44,130 bases of DNA from contig JAAZNW010000041.1 in NCBI GenBank assembly GCA_012798065.1, forward strand, positions 1 to 44,130, in the 5' to 3' direction. Within the stretch, counting starts at the first letter, position 1. Every line of letters starts with the position of its first letter. This stretch comes from Chloroflexota bacterium. Lineage in GTDB: Bacteria > Chloroflexota > Anaerolineae > Anaerolineales > Anaerolineaceae. A program made the position numbers and the translations under genes. The notes beneath the pieces were generated by a model. That model did not search any database, was not told where the DNA came from, and worked only from the letters and a program-made list of their open reading frames with translations. Positions 1 to 44,130 of the stretch are shown here, piece by piece.

Positions 1-885
1 CATATGAAGGGCTTCATCCAAGCTGACAATCAGGTTATCTGGCAGTTGAAGGTAGCCCAGTTCACGGGCAATTTTGGCATTATCTACCATGCTGAGACCC
101 GCGAAAGCCATTTTTCGGTTGTGCTTGAGCGCGGCGTTGCCCACCTGCTGCATTCTCGAGATGAGAGAGGCAAATGTGGCAATGAGAATCCGCCCGTCGG
201 CTTCGCGGAAAACTTTGTCGAAGGCATCATCGATGACGCGCTCCGAAGGAGTCCATCCCTGGCGCTCGGAATTGGTGGAGTCTGCCAGCAGCGCCAGCAC
301 CCCGCGGCGCTGAAACTCCGCCAGTTTGGCGTAGTCAGTGGGCCAGTTGTCCACCGGCGTGTGGTCAAACTTGTAATCGCCGGTGTGCACTACCAGTCCA
401 GCCGGGCACTCGATTCCCAGCCCCACGCCGTCAGGAATAGAGTGACACACATGGAAGAAATCCACGCTGAACGGGCCAATTTTCCGGTTTTCACCCGCGT
501 TGACCGTTTGAATCTGCGCTTTTGAAGCACCTCCGTTGCGGGCGAGTTTTACTTCCAACAAGCCGCGCGTCAGAGGGGTGGCATAAATCGGCGCCTGTAA
601 TTCTTCCAGCACATGGCGGATGGCGCCGGTGTGGTCTTCATGTCCATGGGTGATGATGATACCCTTCACCTGCTTGCGCCGCTGCACCAGGTAAGAAATA
701 TCCGGGATGATGTAATCGATTCCCAGCATATCGTTTTCCGGGAACATCAAACCGGTATCGACCACCAGGATCTGCCCATCGTATTCGTACACCATCATAT
801 TGGCGCCGACTTCTCCCAGCCCACCGAGGGGGATGATCTTTAATGCACCCTTGCGGTGGCTATCTTTTTTATCTTGCTTATTCAT
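1..885 (-). CDS. rnj: Ribonuclease J, N-terminal part (gene runs off the left edge)
   Basis: Metallo-beta-lactamase/beta-CASP RNase that matures and degrades RNA. The first 295 codons are present and the frame is open to the window edge. Residues HGHEDHTGA (about 80-88) are the metal-binding HxHxDH motif, and a DSTNSE segment near residue 200 is the second family signature. The N-terminus LKIIPLGGLGEVGANM is typical of bacterial RNase J. I chose the ATG at 885. There is no Shine-Dalgarno at normal distance; a TATAAA box lies at 894-899, 8 bases before the ATG, so the mRNA may be leaderless or nearly so. The C-terminal part, including most of the beta-CASP insertion, is outside the window. Confidence 0.95.
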   Translation of the reverse strand, partial: MNKQDKKDSHRKGALKIIPLGGLGEVGANMMVYEYDGQILVVDTGLMFPENDMLGIDYIIPDISYLVQRRKQVKGIIITHGHEDHTGAIRHVLEELQAPIYATPLTRGLLEVKLARNGGASKAQIQTVNAGENRKIGPFSVDFFHVCHSIPDGVGLGIECPAGLVVHTGDYKFDHTPVDNWPTDYAKLAEFQRRGVLALLADSTNSERQGWTPSERVIDDAFDKVFREADGRILIATFASLISRMQQVGNAALKHNRKMAFAGLSMVDNAKIARELGYLQLPDNLIVSLDEALHM

Positions 886-1270
886 TAATTACTTTTATAC
901 CTTTCCTGTTCCATTTAAGGAATTTTGATTGGAATAACCGCGTCGAAAGGTCGCCCCTTAAAACCGCGGATATGGTTCATAAAAAACAAATCCCGGCGGT
1001 TGTTCAAGCCAGGGTTTGCGAGTGACTTCCTTTATTTTTGTGGCACTTCATCTCTGCTTGAGCAGAGCAAAAACGCAATGTTTGAACAAAATGGTTCTTC
1101 AATCCAGAACTAGCCTGCTTGTTGATAATGAACCCTTAATTACCCGTTTATTATACCTTATTTTATCCGATTATTCAGGTTTCCTTTCCACCAAGTTTAA
1201 CTTTTCGCAAGGTATTTTTTTCTCCTTCAGGTAATATACATAAGAATAATCAACCTTTTTCGGAGGGAAT
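886..1270. other. Divergent intergenic region between rnj and the membrane-protein gene
   Basis: 385 bases without a convincing gene. The short frames inside it have no ribosome binding site and no recognisable protein. It must hold divergent promoters: TATAAA on the minus strand at 894-899 for rnj, and an AT-rich stretch around 1230-1250 before the plus-strand gene. A small hairpin (CTCTGC, TTGA loop, GCAGAG) lies at 1052-1067 without a T tail. No riboswitch or RNA gene was recognised. Confidence 0.5.
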
Positions 1271-2122
1271 ATGTCTCAAACTTCCAGTAAAACCCGTTTG
1301 TTTTTGGCCATCCTGGCGGTGGTGGTGGGGGTGTTCATGGTGGGGGTGGCTCCGTTTCTTATTCAAACCTCATTAGACCGGGTGATGACCGCCCTGGTGA
1401 AAGTTTCCGCCCAAAAGCCGGCTTATGCCAGCGGCATCCTGTTGTTTTCAGTGCTCTACCCGCTGTACCGTGCGATCATCTTCATCGCCGGCATTACGCT
1501 CATTGTGATTGCCCGCTCCATCCGCGAAGGCAAGGAATGGACTTTTCCGGTAGGTCTGCTGGCGTCCGCTTTTCCTGCTTCAGGCGGAATGTTCATGATG
1601 CTGCCTTATGTCAGTTTTGTGCCTGGGCTGCCCCTGCCGATGCTTGTATCACTTACCGGCCTGTTGTTCTTCCTCTGCCTTATCCTGCTCAGAAAAGTAA
1701 ACACGCAGAAGAAGATCGCCCAGCTGCTCACGCTCACCTTCTGCGGCATTATGACAGCCCACGCCTTCGTCATCGCGGTGGGGGGCATGCGCCAAACGCT
1801 CACCCGCCTCGAAAAGCCGCTTTACAGCGGGATCGAGGGCTGGGTGCTGGCGTGGTCCAGCCCGGTGCAATTTATTTGCGTGATCCTGCTGTTCGTTGCC
1901 ATTTACAAGATTGCCGCGCGCAAAATGGAAGGCTGGTGGATGGCGTTGGTAGCGGCGGTCTCACTGGTGGCGATGAACACCCCCACGCAAATTATCCGCA
2001 CGCTGCGCACTGATGCTACTTCGATCGATTACCTCATCGGCGCGCTGTTGAGCACTGCGCTGCTGGTCATTTTGCTGCTGCCCAAAATTAAGCGAGCGCT
2101 TTTCGAAGAGCCAGCATCCTAA
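1271..2122 (+). CDS. Polytopic membrane protein of unknown function
   Basis: 283 residues, almost entirely hydrophobic, with about seven or eight predicted membrane segments (roughly residues 8-30, 52-82, 92-115, 120-140, 150-170, 195-213, 221-240 and 256-273). Short charged loops and a basic C-terminal end suggest the C-terminus is cytoplasmic. There are no catalytic motifs, and I do not recognise the family. The start is supported by GGAGG six bases before the ATG. It is a single-gene unit, convergent with dnaA, and ends in a shared hairpin terminator. Confidence 0.8.
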   Translation: MSQTSSKTRLFLAILAVVVGVFMVGVAPFLIQTSLDRVMTALVKVSAQKPAYASGILLFSVLYPLYRAIIFIAGITLIVIARSIREGKEWTFPVGLLASAFPASGGMFMMLPYVSFVPGLPLPMLVSLTGLLFFLCLILLRKVNTQKKIAQLLTLTFCGIMTAHAFVIAVGGMRQTLTRLEKPLYSGIEGWVLAWSSPVQFICVILLFVAIYKIAARKMEGWWMALVAAVSLVAMNTPTQIIRTLRTDATSIDYLIGALLSTALLVILLLPKIKRALFEEPAS

Positions 2123-2140
2123 TTTCGATATACCTGGAAA

Positions 2141-2178
2141 AAAAACAACCTGACCACCACAACGGTCAGGTTGTTTTT
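2141..2178. terminator. Bidirectional intrinsic terminator between the membrane-protein gene and dnaA
   Basis: A perfect 15-bp stem, with left arm AAAAACAACCTGACC (2141-2155), an 8-base loop, and right arm ending in TTTTT (2164-2178). The A-run on the left and T-run on the right make it work in both directions. Its right arm overlaps the last codons and stop of dnaA. Confidence 0.9.
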
Positions 2179-3509
2179 CTTCCGTAAAGCTGTTCGCGTA
2201 TTTGCAGCACCTGGCGGCGCAGACGGTCATCTCTTTCGATCATATCCGCCACCTTTTCGCAGGCGTACATCACGGTTGTGTGGTCGCGCCCGCCCATGGC
2301 TTCGCCGATCTGCGGCAGCGACACGTTGGCTTCCTGGCGCAGCAGGTACATAACCACCTGACGAGGTAGAGCGGCTGCGCGTGTGCGGTCGCGCCCCATC
2401 AGTTTTTCAGGGGTAATGCCAAATGCCGATGCCACCACGTTCACCACGTGTGCCTGTTCAAAAGCATTCCGTTGCGGCAAGAGATCGGTTAGCGCCACGT
2501 TGACCAGTTCTTCGCTCAACGGGCGTCCGCGCAGATCCGCGTAGGCCACCACGCGGGTCAGGGCGCCCTCCAGTTCACGGATATTGGATTGGAACTGGCG
2601 CGCGATGATTTCCAGGATGGCTGGGGGAACCGCGTGCCTTGACCGCTCCGCCTTGGAGCGCAGGATGGCGATGCGTGTCTCCAGGTCAGGTGGCTGGATA
2701 TCTGCCGTTAATCCCCACTCAAAGCGTGAGCGCAGGCGTTCTTCCAGCGTGTTCATGGCCTTGGGCGGACGGTCGGAAGAGATGACAATCTGCTTATCCT
2801 GCCCGTGCAGGGTATTGAAGGTATGAAAGAACTCTTCCTGCGTCGACTCTTTGCCGGCGATGAATTGGATGTCATCCACCAGCAGCACATCGATACGACG
2901 ATAGCGGTCACGGAAAGCCTGCGTGGTGTGTGTGCGGATTGCGTTAATCAGGTCATTGGTGAATTCTTCAGATGAAACGTATAACACCTGCTCTCCGCGC
3001 GCCTGGGCAAAGTTGCCAATGGCGTGCAGCAGGTGAGTTTTGCCCAACCCCACACCGCCATAAAGGAACAGCGGGTTATAAGCCTGGGCAGGGTTCTCCG
3101 CCACAGCCAGGCAGGCCGCGTGCGCCAGCCGGTTGGAAGAACCCACCACGAAGTTATCGAAGTTATAACGATGGTTCACCACCGGTTGAGAGCCTGTTAC
3201 GGCGGGAGAGATCAACGGTAAAGGTTCCCCGGTACTGGCTGTCTGCGGCTGGTTTTCGTAATCCTTATGCCAGACGATGAACTCGACCTTTTGAGGGCAT
3301 TCCATGATGCCGCTGAGAATACTGTTAAGTTTTGCGGTCAACCTGGATTTGAGCCAGTCACAGGCGTAAGCGTTGGGCACGCCAACCGTGAAGAGGTCAT
3401 TTTCGTAACGCACCAGTTCGGCAGGCTGTACCCAGGTTTCATAAGATGCGCGCGACATCTCCATTTGGAGTTGTCCAACCGCTGCCTGCCATGCGTTCCG
3501 ATGATCCAA
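2166..3509 (-). CDS. dnaA: Chromosomal replication initiator protein DnaA
   Basis: AAA+ ATPase that binds DnaA boxes and opens oriC. It has an N-terminal helicase-loading domain (WQAAVGQLQMEMSRASYETWV), a short linker, an AAA+ core with Walker A GGVGLGKTHL and Walker B VLLVDDIQF, and a C-terminal helix-turn-helix with GGRDHTTVMYACEKV. The frame extends to a GTG at 3533, but that codon has no ribosome binding site. A GGAGG at 3516-3520 sits exactly six bases before a TTG at 3509, which gives a natural DnaA N-terminus (447 residues). dnaN and recF do not follow; the gene stands alone, convergent with the upstream neighbour. A promoter lies about 150 bases upstream and a near-consensus DnaA box lies in the leader, consistent with autoregulation. 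Confidence 0.97.
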   Translation of the reverse strand: MDHRNAWQAAVGQLQMEMSRASYETWVQPAELVRYENDLFTVGVPNAYACDWLKSRLTAKLNSILSGIMECPQKVEFIVWHKDYENQPQTASTGEPLPLISPAVTGSQPVVNHRYNFDNFVVGSSNRLAHAACLAVAENPAQAYNPLFLYGGVGLGKTHLLHAIGNFAQARGEQVLYVSSEEFTNDLINAIRTHTTQAFRDRYRRIDVLLVDDIQFIAGKESTQEEFFHTFNTLHGQDKQIVISSDRPPKAMNTLEERLRSRFEWGLTADIQPPDLETRIAILRSKAERSRHAVPPAILEIIARQFQSNIRELEGALTRVVAYADLRGRPLSEELVNVALTDLLPQRNAFEQAHVVNVVASAFGITPEKLMGRDRTRAAALPRQVVMYLLRQEANVSLPQIGEAMGGRDHTTVMYACEKVADMIERDDRLRRQVLQIREQLYGRKTT

Positions 3510-3631
3510 CACGCGCCTCCGCCTGGAATTCACGTCACGGACGGGGTAGGTCAGTAGAACCCGCCACTCCAGCGTAAGCAGGGATTGGGAACAGGATATT
3601 CTAGTGGATCCTACAAAGGCTTACCCGAAGC

Positions 3632-3640
3632 TGTGGATTA
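3632..3640 (+). promoter_or_regulatory. DnaA-box-like 9-mer in the dnaA leader
   Basis: TGTGGATTA differs at one base from the complement of the consensus box TTATCCACA. It lies between the predicted dnaA promoter and its start codon, a usual place for autoregulation. It is a single site and not a cluster. Confidence 0.4.
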
Positions 3641-3664
3641 AGCTTCGTCCGAACGCGTATAAGC

Positions 3665-3693
3665 ATTCTAACAGAAAGCCGCCCCGGTAACAA
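3665..3693 (-). promoter_or_regulatory. Predicted dnaA promoter
   Basis: On the minus strand TTGTTA (3688-3693, 4/6 to the -35 consensus), a 17-base spacer and TAGAAT (3665-3670, 5/6 to the -10 consensus). The predicted RNA start near 3658 leaves a leader of about 150 bases. Confidence 0.5.
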
Positions 3694-3731
3694 GTCGAAT
3701 ACCCTACGCTAACTTAAAAGAATTCAAATCT

Positions 3732-3750
3732 TTAAGGTTCCCAACCTTAA
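3732..3750. repeat. Inverted repeat upstream of dnaA
   Basis: 8-bp perfect arms TTAAGGTT and AACCTTAA around CCC. It has no T tail, so it is not an obvious terminator. A protein-binding site or small hairpin is possible. Confidence 0.4.
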
Positions 3751-4029
3751 GAAAACCTGGGGACTTTGATGGATTACGCAATCGTTACCGATTATTTATA
3801 TCCTTATCCCTGCGGTATCAACGCAACCGAAGCCCCTACATCTGGGGATGATGGGCGGTTTTTACCCTCGCTGCGGCTATATGGCGCCTTATTATAAAAG
3901 TTACAGGTTTCCATTTCCTCGTGCCAAACCCACCCATAATGCATTTTTTGGCATCAGGAATTTTTAATTTTCAGGTTCAAATCTGGTCTTTAAGTATGGC
4001 GCTTGCCTGGTTCATCAGCGCGCAATCAG

Positions 4030-5322
4030 CTACGCCCGCAGCATCAGGTCGGCAGCCCGGCGCCCGATTTCAACCGCGAAGTTTGTCCCGCGATCCCACG
4101 GATACACCTGCGACATACTGGCAAAATACAGCCCTTTAAGGGGCGTCTCGATTGAAGGGATATGACGGGAATGGTTCAGCAGCGGCACCGGTTGGGCGTA
4201 GTTGGTTTTCACCAGCCAGGAGCCCGTGATCCATCCCGTTTCGAAGTTCGGGTTAATCTTTTTTAGGCTGGGGGTAAAACGTTGTAATAACTCCTCTTTG
4301 GAAAGCTGAAAATACTCGTGAGCCGGGTCTAAATAATCACCGCAGTAGATAATGTGGTTGCCGCCGAATTTTTGCGGGGAGAGGAAGTTGGTATGTTCCA
4401 CCAGCGCCAGGAATGGAAATCCTGCGTCTTTGGGCAGGTTGTACCAGTAGTACCCTTCGCGAGAAAGTTGATGTTTGAGCGCGAGCGTCATTACCACCGC
4501 GCCCATGCTCTTCAGGTCAAGCAGCCCTTTGAGGTAATCCTCGGGAAGCTGTGGCGCCATTTTTGACAGCAGCGCCGGTGATATTGTCGCCAGCACCCGG
4601 TCATAAGTTTCATCTCCATGAGTGGTGGAGAGCGACCAACCCCCTTCTTTTTCGCTCATCAATTGTTTCACCGCTGTGCGGTAGGCAAACTTGACGCCCA
4701 TTTTTGCCAGGATTGCGGCAAACTCATCCGCAAATGCCTGAAAACCACCCTGATAGGTAGCCAGCCGGGTGGTGCGCGCGTGCAACCGTGCCCACATCCA
4801 CGCCATATTCACCTGGTTGGCGTATTTTTCGCTGAATTTACCCATCACCAGCGGTTCCCACATCTGAGTGTATACCTTCTCGCCAGCCCATTTCTTCATC
4901 CACTCGGCTACGGTGGTTTGTTCCATGGGCTGCCAGCGGTTGGTGAAGCGCAGATACAGCCCCACCAACCCAAAGCGGATCTTGTTCAATCCGTAACCCA
5001 GCCCTGGGTAGAGTAATGCGCTGGTGATGGAATCAAAGGGGTAAAACTTGCCTTTGTGATACATTACCGTTTTTGGGCTTAAGATCATGACCCTGTCTTC
5101 AACGCCCAATTCTCTGAACAGGCGGAACATATGTTCATCTGAGGTAAACCAGTGGTGGTAGTATTTCTCCACTGACCACTCCCAGTCAGGTTCTTTGAAG
5201 CCTGCGGCCAGCCCGCCGGGGGTGCTCTCCGCTTCGTAAAGCGTAACTGTGTTTCCCGCTTTTACCAGGTCATAGGCAGCTGCCATCCCGCCAAAACCGG
5301 TGCCAATCACCGCGATTTTCAT
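4030..5322 (-). CDS. FAD-dependent oxidoreductase, amine-oxidase/protoporphyrinogen-oxidase-like
   Basis: 430 residues. The N-terminal dinucleotide-binding motif GTGFGG (residues 7-12), followed by an acidic end of the second strand (YEAE) and PGGLAAG, marks the flavin amine oxidase / phytoene desaturase / UDP-galactopyranose-mutase-like superfamily. A C-terminal flavin-binding segment (GLYFASMSQVYPWDRGTNFAVEIGRRAA) closes the fold. The substrate cannot be read from the sequence. The ATG overlaps the stop of the upstream flippase-like gene by four bases (ATGA), and AAGGAG precedes it, so the two are co-translated. The pairing suggests a role in a lipid or lipid-linked glycan pathway of the envelope. 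That is inference only. Confidence 0.85.
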   Translation of the reverse strand: MKIAVIGTGFGGMAAAYDLVKAGNTVTLYEAESTPGGLAAGFKEPDWEWSVEKYYHHWFTSDEHMFRLFRELGVEDRVMILSPKTVMYHKGKFYPFDSITSALLYPGLGYGLNKIRFGLVGLYLRFTNRWQPMEQTTVAEWMKKWAGEKVYTQMWEPLVMGKFSEKYANQVNMAWMWARLHARTTRLATYQGGFQAFADEFAAILAKMGVKFAYRTAVKQLMSEKEGGWSLSTTHGDETYDRVLATISPALLSKMAPQLPEDYLKGLLDLKSMGAVVMTLALKHQLSREGYYWYNLPKDAGFPFLALVEHTNFLSPQKFGGNHIIYCGDYLDPAHEYFQLSKEELLQRFTPSLKKINPNFETGWITGSWLVKTNYAQPVPLLNHSRHIPSIETPLKGLYFASMSQVYPWDRGTNFAVEIGRRAADLMLRA

Positions 5323-6374
5323 TTATTGCTCTCCTTATCGCTAATTTCCCCGCCTGCTTCAGTTTCGCCTGAACGGGCCTCCTGTCGCAACGAATCGCTC
5401 CACCTGATGCCCTCTCTGGTCATCAGGTAGGCGCCAACCAGCGTAACTGGCAGCCACAGCGCCACGTGCAGCACCACTCCATAACCCAGGGCTTCAGCCC
5501 CGGGCACGCCAAATGCCACCAGCACCGCCCGGGTCACCGCTTCCCAGGTGCCGATATACCCGGGCGCCGAAGGAATGGTGGTGGCCAGATTAGCAATCCC
5601 ATTCAGCAACATCAAGGCAAAAAAGCTCACCGAAAAAGTAAACGCCTGCATCACAAACCAGTATTTCACCGTCTCCAGCAACCAGATGATGACCGAAGTA
5701 AAAAAGACCATCAAAATGTTGAATGGCGACCTTAAGGATTCAAGTCCATCCAGGAACTTGAGCATGATGCCGGTGGTTTTTTCACGCGCGCGCGGTGGCA
5801 AGAGGCGCTCAATGAACCAGCCACCCAGCCTGGCGGTTGTTCTGGGGAACATCGCTGCCAGCAAGAACACCAGCAACGCCGCCAAAAAAATGGCCGTGCC
5901 GATGAGCGCAAGATTCTGGATATTGCCAACAAAGCCAGACTCAAAAGAGGAGACCTTTGCCAGCGCCGGCAGGTTGAGGAACACAAACGCCAGCATCACC
6001 ACGCCGTCAAAAATGCGCTCCACAATGATGGTGGCCAGCGAAGCCGAAATGGGCACCTGCTCACGGCGTTTAAGCACTACCGCTCTCAGCACCTCTCCCG
6101 CGCGCGCCGGGTAAATGTTGTTGCCCATGTAGCCGATACAGGTGATGGGGAACATGATGCGGGTGGGTACCTTCTTCACCGGCCCCAACAGGTAATGCCA
6201 GCGCCACGCCCGCACCCATAGCCCAACAAAAAAGACCGCCACTCCCGGCAGTATCCACCAGTAATTGGCGCTTTTCACCGCCTGCCAAAAATCAGCCAGG
6301 TTGAGTCCGCGAATGGCAAAATATAGAAATGCAATACTGATTAACAGACCCACCCAGAACTGCCATCTTTTCAT
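5319..6374 (-). CDS. UPF0104/lysylphosphatidylglycerol synthase TM-region flippase-like protein
   Basis: 351 residues with about eight membrane segments. It matches the membrane domain family seen in MprF and in stand-alone UPF0104 proteins: an early WRWHYLL segment, the conserved GNNIYPARAGEVLRAVVLKR segment near residue 90, and IVERIFDGVVML after it. The catalytic MprF synthase domain is absent, so a lipid-translocating or glycan-export role is more likely than aminoacyl-lipid synthesis. The C-terminal tail is charged and soluble. It is first in a two-gene operon with the flavin oxidoreductase. The ATG has no ribosome binding site; an extended -10 box lies seven bases before it. Confidence 0.85.
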   Translation of the reverse strand: MKRWQFWVGLLISIAFLYFAIRGLNLADFWQAVKSANYWWILPGVAVFFVGLWVRAWRWHYLLGPVKKVPTRIMFPITCIGYMGNNIYPARAGEVLRAVVLKRREQVPISASLATIIVERIFDGVVMLAFVFLNLPALAKVSSFESGFVGNIQNLALIGTAIFLAALLVFLLAAMFPRTTARLGGWFIERLLPPRAREKTTGIMLKFLDGLESLRSPFNILMVFFTSVIIWLLETVKYWFVMQAFTFSVSFFALMLLNGIANLATTIPSAPGYIGTWEAVTRAVLVAFGVPGAEALGYGVVLHVALWLPVTLVGAYLMTREGIRWSDSLRQEARSGETEAGGEISDKESNK

Positions 6375-6381
6375 GCTTCGA

Positions 6382-6390
6382 ATTCTACCA
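6382..6390 (-). promoter_or_regulatory. Extended -10 promoter directly before the flippase start
   Basis: TGG-TAGAAT on the minus strand (TGn extension plus 5/6 to TATAAT), followed by seven bases and the ATG at 6374. No recognisable -35. The position predicts an mRNA beginning at or beside the start codon. Confidence 0.5.
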
Positions 6391-6440
6391 TGAAGGCTAT
6401 ACGCGCTGTTTGCAGCCTGAAGCGGTAAAATAACAGTGGC

Positions 6441-6812
6441 ATGGAAGAAGAACCTCGCTTATATGACCTCATCTACGCCATCGTGCGCCAGGTGCCGCGC
6501 GGACAGGTGGCCACTTACGGGCAAATCGCCCGCATCGCCGGCCGTTGCTCCGCGCAGATGGTGGGTTTCGCGCTGGCAGCGCTGCCCGTCTTCCGCGGGC
6601 GTGATTTCGCCGAAGAAGTGCCCTGGCAGCGTATCATCAACGCTCAGGGGAAGGTCAGCCCGCGCGGCTTTGGTATGGGCAGCCAAAGGCAGCGCGCCCT
6701 GTTAGAAGAAGAGGGTATCCTTTTTGATGACCAGGGTTCCATCGACCTGTCGGTTTTCGGCTGGGATGGCGTGCTCTCTTCCCCGGTGAAAAACGAACTT
6801 GACCTCATTTAA
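6441..6812 (+). CDS. Alkyltransferase-like (ATL) DNA repair protein, MGMT family without the active cysteine
   Basis: 123 residues, the length of the MGMT C-terminal DNA-binding domain alone. The family core is clear: VPRGQVATYGQIARIAG (residues 18-34), VGFALAALP, and VPWQRIINAQGKVS (60-73). In true methyltransferases the last motif is PCHRV; here Trp62 replaces the alkyl-accepting cysteine, as in ATL proteins, which bind O6-alkylguanine and hand the site to nucleotide excision repair. Unusually, the following His is Gln63, and the position of the arginine finger (before VG) is Gln39. There is no ribosome binding site; a TAAAAT box ends nine bases before the ATG. Confidence 0.9.
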   Translation: MEEEPRLYDLIYAIVRQVPRGQVATYGQIARIAGRCSAQMVGFALAALPVFRGRDFAEEVPWQRIINAQGKVSPRGFGMGSQRQRALLEEEGILFDDQGSIDLSVFGWDGVLSSPVKNELDLI

Positions 6813-6823
6813 CGCTCTCATAG

Positions 6824-6860
6824 AAAAAAGCAGCCCGCCTGAGCGCTCAGAGCGGGATGC
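6824..6860 (-). terminator. Intrinsic terminator of the DUF4153/DUF4173 operon
   Basis: On the minus strand a 9-bp stem with one mismatch (6852-6860 with 6830-6838) encloses the self-complementary CTGAGCGCTCAG and is followed by six T. It lies 17 bases after the stop of the gene at 6878-8449. Confidence 0.85.
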
Positions 6861-6877
6861 TTATTCAGTTAAGCCAG

Positions 6878-8449
6878 TTAATCCATAATGAAATAGGCGC
6901 AGTAAATTTCCTGCCCATTCAGGCGAACCACCCAGTCCCGGTCTGCCTGGTAAGCCTTATATTGGCTCCAGCTGTCCGCGTTTTCTCGTAACATCTGCGC
7001 AGCCCGCGCCTGGCCAAAGTTATAATCCTGCCAGGGGAGATCTGCCGGGTCTTTGATGGCCTTTTCCATACACGCCAGCGTTGCGCCCAAGCCTTCTCTC
7101 ACTTCTTTTCTTAACTCAGGCGACTGATACTTTTGGAGGAGCTGCGGCACCGCATCAGCGGATAAGGTGGTCAGATGGACAACATCCAGTTCAGCACCAG
7201 CTTCGGCTCGGGCCACGTTGCGCTGAACGATAAAACCATCGATGTTCAGGATGGCCATCGTCGCGCCAAAACCCACCACCGCCACCAACAGCGCCAGCGC
7301 GATGCGTCCTCGACGCTTCATCAGTTCCAGCACCACCACCGCCAGGATCAACCCCGCCAGCCAGTAAATGAAAATATGGGTGTAAGTTCGAGGGCGTGAA
7401 AAGCCATAAGCGTTCTCATACAACATCAACCGCAGGAAAGAGGAAGCCAGGATCACCAGCACATTCACCATCAACAACACTGCCAGCACTGTGAACCCGG
7501 CCTTAGACCCCTGACTCTCGGTTTTTGTGACCGTGCCCAGCAACAGGTACAAACCCAAGCTCAACACCGCTACCGCTACCAGCTCGCTGAAGCCGCGCCT
7601 GGCGTACTCAGCGTAAGTAAAGCCAGTTTCACTGATATTGGCTTCACCACCGAAGAGATAGCGCACCTGGATGATGACGAAAATGATGAACAACAGGTTC
7701 ACCGCCCCCAGCACAATCCCGCTTTCAGTCCAACCGAGGAAAGGTTGAAGCCACGCCTGGTTTGGTTCGGGCTTTTGGGCTGTCTTCCTGGGGTATATCG
7801 CCTTCAGGTACACACCCACCAGAAAACCAGCAATGATCAGGATGTAAAACAGCCTGAACAGGTATTCCGGTAGTTTTTCAATATTCAAAATACGCTTGAT
7901 CCAGTCAGAGAAGACCTGGTCAGCCGAAGCCAGCAGCAACCCCAAAACGGCCACAACAGGGAGCGCAATGAGCAGGCCGCGAATGACCGGCCAGGCTTTG
8001 CTCCATCCGCTTTTCGCTGGAGAGCCATCCACGGGCGGCGGGGTTTTTCCTTTTGCCAACAGCCAGATCGCGCCAGAAAAGCCCGCTCCGATCACCCTGA
8101 CCAGTTCCACTACATAATCCTTTATCCTGTACCACGGCCAGTACCCGTTCAAGAACGTTGCCGTCAGCAGCAGCATCCCGTTCAACGTCAGCAATATACT
8201 CACCGCCCGGGTGAGCGGTTCGTTGCGCAACGCTATGACCGCGGCAAAACCGAGAATGAAACATGTGAGCAGCACGCTCAATGCGCTCGGCTTTTTCCCT
8301 TCGCTCCACGCCAGCGTGTAACCCGCCAGCAGCAGGATGGCGATCCAGATGAAGAAAGATACACCTGAACCTTTGCTCCAGAACAAAAAATCAAACAACC
8401 AGGCAGCAATCAGCGCTGCCAACCAAAACCACTTTTGTTTTTTAGGCAT
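6878..8449 (-). CDS. DUF4153/DUF4173-family membrane protein
   Basis: 523 residues: about 11-13 membrane segments over residues 1-420, then a soluble tail of about 110 residues containing LNIDGFIVQRNVAR, many charges and a conserved-looking end (LNGQEIYCAYFIMD). LLASADQVFSDWI, VRYLFGG and TYAEYARRGFSEL are hallmarks of the DUF4153/DUF4173 group. Its function is unknown; in other bacteria such genes are sometimes near signalling or envelope genes. AGAGG at 8456-8460 overlaps the stop codon of the upstream 49-codon gene, so the two form an operon. It ends at a strong terminator. Confidence 0.85.
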   Translation of the reverse strand: MPKKQKWFWLAALIAAWLFDFLFWSKGSGVSFFIWIAILLLAGYTLAWSEGKKPSALSVLLTCFILGFAAVIALRNEPLTRAVSILLTLNGMLLLTATFLNGYWPWYRIKDYVVELVRVIGAGFSGAIWLLAKGKTPPPVDGSPAKSGWSKAWPVIRGLLIALPVVAVLGLLLASADQVFSDWIKRILNIEKLPEYLFRLFYILIIAGFLVGVYLKAIYPRKTAQKPEPNQAWLQPFLGWTESGIVLGAVNLLFIIFVIIQVRYLFGGEANISETGFTYAEYARRGFSELVAVAVLSLGLYLLLGTVTKTESQGSKAGFTVLAVLLMVNVLVILASSFLRLMLYENAYGFSRPRTYTHIFIYWLAGLILAVVVLELMKRRGRIALALLVAVVGFGATMAILNIDGFIVQRNVARAEAGAELDVVHLTTLSADAVPQLLQKYQSPELRKEVREGLGATLACMEKAIKDPADLPWQDYNFGQARAAQMLRENADSWSQYKAYQADRDWVVRLNGQEIYCAYFIMD

Positions 8450-8456
8450 ATTTCCT

Positions 8457-8606
8457 CTAGAATTTCATGGTTAGTGCCAGTATCATGGAAATGATCACCA
8501 CGATACCGATCACCGCGAGGATTATCTGTTGCGCGCGCATCTTGCGCTGGCTGGATGTTATTTTTGATCGCTTTTGCGCGCCTGTTTGTTTATTGGGTTT
8601 TGCCAT
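8457..8606 (-). CDS. 49-residue single-span membrane protein
   Basis: A short frame with a strongly basic, polar N-terminal half (MAKPNKQTGAQKRSKITSS) and one hydrophobic helix (residues about 27-46) ending MKF. GCGAGG lies six bases before the ATG, and its stop codon is fused to the ribosome binding site of the DUF4153/DUF4173 gene. The ribosome binding site, the clean charge/hydrophobic layout and the tight coupling argue that it is real. I do not recognise the family. The positive-inside rule puts the N-terminus in the cytoplasm, so it may be a small accessory subunit of the following membrane protein. Confidence 0.75.
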   Translation of the reverse strand: MAKPNKQTGAQKRSKITSSQRKMRAQQIILAVIGIVVIISMILALTMKF

Positions 8607-8758
8607 GATATACCTCGCTATATGCTCGGGAGTTTATTTTCCGCAAACTATCATTTTCTATCAACGGTTTAACAAATCCTATCACATCCCTTTCAATGGG
8701 TAACAACCCGTAACCCGGTATGATTCTTCCTGGTAGGTTGATCTTCAAATGGAGGGTT

Positions 8759-9079
8759 TCAGGCTTTATCGCCGCTCGGGGTGCTGGTGGATTCGACCGT
8801 TGTTTGACTGGCTGCTTTGGTCTCAGTTTTCGTTTCCGTCTTTTCAGTGCTCTTGGCTTCTTCGTGTTTCGTGTTGGAATTATGTGCAGCGCCTGACGGT
8901 GAACGGTGGTCGGTGGCGTAAAAGCCTGACCCTTTGAACACAATCCCCACCGGGGTATAGACCTTTTTCAGGCTCTTCTTTCCACACTCGGGGCAGCGGG
9001 TTAGCGCCGGGTCAGAAAATTTTTGAGTCTGATCAAACTGAATACCGCAGTTTTCGCACCGATATGTGTATACCGGCAT
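8759..9079 (-). CDS. FmdB-family zinc ribbon protein
   Basis: 106 residues. MPVYTYRCENCG (residues 1-12) and CPECGK (about 30-35) give the two CxxC knuckles of the FmdB/CxxC regulatory zinc ribbon, followed by the family pattern KKVYTPVGIVFKGSGFYATD. The C-terminal 45 residues are a low-complexity Lys/Glu/Thr/Ser tail. The frame extends nine bases further to a GTG, but AGAGG overlaps that codon and is correctly spaced for the ATG at 9079. The role of this family is uncertain; a metal-binding regulatory protein is usually assumed. A strong promoter lies directly upstream. Confidence 0.92.
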   Translation of the reverse strand: MPVYTYRCENCGIQFDQTQKFSDPALTRCPECGKKSLKKVYTPVGIVFKGSGFYATDHRSPSGAAHNSNTKHEEAKSTEKTETKTETKAASQTTVESTSTPSGDKA

Positions 9080-9121
9080 GAGTATCACCTCTGTTTCCTG
9101 CTTGTCGCAATAATGTGAAAC

Positions 9122-9150
9122 ATTATAGTCCCATCACTGAGTCGGGTCAA
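9122..9150 (-). promoter_or_regulatory. Strong promoter of the fmdB-like gene
   Basis: TTGACC (9145-9150, 5/6), 17-base spacer, TATAAT (9122-9127, 6/6) on the minus strand, with the RNA start predicted near 9115 and a leader of about 35 bases. Confidence 0.8.
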
Positions 9151-9157
9151 GAATTAT

Positions 9158-9721
9158 TTAGGTCCCCAACAGATGGCTCAACAGCACCCTGATGCCAATT
9201 CCGATCAGTAGCAAGCCACCCAACAATTCCATCCGTTTACCAAATCGGCAACCCAGTTTGTCGCCCAACAGGTAGCCAGACACAGAAAGGGCAAATGAAG
9301 TCAGCCCGATGATAGAACTGCTGATGAAAATAGAGCCATCCACAATCGCCAGGCTCAAGCCCACTGCCAGCGCGTCTATACTGGTGGCAACGGAGAGGGC
9401 TACCAGCGAGCCGCCCCTGGTGGGGTCGGTTTTCCGGCACTCCTCTTCCTGTTTAGTACTGCCAATGACCATCCTGCCGCCCACCCATAACAGCAAAAAG
9501 AAAGCCAGCCAATGGTCAAAACTGGAAATCAAGCCCGCGATCTGACGCCCAGCCAGCCAGCCGATGAACGCCATACCACCCTGGAATAAGCCAAAATGGA
9601 ACGCCAGCCGCAATACCATTCTGGCGGTTTTTTTCATCCCATTTGTGCCGATGCCGAGCGATACCGCAAAACAATCCATCGCCAGGCCTAACGCAATCAA
9701 GAGAATTTCCCAACTATTCAT
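9158..9721 (-). CDS. mntP: Manganese efflux pump MntP
   Basis: 188 residues, the usual family length of about 190, with six membrane segments in two related halves. The family signatures are ALGLAMDCFAVSLGIG near the N-terminus and ATSIDALAVGLS in the second half; each carries the conserved aspartate. It exports Mn2+. The frame extends 40 codons further upstream, but that part is not protein-like and the family always begins as MNSWEILLIALG does here, so the ATG at 9721 is chosen. A TATAAT box at 9744-9749 leaves a leader of only about 15 bases, too short for the Mn-sensing riboswitch often found before mntP. Confidence 0.95.
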   Translation of the reverse strand: MNSWEILLIALGLAMDCFAVSLGIGTNGMKKTARMVLRLAFHFGLFQGGMAFIGWLAGRQIAGLISSFDHWLAFFLLLWVGGRMVIGSTKQEEECRKTDPTRGGSLVALSVATSIDALAVGLSLAIVDGSIFISSSIIGLTSFALSVSGYLLGDKLGCRFGKRMELLGGLLLIGIGIRVLLSHLLGT

Positions 9722-9743
9722 GCGCGTGGTTTCCAGAAGGCGC

Positions 9744-9749
9744 ATTATA
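9744..9749 (-). promoter_or_regulatory. Predicted -10 box of mntP
   Basis: Perfect TATAAT on the minus strand, 22 bases before the ATG at 9721. No good -35 is visible. Confidence 0.45.
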
Positions 9750-9847
9750 CATCCAGTTGCGAGAATCAGGCATGGCTGTATGCCATGGTAATCACTGTCA
9801 TTGCTCCAGTGTTTGCTAATTTTTAAGGTTCGAATCCCCATAACCGC

Positions 9848-9876
9848 TTGCCGTTGGCGATTGAATTATGTATAAT
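9848..9876 (+). promoter_or_regulatory. Promoter of the nurA-HAS-herA operon
   Basis: TTGCCG (9848-9853, 4/6), a 17-base spacer and a perfect TATAAT (9871-9876). The RNA start is predicted near 9883, about 27 bases before the GTG of nurA. Confidence 0.7.
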
Positions 9877-9880
9877 TCAA
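9861..9880. promoter_or_regulatory. Perfect 20-base inverted repeat over the -10 box (candidate operator)
   Basis: TTGAATTAT-GT-ATAATTCAA: two 9-bp arms with a 2-base spacer, covering the -10 hexamer of the nurA operon. A repressor bound here would block RNA polymerase. The symmetry fits a dimeric winged-helix repressor, but the protein is not identified. Confidence 0.65.
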
Positions 9881-9909
9881 ACAAATGTTCGATTATTTAA
9901 AGGGGTTAC

Positions 9910-11061
9910 GTGCCGGTTAATTACCTTCTCCTCAGTCAGCAGATACGCGATATGGGCAGAGATGCTTTATCCCGCGCGGGAGAAATACGTCAAAGCCTTG
10001 AACAGTTATCCGTCCGATTAAATGAAAATGCTGAAAACCTGAAGGGTTTACAGCGCCAGGTGGAGGAAGCCGCGGCAAAAACCAAAGGGCTGCGCTGCGC
10101 TGTTCCGCTGCATGAATCTCTCAACGCGCACTTTCCTTGCACCCTGCCCGCGCCCGCCAGCACCATTTTTGCGGCAGACGGTTCGCAAATCAACCCTGAC
10201 CCGCATGATTCTGTGCTTTATGGGCTGGTCAACATCGGTGTGTTTTGTATCCAACCGCACAGCGGGCGCGTACCGCTGGAGCGGACTGAATCGCATCTTT
10301 TATTTGGAGATGAACTGTACGCCTCCGGAGGAATGGCTTCAGAAGACCTGGTGGCATTACTGCGCGACGTGCAGGAACGCCGCACCCTGGCGCAATTAGC
10401 GCACCTCGCCACCCCGCCTGTGATCACCCTTACTGACGGACCGCTCGAACTGTATCATGAACCGCGGACTGACGCTGCCTTTAAAGAGAAGTTCGAAGAC
10501 TACCTGCGCGCGCTAGACGACCTGGCAATTGCGGATGTGATCACCGCCGGCTACGTCAGCCGGCCGCGTGCCGACCTGGTGGTCAGGCTGCTTACGCTCA
10601 ACGAAGAGAGCAGCCAACCGACTGTCAGCGGCATCAGCGACATTGCCCTTTTTCACAGCATCCTGCAGCCTGGCGAGCGCTCTGCAATTTTCCGCCTGCA
10701 CTCGCGCTCTGCGGATGAGTATAAAGACCGTAAGGCGCTGCATTTTTTCTACCTCAACGTGGGCAGCCCCTCTCGCCCTGCTTTCGCTCGCGTGGAAATC
10801 CCCCAGTGGGTAGCGGAAAATCCGCAATCGGTGCAGACCCTGCACACCACACTGGTGGAACAATCCGCCCTGAGCGGCGAGGCGCCTTACCCCTATCCGC
10901 TCATCCGCGCCCACGAGATTGCTGTCGTAAAGTTAAGCGACCGGCAGCAATTGACCACGATGATCGAAAGCGAACTTGCCCGTCAGGGCATCCTGCCCGG
11001 CAGCAGGTCTGAAAAACAGGTGCATAAAGACCATCCAGGAAGAACGAGGATCAACCCATGA
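9910..11061 (+). CDS. nurA: NurA-domain nuclease
   Basis: 383 residues. Residues 15-60 form a coiled coil. FAADGSQI (87-94, Asp90) and LTDGPLELY (174-182, Asp176) are the metal-binding acidic motifs of the NurA fold, followed by a C-terminal segment with the RNase-H-like layout of the family. NurA is a 5'-3' exo/endonuclease that works with the HerA translocase in DNA-end resection. GTG start with AAGGGG nine bases upstream. Its stop overlaps the next ATG by four bases, and HerA is third in the operon, so a complex of the three products is likely. Confidence 0.9.
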   Translation: MPVNYLLLSQQIRDMGRDALSRAGEIRQSLEQLSVRLNENAENLKGLQRQVEEAAAKTKGLRCAVPLHESLNAHFPCTLPAPASTIFAADGSQINPDPHDSVLYGLVNIGVFCIQPHSGRVPLERTESHLLFGDELYASGGMASEDLVALLRDVQERRTLAQLAHLATPPVITLTDGPLELYHEPRTDAAFKEKFEDYLRALDDLAIADVITAGYVSRPRADLVVRLLTLNEESSQPTVSGISDIALFHSILQPGERSAIFRLHSRSADEYKDRKALHFFYLNVGSPSRPAFARVEIPQWVAENPQSVQTLHTTLVEQSALSGEAPYPYPLIRAHEIAVVKLSDRQQLTTMIESELARQGILPGSRSEKQVHKDHPGRTRINP

Positions 11062-11660
11062 ACGCGATACCTATTGGACGATTACTGCGAGCCAACACGA
11101 CCAGTTGTGTGATGGGCTGCCGTGTCAGCCAGGCTGGTACTCCCCCTTTTGGAGCAATGGTGCTCATCCCTTTGAGCGATGGCACACGCATTTACGGCTT
11201 GGTGTACGACATTCACATCGATGATGACGGTCTGGTGCGCCAGCTGGTCAGCGCGCAGGTTTCCGAGGAAGTGCTGGAGGATAACCGCCAGAACCGCAAC
11301 GTGCCCATCGAGATCAGCCTGGTATTCATTGGCTGGGAGGATAGCGCCGGTCGGGTTTCGCATGCCCGCGTGCCCCGCCCTCCGCTGACACTGGATGAAA
11401 TATTCTTATGCAGTGATGCAGATATCCTGCGCTTCACCAGCAATGCCAGGCTGGGTTACCTGCGCGGCCTACTGCGTAACCAGGAAATACCTGCCGCTGA
11501 CCTGGTGACCGCTCACCTCGTGCAGGTGTTCAAAGTGGCGCATCACCCAGACCCCGAGGGTTGGCGTGACCGCTGCCTGAACGAAGTTATCGCTCTGCTC
11601 AAAGATGATTATCCTCAGTTGATGGACGTTTTGAGCGCAGTCTCAGTGGTGATGGAATAG
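11058..11660 (+). CDS. Small HAS-barrel-like protein between nurA and herA
   Basis: 200 residues. The first 95 residues (PIGRLLRANT, FGAMVLIP, DGTRIYGLVYDI) resemble the beginning of the neighbouring HerA (PIGYVVGGG, GGFVVLES, QFYGLVTDL) in order and spacing, suggesting a free-standing HAS-barrel domain without the ATPase. The remaining part is helical, with no catalytic motif. Translational coupling to nurA by an ATGA overlap and a 14-base gap to herA place it in the same operon. It may be a clamp or adaptor joining NurA to HerA. The likeness was seen by eye and not measured. Confidence 0.75.
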   Translation: MNAIPIGRLLRANTTSCVMGCRVSQAGTPPFGAMVLIPLSDGTRIYGLVYDIHIDDDGLVRQLVSAQVSEEVLEDNRQNRNVPIEISLVFIGWEDSAGRVSHARVPRPPLTLDEIFLCSDADILRFTSNARLGYLRGLLRNQEIPAADLVTAHLVQVFKVAHHPDPEGWRDRCLNEVIALLKDDYPQLMDVLSAVSVVME

Positions 11661-11674
11661 AAAGAGGTAAAAAA

Positions 11675-13423
11675 ATGACAACCGCTGATCTTAACCGCAC
11701 GCTTTCCCCATCAGACCCTGGCGACCGCCCTATTGGTTACGTGGTTGGTGGCGGACTCAAAGCCAACCTCTTTGTTCGGCTTACCCTGCCCGCGCAGGAG
11801 GTGCAGGAGGGCGGGTTTGTGGTACTCGAAAGCGGTAACTGGCAGTTCTACGGCCTGGTCACTGACCTGCAGCTGGGCGCGCTTGACCCGCGCTACGCTG
11901 AACTGCAGAATGCCGCGCGCCTTTCGCAACCCGCCGCCCGTCTGCTGGCCAGCCAAACGCTTTACACCAACCTCGAGGTGATGCCCGCCTTAATGCTCGA
12001 GCGCGGGCCTGAGCCGGGGTCTGCTGAATACGAGGACTGGGCGCGCGAACACCAGGGAGAAAATGCCCCCCGTCCGCTGCCTATCAAGACTGTTCCCTCG
12101 CATCACGCCGTTGCCAGGCTGGCATCCGCCGGTGATGTTGCTGAAATCTTTGGTGACCCGGAATCGAAGGGCTTCTTTATTATTGGGCGCACGCGTGAAC
12201 AGGACCACCCGGTATGCATCAACCTGGATAAGTTTGTGCAGCGCAGTTCGGGCATCTTTGGCGCCACTGGAACCGGAAAATCTTTCCTCACGCGCATCAT
12301 CCTGGCCGGTCTCATTCAACACAACGCCGCCTCTGTGCTGGTGCTGGATATGCATAACGAGTACGGTTTCGATGATACTTCCTCTGACACCGGGCAGGCG
12401 GTTCCGGGGCTCAAAGGCAAATACGCTGAGCGCGTCAGGGTGGTCGGGCTGGGGCGTGAAACCACCATCCGCAAGCGCACCCCAGACCTGCACCTTGAGA
12501 TCTATGAATCTGATATCCAGCCTGAAGATATCGAGCTGCTCTCCCGTGAATTAAATCTCAGAGAGACCACCCCCACCACCCTTGAGGCGCTGGTGCACTC
12601 ATTTGGGCCCAACCGCTGGTATACCGAGTTTAAGAATATGGCTAATGGGGCGACGATCATAGATGATGAAGGGAAAAAAGTCCCCGCCCCCGGCAGTGTG
12701 GCTTTTTGGGCCAACCAGGAAGGGGTGAACGTGGCGGCGGCAGAAGGCTTACATAGCAAGCTGCGCAACGTTTTTAACCGTCCTTATATCATCGAACGCG
12801 ACCCCGCAGACAAGACCGCGGTCAATTCGTTAAACAACATCATCGATACACTCAAGGCTGGCAAGCACGTCGTGCTCTCCTTTGGGGACTTTGAAAAAGA
12901 CCTGGATTACCTGCTGGTTTCCAACCTGCTTACACGCAAGATCCGTGAATCCTGGGAAAAGATGACCAACGATTTTCGCAGCAGCGGGCAAAACGAACCG
13001 CGCCCGCTGGTAATTGCTGTGGAGGAAGCGCATAAAATCTTAAACCGCGAAATGGCCTCACAGACCACTTTCAGCACCATCGCGCGTGAAATGCGCAAAT
13101 ACTACGTCACCTTGCTCATCATCGACCAGCGCCCTTCGCAAATCTACGATGAGGTGATGTCGCAGTTAGGCACGCGTGTTTCTGGCTGGCTGGGAGACGA
13201 GAGTGATATCGCCGCTGTGCTATCTGGTTTGGCCGGGCGAGACTCGTTGCGCGGTATGCTGGCACGCCTGCAGCCCAAAGAGGAAGTGCTCCTGCTGGGG
13301 TGGGGGGTGCCCATGCCCATCCTCGTGCGCTCTCGCCGCTATGACAACCGGTTCTGGGAGGAACTGAAGGGGAAAAACGCGAAACCCGATGTAGAAAAAA
13401 GCCTTTCAGAACTTGGCTTTTAA
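11675..13423 (+). CDS. herA: HerA-family DNA translocase/helicase
   Basis: 582 residues. An N-terminal HAS-barrel-like region (1-100) is followed by a FtsK/HerA ATPase: Walker A GATGTGKS at 196-203, strand VLVLDMHNEYGF after it, Walker B LVIAVEEAHKIL near 446, and a later conserved segment with the sensor and Arg-finger regions (TLLIIDQRPSQI, LGTRVSGWLGDESD). HerA forms a hexameric ring that pumps double-stranded DNA and stimulates NurA. AGAGGT lies upstream of the ATG. It is the last gene of the operon; exonuclease VII genes follow on the other strand. Confidence 0.92.
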   Translation: MTTADLNRTLSPSDPGDRPIGYVVGGGLKANLFVRLTLPAQEVQEGGFVVLESGNWQFYGLVTDLQLGALDPRYAELQNAARLSQPAARLLASQTLYTNLEVMPALMLERGPEPGSAEYEDWAREHQGENAPRPLPIKTVPSHHAVARLASAGDVAEIFGDPESKGFFIIGRTREQDHPVCINLDKFVQRSSGIFGATGTGKSFLTRIILAGLIQHNAASVLVLDMHNEYGFDDTSSDTGQAVPGLKGKYAERVRVVGLGRETTIRKRTPDLHLEIYESDIQPEDIELLSRELNLRETTPTTLEALVHSFGPNRWYTEFKNMANGATIIDDEGKKVPAPGSVAFWANQEGVNVAAAEGLHSKLRNVFNRPYIIERDPADKTAVNSLNNIIDTLKAGKHVVLSFGDFEKDLDYLLVSNLLTRKIRESWEKMTNDFRSSGQNEPRPLVIAVEEAHKILNREMASQTTFSTIAREMRKYYVTLLIIDQRPSQIYDEVMSQLGTRVSGWLGDESDIAAVLSGLAGRDSLRGMLARLQPKEEVLLLGWGVPMPILVRSRRYDNRFWEELKGKNAKPDVEKSLSELGF

Positions 13424-13473
13424 GCGATCGTAGACCAGAGCATATTAAAAAGACGGATGCGTTTTCAGAGAAG

Positions 13474-13492
13474 TGCCTGCCATCGGCAGGCA
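13474..13492. terminator. Hairpin between herA and the PAP2-like gene
   Basis: Perfect 8-bp stem TGCCTGCC-ATC-GGCAGGCA immediately after the minus-strand stop codon. There is no T run on either side, so it may be a weak or processed 3' end and not a full terminator. Confidence 0.4.
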
Positions 13493-13942
13493 TCACTTGG
13501 GCCAGATGAGCCAGAGAATTAACGTCGTCAGGGTCCCTGAAATGACACCTCCCACTACTTCCAACGGGGTATGACCGATCATCTCCTTCAACTTTTTCTG
13601 GTCTATCAGGGGGCCCTTCACGTATTCATCGATTAGGCGGTTGATAATGACCGCGTGGTAACCGGCTTCGCGCCTTACCCCTGCGGCATCGTATATAACG
13701 ATCATCGAGACCGCCACCGCTAACGCGAAGGCCGGGTGGTCGAACCCGCTGAACAGGCCAATAGCCAGTGTGGTCGCCGTCACCGTCGCCGCGTGAGAGC
13801 TGGGCATGCCGCCAGTGCCAAAAGCTTGCTTCAGGTTGATGCGCCGGTGTATAGAGTAATAGGTCGGTATTTTTAAAAGGGAAGAGACCAGCCACCCCAT
13901 GATACAGGCAATCAGCTCGGGGTAACCCGCCAGAATGCTCAC
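13493..13942 (-). CDS. Divergent PAP2 family protein (DUF212, YuiD-like)
   Basis: 149 residues with about four membrane segments. GGMPSSHAATVTA (residues 44-56) is the PAP2 SRxxxxH-like motif of this family, and YDAAGVRREAGYHA its second signature; the usual first KxxxxxxRP motif of PAP2 is reduced to LKQAFGTGG. It is probably a membrane lipid phosphate hydrolase or binder. GTG start at 13942 with AGAGG upstream; the GTGA overlaps the stop of xseB by four bases, making it the third gene of the xseA-xseB unit. Confidence 0.88.
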   Translation of the reverse strand: MSILAGYPELIACIMGWLVSSLLKIPTYYSIHRRINLKQAFGTGGMPSSHAATVTATTLAIGLFSGFDHPAFALAVAVSMIVIYDAAGVRREAGYHAVIINRLIDEYVKGPLIDQKKLKEMIGHTPLEVVGGVISGTLTTLILWLIWPK

Positions 13943-14169
13943 GCAGCGTCCTCTGTGGTTTCTTTGTTAGGGTTAAGCTGTTGAATGCGCAGGTCAGCCT
14001 GGTCGAGCAGGGCGGCGCAATATTGAACCAGCAGTTGACCGCGTTCGTAAAGTTGCAATGCTTCGTCCAGCGGTTTTTGTTCGCTTTCCAGCGCGGCGAC
14101 AATGGTTTCAAGTTCACTGAACGCCTGTTCATAACTCAAGTCTGAAAGCGTTGATGCTGATTTAACCAT
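13939..14169 (-). CDS. xseB: Exodeoxyribonuclease VII small subunit
   Basis: 76 residues. LSYEQAFSELETIVAALESEQKPLDEALQLYERGQLL is the typical XseB helical hairpin. It binds the large subunit, and the complex degrades single-stranded DNA from both ends. The frame extends six bases further to a TTG, but GGAGG is spaced eight bases from the ATG at 14169. It overlaps the end of xseA by eight bases and is followed by the PAP2-like gene with another overlap. Confidence 0.95.
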   Translation of the reverse strand: MVKSASTLSDLSYEQAFSELETIVAALESEQKPLDEALQLYERGQLLVQYCAALLDQADLRIQQLNPNKETTEDAA

Positions 14170-15412
14170 CGGCAATCCCTCCGTTACGTTCTGTTGTGGG
14201 CTCGGTTAGCACTTTTGAAAGAATCGCGCCATCGGCAACACGGATATCGAGCACATCCCCGCGGTGAACCTGGCGTACGCTCTTCACCAATACACCCTCT
14301 GCTGTTTTAATGATGGCGTAGCCCCGCTGCAATACCGCCTGCGGGCTGAGATTAACCAGCCGCTTTTGTAAATGAACCAGGTTGCTGCGCATCAGCTCAA
14401 GCCTATGCGCCTGGTTATTAGCGATCCTCGCCTGTAATTCATCAATATGCTGACGGTCATTGCGCACCCGCCACAGCGGAGATTGCAGCTCCAGCCGCCT
14501 GGCGCTATCCTGAACGCGACCACGCTGTGCGCCGCAGATCTGTCGGATGGTGGCGGACAGCAGATTGGCCATATCGCTCAATTTCACCTTGATCTCAGCC
14601 GCGTCGGGCACCACCTGTTCTGCCGCGGCGGTGGGTGTGGCAGCGCGGACATCTGCAGCGAAATCAGCAAGGGTAAAATCTGTCTCATGCCCAATACCAG
14701 TGATCACTGGTATTTGCGAATCCGTGATGGCGCGCACGACTCCTTCGTCATTAAATGCCCACAAATCCTCGAGGGAACCCCCGCCTCTGGCCACAATGAT
14801 GACATCGGCCTGGTTTTGCGCGTTCAGGGCTGCCAGCGATTTCACAATCTGCGGAGGGGCGTCTTCTCCCTGCACCGCGCAGGGCGCCAGAATAACCTGA
14901 ACCAGCGGAAAGCGCCGCTTCAATGTATTCAATATATCCTGCAGCGCCGCTCCGCTGGAAGAGGTGACCAGCCCGATAGCAGACGGTTGTTCAGGTAACG
15001 GGCGCTTTCTTTCAAGAGCGAATAATCCTTCGGCTTCTAGGCGGGTTTTAAGACGCAGAAATTCCTGGTAAAGCGCGCCTTCCCCGGTCAGGCGCAGCGC
15101 ATCCACATAGAGCTGGTACTGCCCATCGCGCTCATAGATGTCTACCCCGCCATGCGCTTCCACTGCCATACCGTTTTGAAGCGTCAAAGGCAGCCGCCAT
15201 GCGGTTTGTTTCCAGATAACACATTTTATTGAAGAAAAAGCATCTTTTAGCGTAAAGTAAATATGCCCTGAGGAGGGTCGCGAAAGGTTGGACACTTCTC
15301 CCTGTACCCACACATCGCTCAGGATCTCGTCAGACTCAAAGAGCGCACGCAGGTAACGCGTGATCTCGCTGACGCTGAGCGTCTTCACCGGGAACAGGGG
15401 TGGTTGCAACAT
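14162..15412 (-). CDS. xseA: Exodeoxyribonuclease VII large subunit
   Basis: About 416 residues. An OB-fold N-terminus (SVSEITRYLRALFESDEILSDVWVQGEVSN, GHIYFTLKD) is followed by the catalytic domain with GLVTSSSGAALQDI, VIIVARGGGSLEDLWAFNDE and the GIGHETDFTLADFAADVRAATPTAAAE motif, then a long helical part that binds XseB and a short C-terminal strand domain (LQRGYAI). The frame extends 12 codons to a TTG, but those codons coincide with the -35 box. The ATG at 15412 is preferred: it begins a family-like N-terminus and lies exactly where a -35/-10 pair predicts the RNA to start. No ribosome binding site is seen. Confidence 0.95.
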   Translation of the reverse strand: MLQPPLFPVKTLSVSEITRYLRALFESDEILSDVWVQGEVSNLSRPSSGHIYFTLKDAFSSIKCVIWKQTAWRLPLTLQNGMAVEAHGGVDIYERDGQYQLYVDALRLTGEGALYQEFLRLKTRLEAEGLFALERKRPLPEQPSAIGLVTSSSGAALQDILNTLKRRFPLVQVILAPCAVQGEDAPPQIVKSLAALNAQNQADVIIVARGGGSLEDLWAFNDEGVVRAITDSQIPVITGIGHETDFTLADFAADVRAATPTAAAEQVVPDAAEIKVKLSDMANLLSATIRQICGAQRGRVQDSARRLELQSPLWRVRNDRQHIDELQARIANNQAHRLELMRSNLVHLQKRLVNLSPQAVLQRGYAIIKTAEGVLVKSVRQVHRGDVLDIRVADGAILSKVLTEPTTERNGGIADG

Positions 15413-15418
15413 AGGGAT

Positions 15419-15448
15419 AGGATAACATCGACCTTGAGCACCTGTCAA
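15419..15448 (-). promoter_or_regulatory. xseA promoter predicting a leaderless mRNA
   Basis: TTGACA (15443-15448, 6/6), an 18-base spacer and TATCCT (15419-15424, 4/6) on the minus strand. Six bases follow before the ATG, so the expected RNA start is the A of the start codon. Confidence 0.65.
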
Positions 15449-15532
15449 CAGAACAGGCGTGTTTTTAAGCGGGTCTAAAAAATGCTCATATCGCGTGTAG
15501 AATTAAGCCAGTAAAAGAAAGAAGGCGGAAAA

Positions 15533-16012
15533 ATGGACATTCTCTGGTCTCCCTGGCGCATGAAGTACGTTACCGACGCAAGTAACTCCGGCGCGTGCGT
15601 GTTTTGCACCTCGCCCGGACAAGCAGACAGCGTTGCCAACCTCATTGTGCACCGCGGTCAAAAGGTCTACGCCATTCTCAATCGATACCCCTACACCAGC
15701 GGGCACCTGATGGTGGTGCCCTTCGCGCACGTTTCCAGTATTGAACTGCTCACCCCCGATGTGCGTTTTGAAATGATTGAAATGGTCAATCAGGCCATCC
15801 TGGTGCTGCGCAAGATCTACCAGCCAGATGGCTTTAATATCGGCATTAACATGGGCGTGGCGGCAGGCGCAGGCATCGCCGAACACGCGCATATACACAT
15901 CGTCCCGCGCTGGAACGGCGACACCAGTTTTATGTCGACCACGGGTGAAACCAGGGTGTTACCAGAAGAGTTGCAAGAGACCTTTAAGCGCGTATCGGCT
16001 GGCTGGCCATAA
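15533..16012 (+). CDS. HIT-family nucleotide hydrolase/transferase
   Basis: 159 residues. The histidine triad AEHAHIHIVPRW (about 119-130) and the family segments GHLMVVPFAH and NIGINMGVAAGAGI are present. CVFC near the N-terminus may be half of a metal site, as in some HIT proteins. Proteins of this length and start (MDILWSPWRMKYV) are usually annotated as AP-4-A phosphorylase-like or HIT hydrolases acting on dinucleoside polyphosphates; the substrate is not shown by the sequence. AAGGCGG precedes the ATG. The gene is divergent from xseA and ends about 60 bases from the end of gatB. Confidence 0.92.
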   Translation: MDILWSPWRMKYVTDASNSGACVFCTSPGQADSVANLIVHRGQKVYAILNRYPYTSGHLMVVPFAHVSSIELLTPDVRFEMIEMVNQAILVLRKIYQPDGFNIGINMGVAAGAGIAEHAHIHIVPRWNGDTSFMSTTGETRVLPEELQETFKRVSAGWP

Positions 16013-16076
16013 ACCGCTGCGAACAAACCCTCGCCCAAGAATGGCTTTTGGGGGATGGGCGTTTGTGTTCGCTCTC

Positions 16077-17543
16077 TTAGCCATTTTTCTCGTTTAACAG
16101 GTCTTCCAAAATTTGGCGCGCCAGGGAGGCGTCTGCCTTGCCGCGCATCTTTTTCATCACTCCGCCCACAAACCAGCCAATCAGCGTCACCTTCCCCGCG
16201 CGGTACGCTGCGACTTCATTGGGACTCTCTGCCAGTACCGCCTGGCACACCTCGCGGATGGTGCTGTCATCGCTCACCAGTCCCAACCCCTCCTCCGCCA
16301 CAATAGCACCGGGTTTTTTACCGCTCTCCTGCACTTTTTGCAGTAATGCCTTCCCGGTGTTGATATTAATGGTACCCGCGTCGACTAGTTTCAATATCTC
16401 CGCCAGCGCGTCAGGGGTCAGTTGCATCTCTTGCGGGTTCAACCCTTGATCGTTGATCATGCGCAGCACATCGTTCATCAACCAGTTAGAGACCTTTTTG
16501 GGATCGCCGCCGTATGATTTCACCGTGTTTTCATAATAATCTGAGAGTTTGCGCTCGCTGGTGAGGATGTCAGCATCATATTCAGGTAGATTATATTGCT
16601 CCACAAAGCGCGCGCGTCGTTCCAGCGGCAGCTCAGGAAAGTCCGCCAAAATCTGTCTTTGCCATCCCTCATCCAGGCGGATGGGCAGCAGGTCAGGCTC
16701 ACGAAAGTAGCGGTAATCGGCTTCTGTTTCTTTGGAACGCATCTTTTTCAGTGTTCCGCTATCTTCGTCCCATTCCAGCGTCCAGGCTTCTATATGCCTG
16801 CCTGCCTCTACCTCACGAATCTGGCGCTCAATTTCCCGCGCAATCGCCTCTCTGACTGCGTCAATGGAATTGACGTTCTTGATCTCCGTTTTCGGGTTCA
16901 GCTTGGTTTCACCCCGCACACGGATGGATACATTGGCGTCGCATCTCAGGTGCGCTTTTTCCATATCGGCTTCAGAGATACCCAGCCAGCGTAACAACTG
17001 GCGCAGGCGAATGAGATACTGCGCGGCTTCGTCGGCAGTGCGCAGGTCAGGCCCGGTGACCATTTCAACCAGCGGGACGCCGCAGCGATTAAAGTCAATC
17101 AGACGCCGCTGGTTGCTTACCTTGGTCTTGCCGGCGTCTTCTTCTATATGCAATTTCCATATGGTCACGTGCCTGGTGTACGCTTGCTTGTCAGGCGAGG
17201 CCGCGGCTGGTATCGGCAGGTCCAGGTATCCTCCCCTGGCCAACGACTGATCGAATTGCGAGATCTGGTAGCCCTTGGGCAGATCAGGGTAGAAATAATT
17301 TTTACGGTCGAAGAAAGAGAGCGGACGGATCTCGGCGTTCATCGCCCGCGCCAGCAACACGCCTTTCTCCACCACCGCTTTGTTAAGCACTGGCAGCACC
17401 CCGGGCAGCCCGCAGCACACCGGGCAAATATTGGTGTGAGGCGGGTCAAACCATGAGTCGGCTTTACATGAGCAGAACACCTTGGTGACCGTGTTCAATT
17501 GAATGTGGGTTTCAAGCCCGATGACGGCTTCGTAATCTGTCAT
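16077..17543 (-). CDS. gatB: Asp-tRNA(Asn)/Glu-tRNA(Gln) amidotransferase subunit B
   Basis: 488 residues. N-terminal VIGLETHIQLNT, CxC and CxxC zinc-site cysteines (CSCKADS, CPVCCGLPG), KNYFYPDLPKGYQISQFD and RTHIEEDAGK-like HIEEDAGKT segments, then the C-terminal YqeY-like tail (GWFVGGVMKKMRGKADASLARQILEDLL). It supplies the kinase activity and tRNA binding of GatCAB, which turns Glu-tRNA(Gln) or Asp-tRNA(Asn) into the correct charged tRNA. The ATG overlaps the gatA stop by four bases. This is the last gene of gatC-gatA-gatB. An imperfect hairpin without a T tail lies at about 16018-16072. Confidence 0.97.
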   Translation of the reverse strand: MTDYEAVIGLETHIQLNTVTKVFCSCKADSWFDPPHTNICPVCCGLPGVLPVLNKAVVEKGVLLARAMNAEIRPLSFFDRKNYFYPDLPKGYQISQFDQSLARGGYLDLPIPAAASPDKQAYTRHVTIWKLHIEEDAGKTKVSNQRRLIDFNRCGVPLVEMVTGPDLRTADEAAQYLIRLRQLLRWLGISEADMEKAHLRCDANVSIRVRGETKLNPKTEIKNVNSIDAVREAIAREIERQIREVEAGRHIEAWTLEWDEDSGTLKKMRSKETEADYRYFREPDLLPIRLDEGWQRQILADFPELPLERRARFVEQYNLPEYDADILTSERKLSDYYENTVKSYGGDPKKVSNWLMNDVLRMINDQGLNPQEMQLTPDALAEILKLVDAGTININTGKALLQKVQESGKKPGAIVAEEGLGLVSDDSTIREVCQAVLAESPNEVAAYRAGKVTLIGWFVGGVMKKMRGKADASLARQILEDLLNEKNG

Positions 17544-19135
17544 GATCGCCCTCGCAGCACTTCAGGTTTTTGTTTACGCCAATCTTCCTCTTGCGTGGTC
17601 ATTTCGTATGCCCGCGCTGCGCGGAACAGCGTTTTCTCTGCATAATCGGCGCCAAGCAGCTGGATGCCAATGGGCAACCCCTCGTTATCCAGCCCGGCAG
17701 GCAGCGAGATACCCGGCACGCCGGCGTGGTTGGCGGGCACCGTCAACTGGTCAGCGTACTGCATCAGCACGGAGTCTCCATACAACGATGCCATCTTGAA
17801 GGCAGTGGTGGGCGTGGTAGGTGTCAGCAGCGCGTCCAGCCTGTACGCGCCAGCCGGGTCAAATATCGCTTCAAAGTCCTGGCGGATAAGCGTGCGCACT
17901 TGCAGCGCGCGACGGTAATATTGTTCACTATATTGCGCGGCGCTCACATACATACCCATGAGGATGCGCAGTTTGGGCTGCGGACCAAACCCCTGGTTGC
18001 GCGTTATTTTATACATCTCTTTTAGGTCTGCGGTGGGCGCTTCACTGCGTAGCCCGTACTTCACCCCGTCATACCGGTGCAGGTTGGAAGCGGCTTCAAC
18101 ACGGCTGATAACGAAGTACGCCGGGATGCCAAAACGTGTGTTGGGCATGGGTACGCCCTCCACAATATCCGCTCCCATCGCTGACAGTTTTTCAGCCGCT
18201 TCAGTCACTGCGCGGGCAACTTCTTCAGGCAGCGGCTGGCTGAGCAGCTCTCCGCTCACCGGGTCGGGGTAGGTAATACGAAAATAATCCGGCGACAAGC
18301 CAATGCGCAGCCCCTTCACTCCCTCTTCAATGCCTTCCAGATAATCAGGCACTGCCAGCCGCGCGGCGGTGGCATCGCGCTCGTCACTGCCGGCAATGAC
18401 CCCCAGCATGGCGGCAGCATCTTTCACGTCGCGCGCCACTGGCCCGGGGCAATCGAGCGAGGAGGCAAAAGCGATCAACCCATAGCGCGAAACCCGCCCA
18501 TAGGTTGGTTTGACCCCCACCACTCCGCAAAACGCCGCGGGTTGACGGATAGATCCGGCAGTGTCAGTGCCCAAAGAGAGCGGCGCTTCACCAGCGGCCA
18601 CGCTGGCGGCGCTGCCCCCTGAGGAGCCCCCAGGCACGCGGTCGGTATTCCAGGGGTTGCGCGGGCTGGGTTGATAGGCGGAGGATTCATTGGAAGAACC
18701 ATACGTAAATTCATCCAGGTTTACCTTTCCCAGCAGTATGGCGCCAGCATCCTGCATGCGCTGCACCGGGGTGGCTGTGTAGGGAGCCGTAAAGTTCGCC
18801 AGGATTTTTGAAGCCGCTGTTGTGAGGGTATCCTGTACGCAAAAAATGTCTTTTACTGTGAACGGCACACCAGCGAGCACGCCCGGATCTTCGCCAGCGG
18901 CAAGCATTTGGTCCACTTTCTCCGCCTGCTGCAGCGCGTTTTCACCAGTCAGTGTGATGAAGGCGTGCACGCGTTTTTTATCTTCATCGGATAGCGGCAT
19001 TTGCTCCAGCGAACCCGGTCTTCCGTCTACCTGGGCAACGCGTTCAAGGCAGGATTTCACCACCTCCACCGCGGAGGTTTGCCGGCTGCGCACCAGGCGC
19101 GCCAATTCAAGTGCGTTGAGATCACAAATTTCCAT
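17540..19135 (-). CDS. gatA: Glutamyl/aspartyl-tRNA amidotransferase subunit A
   Basis: 531 residues, slightly long for the family (about 485). This is the amidase that releases ammonia from glutamine for GatB. The Ser-cisSer-Lys triad is visible: Lys in PFTVKDIFC, cis-Ser and surrounding VPGGSSGGSAASVAAG, and nucleophile Ser in LGTDTAGSIRQPAAFCG. FGIPAYFVISRVEAASNLHRYDG is the substrate-region segment. The extra length is mostly in the N-terminal 60 residues (GRPGSLEQMPLSDEDKKR) and a few loops. Five bases separate it from gatC, and its stop overlaps gatB. Confidence 0.97.
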   Translation of the reverse strand: MEICDLNALELARLVRSRQTSAVEVVKSCLERVAQVDGRPGSLEQMPLSDEDKKRVHAFITLTGENALQQAEKVDQMLAAGEDPGVLAGVPFTVKDIFCVQDTLTTAASKILANFTAPYTATPVQRMQDAGAILLGKVNLDEFTYGSSNESSAYQPSPRNPWNTDRVPGGSSGGSAASVAAGEAPLSLGTDTAGSIRQPAAFCGVVGVKPTYGRVSRYGLIAFASSLDCPGPVARDVKDAAAMLGVIAGSDERDATAARLAVPDYLEGIEEGVKGLRIGLSPDYFRITYPDPVSGELLSQPLPEEVARAVTEAAEKLSAMGADIVEGVPMPNTRFGIPAYFVISRVEAASNLHRYDGVKYGLRSEAPTADLKEMYKITRNQGFGPQPKLRILMGMYVSAAQYSEQYYRRALQVRTLIRQDFEAIFDPAGAYRLDALLTPTTPTTAFKMASLYGDSVLMQYADQLTVPANHAGVPGISLPAGLDNEGLPIGIQLLGADYAEKTLFRAARAYEMTTQEEDWRKQKPEVLRGRS

Positions 19136-19140
19136 ACGAC

Positions 19141-19461
19141 CTACTTTAACTCGGTATGAGGGATATCAGGAACCACAATGTAGCCATCCACCACCTGCGG
19201 CGCCTGTGCCAGAATGCCTGCCGGGTCAGGATAAGGTTTCCACTCATCCTCGCGCGGCGGGGCGCTGAGCGATGCTTCATAAGGCACCCCATGCAGACTG
19301 ATGGGCACATCCTTTTCCAGCGGGATGGCTTCCAGTTCAGCAATGGCTTTTAACTGGTTGTTTAACTGCTTACGCAGGTATTCAGCCTGTTCCATCTCAA
19401 GTTGCAGCGCGGCCAATCCAACCAGATGGTCAAAAACCTCTTTTGTTATCTGTTCGCTCAT
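19141..19461 (-). CDS. gatC: Glutamyl/aspartyl-tRNA amidotransferase subunit C
   Basis: 106 residues. An N-terminal helical part (ITKEVFDHLVGLAALQLEMEQAEYLRKQLNNQLKAIAELE) and the following loop match GatC, the small subunit that wraps around GatA and GatB and stabilises the complex. The C-terminal segment VVDGYIVVPDIP corresponds to the usual end of the family. It is the first gene of the gatCAB operon, with a GAGAG-type ribosome binding site upstream. Confidence 0.93.
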   Translation of the reverse strand: MSEQITKEVFDHLVGLAALQLEMEQAEYLRKQLNNQLKAIAELEAIPLEKDVPISLHGVPYEASLSAPPREDEWKPYPDPAGILAQAPQVVDGYIVVPDIPHTELK

Positions 19462-19534
19462 AGGTCAACTCTCTCTTTGTGTCGGGTAGAAGAAATCTCG
19501 TTCAGGGTGAAGGAATGAGAACCTGGATTCTCTC

Positions 19535-19741
19535 CTAAAAGGGGGTGGGCGTCCAGGTGGGCGGCATTTGCAACAGGGTGGGGGTAAGCGTGGGGATTAC
19601 AATCGTCGCCGGGAGCGAGGGAAAAGGGAACGGGTTGATGCGAGAATCAGGATGGATGAAAATCACCATCACCACCACCAGCAGCACGAGAGCAGTAAGC
19701 AGCAACACGACCGTCAGGATATCCCAGATTGAGATTTTCAT
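19535..19741 (-). CDS. Small membrane-anchored protein with Pro/Thr tail
   Basis: 68 residues. One long N-terminal hydrophobic helix (about 5-29) is followed by a Pro/Thr-rich tail (PTLTPTL, PPTWTPTPF) without charge. This TM-plus-PTxTP layout is common among exported proteins of Chloroflexi. The ribosome binding site is weak (AAAGG then about seven bases). It precedes gatC by 73 bases and may be co-transcribed. No family was recognised; coding status is likely but not certain. Confidence 0.55.
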   Translation of the reverse strand: MKISIWDILTVVLLLTALVLLVVVMVIFIHPDSRINPFPFPSLPATIVIPTLTPTLLQMPPTWTPTPF

Positions 19742-19828
19742 CCGCGCCTTTTTCTTTTTCTCGCGAAGTCTTTGTCAGTATATCCGACTTTAAACGGCTG
19801 TCAAGTTGGCACTGCCCAGAAGGGCGCG

Positions 19829-19837
19829 TGCTATAAT
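19829..19837 (+). promoter_or_regulatory. Extended -10 promoter before the membrane/CYTH gene pair
   Basis: TGC-TATAAT, an extended -10 with a perfect hexamer. TTGGCA (5/6 to -35) lies 20 bases upstream, longer than ideal. The start codon is only 14 bases after the hexamer, so the leader is a few bases long. Confidence 0.55.
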
Positions 19838-19851
19838 CCACAACACCTGTG

Positions 19852-20298
19852 ATGGAAAAGACGACCGCGCCCCACCCTCCTTTTTTGCTGCATCTGTTCG
19901 CCAGCGCTTTTCTTCTTGTGTTTCTGATCAATCTCGCAGGCTTTTTGCAGGCGCTGCGCTCCTGGAACTGGCTGCTGGCAGCGGGGGTCTTTCCTCACCC
20001 GGTCTACCTCCTTTTTAAGACAGTGTTGCTCGCTCTTTTATCCTTCACCGCAGCGCTTGCCATCTGGGGGCGCAGGGCGTTCGCGCCAAGACTGGGCCAG
20101 GCAAACAGCCTGCTGTTTTTTTTGTGGTACTGGTTTGACCGTCTCGTGCTCACTCGTAACCCGCTGCCGTTTAAAAACCAGCTCCTTCCGCTCCTGGTAT
20201 CTGTGCTGCTGCTGTTATTTGTGTTAGTATCAGCATGGTTGCTGGAACCCTACATGAAGGAAACCCGCAAGCCACCAGATGATGTACCTGGAGGTTGA
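19852..20298 (+). CDS. Membrane protein of unknown function with four helices
   Basis: 148 residues with about four membrane segments (roughly 10-30, 45-66, 75-96 and 112-130) and a soluble, charged C-terminus. The sequence around NPLPFKNQLLP may face the membrane surface. I do not recognise the family. A GTG directly precedes the ATG; I use the ATG. The stop overlaps the earliest start of the CYTH-domain gene, so the two are co-translated. Confidence 0.75.
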   Translation: MEKTTAPHPPFLLHLFASAFLLVFLINLAGFLQALRSWNWLLAAGVFPHPVYLLFKTVLLALLSFTAALAIWGRRAFAPRLGQANSLLFFLWYWFDRLVLTRNPLPFKNQLLPLLVSVLLLLFVLVSAWLLEPYMKETRKPPDDVPGG

Positions 20299-20927
20299 CC
20301 CTGGAAAAACCCGGCGTGGAAATGGAAGTGAAATTTTTCCTGTCTGACCTGCCCGCTTTGCGAGACAGGTTGCTCTCGCTTGGGGCTGAACAGAAGCAGG
20401 CGCGAACCTTCGAGAAAAACGAGCGCTTCGACACTCCGGATGGCGCGCTTGCCCTTTCTGGTCGGGCGTTGCGCCTGCGCCATGACCTGCGGGATATTCT
20501 CACCTTCAAAGGTCCTTCCTCTATTATAGACGGCGTGCGCGTCAGACCCGAACACGAAGTGTTCATAGATAACCCGGACAAGGCGCGCCTGATCCTCGAA
20601 GGTCTGGGATACGAAATGACCGTGCGCTACGAAAAGTGGCGAACGGTTTACCTCCTTAACGACCTTTTCATCACTCTGGATGAACTGCCCTATGGTCATT
20701 TCATTGAGATTGAAGGTGCCGACACAGCCCTCATCCGCGCCACAGCCGGCGCGCTCGCTTTGGACTGGGACGCCCGTATTGAAGCCAGTTACCTTGAACT
20801 CTTCGAGAGGCTTAAACAAAGCAAGGGGCTCACCATGCGCAATCTGACTTTCGCTGACTTCGCTGGTATCACGTTCGCCGGCAGTGACCTAGGCGTACGC
20901 CCAGCCGATTGCCCTTTTCTCTCATAA
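20295..20927 (+). CDS. CYTH-domain protein (class IV adenylate cyclase / triphosphatase-like)
   Basis: About 205-210 residues. The ExExK signature appears as VEMEVKFFL near the N-terminus, followed by RFDTPDGALALSGRALRLR, LTFKGP, a run of alternating acidic and basic strand residues, FITLDELPYGHFIEIEG and the closing helix with SYLELF. CYTH proteins bind triphosphate-bearing substrates in a metal-lined tunnel; the choice between adenylate cyclase, thiamine triphosphatase and inorganic triphosphatase cannot be made here. The start is unclear: TTG at 20295 overlaps the previous stop as TTGA, but GGAGG abuts it; the same GGAGG is ideally spaced for CTG at 20301; GTG at 20316 is the last start that keeps ExExK. 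Confidence 0.88.
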   Translation: MTLEKPGVEMEVKFFLSDLPALRDRLLSLGAEQKQARTFEKNERFDTPDGALALSGRALRLRHDLRDILTFKGPSSIIDGVRVRPEHEVFIDNPDKARLILEGLGYEMTVRYEKWRTVYLLNDLFITLDELPYGHFIEIEGADTALIRATAGALALDWDARIEASYLELFERLKQSKGLTMRNLTFADFAGITFAGSDLGVRPADCPFLS

Positions 20928-21077
20928 CAAATCAGCCTGGTCCGTTTTCAATTTTTTGGCTTGTTTGCTTCGTTACGGTCTCGCACCGCTACTTGAGCCT
21001 TTTCGCCGCGCGGGGGCTCGCGCTTTCTTAAAATTACACGGGGATAAATGATCCTTAAGAAACGGAGAAACGCCACA

Positions 21078-21086
21078 TGCTATAAT
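21078..21086 (+). promoter_or_regulatory. Extended -10 promoter of dnaE
   Basis: TGC-TATAAT, extended -10 with a perfect hexamer, about 42 bases before the dnaE ATG. No good -35. Confidence 0.6.
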
Positions 21087-21113
21087 ATTTTTAATTATTA
21101 TCAGTAGAGAGCG

Positions 21114-21125
21114 AGACCGCGGTCT
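21114..21125. promoter_or_regulatory. 12-base perfect palindrome just before the dnaE start
   Basis: AGACCGCGGTCT lies three bases before the ATG and takes the place where a ribosome binding site would be expected. It would form a small hairpin in the RNA or a dimer-binding site in the DNA. Confidence 0.4.
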
Positions 21126-21128
21126 GTC

Positions 21129-24100
21129 ATGTCTTTTGCCCACCTTCATGTTCATACTGAATATTCTCTCCTCGATGGCTTCAGCAACATCAAGAAGCTG
21201 ATCCAAAAAGTTAAAGATTTAGGCATGGATTCGATTGCCATCACTGACCACGGCACGATGTTCGGGGTCATTGAGTTTTTTTCCACCGCGGTCGAGGCTG
21301 GGGTAAAACCCATCATTGGCGTCGAAGCGTATGTGGCCGCCCGCCGTATGAGCGACCGCGATCCTCAGAAAGACAAGCACTCGTATCACCTGGTCTTGTT
21401 GGCTGAAAACGAAATTGGTTATAAAAACCTGTTGCAAATCGCTACCGCCGGGCAGCTGGAAGGGTTTTATTACTATCCGCGTATTGACCACGAGTTCCTT
21501 GAAAACCACAAAGAAGGTTTAATCGCCACAACCTCGTGTATGTCTGGCGAGGTTCCGCGTACGATCCTCAACAAAGGAGTGGAAGCCGGGCAGAGAGTGC
21601 TCGAATGGTATATCAACACCTTCGGTAAAGACCATTTCTTCATCGAGTTGCAAAACCATCCCCTGCGCGAACTGCCGGAGTTGAACCGCACATTAATTGA
21701 CCTGGGTAAACGCTATAACCTCAGGTGCGTGGCCACCAACGATTTGCATTACATTGAACAGGAAGACGCGCACCTGCAAGATATTAAGCTCGCCATTCAA
21801 ACGGGGTCACTGCTCTCAGACCCAAACCGCATGAAGATGGGCGCGAACACCTTCTATCTACGCTCACCGCAAGAAATGGCAGCGCTCTTTCCAGACATCC
21901 CTTCAGCCTTGACCAATACCCTTGAAGTGGCTGAACGTTGCAATGTAAACCTCATCCAGAAGGGCTACCATCTGCCTTTGTTTACCGTACCCGATGGATT
22001 CACCCCGCAAACGTATCTCAAAAAACTCTGTGAAGACGGTTTACAGGTGAAATATCCTGGGCGCGTCGATGACCCCGAAGTAAGGCAACGCCTTGAACAC
22101 GAACTGAAGATCATCCACGAAATGGGCTTTGATGCGTATTTTTTGATCGTGTGGGATCTGTGCCGCTACGCTGCTGAAAATAACGTGTGGTACAACACCC
22201 GCGGGTCTGGCGCGGGTTCGATCGTGGCCTACACGCTCAACATCACCCTCATCGACCCCCTCAAGCACGGTTTGTTTTTTGAGCGCTTTCTCAACCCGTC
22301 TCGCATCGAAATGCCAGACATCGACCTTGACTTCGAGGACGACAAACGTTCCCTGATTTTACAATACTGCGCTGAAAAATACGGCAGCGATAAGGTGGCG
22401 CAAATCATCACCTTTGGTACCCTTGGGGCGCGCGCCGCCATCCGTGATGTCGGTCGTGTGATGGATGTACCGCTTTCAGAGGTCGACCGCATTTCAAAGA
22501 CCGTTCCGGCGATGTTCCCCGAGGAAGCGGTGACCATCCCCAGGTCGCTGGAAAAATGCCCTGAGTTCCAGACGGTTTACAGCGAGGGCGGATATGTGAA
22601 AGAACTCATTGATACCGCCTGCCGCATGGAAGGGGTGGCCCGCAACGCCGGCACACACGCTGCCGGAGTGGTCATCACCGACAAGCCGCTGCTGGAGTAC
22701 CTGCCGCTGCACCGCCCAACCAGTAACGCCGAGGAATCTCCCATCAAGTCGGTCACCCAGTTCGAGATGAACATCATCACCAAGCTGGGTCTGCTCAAGG
22801 TGGATTTTTTAGGCCTTTCCACCCTCACGATCATCCACAAAGCCTGTGACCTGATCAAAAAGCGCCACAAGATCGAGCTCAACCTGCACAATATTCCCCT
22901 GGATGACCCGGAGACATTCGAGTTTATCAGCCAGGGGCGCACCGCCGGCCTGTTCCAGCTGGAAGGCAGCGGCATGACCCGATACATCATGCAGATGAAA
23001 CCTCACAACCTGGCGAATATCATCGACATGGTGGCGCTTTTTCGGCCCGGGCCCATGGAAAAAATTCCCAACTACATCAATCGCATGCACGGTGAAGAGG
23101 AGATCACCTACGAGCATCCATTGATGGAGCCAATATTCAAAGATACCTTCGGTTTACCGGTATACCAGGAACAGTTAATGAGGGCCGTGATAGAACTGGC
23201 TGGCTATACGGCTTCAGAAGCAGATAACCTGCGTAAAGCCATCTCCAAGAAGAACAAAAACGCTATTGATGAGCACCGCGTAAAATTTATCGCCGGCGCT
23301 CAGAAGAATCAGATTTCGGCTGTGCAAGCAGAAGAAATCTTCTCCGGGTGGGATAATTTCGCCCGCTATGGTTTCAATAAAAGCCACGCTGCCGATTACG
23401 GCGTTATCGCGGTCGAAACGGCTTACCTGAAGAAGCATTTCCCGGTGGAATACATGACCGCGCTGCTCTCTGCCAATAAAGATGAGAGCACTAAGGTGGC
23501 GTTTTACGTGGCAGATGCCCGCTCGATGGGCATCGAGATCTTGCCGCCTGATGTTAACAACAGCGAATGGGATTTTTGTATAGAAGACGACCCGGATGGC
23601 AGGACAGCCATACGCTTCGGGCTGGGAGCGATTAAAAATGTGGGAATTGGTCCGGTTGATTTGATCTTCCAGGCCAGGCAGGACGGCGGCTTCAAGGACC
23701 TTAACGATTTTATTCGCCGTGTCGACCTGCACAGCGTGGGCAAACGCAGCCTGGAATGCCTGATCAAGGTTGGCGCGTTGGATCGTTTTGGCCCGAGGCG
23801 GGCTCTGCTGGAAGTGGCAGACACCCTCGTTTCAGTCAGTAACAGTCACTTCCGTGCTGCGGAATGCGGTCAGATGAGCATCTTTGGCAACGCGACCGGT
23901 TTGGAAGATGAGATTCATTTGCCCGTTGGCGTTCAACTGGACCGCCGCCTGCAACTCGAATGGGAAAAAGAACTGTCGGGTATGTATATATCCGATCACC
24001 CCATCTCTCATTATCTGCCGCTTATCCGCCAGAAAGCCACTCACGCCACCAAGGAACTGGTTGAAGCCGAGCACAAACAAAAGGTCAGTGTTGCCGGTAT

Positions 24101-24950
24101 GGTCACCCGTATCCGTTCGCTAACCACCAAGACGGGCAACCAGATGGCCTTTGCCACCATTGAAGACCTGCAGGGTGAGGTTGAACTGGTCATCTTCCCC
24201 AAAGCCTGGGAAAGAATGGGCGCGTTGGTCAAAATGGAATCCGTTATCCTGGTGGAAGGCAAGGTGGACCTGGATAAATCTGACCCCAAAATACTGGTGG
24301 ATGTGATCAAAGCCTTGCGCGAGGAGGATATCCCGACTGACGAAACGCCTTCAGACCGTCCTTTCGCTCACGGGCAGGAAGGTACCTGGCAAACCGATAT
24401 TGACACCATACGCTATACAGACCAGGCAGAGAGTTATGAAGAGCCACCGATCTCAGAAGAAGAATCCTCCTGGCAGGTTCCTACACCCCCTGCGGATCAC
24501 CACGCGGCGCCTCCCACGCCTGATACAGATGTGGTGCCCTCCCCTGCGACTGACCTGCCGCAGGAGGAAGCCGTTTCTCCGTCAGCGCAGCAACCCCGCG
24601 AAAACGTTGAGACCAAATTTGATACGCCACCCCGCGATTACATCCTTCCGCCAGTGATCATGTCGCCAATAAAAACACCGCCCAACACAGCAGCGCCCGG
24701 TGGAACCAGGTTAGTGACGGTAACCATCAAATCCAGTGGTGAAAAGGAACGAGACACACGCCGAATCCACCGGGCGCATGGCCTGCTCAATTCTTTCCCG
24801 GGTCAAGACCGTTTCTGTTTTTTGGTGTATGAGCACGGTTACCGGCACTTGCTGGATTTTCCGAACCACACGACCAACGCTACCAAAGAACTGGTCGAGC
24901 AGTTGGCTGAGCTGGTAGGCAGAGAGAACGTTCAGGTTGAAAACCTGTAA
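21129..24950 (+). CDS. dnaE: DNA polymerase III alpha subunit
   Basis: 1273 residues, longer than the roughly 1160 of enteric DnaE. N-terminal PHP domain (HLHVHTEYSLLDG, ITDHGTMFGV), then the C-family polymerase with the catalytic aspartates in PDIDLDFED (about 395-403) and LKVDFLGLSTL (about 556-566), fingers with RPGPMEKIPNYI, a helix-hairpin-helix and an OB-fold (VAGMVTRIRSLTTKTGNQMAFATIEDLQGEVELVIFP, about 980-1020). The extra length is a Pro/Glu/Thr-rich linker of about 110 residues (near 1080-1190) and an 80-residue C-terminal domain. It is the replicative polymerase core. There is no clear ribosome binding site before the ATG. pfkA follows after ten bases. Confidence 0.97.
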   Translation: MSFAHLHVHTEYSLLDGFSNIKKLIQKVKDLGMDSIAITDHGTMFGVIEFFSTAVEAGVKPIIGVEAYVAARRMSDRDPQKDKHSYHLVLLAENEIGYKNLLQIATAGQLEGFYYYPRIDHEFLENHKEGLIATTSCMSGEVPRTILNKGVEAGQRVLEWYINTFGKDHFFIELQNHPLRELPELNRTLIDLGKRYNLRCVATNDLHYIEQEDAHLQDIKLAIQTGSLLSDPNRMKMGANTFYLRSPQEMAALFPDIPSALTNTLEVAERCNVNLIQKGYHLPLFTVPDGFTPQTYLKKLCEDGLQVKYPGRVDDPEVRQRLEHELKIIHEMGFDAYFLIVWDLCRYAAENNVWYNTRGSGAGSIVAYTLNITLIDPLKHGLFFERFLNPSRIEMPDIDLDFEDDKRSLILQYCAEKYGSDKVAQIITFGTLGARAAIRDVGRVMDVPLSEVDRISKTVPAMFPEEAVTIPRSLEKCPEFQTVYSEGGYVKELIDTACRMEGVARNAGTHAAGVVITDKPLLEYLPLHRPTSNAEESPIKSVTQFEMNIITKLGLLKVDFLGLSTLTIIHKACDLIKKRHKIELNLHNIPLDDPETFEFISQGRTAGLFQLEGSGMTRYIMQMKPHNLANIIDMVALFRPGPMEKIPNYINRMHGEEEITYEHPLMEPIFKDTFGLPVYQEQLMRAVIELAGYTASEADNLRKAISKKNKNAIDEHRVKFIAGAQKNQISAVQAEEIFSGWDNFARYGFNKSHAADYGVIAVETAYLKKHFPVEYMTALLSANKDESTKVAFYVADARSMGIEILPPDVNNSEWDFCIEDDPDGRTAIRFGLGAIKNVGIGPVDLIFQARQDGGFKDLNDFIRRVDLHSVGKRSLECLIKVGALDRFGPRRALLEVADTLVSVSNSHFRAAECGQMSIFGNATGLEDEIHLPVGVQLDRRLQLEWEKELSGMYISDHPISHYLPLIRQKATHATKELVEAEHKQKVSVAGMVTRIRSLTTKTGNQMAFATIEDLQGEVELVIFPKAWERMGALVKMESVILVEGKVDLDKSDPKILVDVIKALREEDIPTDETPSDRPFAHGQEGTWQTDIDTIRYTDQAESYEEPPISEEESSWQVPTPPADHHAAPPTPDTDVVPSPATDLPQEEAVSPSAQQPRENVETKFDTPPRDYILPPVIMSPIKTPPNTAAPGGTRLVTVTIKSSGEKERDTRRIHRAHGLLNSFPGQDRFCFLVYEHGYRHLLDFPNHTTNATKELVEQLAELVGRENVQVENL

Positions 24951-24960
24951 ACAAGAGAAG

Positions 24961-25956
24961 ATGAACACAATGAACGAACCGGTGAAAAGTATCAAAAAGA
25001 TCGCCGTAATGACCTCTGGAGGTGATGCCCCGGGGATGAACCCTTTCATCCGCGCCGTTGTACGCACCGCCTATGCCAACAACATTACCGTCCTGGGGGT
25101 TGAACGTGGTTACGAAGGACTTATTCAAGGCAAGTTCCGCGAGTTGAGAATCCGCGAAGTGGGCGGTATTCTTCAGCGAGGGGGAACCATTCTTCAAACC
25201 GCGCGCTGCACAGAGTTTCGTGAAGCCGGCAGTCAGCGAGAAGCCCTCCGTCACATCAATAACGCTGAGATAGACGCGCTCGTCGTCGCCGGCGGAGACG
25301 GCTCGCTGACCGGCGCGCTAAAACTGGCGCAGAAGGGAGTGCCGGTCATCGGCGTGCCGGCGAGCATCGATAACGACATTTACGGCACCGACATGTGTAT
25401 CGGCGTCGATACCGCGCTCAACACCATCGTAGATGCCATCGACAAACTGCGCGATACCGCCTCATCTCACAACCGCGCCTTTCTGGTTGAGACAATGGGG
25501 CGCACCTCCGGGTACCTGGCGGTGCAGGCAGGAATCATCACCGGCGCTGAACTGGTGCTCATCCCTGAGCATAAAACACCTCCCCGGGAGGTCGCACAAG
25601 CCATTGAAGAAGCCTACCGTCGAGGGAAGACCCATGCCATCGTGGTTGTGGCTGAAGGTTACAAGCCGCCTACCACGGAGCTCGGCGCCATGATCGACGC
25701 CATGGATATCGGTTTTACAACTCGGGTCACCATACTTGGGCATGTGCAGCGCGGCGGCAAGCCCACCGCCTTTGACCGTATGCTGGCCACGCGCTTTGGG
25801 GTTAAAGCGGTTCAGTTCCTTTTGGAAGGCAAGAGCGCGGTGATGACCGCTTTATCGGGCCGCGAGATCATACCTCTTCCAATGGAAGAGGTCATAAACC
25901 ACAAAAAGGTCATCGCCAATGATTACATTGAGATGGCCAGTATGCTGGCAAGATGA
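24961..25956 (+). CDS. pfkA: 6-phosphofructokinase
   Basis: 331 residues. MTSGGDAPGMNPFIRAVVR (phosphate-binding N-terminus), AGGDGSLTGA (catalytic nucleotide loop), PASIDNDIYGTD (substrate-binding aspartates) and VETMGRTSGYLA are all present. GGDGS, with Gly where PPi-dependent enzymes carry Asp (GGDDS/T), points to ATP as phosphoryl donor. It phosphorylates fructose 6-phosphate in glycolysis. The frame extends upstream to a TTG inside dnaE, but the ATG at 24961 (or 24970) gives a natural N-terminus. The ten-base gap indicates co-transcription with dnaE, an unusual pairing also known from some Gram-positive genomes. Confidence 0.95.
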   Translation: MNTMNEPVKSIKKIAVMTSGGDAPGMNPFIRAVVRTAYANNITVLGVERGYEGLIQGKFRELRIREVGGILQRGGTILQTARCTEFREAGSQREALRHINNAEIDALVVAGGDGSLTGALKLAQKGVPVIGVPASIDNDIYGTDMCIGVDTALNTIVDAIDKLRDTASSHNRAFLVETMGRTSGYLAVQAGIITGAELVLIPEHKTPPREVAQAIEEAYRRGKTHAIVVVAEGYKPPTTELGAMIDAMDIGFTTRVTILGHVQRGGKPTAFDRMLATRFGVKAVQFLLEGKSAVMTALSGREIIPLPMEEVINHKKVIANDYIEMASMLAR

Positions 25957-25979
25957 CCTCGCTGCGCTCCTGAGAACGG

Positions 25980-26732
25980 TTATTTTTTATCCGTTTTCTT
26001 CCCCACTGTCGCCAGGTAAACCACGAACATCTCCTCGCCGTCCAGCCCGAGCGTGTTGTTGAGCAGTTCATCATCAAAAGCGGCGATGGGGCAAATACCG
26101 CAGCCCAGCTGCTCCGCGCCCAACGCCAGGTTCTGACAAACATGACCGGCATCGAGATGCAGATAGCGGTAACCACGCTCGACGTAACGCCAGAACATGC
26201 GCTCCACCACCGCCGCCCAAATGAAAGCCGCGGCGCTGCCAGTGAGCTGCGGCTGGTCAATGCAGGCGTGCGCGATGCTCCCCGCGATATCAGCGGCTGT
26301 TTCCAATCTCAGTAATCCGTGTTCGATTGCCTGGTAGCGATACAAGCCGGGGGTTAATCCCGCCACCCGGTTAATCAGCAGGTAGGTCTCGAAAGCGTGA
26401 CGCGCGCCAGCAGAAGGCACGTTGCGCGCAGTAGAGGGTCTGGCAGAAACACGTTTGACCCCCTGTGATACCCACAACAGGTAGGTGAGTTCTGCGAGCG
26501 ATAGAGGTGTTTCAGCATAAGCCCGGATGCTGCGCCGGGCTTCAATTGCCGCTCTCAATTCCATGGGAGCCAGCACCAGGTCAGCTGGTCTCGGCAGCGG
26601 CAGCAACTGCGCGCCGTCAGGCAGCGCCAGCTCGAGCGGCGGCTGCGGTACCACTCCGCTATTCTGTGGTGAGGGGCTGATATTGGCGTAACGAGTTTTC
26701 ACCATGAATTCATGACCGCTATTGTTTTTCAT
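25980..26732 (-). CDS. SagB-type FMN nitroreductase/dehydrogenase
   Basis: 250 residues. RRSIRAYAETPLSLAELTYLLW (about 67-88) and RNVPSAGARHAFETYLLI (about 103-120) are the FMN-binding start of the SagB/ThcOx nitroreductase group; DAGHVCQNLALGAEQLGCGICPIAAFDD and a C-terminal YLATVGK close the fold. SagB-type enzymes oxidise azolines in peptide antibiotics, but many stand-alone homologues have unknown substrates. No cyclodehydratase, YcaO or precursor peptide gene is nearby. The start overlaps the end of murJ by 14 bases, with AGGAG six bases before the ATG. Confidence 0.88.
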   Translation of the reverse strand: MKNNSGHEFMVKTRYANISPSPQNSGVVPQPPLELALPDGAQLLPLPRPADLVLAPMELRAAIEARRSIRAYAETPLSLAELTYLLWVSQGVKRVSARPSTARNVPSAGARHAFETYLLINRVAGLTPGLYRYQAIEHGLLRLETAADIAGSIAHACIDQPQLTGSAAAFIWAAVVERMFWRYVERGYRYLHLDAGHVCQNLALGAEQLGCGICPIAAFDDELLNNTLGLDGEEMFVVYLATVGKKTDKK

Positions 26733-28338
26733 CTGATTCTCCTGATGTTCTTTTCAACAATCTTCGTTTTGTTCCAACCCACGCCAGCTTCAGCTCAGGT
26801 ACGCGCAACAACGCAAGCATCAGCACATAAACCAGTGCACCCACGAGCATACCACCCAGGGCGACCAACCACGCGGAAGCGCCAGCGGTGGCGCGCATCC
26901 AGCCCCACAGCGCCAGCGTCATCACACCTGCCGCGGCGAGCGCTTTTACCAGACCATTAAGCACATGCCTTCCTTCTAACCCTGTAAGCCGGCGGCGCAT
27001 AAAAATCAATAACGCGCCCATTTCCAGAAAGGTGGCGATGGAGTTTGCCAGCGCCAATCCGCCGTGCGGCATCCAACCCCAGGTGTTGAACAGCCGGCTT
27101 AACCCAATGCTTAACCCCACGTTAAGGCTCATCGCTGCCACGCCCACCCCCACAGGTGTTTTGGTATCATGCAGCGCATAAAACGCGCGTGAAACGATTT
27201 CTACCACTGAATGCCCCACCAGCCCGGTGGCGTACCACAGTAAAGCCCACGCCACCAGCTGCGTGGATGACGCATCAAACTCGCCGCGTTGGAAAATAAT
27301 CGTTACCAGCGGCGCGCGCAACAGGATCAACCCGATAGAAGCGGGCAGTGCCAGCAACAGCAGCCCTCGCAGCAGCGCAGCCAGCGAATTGCGCATTTCT
27401 TCCAGTTTTCCGGCTGCCGCTTGCGCTGAGAAGGCGGGCAGCGCGGCGATGGCGATCGCCTGGGCGATGGCTGCCTCAGGGATCATCATCAATGAAAAGC
27501 CCACCGCCAGCGCCGTCACGCTGCCCAGCGGCTGCAAGGATGCCAGGCGGGTGTTCACCAGAAAGTTCAGCTGCACAAATGCTACGCCTAACACACGGGG
27601 TCCCATCAGCCGCGCCACCTCGCGTACATCGGGCAGCCTGATGCCAAAAGTTGGCGTGTACTTCAGGCCTGGCAGCTTCAGCAGCGCCGGCATTTGAATC
27701 AGCCCATGCATCAGCGCTCCGCCAACCACGCCCAGCGCCAGGCCATATACGCCCAACGATGGGGCCAGCAGCAGCACCCCCAGGATCTTGCCGATGGAAT
27801 ACATCATCGGCGCCAGCGCCGGCCATAAAAAGCTGCGGTGACTGTTGAGAATACCCATCCCCAGCCCGCTTAAACCGAAGATGACCGGCGCGATCATCTG
27901 GATGCGCACCAGGTCAACGGTCAGCGCGAACTTGACCGGGTCAGCGGCAAAACCGGGCGCCAGGATACGCTGCACCACCCAGGGAGTAAAGAGAGCGATG
28001 AGCACCCCCAGCACAATAAAGATGACCGTGATGATATTGGCAATGGCAGAAGCCAGCAGCCAGGCTTTTGAGCGTTCGCCGCGCGTGAGCAGCGTGGTGA
28101 ACGTGGGGATGAAAGCGGATGCCAGCGCTCCGCCGGCAATTAACTGGTAAAGGATGTCAGGTAGCCGGTTGGAGGCGTTAAAGGCTTCATTTTGGATCCC
28201 TGTGCCAAAAGCACGGGTGATGAGAATGGATGAAAGCAAGCTGAACACCTGCCCCAGCAGGATAGCCAGCATCACCGTGCCTGCGTCGCGGGCGATACGG
28301 CGATTTTCGGTATTACCCGGTAATGTCGCAGCATCCAT
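26719..28338 (-). CDS. murJ: Lipid II flippase MurJ
   Basis: 539 residues with about 14 membrane helices. The MVF/MurJ signature is clear: RDAGTVMLAILLGQVFSLLSSILITRAFGTG at the N-terminus, PDILYQLIAGGALASAFIPTF, and FYALHDTKTPVGVG in the second half with the conserved charged residues. It flips lipid II outward for peptidoglycan synthesis, so the organism should have a murein wall. The frame extends further upstream, but the ATG at 28338 lies seven bases after a perfect TATAAT, and none of the upstream starts has a ribosome binding site. The SagB-type gene overlaps its 3' end. Confidence 0.95.
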   Translation of the reverse strand: MDAATLPGNTENRRIARDAGTVMLAILLGQVFSLLSSILITRAFGTGIQNEAFNASNRLPDILYQLIAGGALASAFIPTFTTLLTRGERSKAWLLASAIANIITVIFIVLGVLIALFTPWVVQRILAPGFAADPVKFALTVDLVRIQMIAPVIFGLSGLGMGILNSHRSFLWPALAPMMYSIGKILGVLLLAPSLGVYGLALGVVGGALMHGLIQMPALLKLPGLKYTPTFGIRLPDVREVARLMGPRVLGVAFVQLNFLVNTRLASLQPLGSVTALAVGFSLMMIPEAAIAQAIAIAALPAFSAQAAAGKLEEMRNSLAALLRGLLLLALPASIGLILLRAPLVTIIFQRGEFDASSTQLVAWALLWYATGLVGHSVVEIVSRAFYALHDTKTPVGVGVAAMSLNVGLSIGLSRLFNTWGWMPHGGLALANSIATFLEMGALLIFMRRRLTGLEGRHVLNGLVKALAAAGVMTLALWGWMRATAGASAWLVALGGMLVGALVYVLMLALLRVPELKLAWVGTKRRLLKRTSGESDEKQ

Positions 28339-28345
28339 ATAACGC

Positions 28346-28351
28346 ATTATA
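28346..28351 (-). promoter_or_regulatory. -10 box placed directly before murJ
   Basis: Perfect TATAAT on the minus strand, seven bases before the ATG at 28338. No ribosome binding site lies between them. No clear -35. Confidence 0.5.
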
Positions 28352-28472
28352 ACCCTATGTCCGGCTTGGCCATTCGGATATGTCTTTCTTTCATCACACA
28401 TGGCGCACAAGCGTGGTTAGAATGATATACTTCCCCTGTAATTCACACACCATGCTACGAAAGGACAAACCC

Positions 28473-29222
28473 ATGGAACCCCAAAAGGAACCCCAACCCC
28501 AGGATAGCCCTGAAACCACAGAACCTTTACCGGGTTTTGAACCCGCCACCCAAGGAACCTCATCTTCACAGGAGGCAACCGCTGAACCTGTACCAGAGGT
28601 GAAAGACAAACCTGTTCTTTCGCCTTCTCAGCCGGTTAAAAAGAGCTTTTGGCAAAAAGTTTTGCCCTGGGTGATTGTGGCGCTTGTTTTCTACGTTGGC
28701 GGGCTGGCAACACTCTTCTTTGCGGTTTACCAGCCAGCCAAGCAAGCCGCTGCAGCCGCGGCGGCCAGCGCTGAAAAAGAAATCACATCGCTGAACAGCC
28801 AGGTATCGCAGCTTGAACTGCAGAATTCCCAGGTACAACAAGAGCTGGAGACCACGCGCGCCAACCTGGTGGATACGCAGGATGAGTTAACCACTGCGCA
28901 GGCAACCATTGAAAAACAACTGGCTGAAGTTGCCAACGCCAATATCAAACGGCTGGCTTACAAGTTGATGGGCAACATCAACACCGCCCGCGCGGCGCTG
29001 GAGAAGGGCGATACGAATTCGGCGCGCCAGGCGTTGAACTTTGCCAGTAAAGACCTGAGCGATTTGCAAGTGGCCGGGTTGACGCCAGAAGCCCTCTCGG
29101 GTTTCTCTAACTGGCTGAATGAAGCAGTTGCGAACCTCGAAGAAACCACGCTTCAAAAATCGCGCGCCGCCCTGGATATGCTGTATACCAACCTGTTATT
29201 GCTGGTTGACAACCTTCCCTGA
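28473..29222 (+). CDS. Single-span membrane protein with periplasmic or extracellular coiled coil
   Basis: 249 residues. Residues 1-55 are Pro/Glu-rich and disordered, with PLPGFEPATQG and PVPEVKDKP. One membrane helix follows (about 63-85, WVIVALVFYVGGLATLFFAVY). Residues 90-150 form an Ala-rich coiled coil (EKEITSLNSQVSQLELQNSQVQQELETTRANL is its core pattern). A helical C-terminal domain ends at 249. I do not know the function; a scaffold is plausible. GAAAGGA is eight bases before the ATG at 28473. The frame is open to 28380, but that part looks non-coding. It ends at a strong terminator. Confidence 0.8.
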   Translation: MEPQKEPQPQDSPETTEPLPGFEPATQGTSSSQEATAEPVPEVKDKPVLSPSQPVKKSFWQKVLPWVIVALVFYVGGLATLFFAVYQPAKQAAAAAAASAEKEITSLNSQVSQLELQNSQVQQELETTRANLVDTQDELTTAQATIEKQLAEVANANIKRLAYKLMGNINTARAALEKGDTNSARQALNFASKDLSDLQVAGLTPEALSGFSNWLNEAVANLEETTLQKSRAALDMLYTNLLLLVDNLP

Positions 29223-29235
29223 CCTTATCAATAAA

Positions 29236-29272
29236 AACAGCCGCGGTGTTCATCTCCAACACCGCGGCTGTT
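29236..29272. terminator. Strong bidirectional terminator
   Basis: Perfect 15-bp stem: AACAGCCGCGGTGTT (29236-29250), seven-base loop, AACACCGCGGCTGTT (29258-29272). An A run lies before it and ATTTTT after it, so it can stop the convergent gene on each side. Confidence 0.93.
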
Positions 29273-29285
29273 ATTTTTCACTTTT

Positions 29286-30035
29286 TTACTTTTCCAGCGC
29301 CTGATCCAGCACTTTCTGCAACACTTCGGCGTTGCTGGCGGTCATGCCCATCGCGAAACTACCCACTACCAGGCTCTGCATCGATTTTGGCAGGTGGCTC
29401 TTAAAGCGCGAGATGTTCTCATCCGTTCCACCGAGCATAATCCGCCGAACCCGTTTGCTCTCAAAAAACCTGGCCGCTGTTTCAGCCACTTCACGTTGGT
29501 TGCGGTCAATGGTCTCACGCACCGCGCGCCCGCCATCCAACGCCCCGCCGCGCAAGCCGTGCGCCGAAGAAGCGCCGCCCGCTTTCACTTGCTTAACCTG
29601 GTCGCCCAAAAACCCCTGCTGCTCCACCAATTCTCCCATGTGAAAATGAAAAAGCCTGGCGCCTTGTTTATCCACCAGGATCACCCCCAGGTTGCTGTAA
29701 TCCTGCAGCAGGTCTTCCAGCGGCGCTACCGCCGCTTTTGAACCGATCTGAATAAAATCTTTCACCGGTACAGCCAGCGGGATGGCGTGAAAAAAGCCGG
29801 CCGGCGCGCACGAAAAAACTGCCACCGAGCGGCCTGACCAGTCGTAAGTGTAATTGAAGAACTTTTCAATGACTTCGGCATCTTCTTTGAGGGAAATATC
29901 TTTAATCATGTTGCGCAGTCGAAGCCGGTGTGTTTCCGCGTTACCACGGCTTGGTTCGGTGTTCAAATACAGGCTGATGACCGGGTAATCGGCTGAAAAA
30001 TCTTGGATCTTTCGCAGACTGGACTCTGTGAACAT
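29286..30035 (-). CDS. eRF1-like protein (baeRF/VLRF1-type release-factor fold) with altered GGQ
   Basis: 249 residues. Early segments (VISLYLNTEPSRG, HRLRLRNMIKDI) match the N-terminal part of bacterial eRF1-like proteins, and AVRETIDRNQREVAETAARFFESKRVRRIMLGGTDENI (about 171-208) is the middle-domain helix-plus-strand typical of archaeal and eukaryotic release factors. In those proteins the loop before it carries Gly-Gly-Gln, which attacks peptidyl-tRNA; here the aligned residues are Gly163-Gly164-Ala165. So it may bind ribosomes without hydrolysis, or use another residue. Strong AGGAGG before the ATG. It lies 43 bases after htrA, possibly in the dnaJ-htrA unit, which would link it to protein quality control. 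Confidence 0.75.
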   Translation of the reverse strand: MFTESSLRKIQDFSADYPVISLYLNTEPSRGNAETHRLRLRNMIKDISLKEDAEVIEKFFNYTYDWSGRSVAVFSCAPAGFFHAIPLAVPVKDFIQIGSKAAVAPLEDLLQDYSNLGVILVDKQGARLFHFHMGELVEQQGFLGDQVKQVKAGGASSAHGLRGGALDGGRAVRETIDRNQREVAETAARFFESKRVRRIMLGGTDENISRFKSHLPKSMQSLVVGSFAMGMTASNAEVLQKVLDQALEK

Positions 30036-30078
30036 TGATACCTCCTCTTAAGTTTTTTATATGACCAGCAGTTCGTTG

Positions 30079-31251
30079 TTATCGCGAACCCAGGGTGAGT
30101 GGAACCTCCATTTCACGATCGTTGCGGATGATGGTTAGAACGATCACATCTCCTGGTGATTTGTTCTTGAAGATATAGCTGATAAGGTCGCCGTATATAT
30201 TCACCGGCAAGCCGTCTACAGCGGTGATAATATCTCCCCCGCTGTAAAATCCCTGCACATCCGTCGCCTGGGTGCCGCCGACCAACCCCGCCCGGTCAGC
30301 CGGGCCTCCCGGGGTGACACTGACCACATAAACCCCTGAAGTGACCGTATGACTGATCTTTTTCCACATGCTCAACGTTAGTTCGTTGGATGAGCTTGAA
30401 ATACCCATCAACGGATAATCATACGAACCCTTACTGATCAGAATCGGCACCACGCGTTTGACGATATTGATCGAAACTGCGTAACCGATACCGGTGTTCA
30501 CCGCCCCTCCTTCAAGGGTGGTGCCTGAGGTGCGGATGGCGCGGTTGATGCCCACCACCTGACCCGCCAGGTTTAGTAACGGTCCTCCCGAATTACCGGG
30601 GTTGATCGCCGCGTCCGTTTGAATAAGGTCGCCGGCTGTGTATGAAGTGAAATCTTCCGTAGTGCGTAATGAATCAAGAATGCGCCCCTTGGCGCTCACC
30701 ACTCCGAGGGTCATGGTGCTGGTAAGCCGGTACGGGTTACCAATAGCCACAACCATTTGTCCCACTTTTAACTGGTCTGAATCTCCAAGAGGTAGTGGCA
30801 CCAGTTCAGCAGCGGGCATATCCACGTGGACAACCGCGATGTCAGAATCGACATCCGTGGCGATCACATCCCCATAGATCTTTTTACCGCTGGCGAAATC
30901 CACTTCAATCGTCTCAGCGTCTTTCACCACGTGGTAATTGGTGAGGATATGTCCTTCGTAATCATACACAAATCCCGAACCGCTTCCCTCCCCTTGTCTG
31001 GTGGTAGCGATGATGGTTACCACGCCAGGGTTTACCCTTTCGTAAAGGGTGGTTAACACCTGGTCAACATTGGCGAGGTCTTCCGCGTTTACGAAAATAG
31101 GCGGCACATTTGGTGCAACAATTTCTGGCACCTTGGTGACGACGTTCTCTAACACGTCTGAAGGGTTCCAATTCTGACTGGGAATGAACACACACGCCAT
31201 CAGCACCATCAATAAAAGCAACGCAATGGTCACGATAACAGGTTTTCTCAT
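30079..31251 (-). CDS. HtrA/Deg-type serine protease with PDZ domain
   Basis: 390 residues. The N-terminus is a membrane signal (VIVTIALLLLMVLMAC) whose end LMAC resembles a lipobox, so it may be a lipoprotein. The trypsin-like domain has the triad: His in HILTNYHVVKD, Asp in VDSDIAVVHV, Ser in NPGNSGGPLLN. A single PDZ domain follows (about 285-385, GVYVVSVTPGGPADRAGLVGG). It should cleave damaged proteins outside the membrane. AAGGTGAT precedes the ATG. It lies 18 bases after dnaJ and is transcribed with it. Confidence 0.93.
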   Translation of the reverse strand: MRKPVIVTIALLLLMVLMACVFIPSQNWNPSDVLENVVTKVPEIVAPNVPPIFVNAEDLANVDQVLTTLYERVNPGVVTIIATTRQGEGSGSGFVYDYEGHILTNYHVVKDAETIEVDFASGKKIYGDVIATDVDSDIAVVHVDMPAAELVPLPLGDSDQLKVGQMVVAIGNPYRLTSTMTLGVVSAKGRILDSLRTTEDFTSYTAGDLIQTDAAINPGNSGGPLLNLAGQVVGINRAIRTSGTTLEGGAVNTGIGYAVSINIVKRVVPILISKGSYDYPLMGISSSSNELTLSMWKKISHTVTSGVYVVSVTPGGPADRAGLVGGTQATDVQGFYSGGDIITAVDGLPVNIYGDLISYIFKNKSPGDVIVLTIIRNDREMEVPLTLGSR

Positions 31252-31269
31252 TCGATCACCTTCTTATTT

Positions 31270-32208
31270 CTAGGAATGCTTCCGCAGTTGTTCAAACAGC
31301 TTCCGCTGTTCATCGGTTAATTTCTTAGGCAGTTCCACTTTCACCTGCACGTAAAGGTTGCCATAAGTCTGTGAAGACTTCAGCACCGGCATACCCCTGC
31401 CGCTCAGGCGGAATTTTTGGCCCGGCTGAGTGCCCGAGGGGATGGTGAGCACCACATCTCCAGAAAGTGTGCCCACTGTTACCGTACCGCCCAGCACAGC
31501 GGTGAGGTAATCAATTTTCACTTCCGTCGTCAGGTCAGACCCGCTGATTTTAAAGCGCGCGTGCGGCAACAGCTCAATCACCAGATAAATGTCAGAGCCT
31601 CGACCGTAGGCATCCGCTGGTCCGGCGCCCGCCACACGCACTTTTGTGCCGGTACGGGCTCCCGCTGGAATTTTCACTTCAATGCGCCGTTCATTGATCT
31701 GGAGAATACGCTGAGTGCCACGGTAGGCTTCTTCCAGGGTGATTTGAACTTTTTGCTCGTAGTTAGCCGTCCGGCGCGCCTGCGTAGACTGTTGAGTGCC
31801 AGGTTGGCGGGTTGGCTGCCGCCCACTTACCGGCATGCCGCCGAAAATCACCCTGAAAAAATCGGAAAAACCACCAAAGATATCGCCAAAGTCCTCCGGG
31901 TTCACCTGCTGTGCGCGCCCGCCCTGGTTGGTGTACCACTCGTTCCAGTTGAAGTTGCCTGGGTTTCCGCCGCCTTGCTGCCATTGTTGGTATGAACTGC
32001 CCAGCTGATCATACCGCTCGCGTTTCTTGGGGTCACTTAGCACTTCGTAGGCTTCGTTGATTTCTTTGAATTTTTCTTCCGCTTGCTTGTTATCCTTATT
32101 TCTATCAGGATGATACTTCATAGCCAGCTTGCGAAAAGATTTCTTGATGTCTTCCGGGGTGGCCTTGCGGTCAACGCCCAGAACCTGATAGTAATCCTTA
32201 TACTCCAT
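31270..32208 (-). CDS. DnaJ-class cochaperone without zinc fingers (CbpA type)
   Basis: 312 residues. The J domain (1-70) has [16 protein letters not shown] with the HPD motif that stimulates DnaK. A Gly/Gln/Asn-rich linker follows (about 70-115). There are no CxxCxGxG zinc repeats, so it is CbpA-like and not DnaJ proper. The two C-terminal beta domains have [14 protein letters not shown] and [21 protein letters not shown]. It begins a dnaJ-htrA unit. No ribosome binding site is seen before the ATG; a TTGACT/TACAAT promoter predicts RNA starting at the ATG itself. Confidence 0.93.
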
Positions 32209-32214
32209 AGTTTA

Positions 32215-32244
32215 ATTGTATTCTTTGTCGAAGATAAAAGTCAA
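32215..32244 (-). promoter_or_regulatory. dnaJ-htrA promoter predicting a leaderless mRNA
   Basis: TTGACT (32239-32244, 5/6), 18-base spacer, TACAAT (32215-32220, 5/6) on the minus strand, then six bases and the ATG. The expected start of RNA is the A of the start codon, the same geometry as for xseA. Confidence 0.7.
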
Positions 32245-32299
32245 TAGTTGCGAACCGGTCTCTAATAGAACGCTAATATTTGCTCTCTTGCACGCCAGG

Positions 32300-32722
32300 T
32301 CAGTTGCCCAATCGTTGAATAAATTCCCTCACCACCACAGGTGCGTCTTCTTCCACTAGATATGTCATCACGGATAAGCCAGGGCTGGTATTCCCCGTAA
32401 TGATTTTAGAGACACTCCTGCCCGCCTGGTAACAACACAACACCGGTTTACCCAGCGTTAATGCATAAGCGATCTCATACCCCACACCATGTGAAGGAGA
32501 AGACACTTCCGCTATCACTGCGTCGCATTCCCTCAACCACGCCATATCACGTTCATAAATCTCATTAGGGTCTGCCGTTTTTTCCATCTCGACCACTTCC
32601 GGCGCCGCGAGGTGCGCTGTTGGTACTTCGTAGCCCATGGAATCCAGCGCGCTCACAATTTTCTGATAAACGGATTCTTCAGACCGCCCACCGGTAATTG
32701 AACAAGAAAAATAAATCTTCAT
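32300..32722 (-). CDS. 2'-deoxynucleoside 5'-phosphate N-hydrolase-like protein (DNPH1/nucleoside deoxyribosyltransferase family)
   Basis: 140 residues. MKIYFSCSITGGR at the start, ERDMAWLRECDAVIAEVSSPSHGVGYEIAYAL (about 70-101) with the Asp and the catalytic Glu in GYEIAYAL, and PVLCCYQAG match the DNPH1/Rcl and nucleoside 2-deoxyribosyltransferase fold. It would split the glycosidic bond of (deoxy)nucleoside monophosphates, cleaning or salvaging nucleotides. The frame extends 11 codons further, but GGAG lies right before the ATG at 32722. Confidence 0.9.
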   Translation of the reverse strand: MKIYFSCSITGGRSEESVYQKIVSALDSMGYEVPTAHLAAPEVVEMEKTADPNEIYERDMAWLRECDAVIAEVSSPSHGVGYEIAYALTLGKPVLCCYQAGRSVSKIITGNTSPGLSVMTYLVEEDAPVVVREFIQRLGN

Positions 32723-32885
32723 CACCACTCCGTCTAATTGGCATAAGGATTGCAACGTAATTTATCCAGACGATAACCGTGTGGCGCGCGTCTTGACTGC
32801 CGCGGCACCCCCACACATATTATCACACCGCGCGTTTTAATGATGCTCACTACCCTGACACGCGGGAAGGATAAGGAGACGCAAG

Positions 32886-33524
32886 ATGAAAAAACGAATC
32901 CTCAGTTGGGTAATACTCCTGGTCATTGGCGCCCTGTTAATGACAGCGTGCGAACGCGCTGCCACCCGCGCCCCACGGGATACCACAAGAGCAAACGACG
33001 AAATTCCCTTTCCCGTATCCACCCAATCCCAAATTATGATCGATATTCTAGCGGCCACGCAAACGGCGCTGGCGGTTGAAGGCACAATCGACAGCGAAAA
33101 CCCCCAGGCCCTTGCCCAAGCACAACCCGCAGCTATGCCAACCCCCATGCCCCAGCCAGAAGAAGAGGAGCCCGAGCCTACCCCCGGCCTGCCATCCACC
33201 TACACCATTCAAAAAGATGAATTCTTGTTCTGCATCGCGCGACGCCTGAACGTCAATGCCAGCGAGTTCCTCGCCATCAACGGGTTGGGGGTTGATTACT
33301 ACGCCCAGGTAGGCGACCGGCTCACAATCCCACAGAGTGGTAAGCCTTTTGATGGACCCCGCGCGCTGCGCGCCCATCCTGTAGATTACACGGTTGTCGC
33401 CGGTGATTCCATCGGAAAAATCGCCTGCACTTTTGGTGATGTCAGCCCCGAAGCCATCTATAACGCCAATGGCCTGGAAGTGGGTTCTTCTTTGAAACCC
33501 GGTCAGGTGCTGCATATTCCCTGA
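32886..33524 (+). CDS. LysM-repeat lipoprotein
   Basis: 212 residues. A lipoprotein signal (KKRILSWVILLVIGALLMTAC, lipobox LMTAC at about 18-22) is followed by a disordered Pro/Glu/Thr-rich spacer (to about 105), then two LysM domains: TYTIQKDEFLFCIARRLNVNASEFLAINGL with DRLTIP, and DYTVVAGDSIGKIACTFG with GQVLHIP. LysM binds glycan chains such as peptidoglycan. There is no catalytic domain. Strong AAGGAG ribosome binding site. It ends at a good terminator, as a single-gene unit. Confidence 0.92.
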   Translation: MKKRILSWVILLVIGALLMTACERAATRAPRDTTRANDEIPFPVSTQSQIMIDILAATQTALAVEGTIDSENPQALAQAQPAAMPTPMPQPEEEEPEPTPGLPSTYTIQKDEFLFCIARRLNVNASEFLAINGLGVDYYAQVGDRLTIPQSGKPFDGPRALRAHPVDYTVVAGDSIGKIACTFGDVSPEAIYNANGLEVGSSLKPGQVLHIP

Positions 33525-33545
33525 TTTCCCCATCTGGTGATCCAC

Positions 33546-33576
33546 AAGGCTTTCCTGGTTTCAGGAAAGCCTTTTT
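33546..33576 (+). terminator. Intrinsic terminator after the LysM lipoprotein gene
   Basis: Perfect 12-bp stem AAGGCTTTCCTG / CAGGAAAGCCTT with a GTTT loop, followed by a T run. Confidence 0.92.
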
Positions 33577-33652
33577 CTTATTCTGTGCCATAATAATTAA
33601 GCGCGGTCACCCACACCATACCCAAATGATCCTTCTTACGAGGTCCAATCCG

Positions 33653-34180
33653 ATGACCTATACCATCCATCACGAATCCATCGAACATCGCACCCCTTTG
33701 TTCACCGTCAAACGCGTGGACCTATCCCTGCCTGATGGCAAGCCGCGTGTTCTTGACCTCATCGAAATTCAGAACGCAGTCACCATCCTTCCGCTGGACA
33801 GCGAGGGGTATATTCACTTTGTTAAACAATACCGCATTGGCGCCCGGTCTGAACTGCTGGAGCTGCCTGCCGGTAAGATCGAGAATAATGAAGACCCGCT
33901 GCAAACTGCGCAGCGTGAACTGCGCGAAGAAATTGGGATGTCAGCCAGCTCGTGGCGGGCTCTCGGCAACTTCTACCTTTCGCCAGGTTACGCCAGTGAA
34001 TATATGTATGGTTTTCTGGCGCAAGATCTTGTCCCTGACCCGCTTGCGCCTGATGCGGACGAGTTCCTTAATATCATCAAAGTATCGCTGCCGGATGCGC
34101 TCGCTATGGTCAGACGTGGAGAGATACAGGACAGTAAAACCCTGGCGGTTCTCATGCTCGCGCATCCTCTGCTGTCCTGA
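33653..34180 (+). CDS. Nudix hydrolase, ADP-ribose pyrophosphatase type
   Basis: 175 residues. The Nudix box GX5EX7REUXEEXGU is complete in AGKIENNEDPLQTAQRELREEIGM (about 73-96). FVKQYRIGARSELLELPAG before it and NFYLSPGYASEYMYGFLAQDL after it are typical for ADP-ribose pyrophosphatases, with the Pro about 15 residues past the box. It hydrolyses ADP-ribose or related nucleoside diphosphate compounds. GAGG lies nine bases before the ATG at 33653; an in-frame ATG at 33626 has no ribosome binding site. Confidence 0.93.
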   Translation: MTYTIHHESIEHRTPLFTVKRVDLSLPDGKPRVLDLIEIQNAVTILPLDSEGYIHFVKQYRIGARSELLELPAGKIENNEDPLQTAQRELREEIGMSASSWRALGNFYLSPGYASEYMYGFLAQDLVPDPLAPDADEFLNIIKVSLPDALAMVRRGEIQDSKTLAVLMLAHPLLS

Positions 34181-34253
34181 GATTTGTCGTGTAGCTTGTT
34201 ACTCGATTCAACCCGATGGCGGTTGAACGGGGGAAATCGGAGTGTTTCTGTAT

Positions 34254-34259
34254 TATAAT
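34254..34259 (+). promoter_or_regulatory. Predicted -10 box of nifJ
   Basis: Perfect TATAAT about 60 bases before the nifJ ATG; no good -35 at the usual distance. Confidence 0.45.
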
Positions 34260-34319
34260 CTTGGCGGCAACGCTGACGATTAAGGCTGAACGCCTATAAC
34301 CAACCGACTGGAGTTGAAA

Positions 34320-37300
34320 ATGAAAAGAGAATTGATCACTATAGACGCCAACGAAGCGGTGGCGAATATTGCCTACCGCCTGGCGGAAGTCATCGCGATT
34401 TATCCTATCACGCCCTCCTCGAGCATGGGAGAATTCTCCGACGCCTGGATGGCTGCAGGAGTGCGTAACCTGTGGGGTACAGTACCGACTGTGATAGAAA
34501 TGCAATCAGAGGGCGGCGCGGCAGGCGCGGTGCACGGCGCGCTGCAAGCCGGCGCCCTGAGCACCACCTTTACCGCTTCGCAGGGTCTTTTGTTGATGAT
34601 CCCCAACATGTACAAAATCGCCGGCGAGCTCACCTCCACTGTATTCCATGTGGCAGCGCGCACGGTCGCCACGCACGCGCTTTCAATCTATGGCGATCAT
34701 TCTGATGTAATGGCCGCCCGCCAGACAGGCTTTGCCTTCCTGGCTTCAGATTCTGTGCAGACCGCGCAGGACCAGGCGTTGATCGCCAACGCCGCCACCC
34801 TCGAAGCGCGTGTGCCTTTTGTGCATTTCTTTGACGGCTTCCGCACATCCGCTGAGATCAACAAGATCGAGCGCCTGTGCGAATATGACCTCAAAGCCAT
34901 GATCGATGAAAAACTCATTTCCGCTGTCCGCGCGCGCGCGCTTTCACCCGAGCGCCCGGTCATTCGCGGCACAGCCCAAAACCCTGATGTTTTCTTCCAG
35001 GGGCGCGAAACAGCCAACCGTTTTTACGCGCGCACGCCTGACATCGTTCAGAAAGCCATGGATAAATTTGCCAGGCTCACCGGGCGAAGTTACCACCTTT
35101 TTGATTATGTCGGCGCGCCAGACGCCACCGAGGTGCTGGTCCTTATGGGTTCAGGTGCTGAAACCGCTGAAGAGACAGTGAAGTTCCTTACCCAGCAGGG
35201 TCGTAAGGTTGGCGTGGTCAACGTGCGCTTATACCGCCCGTTCTCCGTGGCGCATTTTGTTTCCGCGCTGCCCGCCACAGTCAAGACCATCGCCGTGCTC
35301 GACCGAACCAAGGAACCCGGCGCCATTGGCGAACCGCTCTACCAGGATGTGGTCACCGCTGTTAATGAAGCCCTCTCCACCGGCAAAACTCCTTTCAAAG
35401 TCGCCCCGCGCATCATTGGCGGGCGCTACGGGCTCTCCTCCAAAGAGTTCACCCCAGCCATGGTGAACGGCGTTTTCAACGAAATGGTCAAAGCTGAGCC
35501 TAAGAACCACTTCACCGTGGGGATTGTCGATGACGTCACTCATACCAGCCTGGATTACGACCACAAGTTCTGCATCGCTCACGAAAAGACCATCCGCTGC
35601 GTGTTCTTCGGCCTGGGTTCTGACGGGACCGTCGGCGCCAACAAGAACTCCATCAAGATCATCGGCGAAGAGACCAATAACTACGCGCAGGGATTCTTCT
35701 ACTATGATTCGAAAAAATCTGGCTCGGTTACCATCTCTCACCTGCGCTTTGGGCCTCACCAGATTCGCGCTCCTTACCTCATTGAAAAGGAAGACGCCCA
35801 ATTTGTTGCCTGCCACCAGTTTAGTTTTTTGGAATGGCTGGATATGCTCAAATACGCCGCGCCTGGCGCCATCTTCCTGCTCAACAGCGTCTATGACCGC
35901 GATGAAGTATGGGATATGCTGCCCATCGAGGTGCAGCAGGAGATTATTGAGAAGAAGCTCAAATTCTACATGATCAACGCCAACGATGTTGCCGCGAAAA
36001 CGGGCATGGGCGGGCGTGTGAACACCATCATGCAAACCGCCTTTTTTGCTATCAGCGGTGTGCTGCCGCGCGAGCAGGCCATCGATGAAATCAAAAAAGC
36101 CATCCTAAAGACCTACAGCAAGCGTGGAGAGGCCGTGGTGCAAAAGAATTACGAGGCGGTTGACCATACCCTGGCCAATCTGTTCGAGATAAAAGTACCC
36201 GCCACCGCTACCAGCAAGTACAAACGCCGCCCGCCAGTGCCGAAAGAAGCTCCGGAGTTCGTGGTGGACGTTCTCGGTCCCATCATCGCCTTCAAGGGCG
36301 AGGAACTGCCGGTCAGCGCCTTCCCCGTGGACGGCACTTACCCCTCCGCCACCACGCGCTGGGAAAAGCGTAACCTCGCTCTTGAGATCCCCGTGTGGGA
36401 AACCGACCTGTGCATTCAGTGCGGTAAGTGCGCTTTCGTTTGCCCGCACGCCGTCATCCGCCAAAAGGTGTACGACCCCTCTTACCTCAAAGACGCGCCG
36501 CCAACCTTCAAGTCCATCGAAGCCAAGTTTAAAGAATTACCCGGCATGAAGTACACCATCCAGGTGGCACCAGAAGATTGCACTGGTTGCAGCCTGTGTG
36601 TTGAGGCCTGCCCGGCGCGAGATAAGAACAACCCGCTGCGTAAAGCCATCAACATGGCGCCCCAACTCCCTCTGCGTGAACAGGAAGCTAAAAACTGGGA
36701 CTACTTTCTCTCTATCCCAGCGCCCGACCCCGACCTTTACCAACCGACAACGGTCAAGAACTCGCAACTGGTAGAACCGCTGTTTGAGTTCTCCGGCGCC
36801 TGCGCCGGTTGCGGTGAAACGCCCTACATTAAATTGGTCACCCAATTGTTTGGTGACCGTACCATCGTTGCCAACGCCACCGGCTGTTCTTCCATCTACG
36901 GCGCTAACCTGCCCACCACGCCCTGGGCGGTAAACAACCAGGGGCGCGGACCCGCCTGGGCAAACTCGTTGTTTGAAGACAACGCCGAATTCGGTCTCGG
37001 CATGCGCCTTACGCTTGACCAGCAGAACGCCTTCGCGCGTGAGCTGCTCGTAAAAATGGCAGGCGAGCTGGGTACAACCCTGGTGGATGACATCCTTAAC
37101 GCTGACCAATCCACTGAAACTGGCGTACGCCAGCAGCGCAAACGCGTGGAAGCATTAAAGGAAAAACTGGCGCCCAGTAAAGATGCCAACGCTTCGATGC
37201 TGCTGGGTGTGGCAGACGCGCTGGTAAAGAAGAGCGTGTGGATCATTGGCGGCGACGGCTGGGCTTACGATATTGGCTATGGTGGTCTTGACCATGTGCT

Positions 37301-37904
37301 TTCTTCAGGTCGTAACGTCAACGTCCTGGTGCTGGATACAGAAGTCTACTCCAACACCGGCGGTCAATCCTCAAAAGCCACGCCATTGGCGGCGGTGGCA
37401 AAATTCTCCGCCAAGGGCAAGGGTCTTGGTAAAAAAGACCTGGGGTTGATGGCCATGTCTTATGGTTACGTTTACGTCGCTAACGTGGCGATGGGCGCTA
37501 ATGACAACCAGACCCTCAAAGCCTTCCTCGAGGCAGATGCCTATGACGGACCTGCCCTCATTATCGCTTACAGCCACTGTATCGCTCACGGTATTGATAT
37601 GCAGAAGGGCCTCGAACAGCAAAAACTGCTTGCCGCTACTGGTTTATGGCCACTGTTCCGCTACAACCCCACCCTGGTGAACGAAGGAAAGAACCCGCTG
37701 CAGCTCGACAGCCGCGAGCCCACCGTGGCGGTAAAGGATTACGCCTATAACGAAACCCGTTACCGCATGCTGGTGCAAAGCGATGAGAATCGCGCTGAAA
37801 TGCTCATGAACGAAGCGGCGCAATTCGCGCAATGTAAATGGGACCTGTACAAGCAAATGGCAGCCATGGCCTACAGCAAACCAGGGGTAGAAAAAGAGCA
37901 ATAA
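34320..37904 (+). CDS. nifJ: Pyruvate:ferredoxin (flavodoxin) oxidoreductase, single-chain
   Basis: 1194 residues. It oxidises pyruvate with CoA to acetyl-CoA and CO2 and passes electrons to ferredoxin, a key step in anaerobic fermentation. Domains in order: the pyrimidine-binding domain (IYPITPSSSMGE), the domain II/III region with the CoA site, two ferredoxin-type [4Fe-4S] motifs (CIQCGKCAFVCPHA near 698 and CTGCSLCVEACPARDKNN near 754), the proximal cluster cysteines (CAGCGETPY near 823), and the thiamine diphosphate site GDGWAYDIGYGG near 978 with NTGGQSSKATP after it. GGAG lies six bases before the ATG; a TTG two codons earlier is ignored. The cell is therefore probably an anaerobe or tolerates low oxygen. 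Confidence 0.97.
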   Translation: MKRELITIDANEAVANIAYRLAEVIAIYPITPSSSMGEFSDAWMAAGVRNLWGTVPTVIEMQSEGGAAGAVHGALQAGALSTTFTASQGLLLMIPNMYKIAGELTSTVFHVAARTVATHALSIYGDHSDVMAARQTGFAFLASDSVQTAQDQALIANAATLEARVPFVHFFDGFRTSAEINKIERLCEYDLKAMIDEKLISAVRARALSPERPVIRGTAQNPDVFFQGRETANRFYARTPDIVQKAMDKFARLTGRSYHLFDYVGAPDATEVLVLMGSGAETAEETVKFLTQQGRKVGVVNVRLYRPFSVAHFVSALPATVKTIAVLDRTKEPGAIGEPLYQDVVTAVNEALSTGKTPFKVAPRIIGGRYGLSSKEFTPAMVNGVFNEMVKAEPKNHFTVGIVDDVTHTSLDYDHKFCIAHEKTIRCVFFGLGSDGTVGANKNSIKIIGEETNNYAQGFFYYDSKKSGSVTISHLRFGPHQIRAPYLIEKEDAQFVACHQFSFLEWLDMLKYAAPGAIFLLNSVYDRDEVWDMLPIEVQQEIIEKKLKFYMINANDVAAKTGMGGRVNTIMQTAFFAISGVLPREQAIDEIKKAILKTYSKRGEAVVQKNYEAVDHTLANLFEIKVPATATSKYKRRPPVPKEAPEFVVDVLGPIIAFKGEELPVSAFPVDGTYPSATTRWEKRNLALEIPVWETDLCIQCGKCAFVCPHAVIRQKVYDPSYLKDAPPTFKSIEAKFKELPGMKYTIQVAPEDCTGCSLCVEACPARDKNNPLRKAINMAPQLPLREQEAKNWDYFLSIPAPDPDLYQPTTVKNSQLVEPLFEFSGACAGCGETPYIKLVTQLFGDRTIVANATGCSSIYGANLPTTPWAVNNQGRGPAWANSLFEDNAEFGLGMRLTLDQQNAFARELLVKMAGELGTTLVDDILNADQSTETGVRQQRKRVEALKEKLAPSKDANASMLLGVADALVKKSVWIIGGDGWAYDIGYGGLDHVLSSGRNVNVLVLDTEVYSNTGGQSSKATPLAAVAKFSAKGKGLGKKDLGLMAMSYGYVYVANVAMGANDNQTLKAFLEADAYDGPALIIAYSHCIAHGIDMQKGLEQQKLLAATGLWPLFRYNPTLVNEGKNPLQLDSREPTVAVKDYAYNETRYRMLVQSDENRAEMLMNEAAQFAQCKWDLYKQMAAMAYSKPGVEKEQ

Positions 37905-37916
37905 TCGCCCAAACAA

Positions 37917-37949
37917 AAAGACCGGTCTTTGAATAAAAGACCGGTCTTT
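37917..37949. terminator. Terminator made of two self-complementary arms, after nifJ
   Basis: AAAGACCGGTCTTT occurs twice (37917-37930 and 37936-37949) with GAATA between. Each copy is itself a perfect palindrome, so the element can fold as one 14-bp stem or as two short ones. It is three bases from the infA stop and probably serves both convergent genes. Confidence 0.8.
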
Positions 37950-37951
37950 GT

Positions 37952-38206
37952 TTATCTGGTTGGTTCATCCAGTATGGGTTCGTTCTTTTTCTGCCGGTAA
38001 ACGATGCGTCCGCGGGTCAGATCGTACGGGCTCATCTCCACCTTAACGCGATCACCCAGCAAAATGCGGATGTAATACCTGCGCATCCGCCCGGAAAGAT
38101 AAGCGAGTACCTCATGGCCGTTCTCGAGGCGCACGCGGAACTGGGTTCCGGGCAGCGCTTCGATGATCTCGCCTTCTATCTGTATCTTATCTTCTTCTTT
38201 GGCCAT
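37952..38206 (-). CDS. infA: Translation initiation factor IF-1
   Basis: 84 residues. The S1/OB fold [64 protein letters not shown] is nearly the family consensus. It blocks the ribosomal A site during initiation. The C-terminal tail ([13 protein letters not shown]) is longer than the usual 72 residues. AGGAGG four bases before the ATG. It lies 46 bases after rpsU, not in the usual rpmJ-rpsM ribosomal operon. Confidence 0.95.
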
Positions 38207-38252
38207 AATTCCTCCTATCCCAGCCTCTCGGGCTGCTCGTTCGTCAAGCAGG

Positions 38253-38453
38253 CTATTCGCCCACCCGTGTATACTGGCGGCGCTTGATGCGCCGGATGGC
38301 CTTTTTCTTTTCTACGCGGCGAAGTTCGCTCTTGGAAACAAACCAGCGCTTGCGGCGAATGGTGCTTAAAACGCCGCTCTTCACTACCTTTTTGCGGAAG
38401 CGTTTCAGTAGTGAATCCTGTGATTCATTGGGACGCAAAACAACAGAAGCCAT
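38253..38453 (-). CDS. rpsU: 30S ribosomal protein S21
   Basis: 66 residues. The start [26 protein letters not shown] and the Arg/Lys-rich helix [15 protein letters not shown] match bS21, a small-subunit protein that helps select mRNA. AGGGAGGTG precedes the ATG. It is the first gene of an rpsU-infA unit with a consensus promoter and a structured leader of about 150 bases. Confidence 0.95.
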
Positions 38454-38485
38454 GGTTTCTCACCTCCCTTCGCCGGGAAAATAAA

Positions 38486-38511
38486 ATCGACTGTTAAGTC
38501 GCGCAGTCGAT
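38486..38511 (-). promoter_or_regulatory. Attenuator-like hairpin in the rpsU-infA leader
   Basis: On the minus strand ATCGACTG, ten-base loop, CAGTCGAT, followed by TTTTATTTT. It has the form of an intrinsic terminator but lies between the promoter and rpsU. A 22-codon frame (start 38562) ends with TAA inside the loop (38494-38496). Confidence 0.6.
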
Positions 38512-38580
38512 CAGTGTTCTTCCTCCAGAATTCTTTCGCGGATGTATCGAGTTTTCGGTCATCACCTCTTTGAAAGTTCT

Positions 38581-38597
38581 TTGGTTTTTCTAACCAA
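38581..38597 (-). other. Small hairpin near the 5' end of the rpsU leader
   Basis: TTGGTT/AACCAA 6-bp arms around five bases. It forms at the beginning of the predicted transcript and may protect the 5' end. Confidence 0.4.
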
Positions 38598-38608
38598 CTG
38601 CAAGCGTA

Positions 38609-38638
38609 ATTATAACGGGAGTGCAAGGTGTCTGTCAA
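38609..38638 (-). promoter_or_regulatory. Consensus promoter of rpsU-infA
   Basis: TTGACA (38633-38638, 6/6), 18-base spacer, TATAAT (38609-38614, 6/6) on the minus strand. The best-matching promoter in the window, as expected for ribosomal genes. RNA start near 38602. Confidence 0.88.
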
Positions 38639-38772
38639 TCTTTTTTTACTCGTCGTTTACAGGCTGTTATGGATATTGGTCGGGTTAGCCCCTTTCATTA
38701 TTTGGCGCACAGGGACGAAAAACAGTTTTTTTTGAATGAGCAATTTTCACCCTCGCTGTTTTTAAACAGGGT

Positions 38773-38789
38773 ATATGTCATTGACATAT
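38773..38789. promoter_or_regulatory. Inverted repeat with embedded -35-like hexamer before the nucleoside importer
   Basis: ATATGTCA-T-TGACATAT: perfect 8-bp arms and one central base, with TTGACA at 38781-38786. Its place about 100 bases before the start codon suggests an operator controlling the BMP-ABC operon. The -10 for this TTGACA is poor; a TAAAAT lies at 38828-38833. Confidence 0.55.
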
Positions 38790-38889
38790 CGGGAAATTAA
38801 GCAGGAATAAAAACGGCGTAATTCGTGTAAAATAGAAGCGGCTTGATGCCAGTGGGAGAAAATCCCACCAATATCGAAAAGGAGAAGAA

Positions 38890-39975
38890 ATGAAAAAGAA
38901 CCTGTTGTTTGCCATCTCTGTTTTGCTGGTTTTGAGCGTCTTGCTCTCTGCATGCGCTAAGCCCACCGCGGCGCCAGTTGCCACAGAACCCCCCGCAGTT
39001 CAAGAGACCGAAGCCCCAGCGGCTACCGAAGCCCCCGCGGCGCAGGAACCAGCCATGGAGGTCAAGCTGGCTGCTATCTTCCCGGGTGTGATTACGGATA
39101 ACGATTACAACACCCTGGCTTATGTGGGCATGACCGCTGCGCAGGAACAACTCGGAATCCAGGCGGTATACTCCGAAAGCGTTCCTGTGCCTGATGTTGA
39201 CCGTGTAATGCGCGAATACATTGACGCGGGGTTCAACGTCATTTGGACCCACGGTGGTCAGTTTGTGAACCAGACCGCTGAACTCGCCAAGCTCTTCCCC
39301 GAGGTTGTGTTCATTGCCGAAGGTGACGCACCCATCGCTGACCCTTCACCGAACCTGTGGTTCATTGACCGCAACTTCAATGTTGGCTTCTACGGTATCG
39401 GCGCCGCTGCAGCCCTGGCCTCACAGACCGGAAAGATCGCCTACCTCGGCGGGCAGGCCCTTCCCTTCTCCTACCAGGAAGTGCACGCCATCCAGCAGGC
39501 TATCAGCGACCTGGATATCAAGGTTGAGCTCGTTCCTGTGTGGACGGCTGACTTCAATGACCCGGCCAAGACTCGCCAGCTGGCTGACGCGCTCATCGCT
39601 GACGGCGTTGACGTCATCATGGGTTCTGTGAACCTGGGCATGGTGGGTGTTTTCGAAGCCGCCAAAGCCACTACTGACAAGAAGATCCTCATCACCGCCA
39701 AATACTCCGATAAAACCAGCTTCGGCCCCGATAACTATATCACTGCCGTGCTGTACGACTTCTCCAAGCCACTGGTTGATATCATCACCAGCATTGAAGG
39801 CGGTAAAACGGGTGGTTACTACCCGTTAGGGTTCGACACCGGTGTAGCGCTGCAGCTCCCGCTGCAGAACGTGACCCCCGAGGTCGCCGCCAAGGTTGAA
39901 GAGGTCATCAACAAAGTCATTAGCGGAGAAATCGTGGTTGTAAAGGATTCTACCGAAGTTACCTCCGCCAAATAA
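38890..39975 (+). CDS. BMP-family nucleoside-binding lipoprotein of an ABC importer
   Basis: 361 residues. Signal with lipobox (LLSAC, cysteine at about residue 22), then a Pro/Ala/Thr-rich linker (to about 55), then the BMP/PnrA fold: KLAAIFPGVITDNDYNTLAYVGM, NVIWTHGGQFVNQTAELAKLFPEVVFI, NVGFYGIGAAAALASQTGKIAYLGG and a DLIMGSVNLGMVGVF-like segment. It captures purine nucleosides outside the membrane for the permeases downstream. GGAGAAGAA before the ATG. It is first in a four-gene operon. Confidence 0.93.
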   Translation: MKKNLLFAISVLLVLSVLLSACAKPTAAPVATEPPAVQETEAPAATEAPAAQEPAMEVKLAAIFPGVITDNDYNTLAYVGMTAAQEQLGIQAVYSESVPVPDVDRVMREYIDAGFNVIWTHGGQFVNQTAELAKLFPEVVFIAEGDAPIADPSPNLWFIDRNFNVGFYGIGAAAALASQTGKIAYLGGQALPFSYQEVHAIQQAISDLDIKVELVPVWTADFNDPAKTRQLADALIADGVDVIMGSVNLGMVGVFEAAKATTDKKILITAKYSDKTSFGPDNYITAVLYDFSKPLVDIITSIEGGKTGGYYPLGFDTGVALQLPLQNVTPEVAAKVEEVINKVISGEIVVVKDSTEVTSAK

Positions 39976-40001
39976 CTCTTGTTGAAATAACTTGAGACGA
40001 T

Positions 40002-40051
40002 AACTTCCGGGGTCGAGCCGAAACATCATGCTTGAAGCTCCCCCGGAAGTT
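40002..40051 (+). other. Intercistronic hairpin between binding protein and ATPase genes
   Basis: AACTTCCGGGG (40002-40012) pairs perfectly with CCCCGGAAGTT (40041-40051) over a 28-base loop, with no T tail. Such hairpins after a substrate-binding protein gene often shield the upstream mRNA and give it a higher level than the rest. Confidence 0.55.
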
Positions 40052-40079
40052 GCTAAAACCCTCTGAACAGGACGGGAAT

Positions 40080-41627
40080 ATGGAACAAGAAAATGTGCTT
40101 CAGATGCAACAGGTCAACAAATCCTTTGATAGGGTGGTTGCCCTGTGCGATGTCGATTTTGAATTAAAACCGAGAGAGATCCTGGGTTTACTGGGTGGAA
40201 ACGGCGCAGGAAAGACCACCTTGATGAATATTCTGTATGGTCTTTACCGTGCGGATTCCGGGACAATTCTGCTGAAAGGGCAACCAGTAACCATACACTC
40301 ACCCAGAGACGCCATCCGCCAAGGAATCGGCATGGTGCACCAACATTTTTTACAGATCAATAATTACACAGTGCTTGAGAACATCATCCTGGGTTCCAAA
40401 GTCTCCCATCCTTTAAGCGCCAATTACCAGGTAGAAGAAGCGGCGATCAAGGAACTTTGTAAACGTTTTGGCCTTGAAATTGACCTTTCGGCGCGTGTTG
40501 AAACCCTGCCTATGGGAACCCGCCAGAAAGTTGAAATCTTAAAAGCGCTGTACCGCGGCGTCAACATCCTGATCCTCGATGAGCCCACCACCAACCTCAT
40601 TCCCCAAGAGGTCGACTCTCTCTTTGAAACCTTAAAAATCATGGTGCGCGAAGGGTTGAGCATCGTGTTCATCACCCACAAACTGCGCGAGGTGCTGTCA
40701 ATTTGCGACCGTATCACCGTGCTGCGCGAGGGGAAAAATGTGGTGAGCCTGACGCGAAAAGAAGCCAGCGATGAAGCGCTGGTGCGTGCCATGGTCGGCG
40801 ACAAGATGGACCTGGAAAAAAGCGTGATGTTCACCTCGCATGCAGAAAGCTCAGCTGTTGCTGGCAGTCAAGAGGTGCTGAGCCTGGAAGGCGTCTCTCT
40901 GATCAGTCAGCACAAAATCCAGCAGTTGACCGACATCTCCTTCAGCATCAGTTCTGGAGAAATTTTCGGAGTGGCGGGCGTGGCTGGTAACGGTCAGCGT
41001 GAACTGGCTGAAGTGGTCATGGGAATTCAGTCGGTTACCAGCGGCAAAATCAACTTCAATGGTCAGGAGATCACCACTCACAGCACCAAAGAACGTATCG
41101 CTGAAGGTTTCGTATATGTCCCTGAAGATCGCCTTTCTGATGGGTTCTTAAACAAAGCCAGCGTTGCGCATAACCTCATTTTGGGCTATCACAACCTTGA
41201 ACCGTATAGCAAAAAAGGGATCATCAACTGGAAGAACGTGCATGAGAATTCCAGGAAGATGATCAGCGAGTACAACATCAAGACCACTGGACCGGATGAA
41301 ATAGGTGGTAACTTATCAGGGGGCAATATCCAGCGCGTCATGATCGCCAGAGCCTTCTCGCAGCCCTCAAGGTTGATGGTCGCCCACAACCCCACCCGGG
41401 GCCTGGATATTCCTTCGATGGATTTTGTCTACCAGAAGCTCCTCGGAAATTCTGCCACCGGCACAGCAACCCTGCTCCTTTCTGAAGACCTCGATGAACT
41501 GCTGCTCATTTGCAACCGCATCGCTGTTATGTATCGCGGCAAAGTAGTGGGGATTCTTCCCCGTGAGAAGTTCGAGAAGTACGAGATTGGCCGCCTGATG
41601 AGCGGTTACGAGCAGGAAAGTAAATAA
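40080..41627 (+). CDS. ABC transporter ATP-binding protein (two ABC domains) of the nucleoside importer
   Basis: 515 residues with two fused ABC domains, as in NupO/RbsA-type proteins. Domain 1: Walker A GGNGAGKTT, degenerate signature LPMGTRQKVEI, Walker B ILILDEPT. Domain 2: weak Walker A GVAGNGQRE, signature NLSGGNIQRVMIARAF, and LMVAHNPTRGLD in place of a DEP Walker B, so this site is probably not catalytic, which is usual for the family. The frame begins further upstream, but GGACGGG lies shortly before the ATG at 40080. Confidence 0.95.
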   Translation: MEQENVLQMQQVNKSFDRVVALCDVDFELKPREILGLLGGNGAGKTTLMNILYGLYRADSGTILLKGQPVTIHSPRDAIRQGIGMVHQHFLQINNYTVLENIILGSKVSHPLSANYQVEEAAIKELCKRFGLEIDLSARVETLPMGTRQKVEILKALYRGVNILILDEPTTNLIPQEVDSLFETLKIMVREGLSIVFITHKLREVLSICDRITVLREGKNVVSLTRKEASDEALVRAMVGDKMDLEKSVMFTSHAESSAVAGSQEVLSLEGVSLISQHKIQQLTDISFSISSGEIFGVAGVAGNGQRELAEVVMGIQSVTSGKINFNGQEITTHSTKERIAEGFVYVPEDRLSDGFLNKASVAHNLILGYHNLEPYSKKGIINWKNVHENSRKMISEYNIKTTGPDEIGGNLSGGNIQRVMIARAFSQPSRLMVAHNPTRGLDIPSMDFVYQKLLGNSATGTATLLLSEDLDELLLICNRIAVMYRGKVVGILPREKFEKYEIGRLMSGYEQESK

Positions 41628-41645
41628 AGGGAGAGAGCGTATACT

Positions 41646-42659
41646 ATGACACAAATTAAAAAATTCTTTCCTTACCTGATCTCTGTCCTGGCGGCTTTTT
41701 TGGTTGTAGGGATACTGTTATGGGCACTGGGTTTTAACCCGGTAAAAGCCTATCAGACCATTCTCTTCACCTCCTTCCGCACGCCCAACGGGTTTGTTCA
41801 AACCCTTTTGAAGTGGATCCCGTTAACGCTCACCGCGCTGGCTTTTACCGTTCCATTATCATCAGGTAAGTTCAATATCGGCGCCGAAGGACAGATGCTG
41901 GTTGGCGCCATCGGCGCTACCGCGGTCGGCATTCTCTTTAAAGACTTGCCCCCGGCGTTGTTGCTGCCGCTGGTGGTTCTCGCGGGGATGTTGGCTGGTT
42001 CTTTCTGGGGTTTGATCGCAGCCTGGCTGCTCTACCAGTTCAACATCAATGAGATTCTCTCGACCGTGCTGTTGAACTTCATTTCGTTTGCGCTGGTCGA
42101 CTTTGTAGCCACCGGTCCCTGGCGCGATCCCGCGGCTGGGCACCCCACCACTATACCGATTGGCGCGAACGGCTTTTTACCTATGCTGGTGAAAAACCCT
42201 CCGCTGCATTCCGGTATTATCCTGGCCGTCGTCGTGGCGATTGCGGTGTACATCTTCACCAGTAAAACGACTTCTGGTTACGAATTACTGGTAACAGGGG
42301 CCAACCCGCGCGCTTCCAAAGTGCACGGCATTGATACGAGAAAGATGTTCCTGTTTTCACTGGTCATCGGTGCAGCCGTCGCTGGATTGGCGGGGGTCAT
42401 TGAAGTGGCCGGCACCCACCACCGCCTCATCGAGGGGTTGCACTCCAACTTCCCGACCCTCGGGCTGATCATCGGCCTGATGGCGCGCGGCAAGAACCAG
42501 GCAGTTCCCTTCGTGGCATTCTTCATTTCCATTCTTGAAGTAGGCGGCAGCGCCATGCAGCGTACCATCATGGTGCCGGTGCAGATCGTGCTGATCGCAG
42601 AAGCGTTAATCCTGATCTTTATTCTTCTCTCTGACATCATCAAGAGGAGGCAGAAATGA
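41646..42659 (+). CDS. Nucleoside ABC transporter permease (first)
   Basis: 337 residues with about nine or ten membrane segments; BPD_transp_2 / NupP-like. GKFNIGAEGQMLVGAIGATAVG (about 75-96) is the conserved glycine-rich segment of nucleoside permeases, and TSGYELLVTGANPRASKVHGID is the cytoplasmic coupling loop that docks with the ATPase. GGGAGAG precedes the ATG. It overlaps the next permease by four bases. Confidence 0.93.
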   Translation: MTQIKKFFPYLISVLAAFLVVGILLWALGFNPVKAYQTILFTSFRTPNGFVQTLLKWIPLTLTALAFTVPLSSGKFNIGAEGQMLVGAIGATAVGILFKDLPPALLLPLVVLAGMLAGSFWGLIAAWLLYQFNINEILSTVLLNFISFALVDFVATGPWRDPAAGHPTTIPIGANGFLPMLVKNPPLHSGIILAVVVAIAVYIFTSKTTSGYELLVTGANPRASKVHGIDTRKMFLFSLVIGAAVAGLAGVIEVAGTHHRLIEGLHSNFPTLGLIIGLMARGKNQAVPFVAFFISILEVGGSAMQRTIMVPVQIVLIAEALILIFILLSDIIKRRQK

Positions 42660-43597
42660 GCGGTTTAGAAACAACCATCACTGATTTCCTCAAACTCACT
42701 TTCCTGTCCATGGTCCCATTTGTACTGGCAAGCCAGGGCACAATGCTCGGCGGTCGTACCGGGGTGTTCAATGTGGCGCAGGAAGGAATCATGCTTGTTG
42801 GCGCTTCTGTGGGCTTTCTGGTGAGTTACACCACTGGCAGTAACCTAATCGGTGCGCTGGTGGCTATGGCGGCAGGCGGCCTCTTTGGCTTGGTTTTGGC
42901 ATACTTCACCACCACGTTAAAGATGGACCAGTTTGTCGTGGGCTTGGCGCTGTTCTTTATTGGTACCGGGTTATCTTCTCTTTTACGCAAGCTCGTCATC
43001 GGCATCACTCTCACCCCGCCGCTGGTAAAGACACTGCCCGAAATCCCCATCCCCCTGCTCAGCCAGATCCCCATCATCGGGCCGGTGCTCTTCAAGCAGA
43101 ACATCCTGGTCTATTTCTCGATCCTGCTTTCGATATTCCTGTGGTACATATTGTTCCGTACCAACATGGGCTTGCGCCTGCGTTCGGTAGGTGAAAACCC
43201 CAAAGCCTCAGACGCGCTGGGTATCAACGTGGTTTCCAACCGCTACATCACCTCCATCATCGGCGGGATGCTCATCGGCCTGGCGGGCGCTTACCTTCCC
43301 ATGGTATACACCGGCACTTTCACTGACTTGATGACCAAGGGTCGCGGCTGGATCGCCATCGCGCTGACCTTCTTCGGCGCCTGGAGCCCGCTGCCCATCC
43401 TCATCGGCTCGCTGTTCTTCGCCGCCATCGAGGTGCTGTCGTTCCGCTTCCAGGTAGGCGGTTCCTTCATCCCCTACCAGTTCCTCTCAATGCTGCCGTA
43501 CATCGCCACGATCATCGTGATGATCTTCACCTTCGGTAAGTCGCGCGTTCCGGCTTTCCTGGGTCAGAACTACGATCGGGAACGAAGGACGTTATAG
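42656..43597 (+). CDS. Nucleoside ABC transporter permease (second)
   Basis: 313 residues with about eight or nine membrane segments; NupQ-like. GRTGVFNVAQEGIMLVGASVGF (about 33-54) parallels the first permease, and MGLRLRSVGENPKASDALGINV is the coupling loop. It ends with the charged SRVPAFLGQNYDRERR. The ATG overlaps the previous stop as ATGA. With the two upstream genes it forms a complete importer ending at a strong terminator. Confidence 0.93.
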   Translation: MSGLETTITDFLKLTFLSMVPFVLASQGTMLGGRTGVFNVAQEGIMLVGASVGFLVSYTTGSNLIGALVAMAAGGLFGLVLAYFTTTLKMDQFVVGLALFFIGTGLSSLLRKLVIGITLTPPLVKTLPEIPIPLLSQIPIIGPVLFKQNILVYFSILLSIFLWYILFRTNMGLRLRSVGENPKASDALGINVVSNRYITSIIGGMLIGLAGAYLPMVYTGTFTDLMTKGRGWIAIALTFFGAWSPLPILIGSLFFAAIEVLSFRFQVGGSFIPYQFLSMLPYIATIIVMIFTFGKSRVPAFLGQNYDRERRTL

Positions 43598-43629
43598 CCA
43601 GCATTTGCAGCGTATTTTATAACGAGTGA

Positions 43630-43669
43630 AAAAAAACCTCCGGGAGTCCACTCTTCCGGAGGTTTTTTT
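43630..43669 (+). terminator. Terminator of the nucleoside importer operon
   Basis: AAAAAAACCTCCGG (43630-43643) and CCGGAGGTTTTTTT (43656-43669): 14-bp perfect stem with A and T runs. Confidence 0.93.
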
Positions 43670-43692
43670 ATCATGGAGAGCCGCCAGAGAAT

Positions 43693-43724
43693 AAAAAAAC
43701 CACCGCGACAGCGTTCCACGGTGG
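43693..43724 (-). terminator. Terminator of the rRNA operon
   Basis: On the minus strand CCACCG (43719-43724), 13-base loop, CGGTGG (43700-43705), followed by seven T (43693-43699), about 25 bases after the 5S gene. Confidence 0.8.
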
Positions 43725-43748
43725 ATCGGCGTTAATAGAAAAAAGTCT

Positions 43749-43864
43749 CTTGGCAACGACCTACTCTCCCAGGGAGTCGCCCCCCAAGTACCATCGGCGC
43801 TGACAGCCTTAACGACCGGGTTCGGGATGTTACCGGGTGTACCACTGTCGCTCCAGTCACCAAG
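43749..43864 (-). rRNA. rrf: 5S ribosomal RNA
   Basis: About 116 bases on the minus strand. The ends pair (CTTGGTGAC with GTTGCCAAG). The typical internal segments are present: CACCCGGTAACATCCCGAAC, GTCGTTAAGGCTGTCAGCGCC and GGGGCGACTCCCTGGGAGAG. It follows 23S by about 80 bases and is followed by a terminator. Confidence 0.95.
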
Positions 43865-43942
43865 AGACTTAATTCACGAAGTTAAGATACCAACCTTACG
43901 ATAGTATGTAGTCCATAAAAGAGTGCCGAGTTCCCCGCACCA

Positions 43943-44130
43943 TATGAAGAAGCCCTCGATCATTAGTACAGATTAGCTCAACGTATTACTACGCTTACAC
44001 ACTCTGCCTATCAAACAGGTAGTCTACCTGTGATCTTACTCCCTTACGGGAAAACAGGGATCTAATCTTGTGGCGAGTTTCCCACTTAGATGCATTCAGC
44101 GGTTATCTCTGCCTGACTTAGCTACCCAGC
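43943..44130 (-). rRNA. rrl: 23S ribosomal RNA, 3' end (runs off the right edge)
   Basis: About 188 bases of the 3' end on the minus strand. Segments such as ACCGCTGAATGCATCTAAG, GTGGGAAACTCGCC and TGTACTAATGATCGAGGGC are the conserved end of domain VI. The 3' end position is an estimate by comparison with known 23S termini and may be off by a few bases. Confidence 0.93.

Follow-up and report, generated by a model that had tools for sequence, protein, structure and literature searches.

A predicted free-standing HAS-barrel protein encoded between nurA and herA, a candidate third subunit of HerA-NurA

A gene for a protein with a predicted HAS-barrel fold and no ATPase lies in an operon between nurA and herA, is inherited together with matched subtypes of these two partners and, in the second of its two subfamilies, occurs in an mre11-rad50 context. 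The operon was found in the window, the whole stretch of DNA analyzed here (44,130 nucleotides, from a Chloroflexota bacterium). We lean slightly toward reading the trio as the genes of a single machine for DNA-end processing, with the middle protein as a HAS-barrel subunit that joins NurA to the HerA ring. Since the genes are found side by side in many members of the phylum and in some haloarchaea, the middle protein is probably a third part of a machine for DNA-break repair.

The operon and its three products

A first-pass annotation of the window had described three tightly coupled genes close to an exonuclease VII gene and an ATL repair protein. The coordinates of the open reading frames bear this out: nurA and the middle gene share an ATGA overlap, the middle gene and herA are separated by 14 bases, and both neighbors are in place, with a DUF212 gene between herA and xseA. 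The features of the locus were as follows.

6465-6719, + strand: ATL-type PF01035 match
9910-11061, + strand: nurA, NurA nuclease, GTG start, 383 amino acids
11058-11660, + strand: middle gene, free-standing HAS barrel by predicted fold, 200 amino acids
11058-11438, + strand: residues 1-127 of the middle protein, HAS barrel plus linker helix in the model
11454-11654, + strand: residues 133-199 of the middle protein, C-terminal and helical in the model
11675-13423, + strand: herA, HerA DNA translocase, 582 amino acids
11729-12151, + strand: residues 19-159 of HerA, its own HAS barrel with linker
12260-12283, + strand: HerA Walker A, residues 196-203, GATGTGKS
13010-13033, + strand: HerA Walker B, residues 446-453, VIAVEEAH
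14165-15448, - strand: xseA, exonuclease VII large subunit

Ten neighbors were scanned, and those that could be named include dnaA, mntP, DUF212, xseA, HIT, gatB, an amidase-family gene and dnaE; no ATP synthase genes were found near the middle gene in the scanned parts of the window. By the named relatives of its middle gene the genome is Anaerolineaceae-like, and it has an SbcD gene on a different contig.

NurA matched Pfam PF09376 at 3.2e-24 (86.2 bits against a cut-off of 21), which places it in the NurA domain family. Residues D90 and D176 (window 10177-10179 and 10435-10437), each invariant in 97% or more of the 81 sequences aligned, correspond to the catalytic residues of the NurA family, the activity being putative. 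HerA matched DUF87 (Pfam PF01935, 1.7e-27) and, barely at threshold, HerA_C (22.1 against 22 bits), and its PDB relatives include Sulfolobus HerA (4d2i, 1.4e-17); with Walker A and B in a DUF87/HerA central domain, it was classed as a HerA translocase. It has an N-terminal HAS barrel of its own (HerA residues 1-190 were aligned for the window and 67 of the 80 genome-contig loci, leaving out L134 and loci with no usable herA start). As HerA retains this barrel, a split HerA, with the barrel moved out into the small gene, was ruled out.

The middle protein matched 0 families in Pfam, 0 in NCBIfam and 0 in PADLOC. Its structure was predicted with AlphaFold2 (pLDDT 84.1, pTM 0.81) from an alignment of the window with 77 of the 80 genome-contig loci, these being the 80 best among 204 relatives that were confirmed; L097 (broken frame), L124 (no start found) and L134 (duplicate of L133) were left out. 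By DSSP, the barrel part of the model has strands within residues 3-54, helices at 57-65 and 70-79, strands at 83-94 and 114-117 and a helix at 120-127, residues 51-80 being less certain (block pLDDT 65-71), while helices at 133-140, 146-158, 166-180 and 185-199 stand at the place where HerA has its ATPase. The predicted topology closely resembles the HerA N-terminus, which likewise has an insertion of helices ahead of the fifth long strand. When the model was used in a VIA search, the first 26 rows were HerA-family chains and the later rows mostly ATPase barrels, the alignment in some rows continuing as far as the distal C-terminal region of the chain, and the best structural matches were the HerA chains of HerA-SIR2 and HerA-DUF4297 complexes. 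An unrelated fold would have spoken against the HAS barrel proposed in the first-pass annotation; the predicted structure is a beta barrel of the HerA/ATP-synthase type.

At the curated cut-off, the window protein had no match to the HAS-barrel family PF09378, so it was filed by fold and not as a member of that family. At E ≤ 0.1, PF09378 matched 10 of 36 subfamily 1 members (best 0.0067; the 36 rows of the family alignment were picked for diversity among complete genes of the first 88 loci) and 1 of 14 subfamily 2 members (best 0.01). When profiles of the middle family and of HerA N-termini were aligned by hhalign, the similarity was not significant (probability 15.8 over 23 columns, 3.8 and 0.9), and the link between HerA and the middle protein thus rests on predicted fold. 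Profile searches of the PDB with both subfamilies gave no HerA barrel among their matches; the best match in one search was a DUF4297 protein (E 0.084), and the other search gave none. From the model, the middle protein may descend from HerA.

Conservation and two subfamilies

Among 101 genomes of the window's genus, family and order, the middle gene was present in 88, its own included, which marks it as a real coding sequence; it was a single match in 87 of these and in two pieces in G009. The same genomes contained NurA in 90 cases and HerA in 87, and all three were absent in 11. NurA occurred without a first-pass middle-gene match in G050, whose NurA is a fragment lying at the end of a contig, and in G098, where a subfamily 2 middle gene lies between divergent nurA and herA (L089). 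Two genomes, G053 and G063, had the middle gene and NurA with no HerA match; on the downstream side of the gene their contigs extend for 2.8 and 0.6 kb. At 86 of the 88 loci nurA was upstream on the same strand (exceptions, L071 and L077). The genes also adjoin one another in a named isolate, Ornatilinea apprima (L169). Gaps from nurA to the middle gene were within 50 bp in 71 of 84 measurable cases and exactly -4 in 33 of 84, those from the middle gene to herA were within 50 bp in 57 of 74, and no opposite-strand pair was found among the measured gaps of either kind. Since xseA accompanied the operon in only 13 of the 80 loci examined, of which some have short flanks, a conserved link to exonuclease VII was dropped in favor of local synteny.

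Searches were also made in 400 genomes of the window's phylum, which we equate with Chloroflexota, the phylum of the named relatives. From NurA-positive genomes lacking a first-pass match, 20 loci were fetched, 11 of which contained, downstream of nurA, a second form of the middle gene (subfamily 2); seven of the other nine genomes carry subfamily 2 elsewhere, and G189 and G271 gave none. The two subfamilies are homologous (hhalign probability 97.4, E 1.1e-11, 157 of 218 columns). Subfamily 1 was matched in 157 of the 400 genomes, subfamily 2 in 74 and both profiles in 12.

NurA was found in 236 of the 400 genomes and the middle gene, of either subfamily, in 219, together with NurA in 216; 20 genomes had NurA only, 3 the middle gene only and 161 neither (Fisher p 2.2e-84, ignoring kinship). 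Subfamily 2 was first found beside NurA, so this count depends in part on the manner of discovery, and the search itself was genome-wide. The NurA matches in the 20 NurA-only genomes were weak in 8 (E above 1e-8) and good in 12, of which 5 are at least 91% complete (G112, G189, G197, G343, G384); the partnership of middle gene and NurA is therefore near-constant, not absolute.

Of 234 loci, in which some genomes occur twice and from part of which the profiles were built, 217 have the middle gene together with nurA or herA. In these, subfamily 1 was always accompanied by type-1 partners and subfamily 2 by type-2 partners, with mixed combinations in 0 of 217. The unit differs from a two-part system made up of nurA and herA only, as a third gene stands between them and is kept over the phylum. 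Gene order was conserved beyond what the first-pass annotation had expected, in several classes of the phylum and on haloarchaeal plasmids, and the separation from nurA and herA in relatives that would have weakened its proposal was not the pattern seen, the middle gene being kept beside one or both of them apart from the two genomes given below. No open reading frame of at least 60 residues in the 234 loci matched two of the three profile kinds, as a gene fusion would.

Two further comparisons were set aside. Of the 400 genomes, 41 lacked PF12705, and NurA was present in 34 of these 41 (Fisher p 7.5e-4, ignoring kinship); an either/or relation with AddAB/RecB-like nucleases was dropped because PF12705 is too broad to be read as AddAB. 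Pairwise distances of the three proteins were correlated (r 0.72-0.82, 41 loci), and this was dropped as evidence for want of a control with an unrelated gene.

mre11-rad50 operons and separated partners

A tblastn search of plasmids with a subfamily 2 protein gave four records, all haloarchaeal, with the middle gene annotated as a hypothetical protein in each. Three of the plasmids (halophilic archaeon DL31, Natrinema zhouii, Halobaculum marinum) share one five-gene order, metallophosphoesterase (Mre11-like), SMC ATPase (Rad50-like), NurA, hypothetical protein, HerA, and that of Halorussus salilacus has the last part of the run, at the record end. Within the window's phylum, the run mre11-rad50-nurA-middle gene-herA was also found on one strand in 11 loci (L175, L177, L178, L180, L181, L182, L185, L188, L189, L202, L234), so that, of the 39 type-2 loci listed, 14 have it (11 bacterial loci and 3 haloarchaeal plasmids). 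L179 and L184 have mre11-rad50-nurA-middle gene, with herA absent from the stretch. An SbcD gene lies downstream in three type-1 loci (L072, L073, L229).

The partners are separated in both directions. In 13 loci retrieved around the middle gene (L215-L227) it is beside herA and nurA is outside the stretch; where nurA could be placed, it was elsewhere or on another contig, and in L170, L186 and L187, taken as examples, the separated nurA adjoins rad50 with no herA nearby. Type 1 gives the reverse case, in which nurA and the middle gene are together and herA is elsewhere in the genome (nurA and middle gene with no neighboring herA: L032, L041, L043, L052, L054, L076, L088). As the gene follows whichever partner remains, a protein touching both partners would be expected. 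As a separate observation, the middle gene is away from both nurA and herA in two genomes (L193; L231, with nurA on another contig), which runs against that expectation.

Proposed arrangement, alternatives and known systems

In the arrangement toward which we lean, the HerA ring translocase would pump duplex DNA and the NurA nuclease would receive it. The middle protein, resembling the N-terminal domain of HerA minus the ATPase, with C-terminal helices replacing the motor, would most likely pack on the HAS-barrel face of the HerA ring, the site at which NurA docks in two-part complexes; barrel against barrel at the HerA-NurA junction would be the simplest geometry. Its helices, directed toward NurA, could hold or gate the nuclease and so couple it to the translocase. 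Binding, stoichiometry, the ring face used and the effect on resection are what we infer; of the adaptor in the first-pass annotation, the HAS-barrel part is carried by predicted fold and conservation, and the joining role in a physical three-part complex keeps this conditional standing.

DNA-end processing is favored over phage defense, although what HerA-NurA does is a matter of debate (PMC12977600, available portion). The leaning toward repair comes from subfamily 2 in mre11-rad50-nurA-middle gene-herA runs, from the near-universal presence of the window gene in the order as a single chromosomal gene among housekeeping genes, and from a partner that is NurA and not the defense effector SIR2 or DUF4297. 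The first-pass annotation had left the choice between repair and defense; the former is retained and the latter disfavored.

An unlikely alternative is that the middle protein regulates or chaperones NurA, keeping it silent or stable until HerA displaces the middle protein. As HAS barrels are the natural docking surface of NurA, a free barrel can mimic HerA, and the tight coupling (-4 in 33 of 84 gaps) would place its translation directly after nurA. Subfamily 1 adjoins nurA in 86 of 88 loci and herA in 74 of 88, some stretches being too short for herA, and the gene stays with nurA in the loci listed above in which herA is elsewhere. However, L215-L227 keep the gene with herA and have nurA elsewhere, which is unexpected for a protein partnered with NurA only.

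Decidedly unlikely is a part in the HerA ring itself, either in a mixed ring or as a removable barrel that opens the ring for loading, akin to a motorless HerA subunit. The predicted topology is near that of the HerA N-terminus down to the inserted helices, and six HAS barrels form the pore rim of the Deinococcus HerA hexamer, a putative exit (PMC9960219, available portion). Against this, the middle protein has a C-terminal helical part of its own, and in subfamily 1 its linkage to nurA is no looser than that to herA.

Defense genes are usually patchy in distribution, but this gene occurs in 88 of the 101 related genomes (as a single match in 87), among dnaA, xseA, gatB and dnaE, and subfamily 2 accompanies mre11-rad50. 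A phage-defense module of the HerA-effector kind is thus very unlikely, although HerA matched PADLOC HerA profiles (best 2e-30), HerA-SIR2 and HerA-DUF4297 complexes are defense systems and a Thermococcus study of 2026 suggests that HerA-NurA acts against viruses (PMC12977600, in the part available): the partner is NurA, which had no PADLOC match, and HerA missed the NCBIfam anti-phage cut-offs (NF042943, 70 bits against 800; NF042944, 61.7 against 850). Subfamily 1 had no relative in viral contigs or phage records, and a virus or phage origin for it was rejected.

The locus resembles the two-part HerA-NurA of Deinococcus radiodurans and nurA-hepA of Thermus in its NurA and HerA ring, HerA's own HAS barrel and the closeness of the two genes to each other, and differs in the third, HAS-barrel gene interposed. 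In Thermus strains with complete nurA, the nurA stop overlaps the hepA start with no gene between (PMC5448004, in part), and Deinococcus HerA-NurA is described as two proteins plus a RecJ contact (PMC9960219 and PMC4663267, in part), the HAS barrels holding the NurA dimer and each NurA contacting four HerA subunits (PMC9960219, in part). The herA/nurA/mre11/rad50 operon of thermophilic archaea has the same four functions as the subfamily 2 mre11-rad50-nurA-herA runs, whereas in these runs a HAS-barrel gene comes as the fifth member, placed between nurA and herA; the Thermococcus HerA-NurA complex is described, in the available portion of PMC12977600, with no HAS-barrel third subunit. Since HerA-NurA of Deinococcus/Thermus and archaea is described in these excerpts as working without such a subunit, the middle protein is, by analogy, not essential to the basic reaction. 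The anti-phage HerA-SIR2 and HerA-DUF4297 complexes are alike in having a HerA translocase with a docked effector; here the partner is NurA, the distribution is core chromosomal and there is an extra free-standing barrel. The HAS barrels of F1/V-type ATPases are remote.

The available portions of five HerA-NurA accounts (PMC9960219, PMC5448004, PMC4663267, PMC12977600, PMC7776575) make no mention of a third HAS-barrel subunit or of Chloroflexota, and no published work on the middle protein was found among the papers listed in searches on HerA-NurA and HAS barrels; a 2004 FtsK-HerA survey, outside this scope, may mention solo HAS barrels. The Thermococcus study reports cleavage of both strands and proposes a non-resection role, and how HerA-NurA makes a 3′ overhang, or whether ends are resected at all, is disputed (PMC12977600, in part). 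Tentatively, and at somewhat less than even chances, the operon may represent a second major form of HerA-NurA, in which a motorless HerA-like HAS-barrel subunit, a near-constant partner of NurA in Chloroflexota and in some haloarchaeal mre11-rad50-nurA-herA operons, would set the seating of NurA on the ring and so the choice between one- and two-strand cutting. A widespread form whose third subunit can be assigned by its fold would supply a concrete missing factor for HerA-NurA assays, and a role would be given to a protein that the four plasmid records call hypothetical. Deinococcus-Thermus are the sole bacteria named for HerA-NurA in the available part of PMC12977600, against which stand the 236 of 400 genomes of another phylum with NurA, 216 of them with the third gene. 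As a lead only, two proteins, one with a HAS barrel domain and one with a NurA domain, are listed together among the genes specific to UCYN-A1 (PMC12234771, in part).

NurA and AddAB/RecB-like nucleases

Across the 400 genomes of the phylum, NurA was present in 34 of the 41 that had no match to PDDEXK_1 (PF12705), which hints that HerA-NurA may replace AddAB/RecB-like resection in some lineages. The window that holds the operon also contains two further genes:

2169-3533, dnaA
21129-24947, dnaE (DNA polymerase III alpha gene)

Separated clusters and a possible cyanobacterial counterpart

At three loci (L170, L186 and L187), rad50 adjoins nurA, with neither herA nor the gene for the free-standing predicted HAS-barrel protein nearby. 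The HAS gene was located at another place in each of these genomes and adjoined herA in two of them (loci L215 and L216), and the five-gene cluster (mre11, rad50, nurA, the HAS gene and herA) is therefore split in these genomes. The same partnership of NurA and a HAS-barrel protein may occur in cyanobacteria; the genes tabulated as being found only in UCYN-A1 include a NurA domain protein and a HAS barrel domain protein (PMC12234771, table entries).

Apparently disrupted or duplicated copies

In a UBA6107 genome (loci L022 and L097), the middle gene was split over two frames and herA was in two pieces; either the assembled sequence contains errors here or this copy has decayed. In another genome of the phylum (G015), nurA contained one in-frame stop and the rest of the operon was complete. 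Anaerolinea thermolimosa IMO-1 carried two copies of the operon region (L133 and L134), separated by 56 kb on a single 116-kb contig (NZ_DF967970.1). All of the compared bases were identical between the two copies (10,606/10,606), and the region was either duplicated during assembly or underwent duplication very recently.
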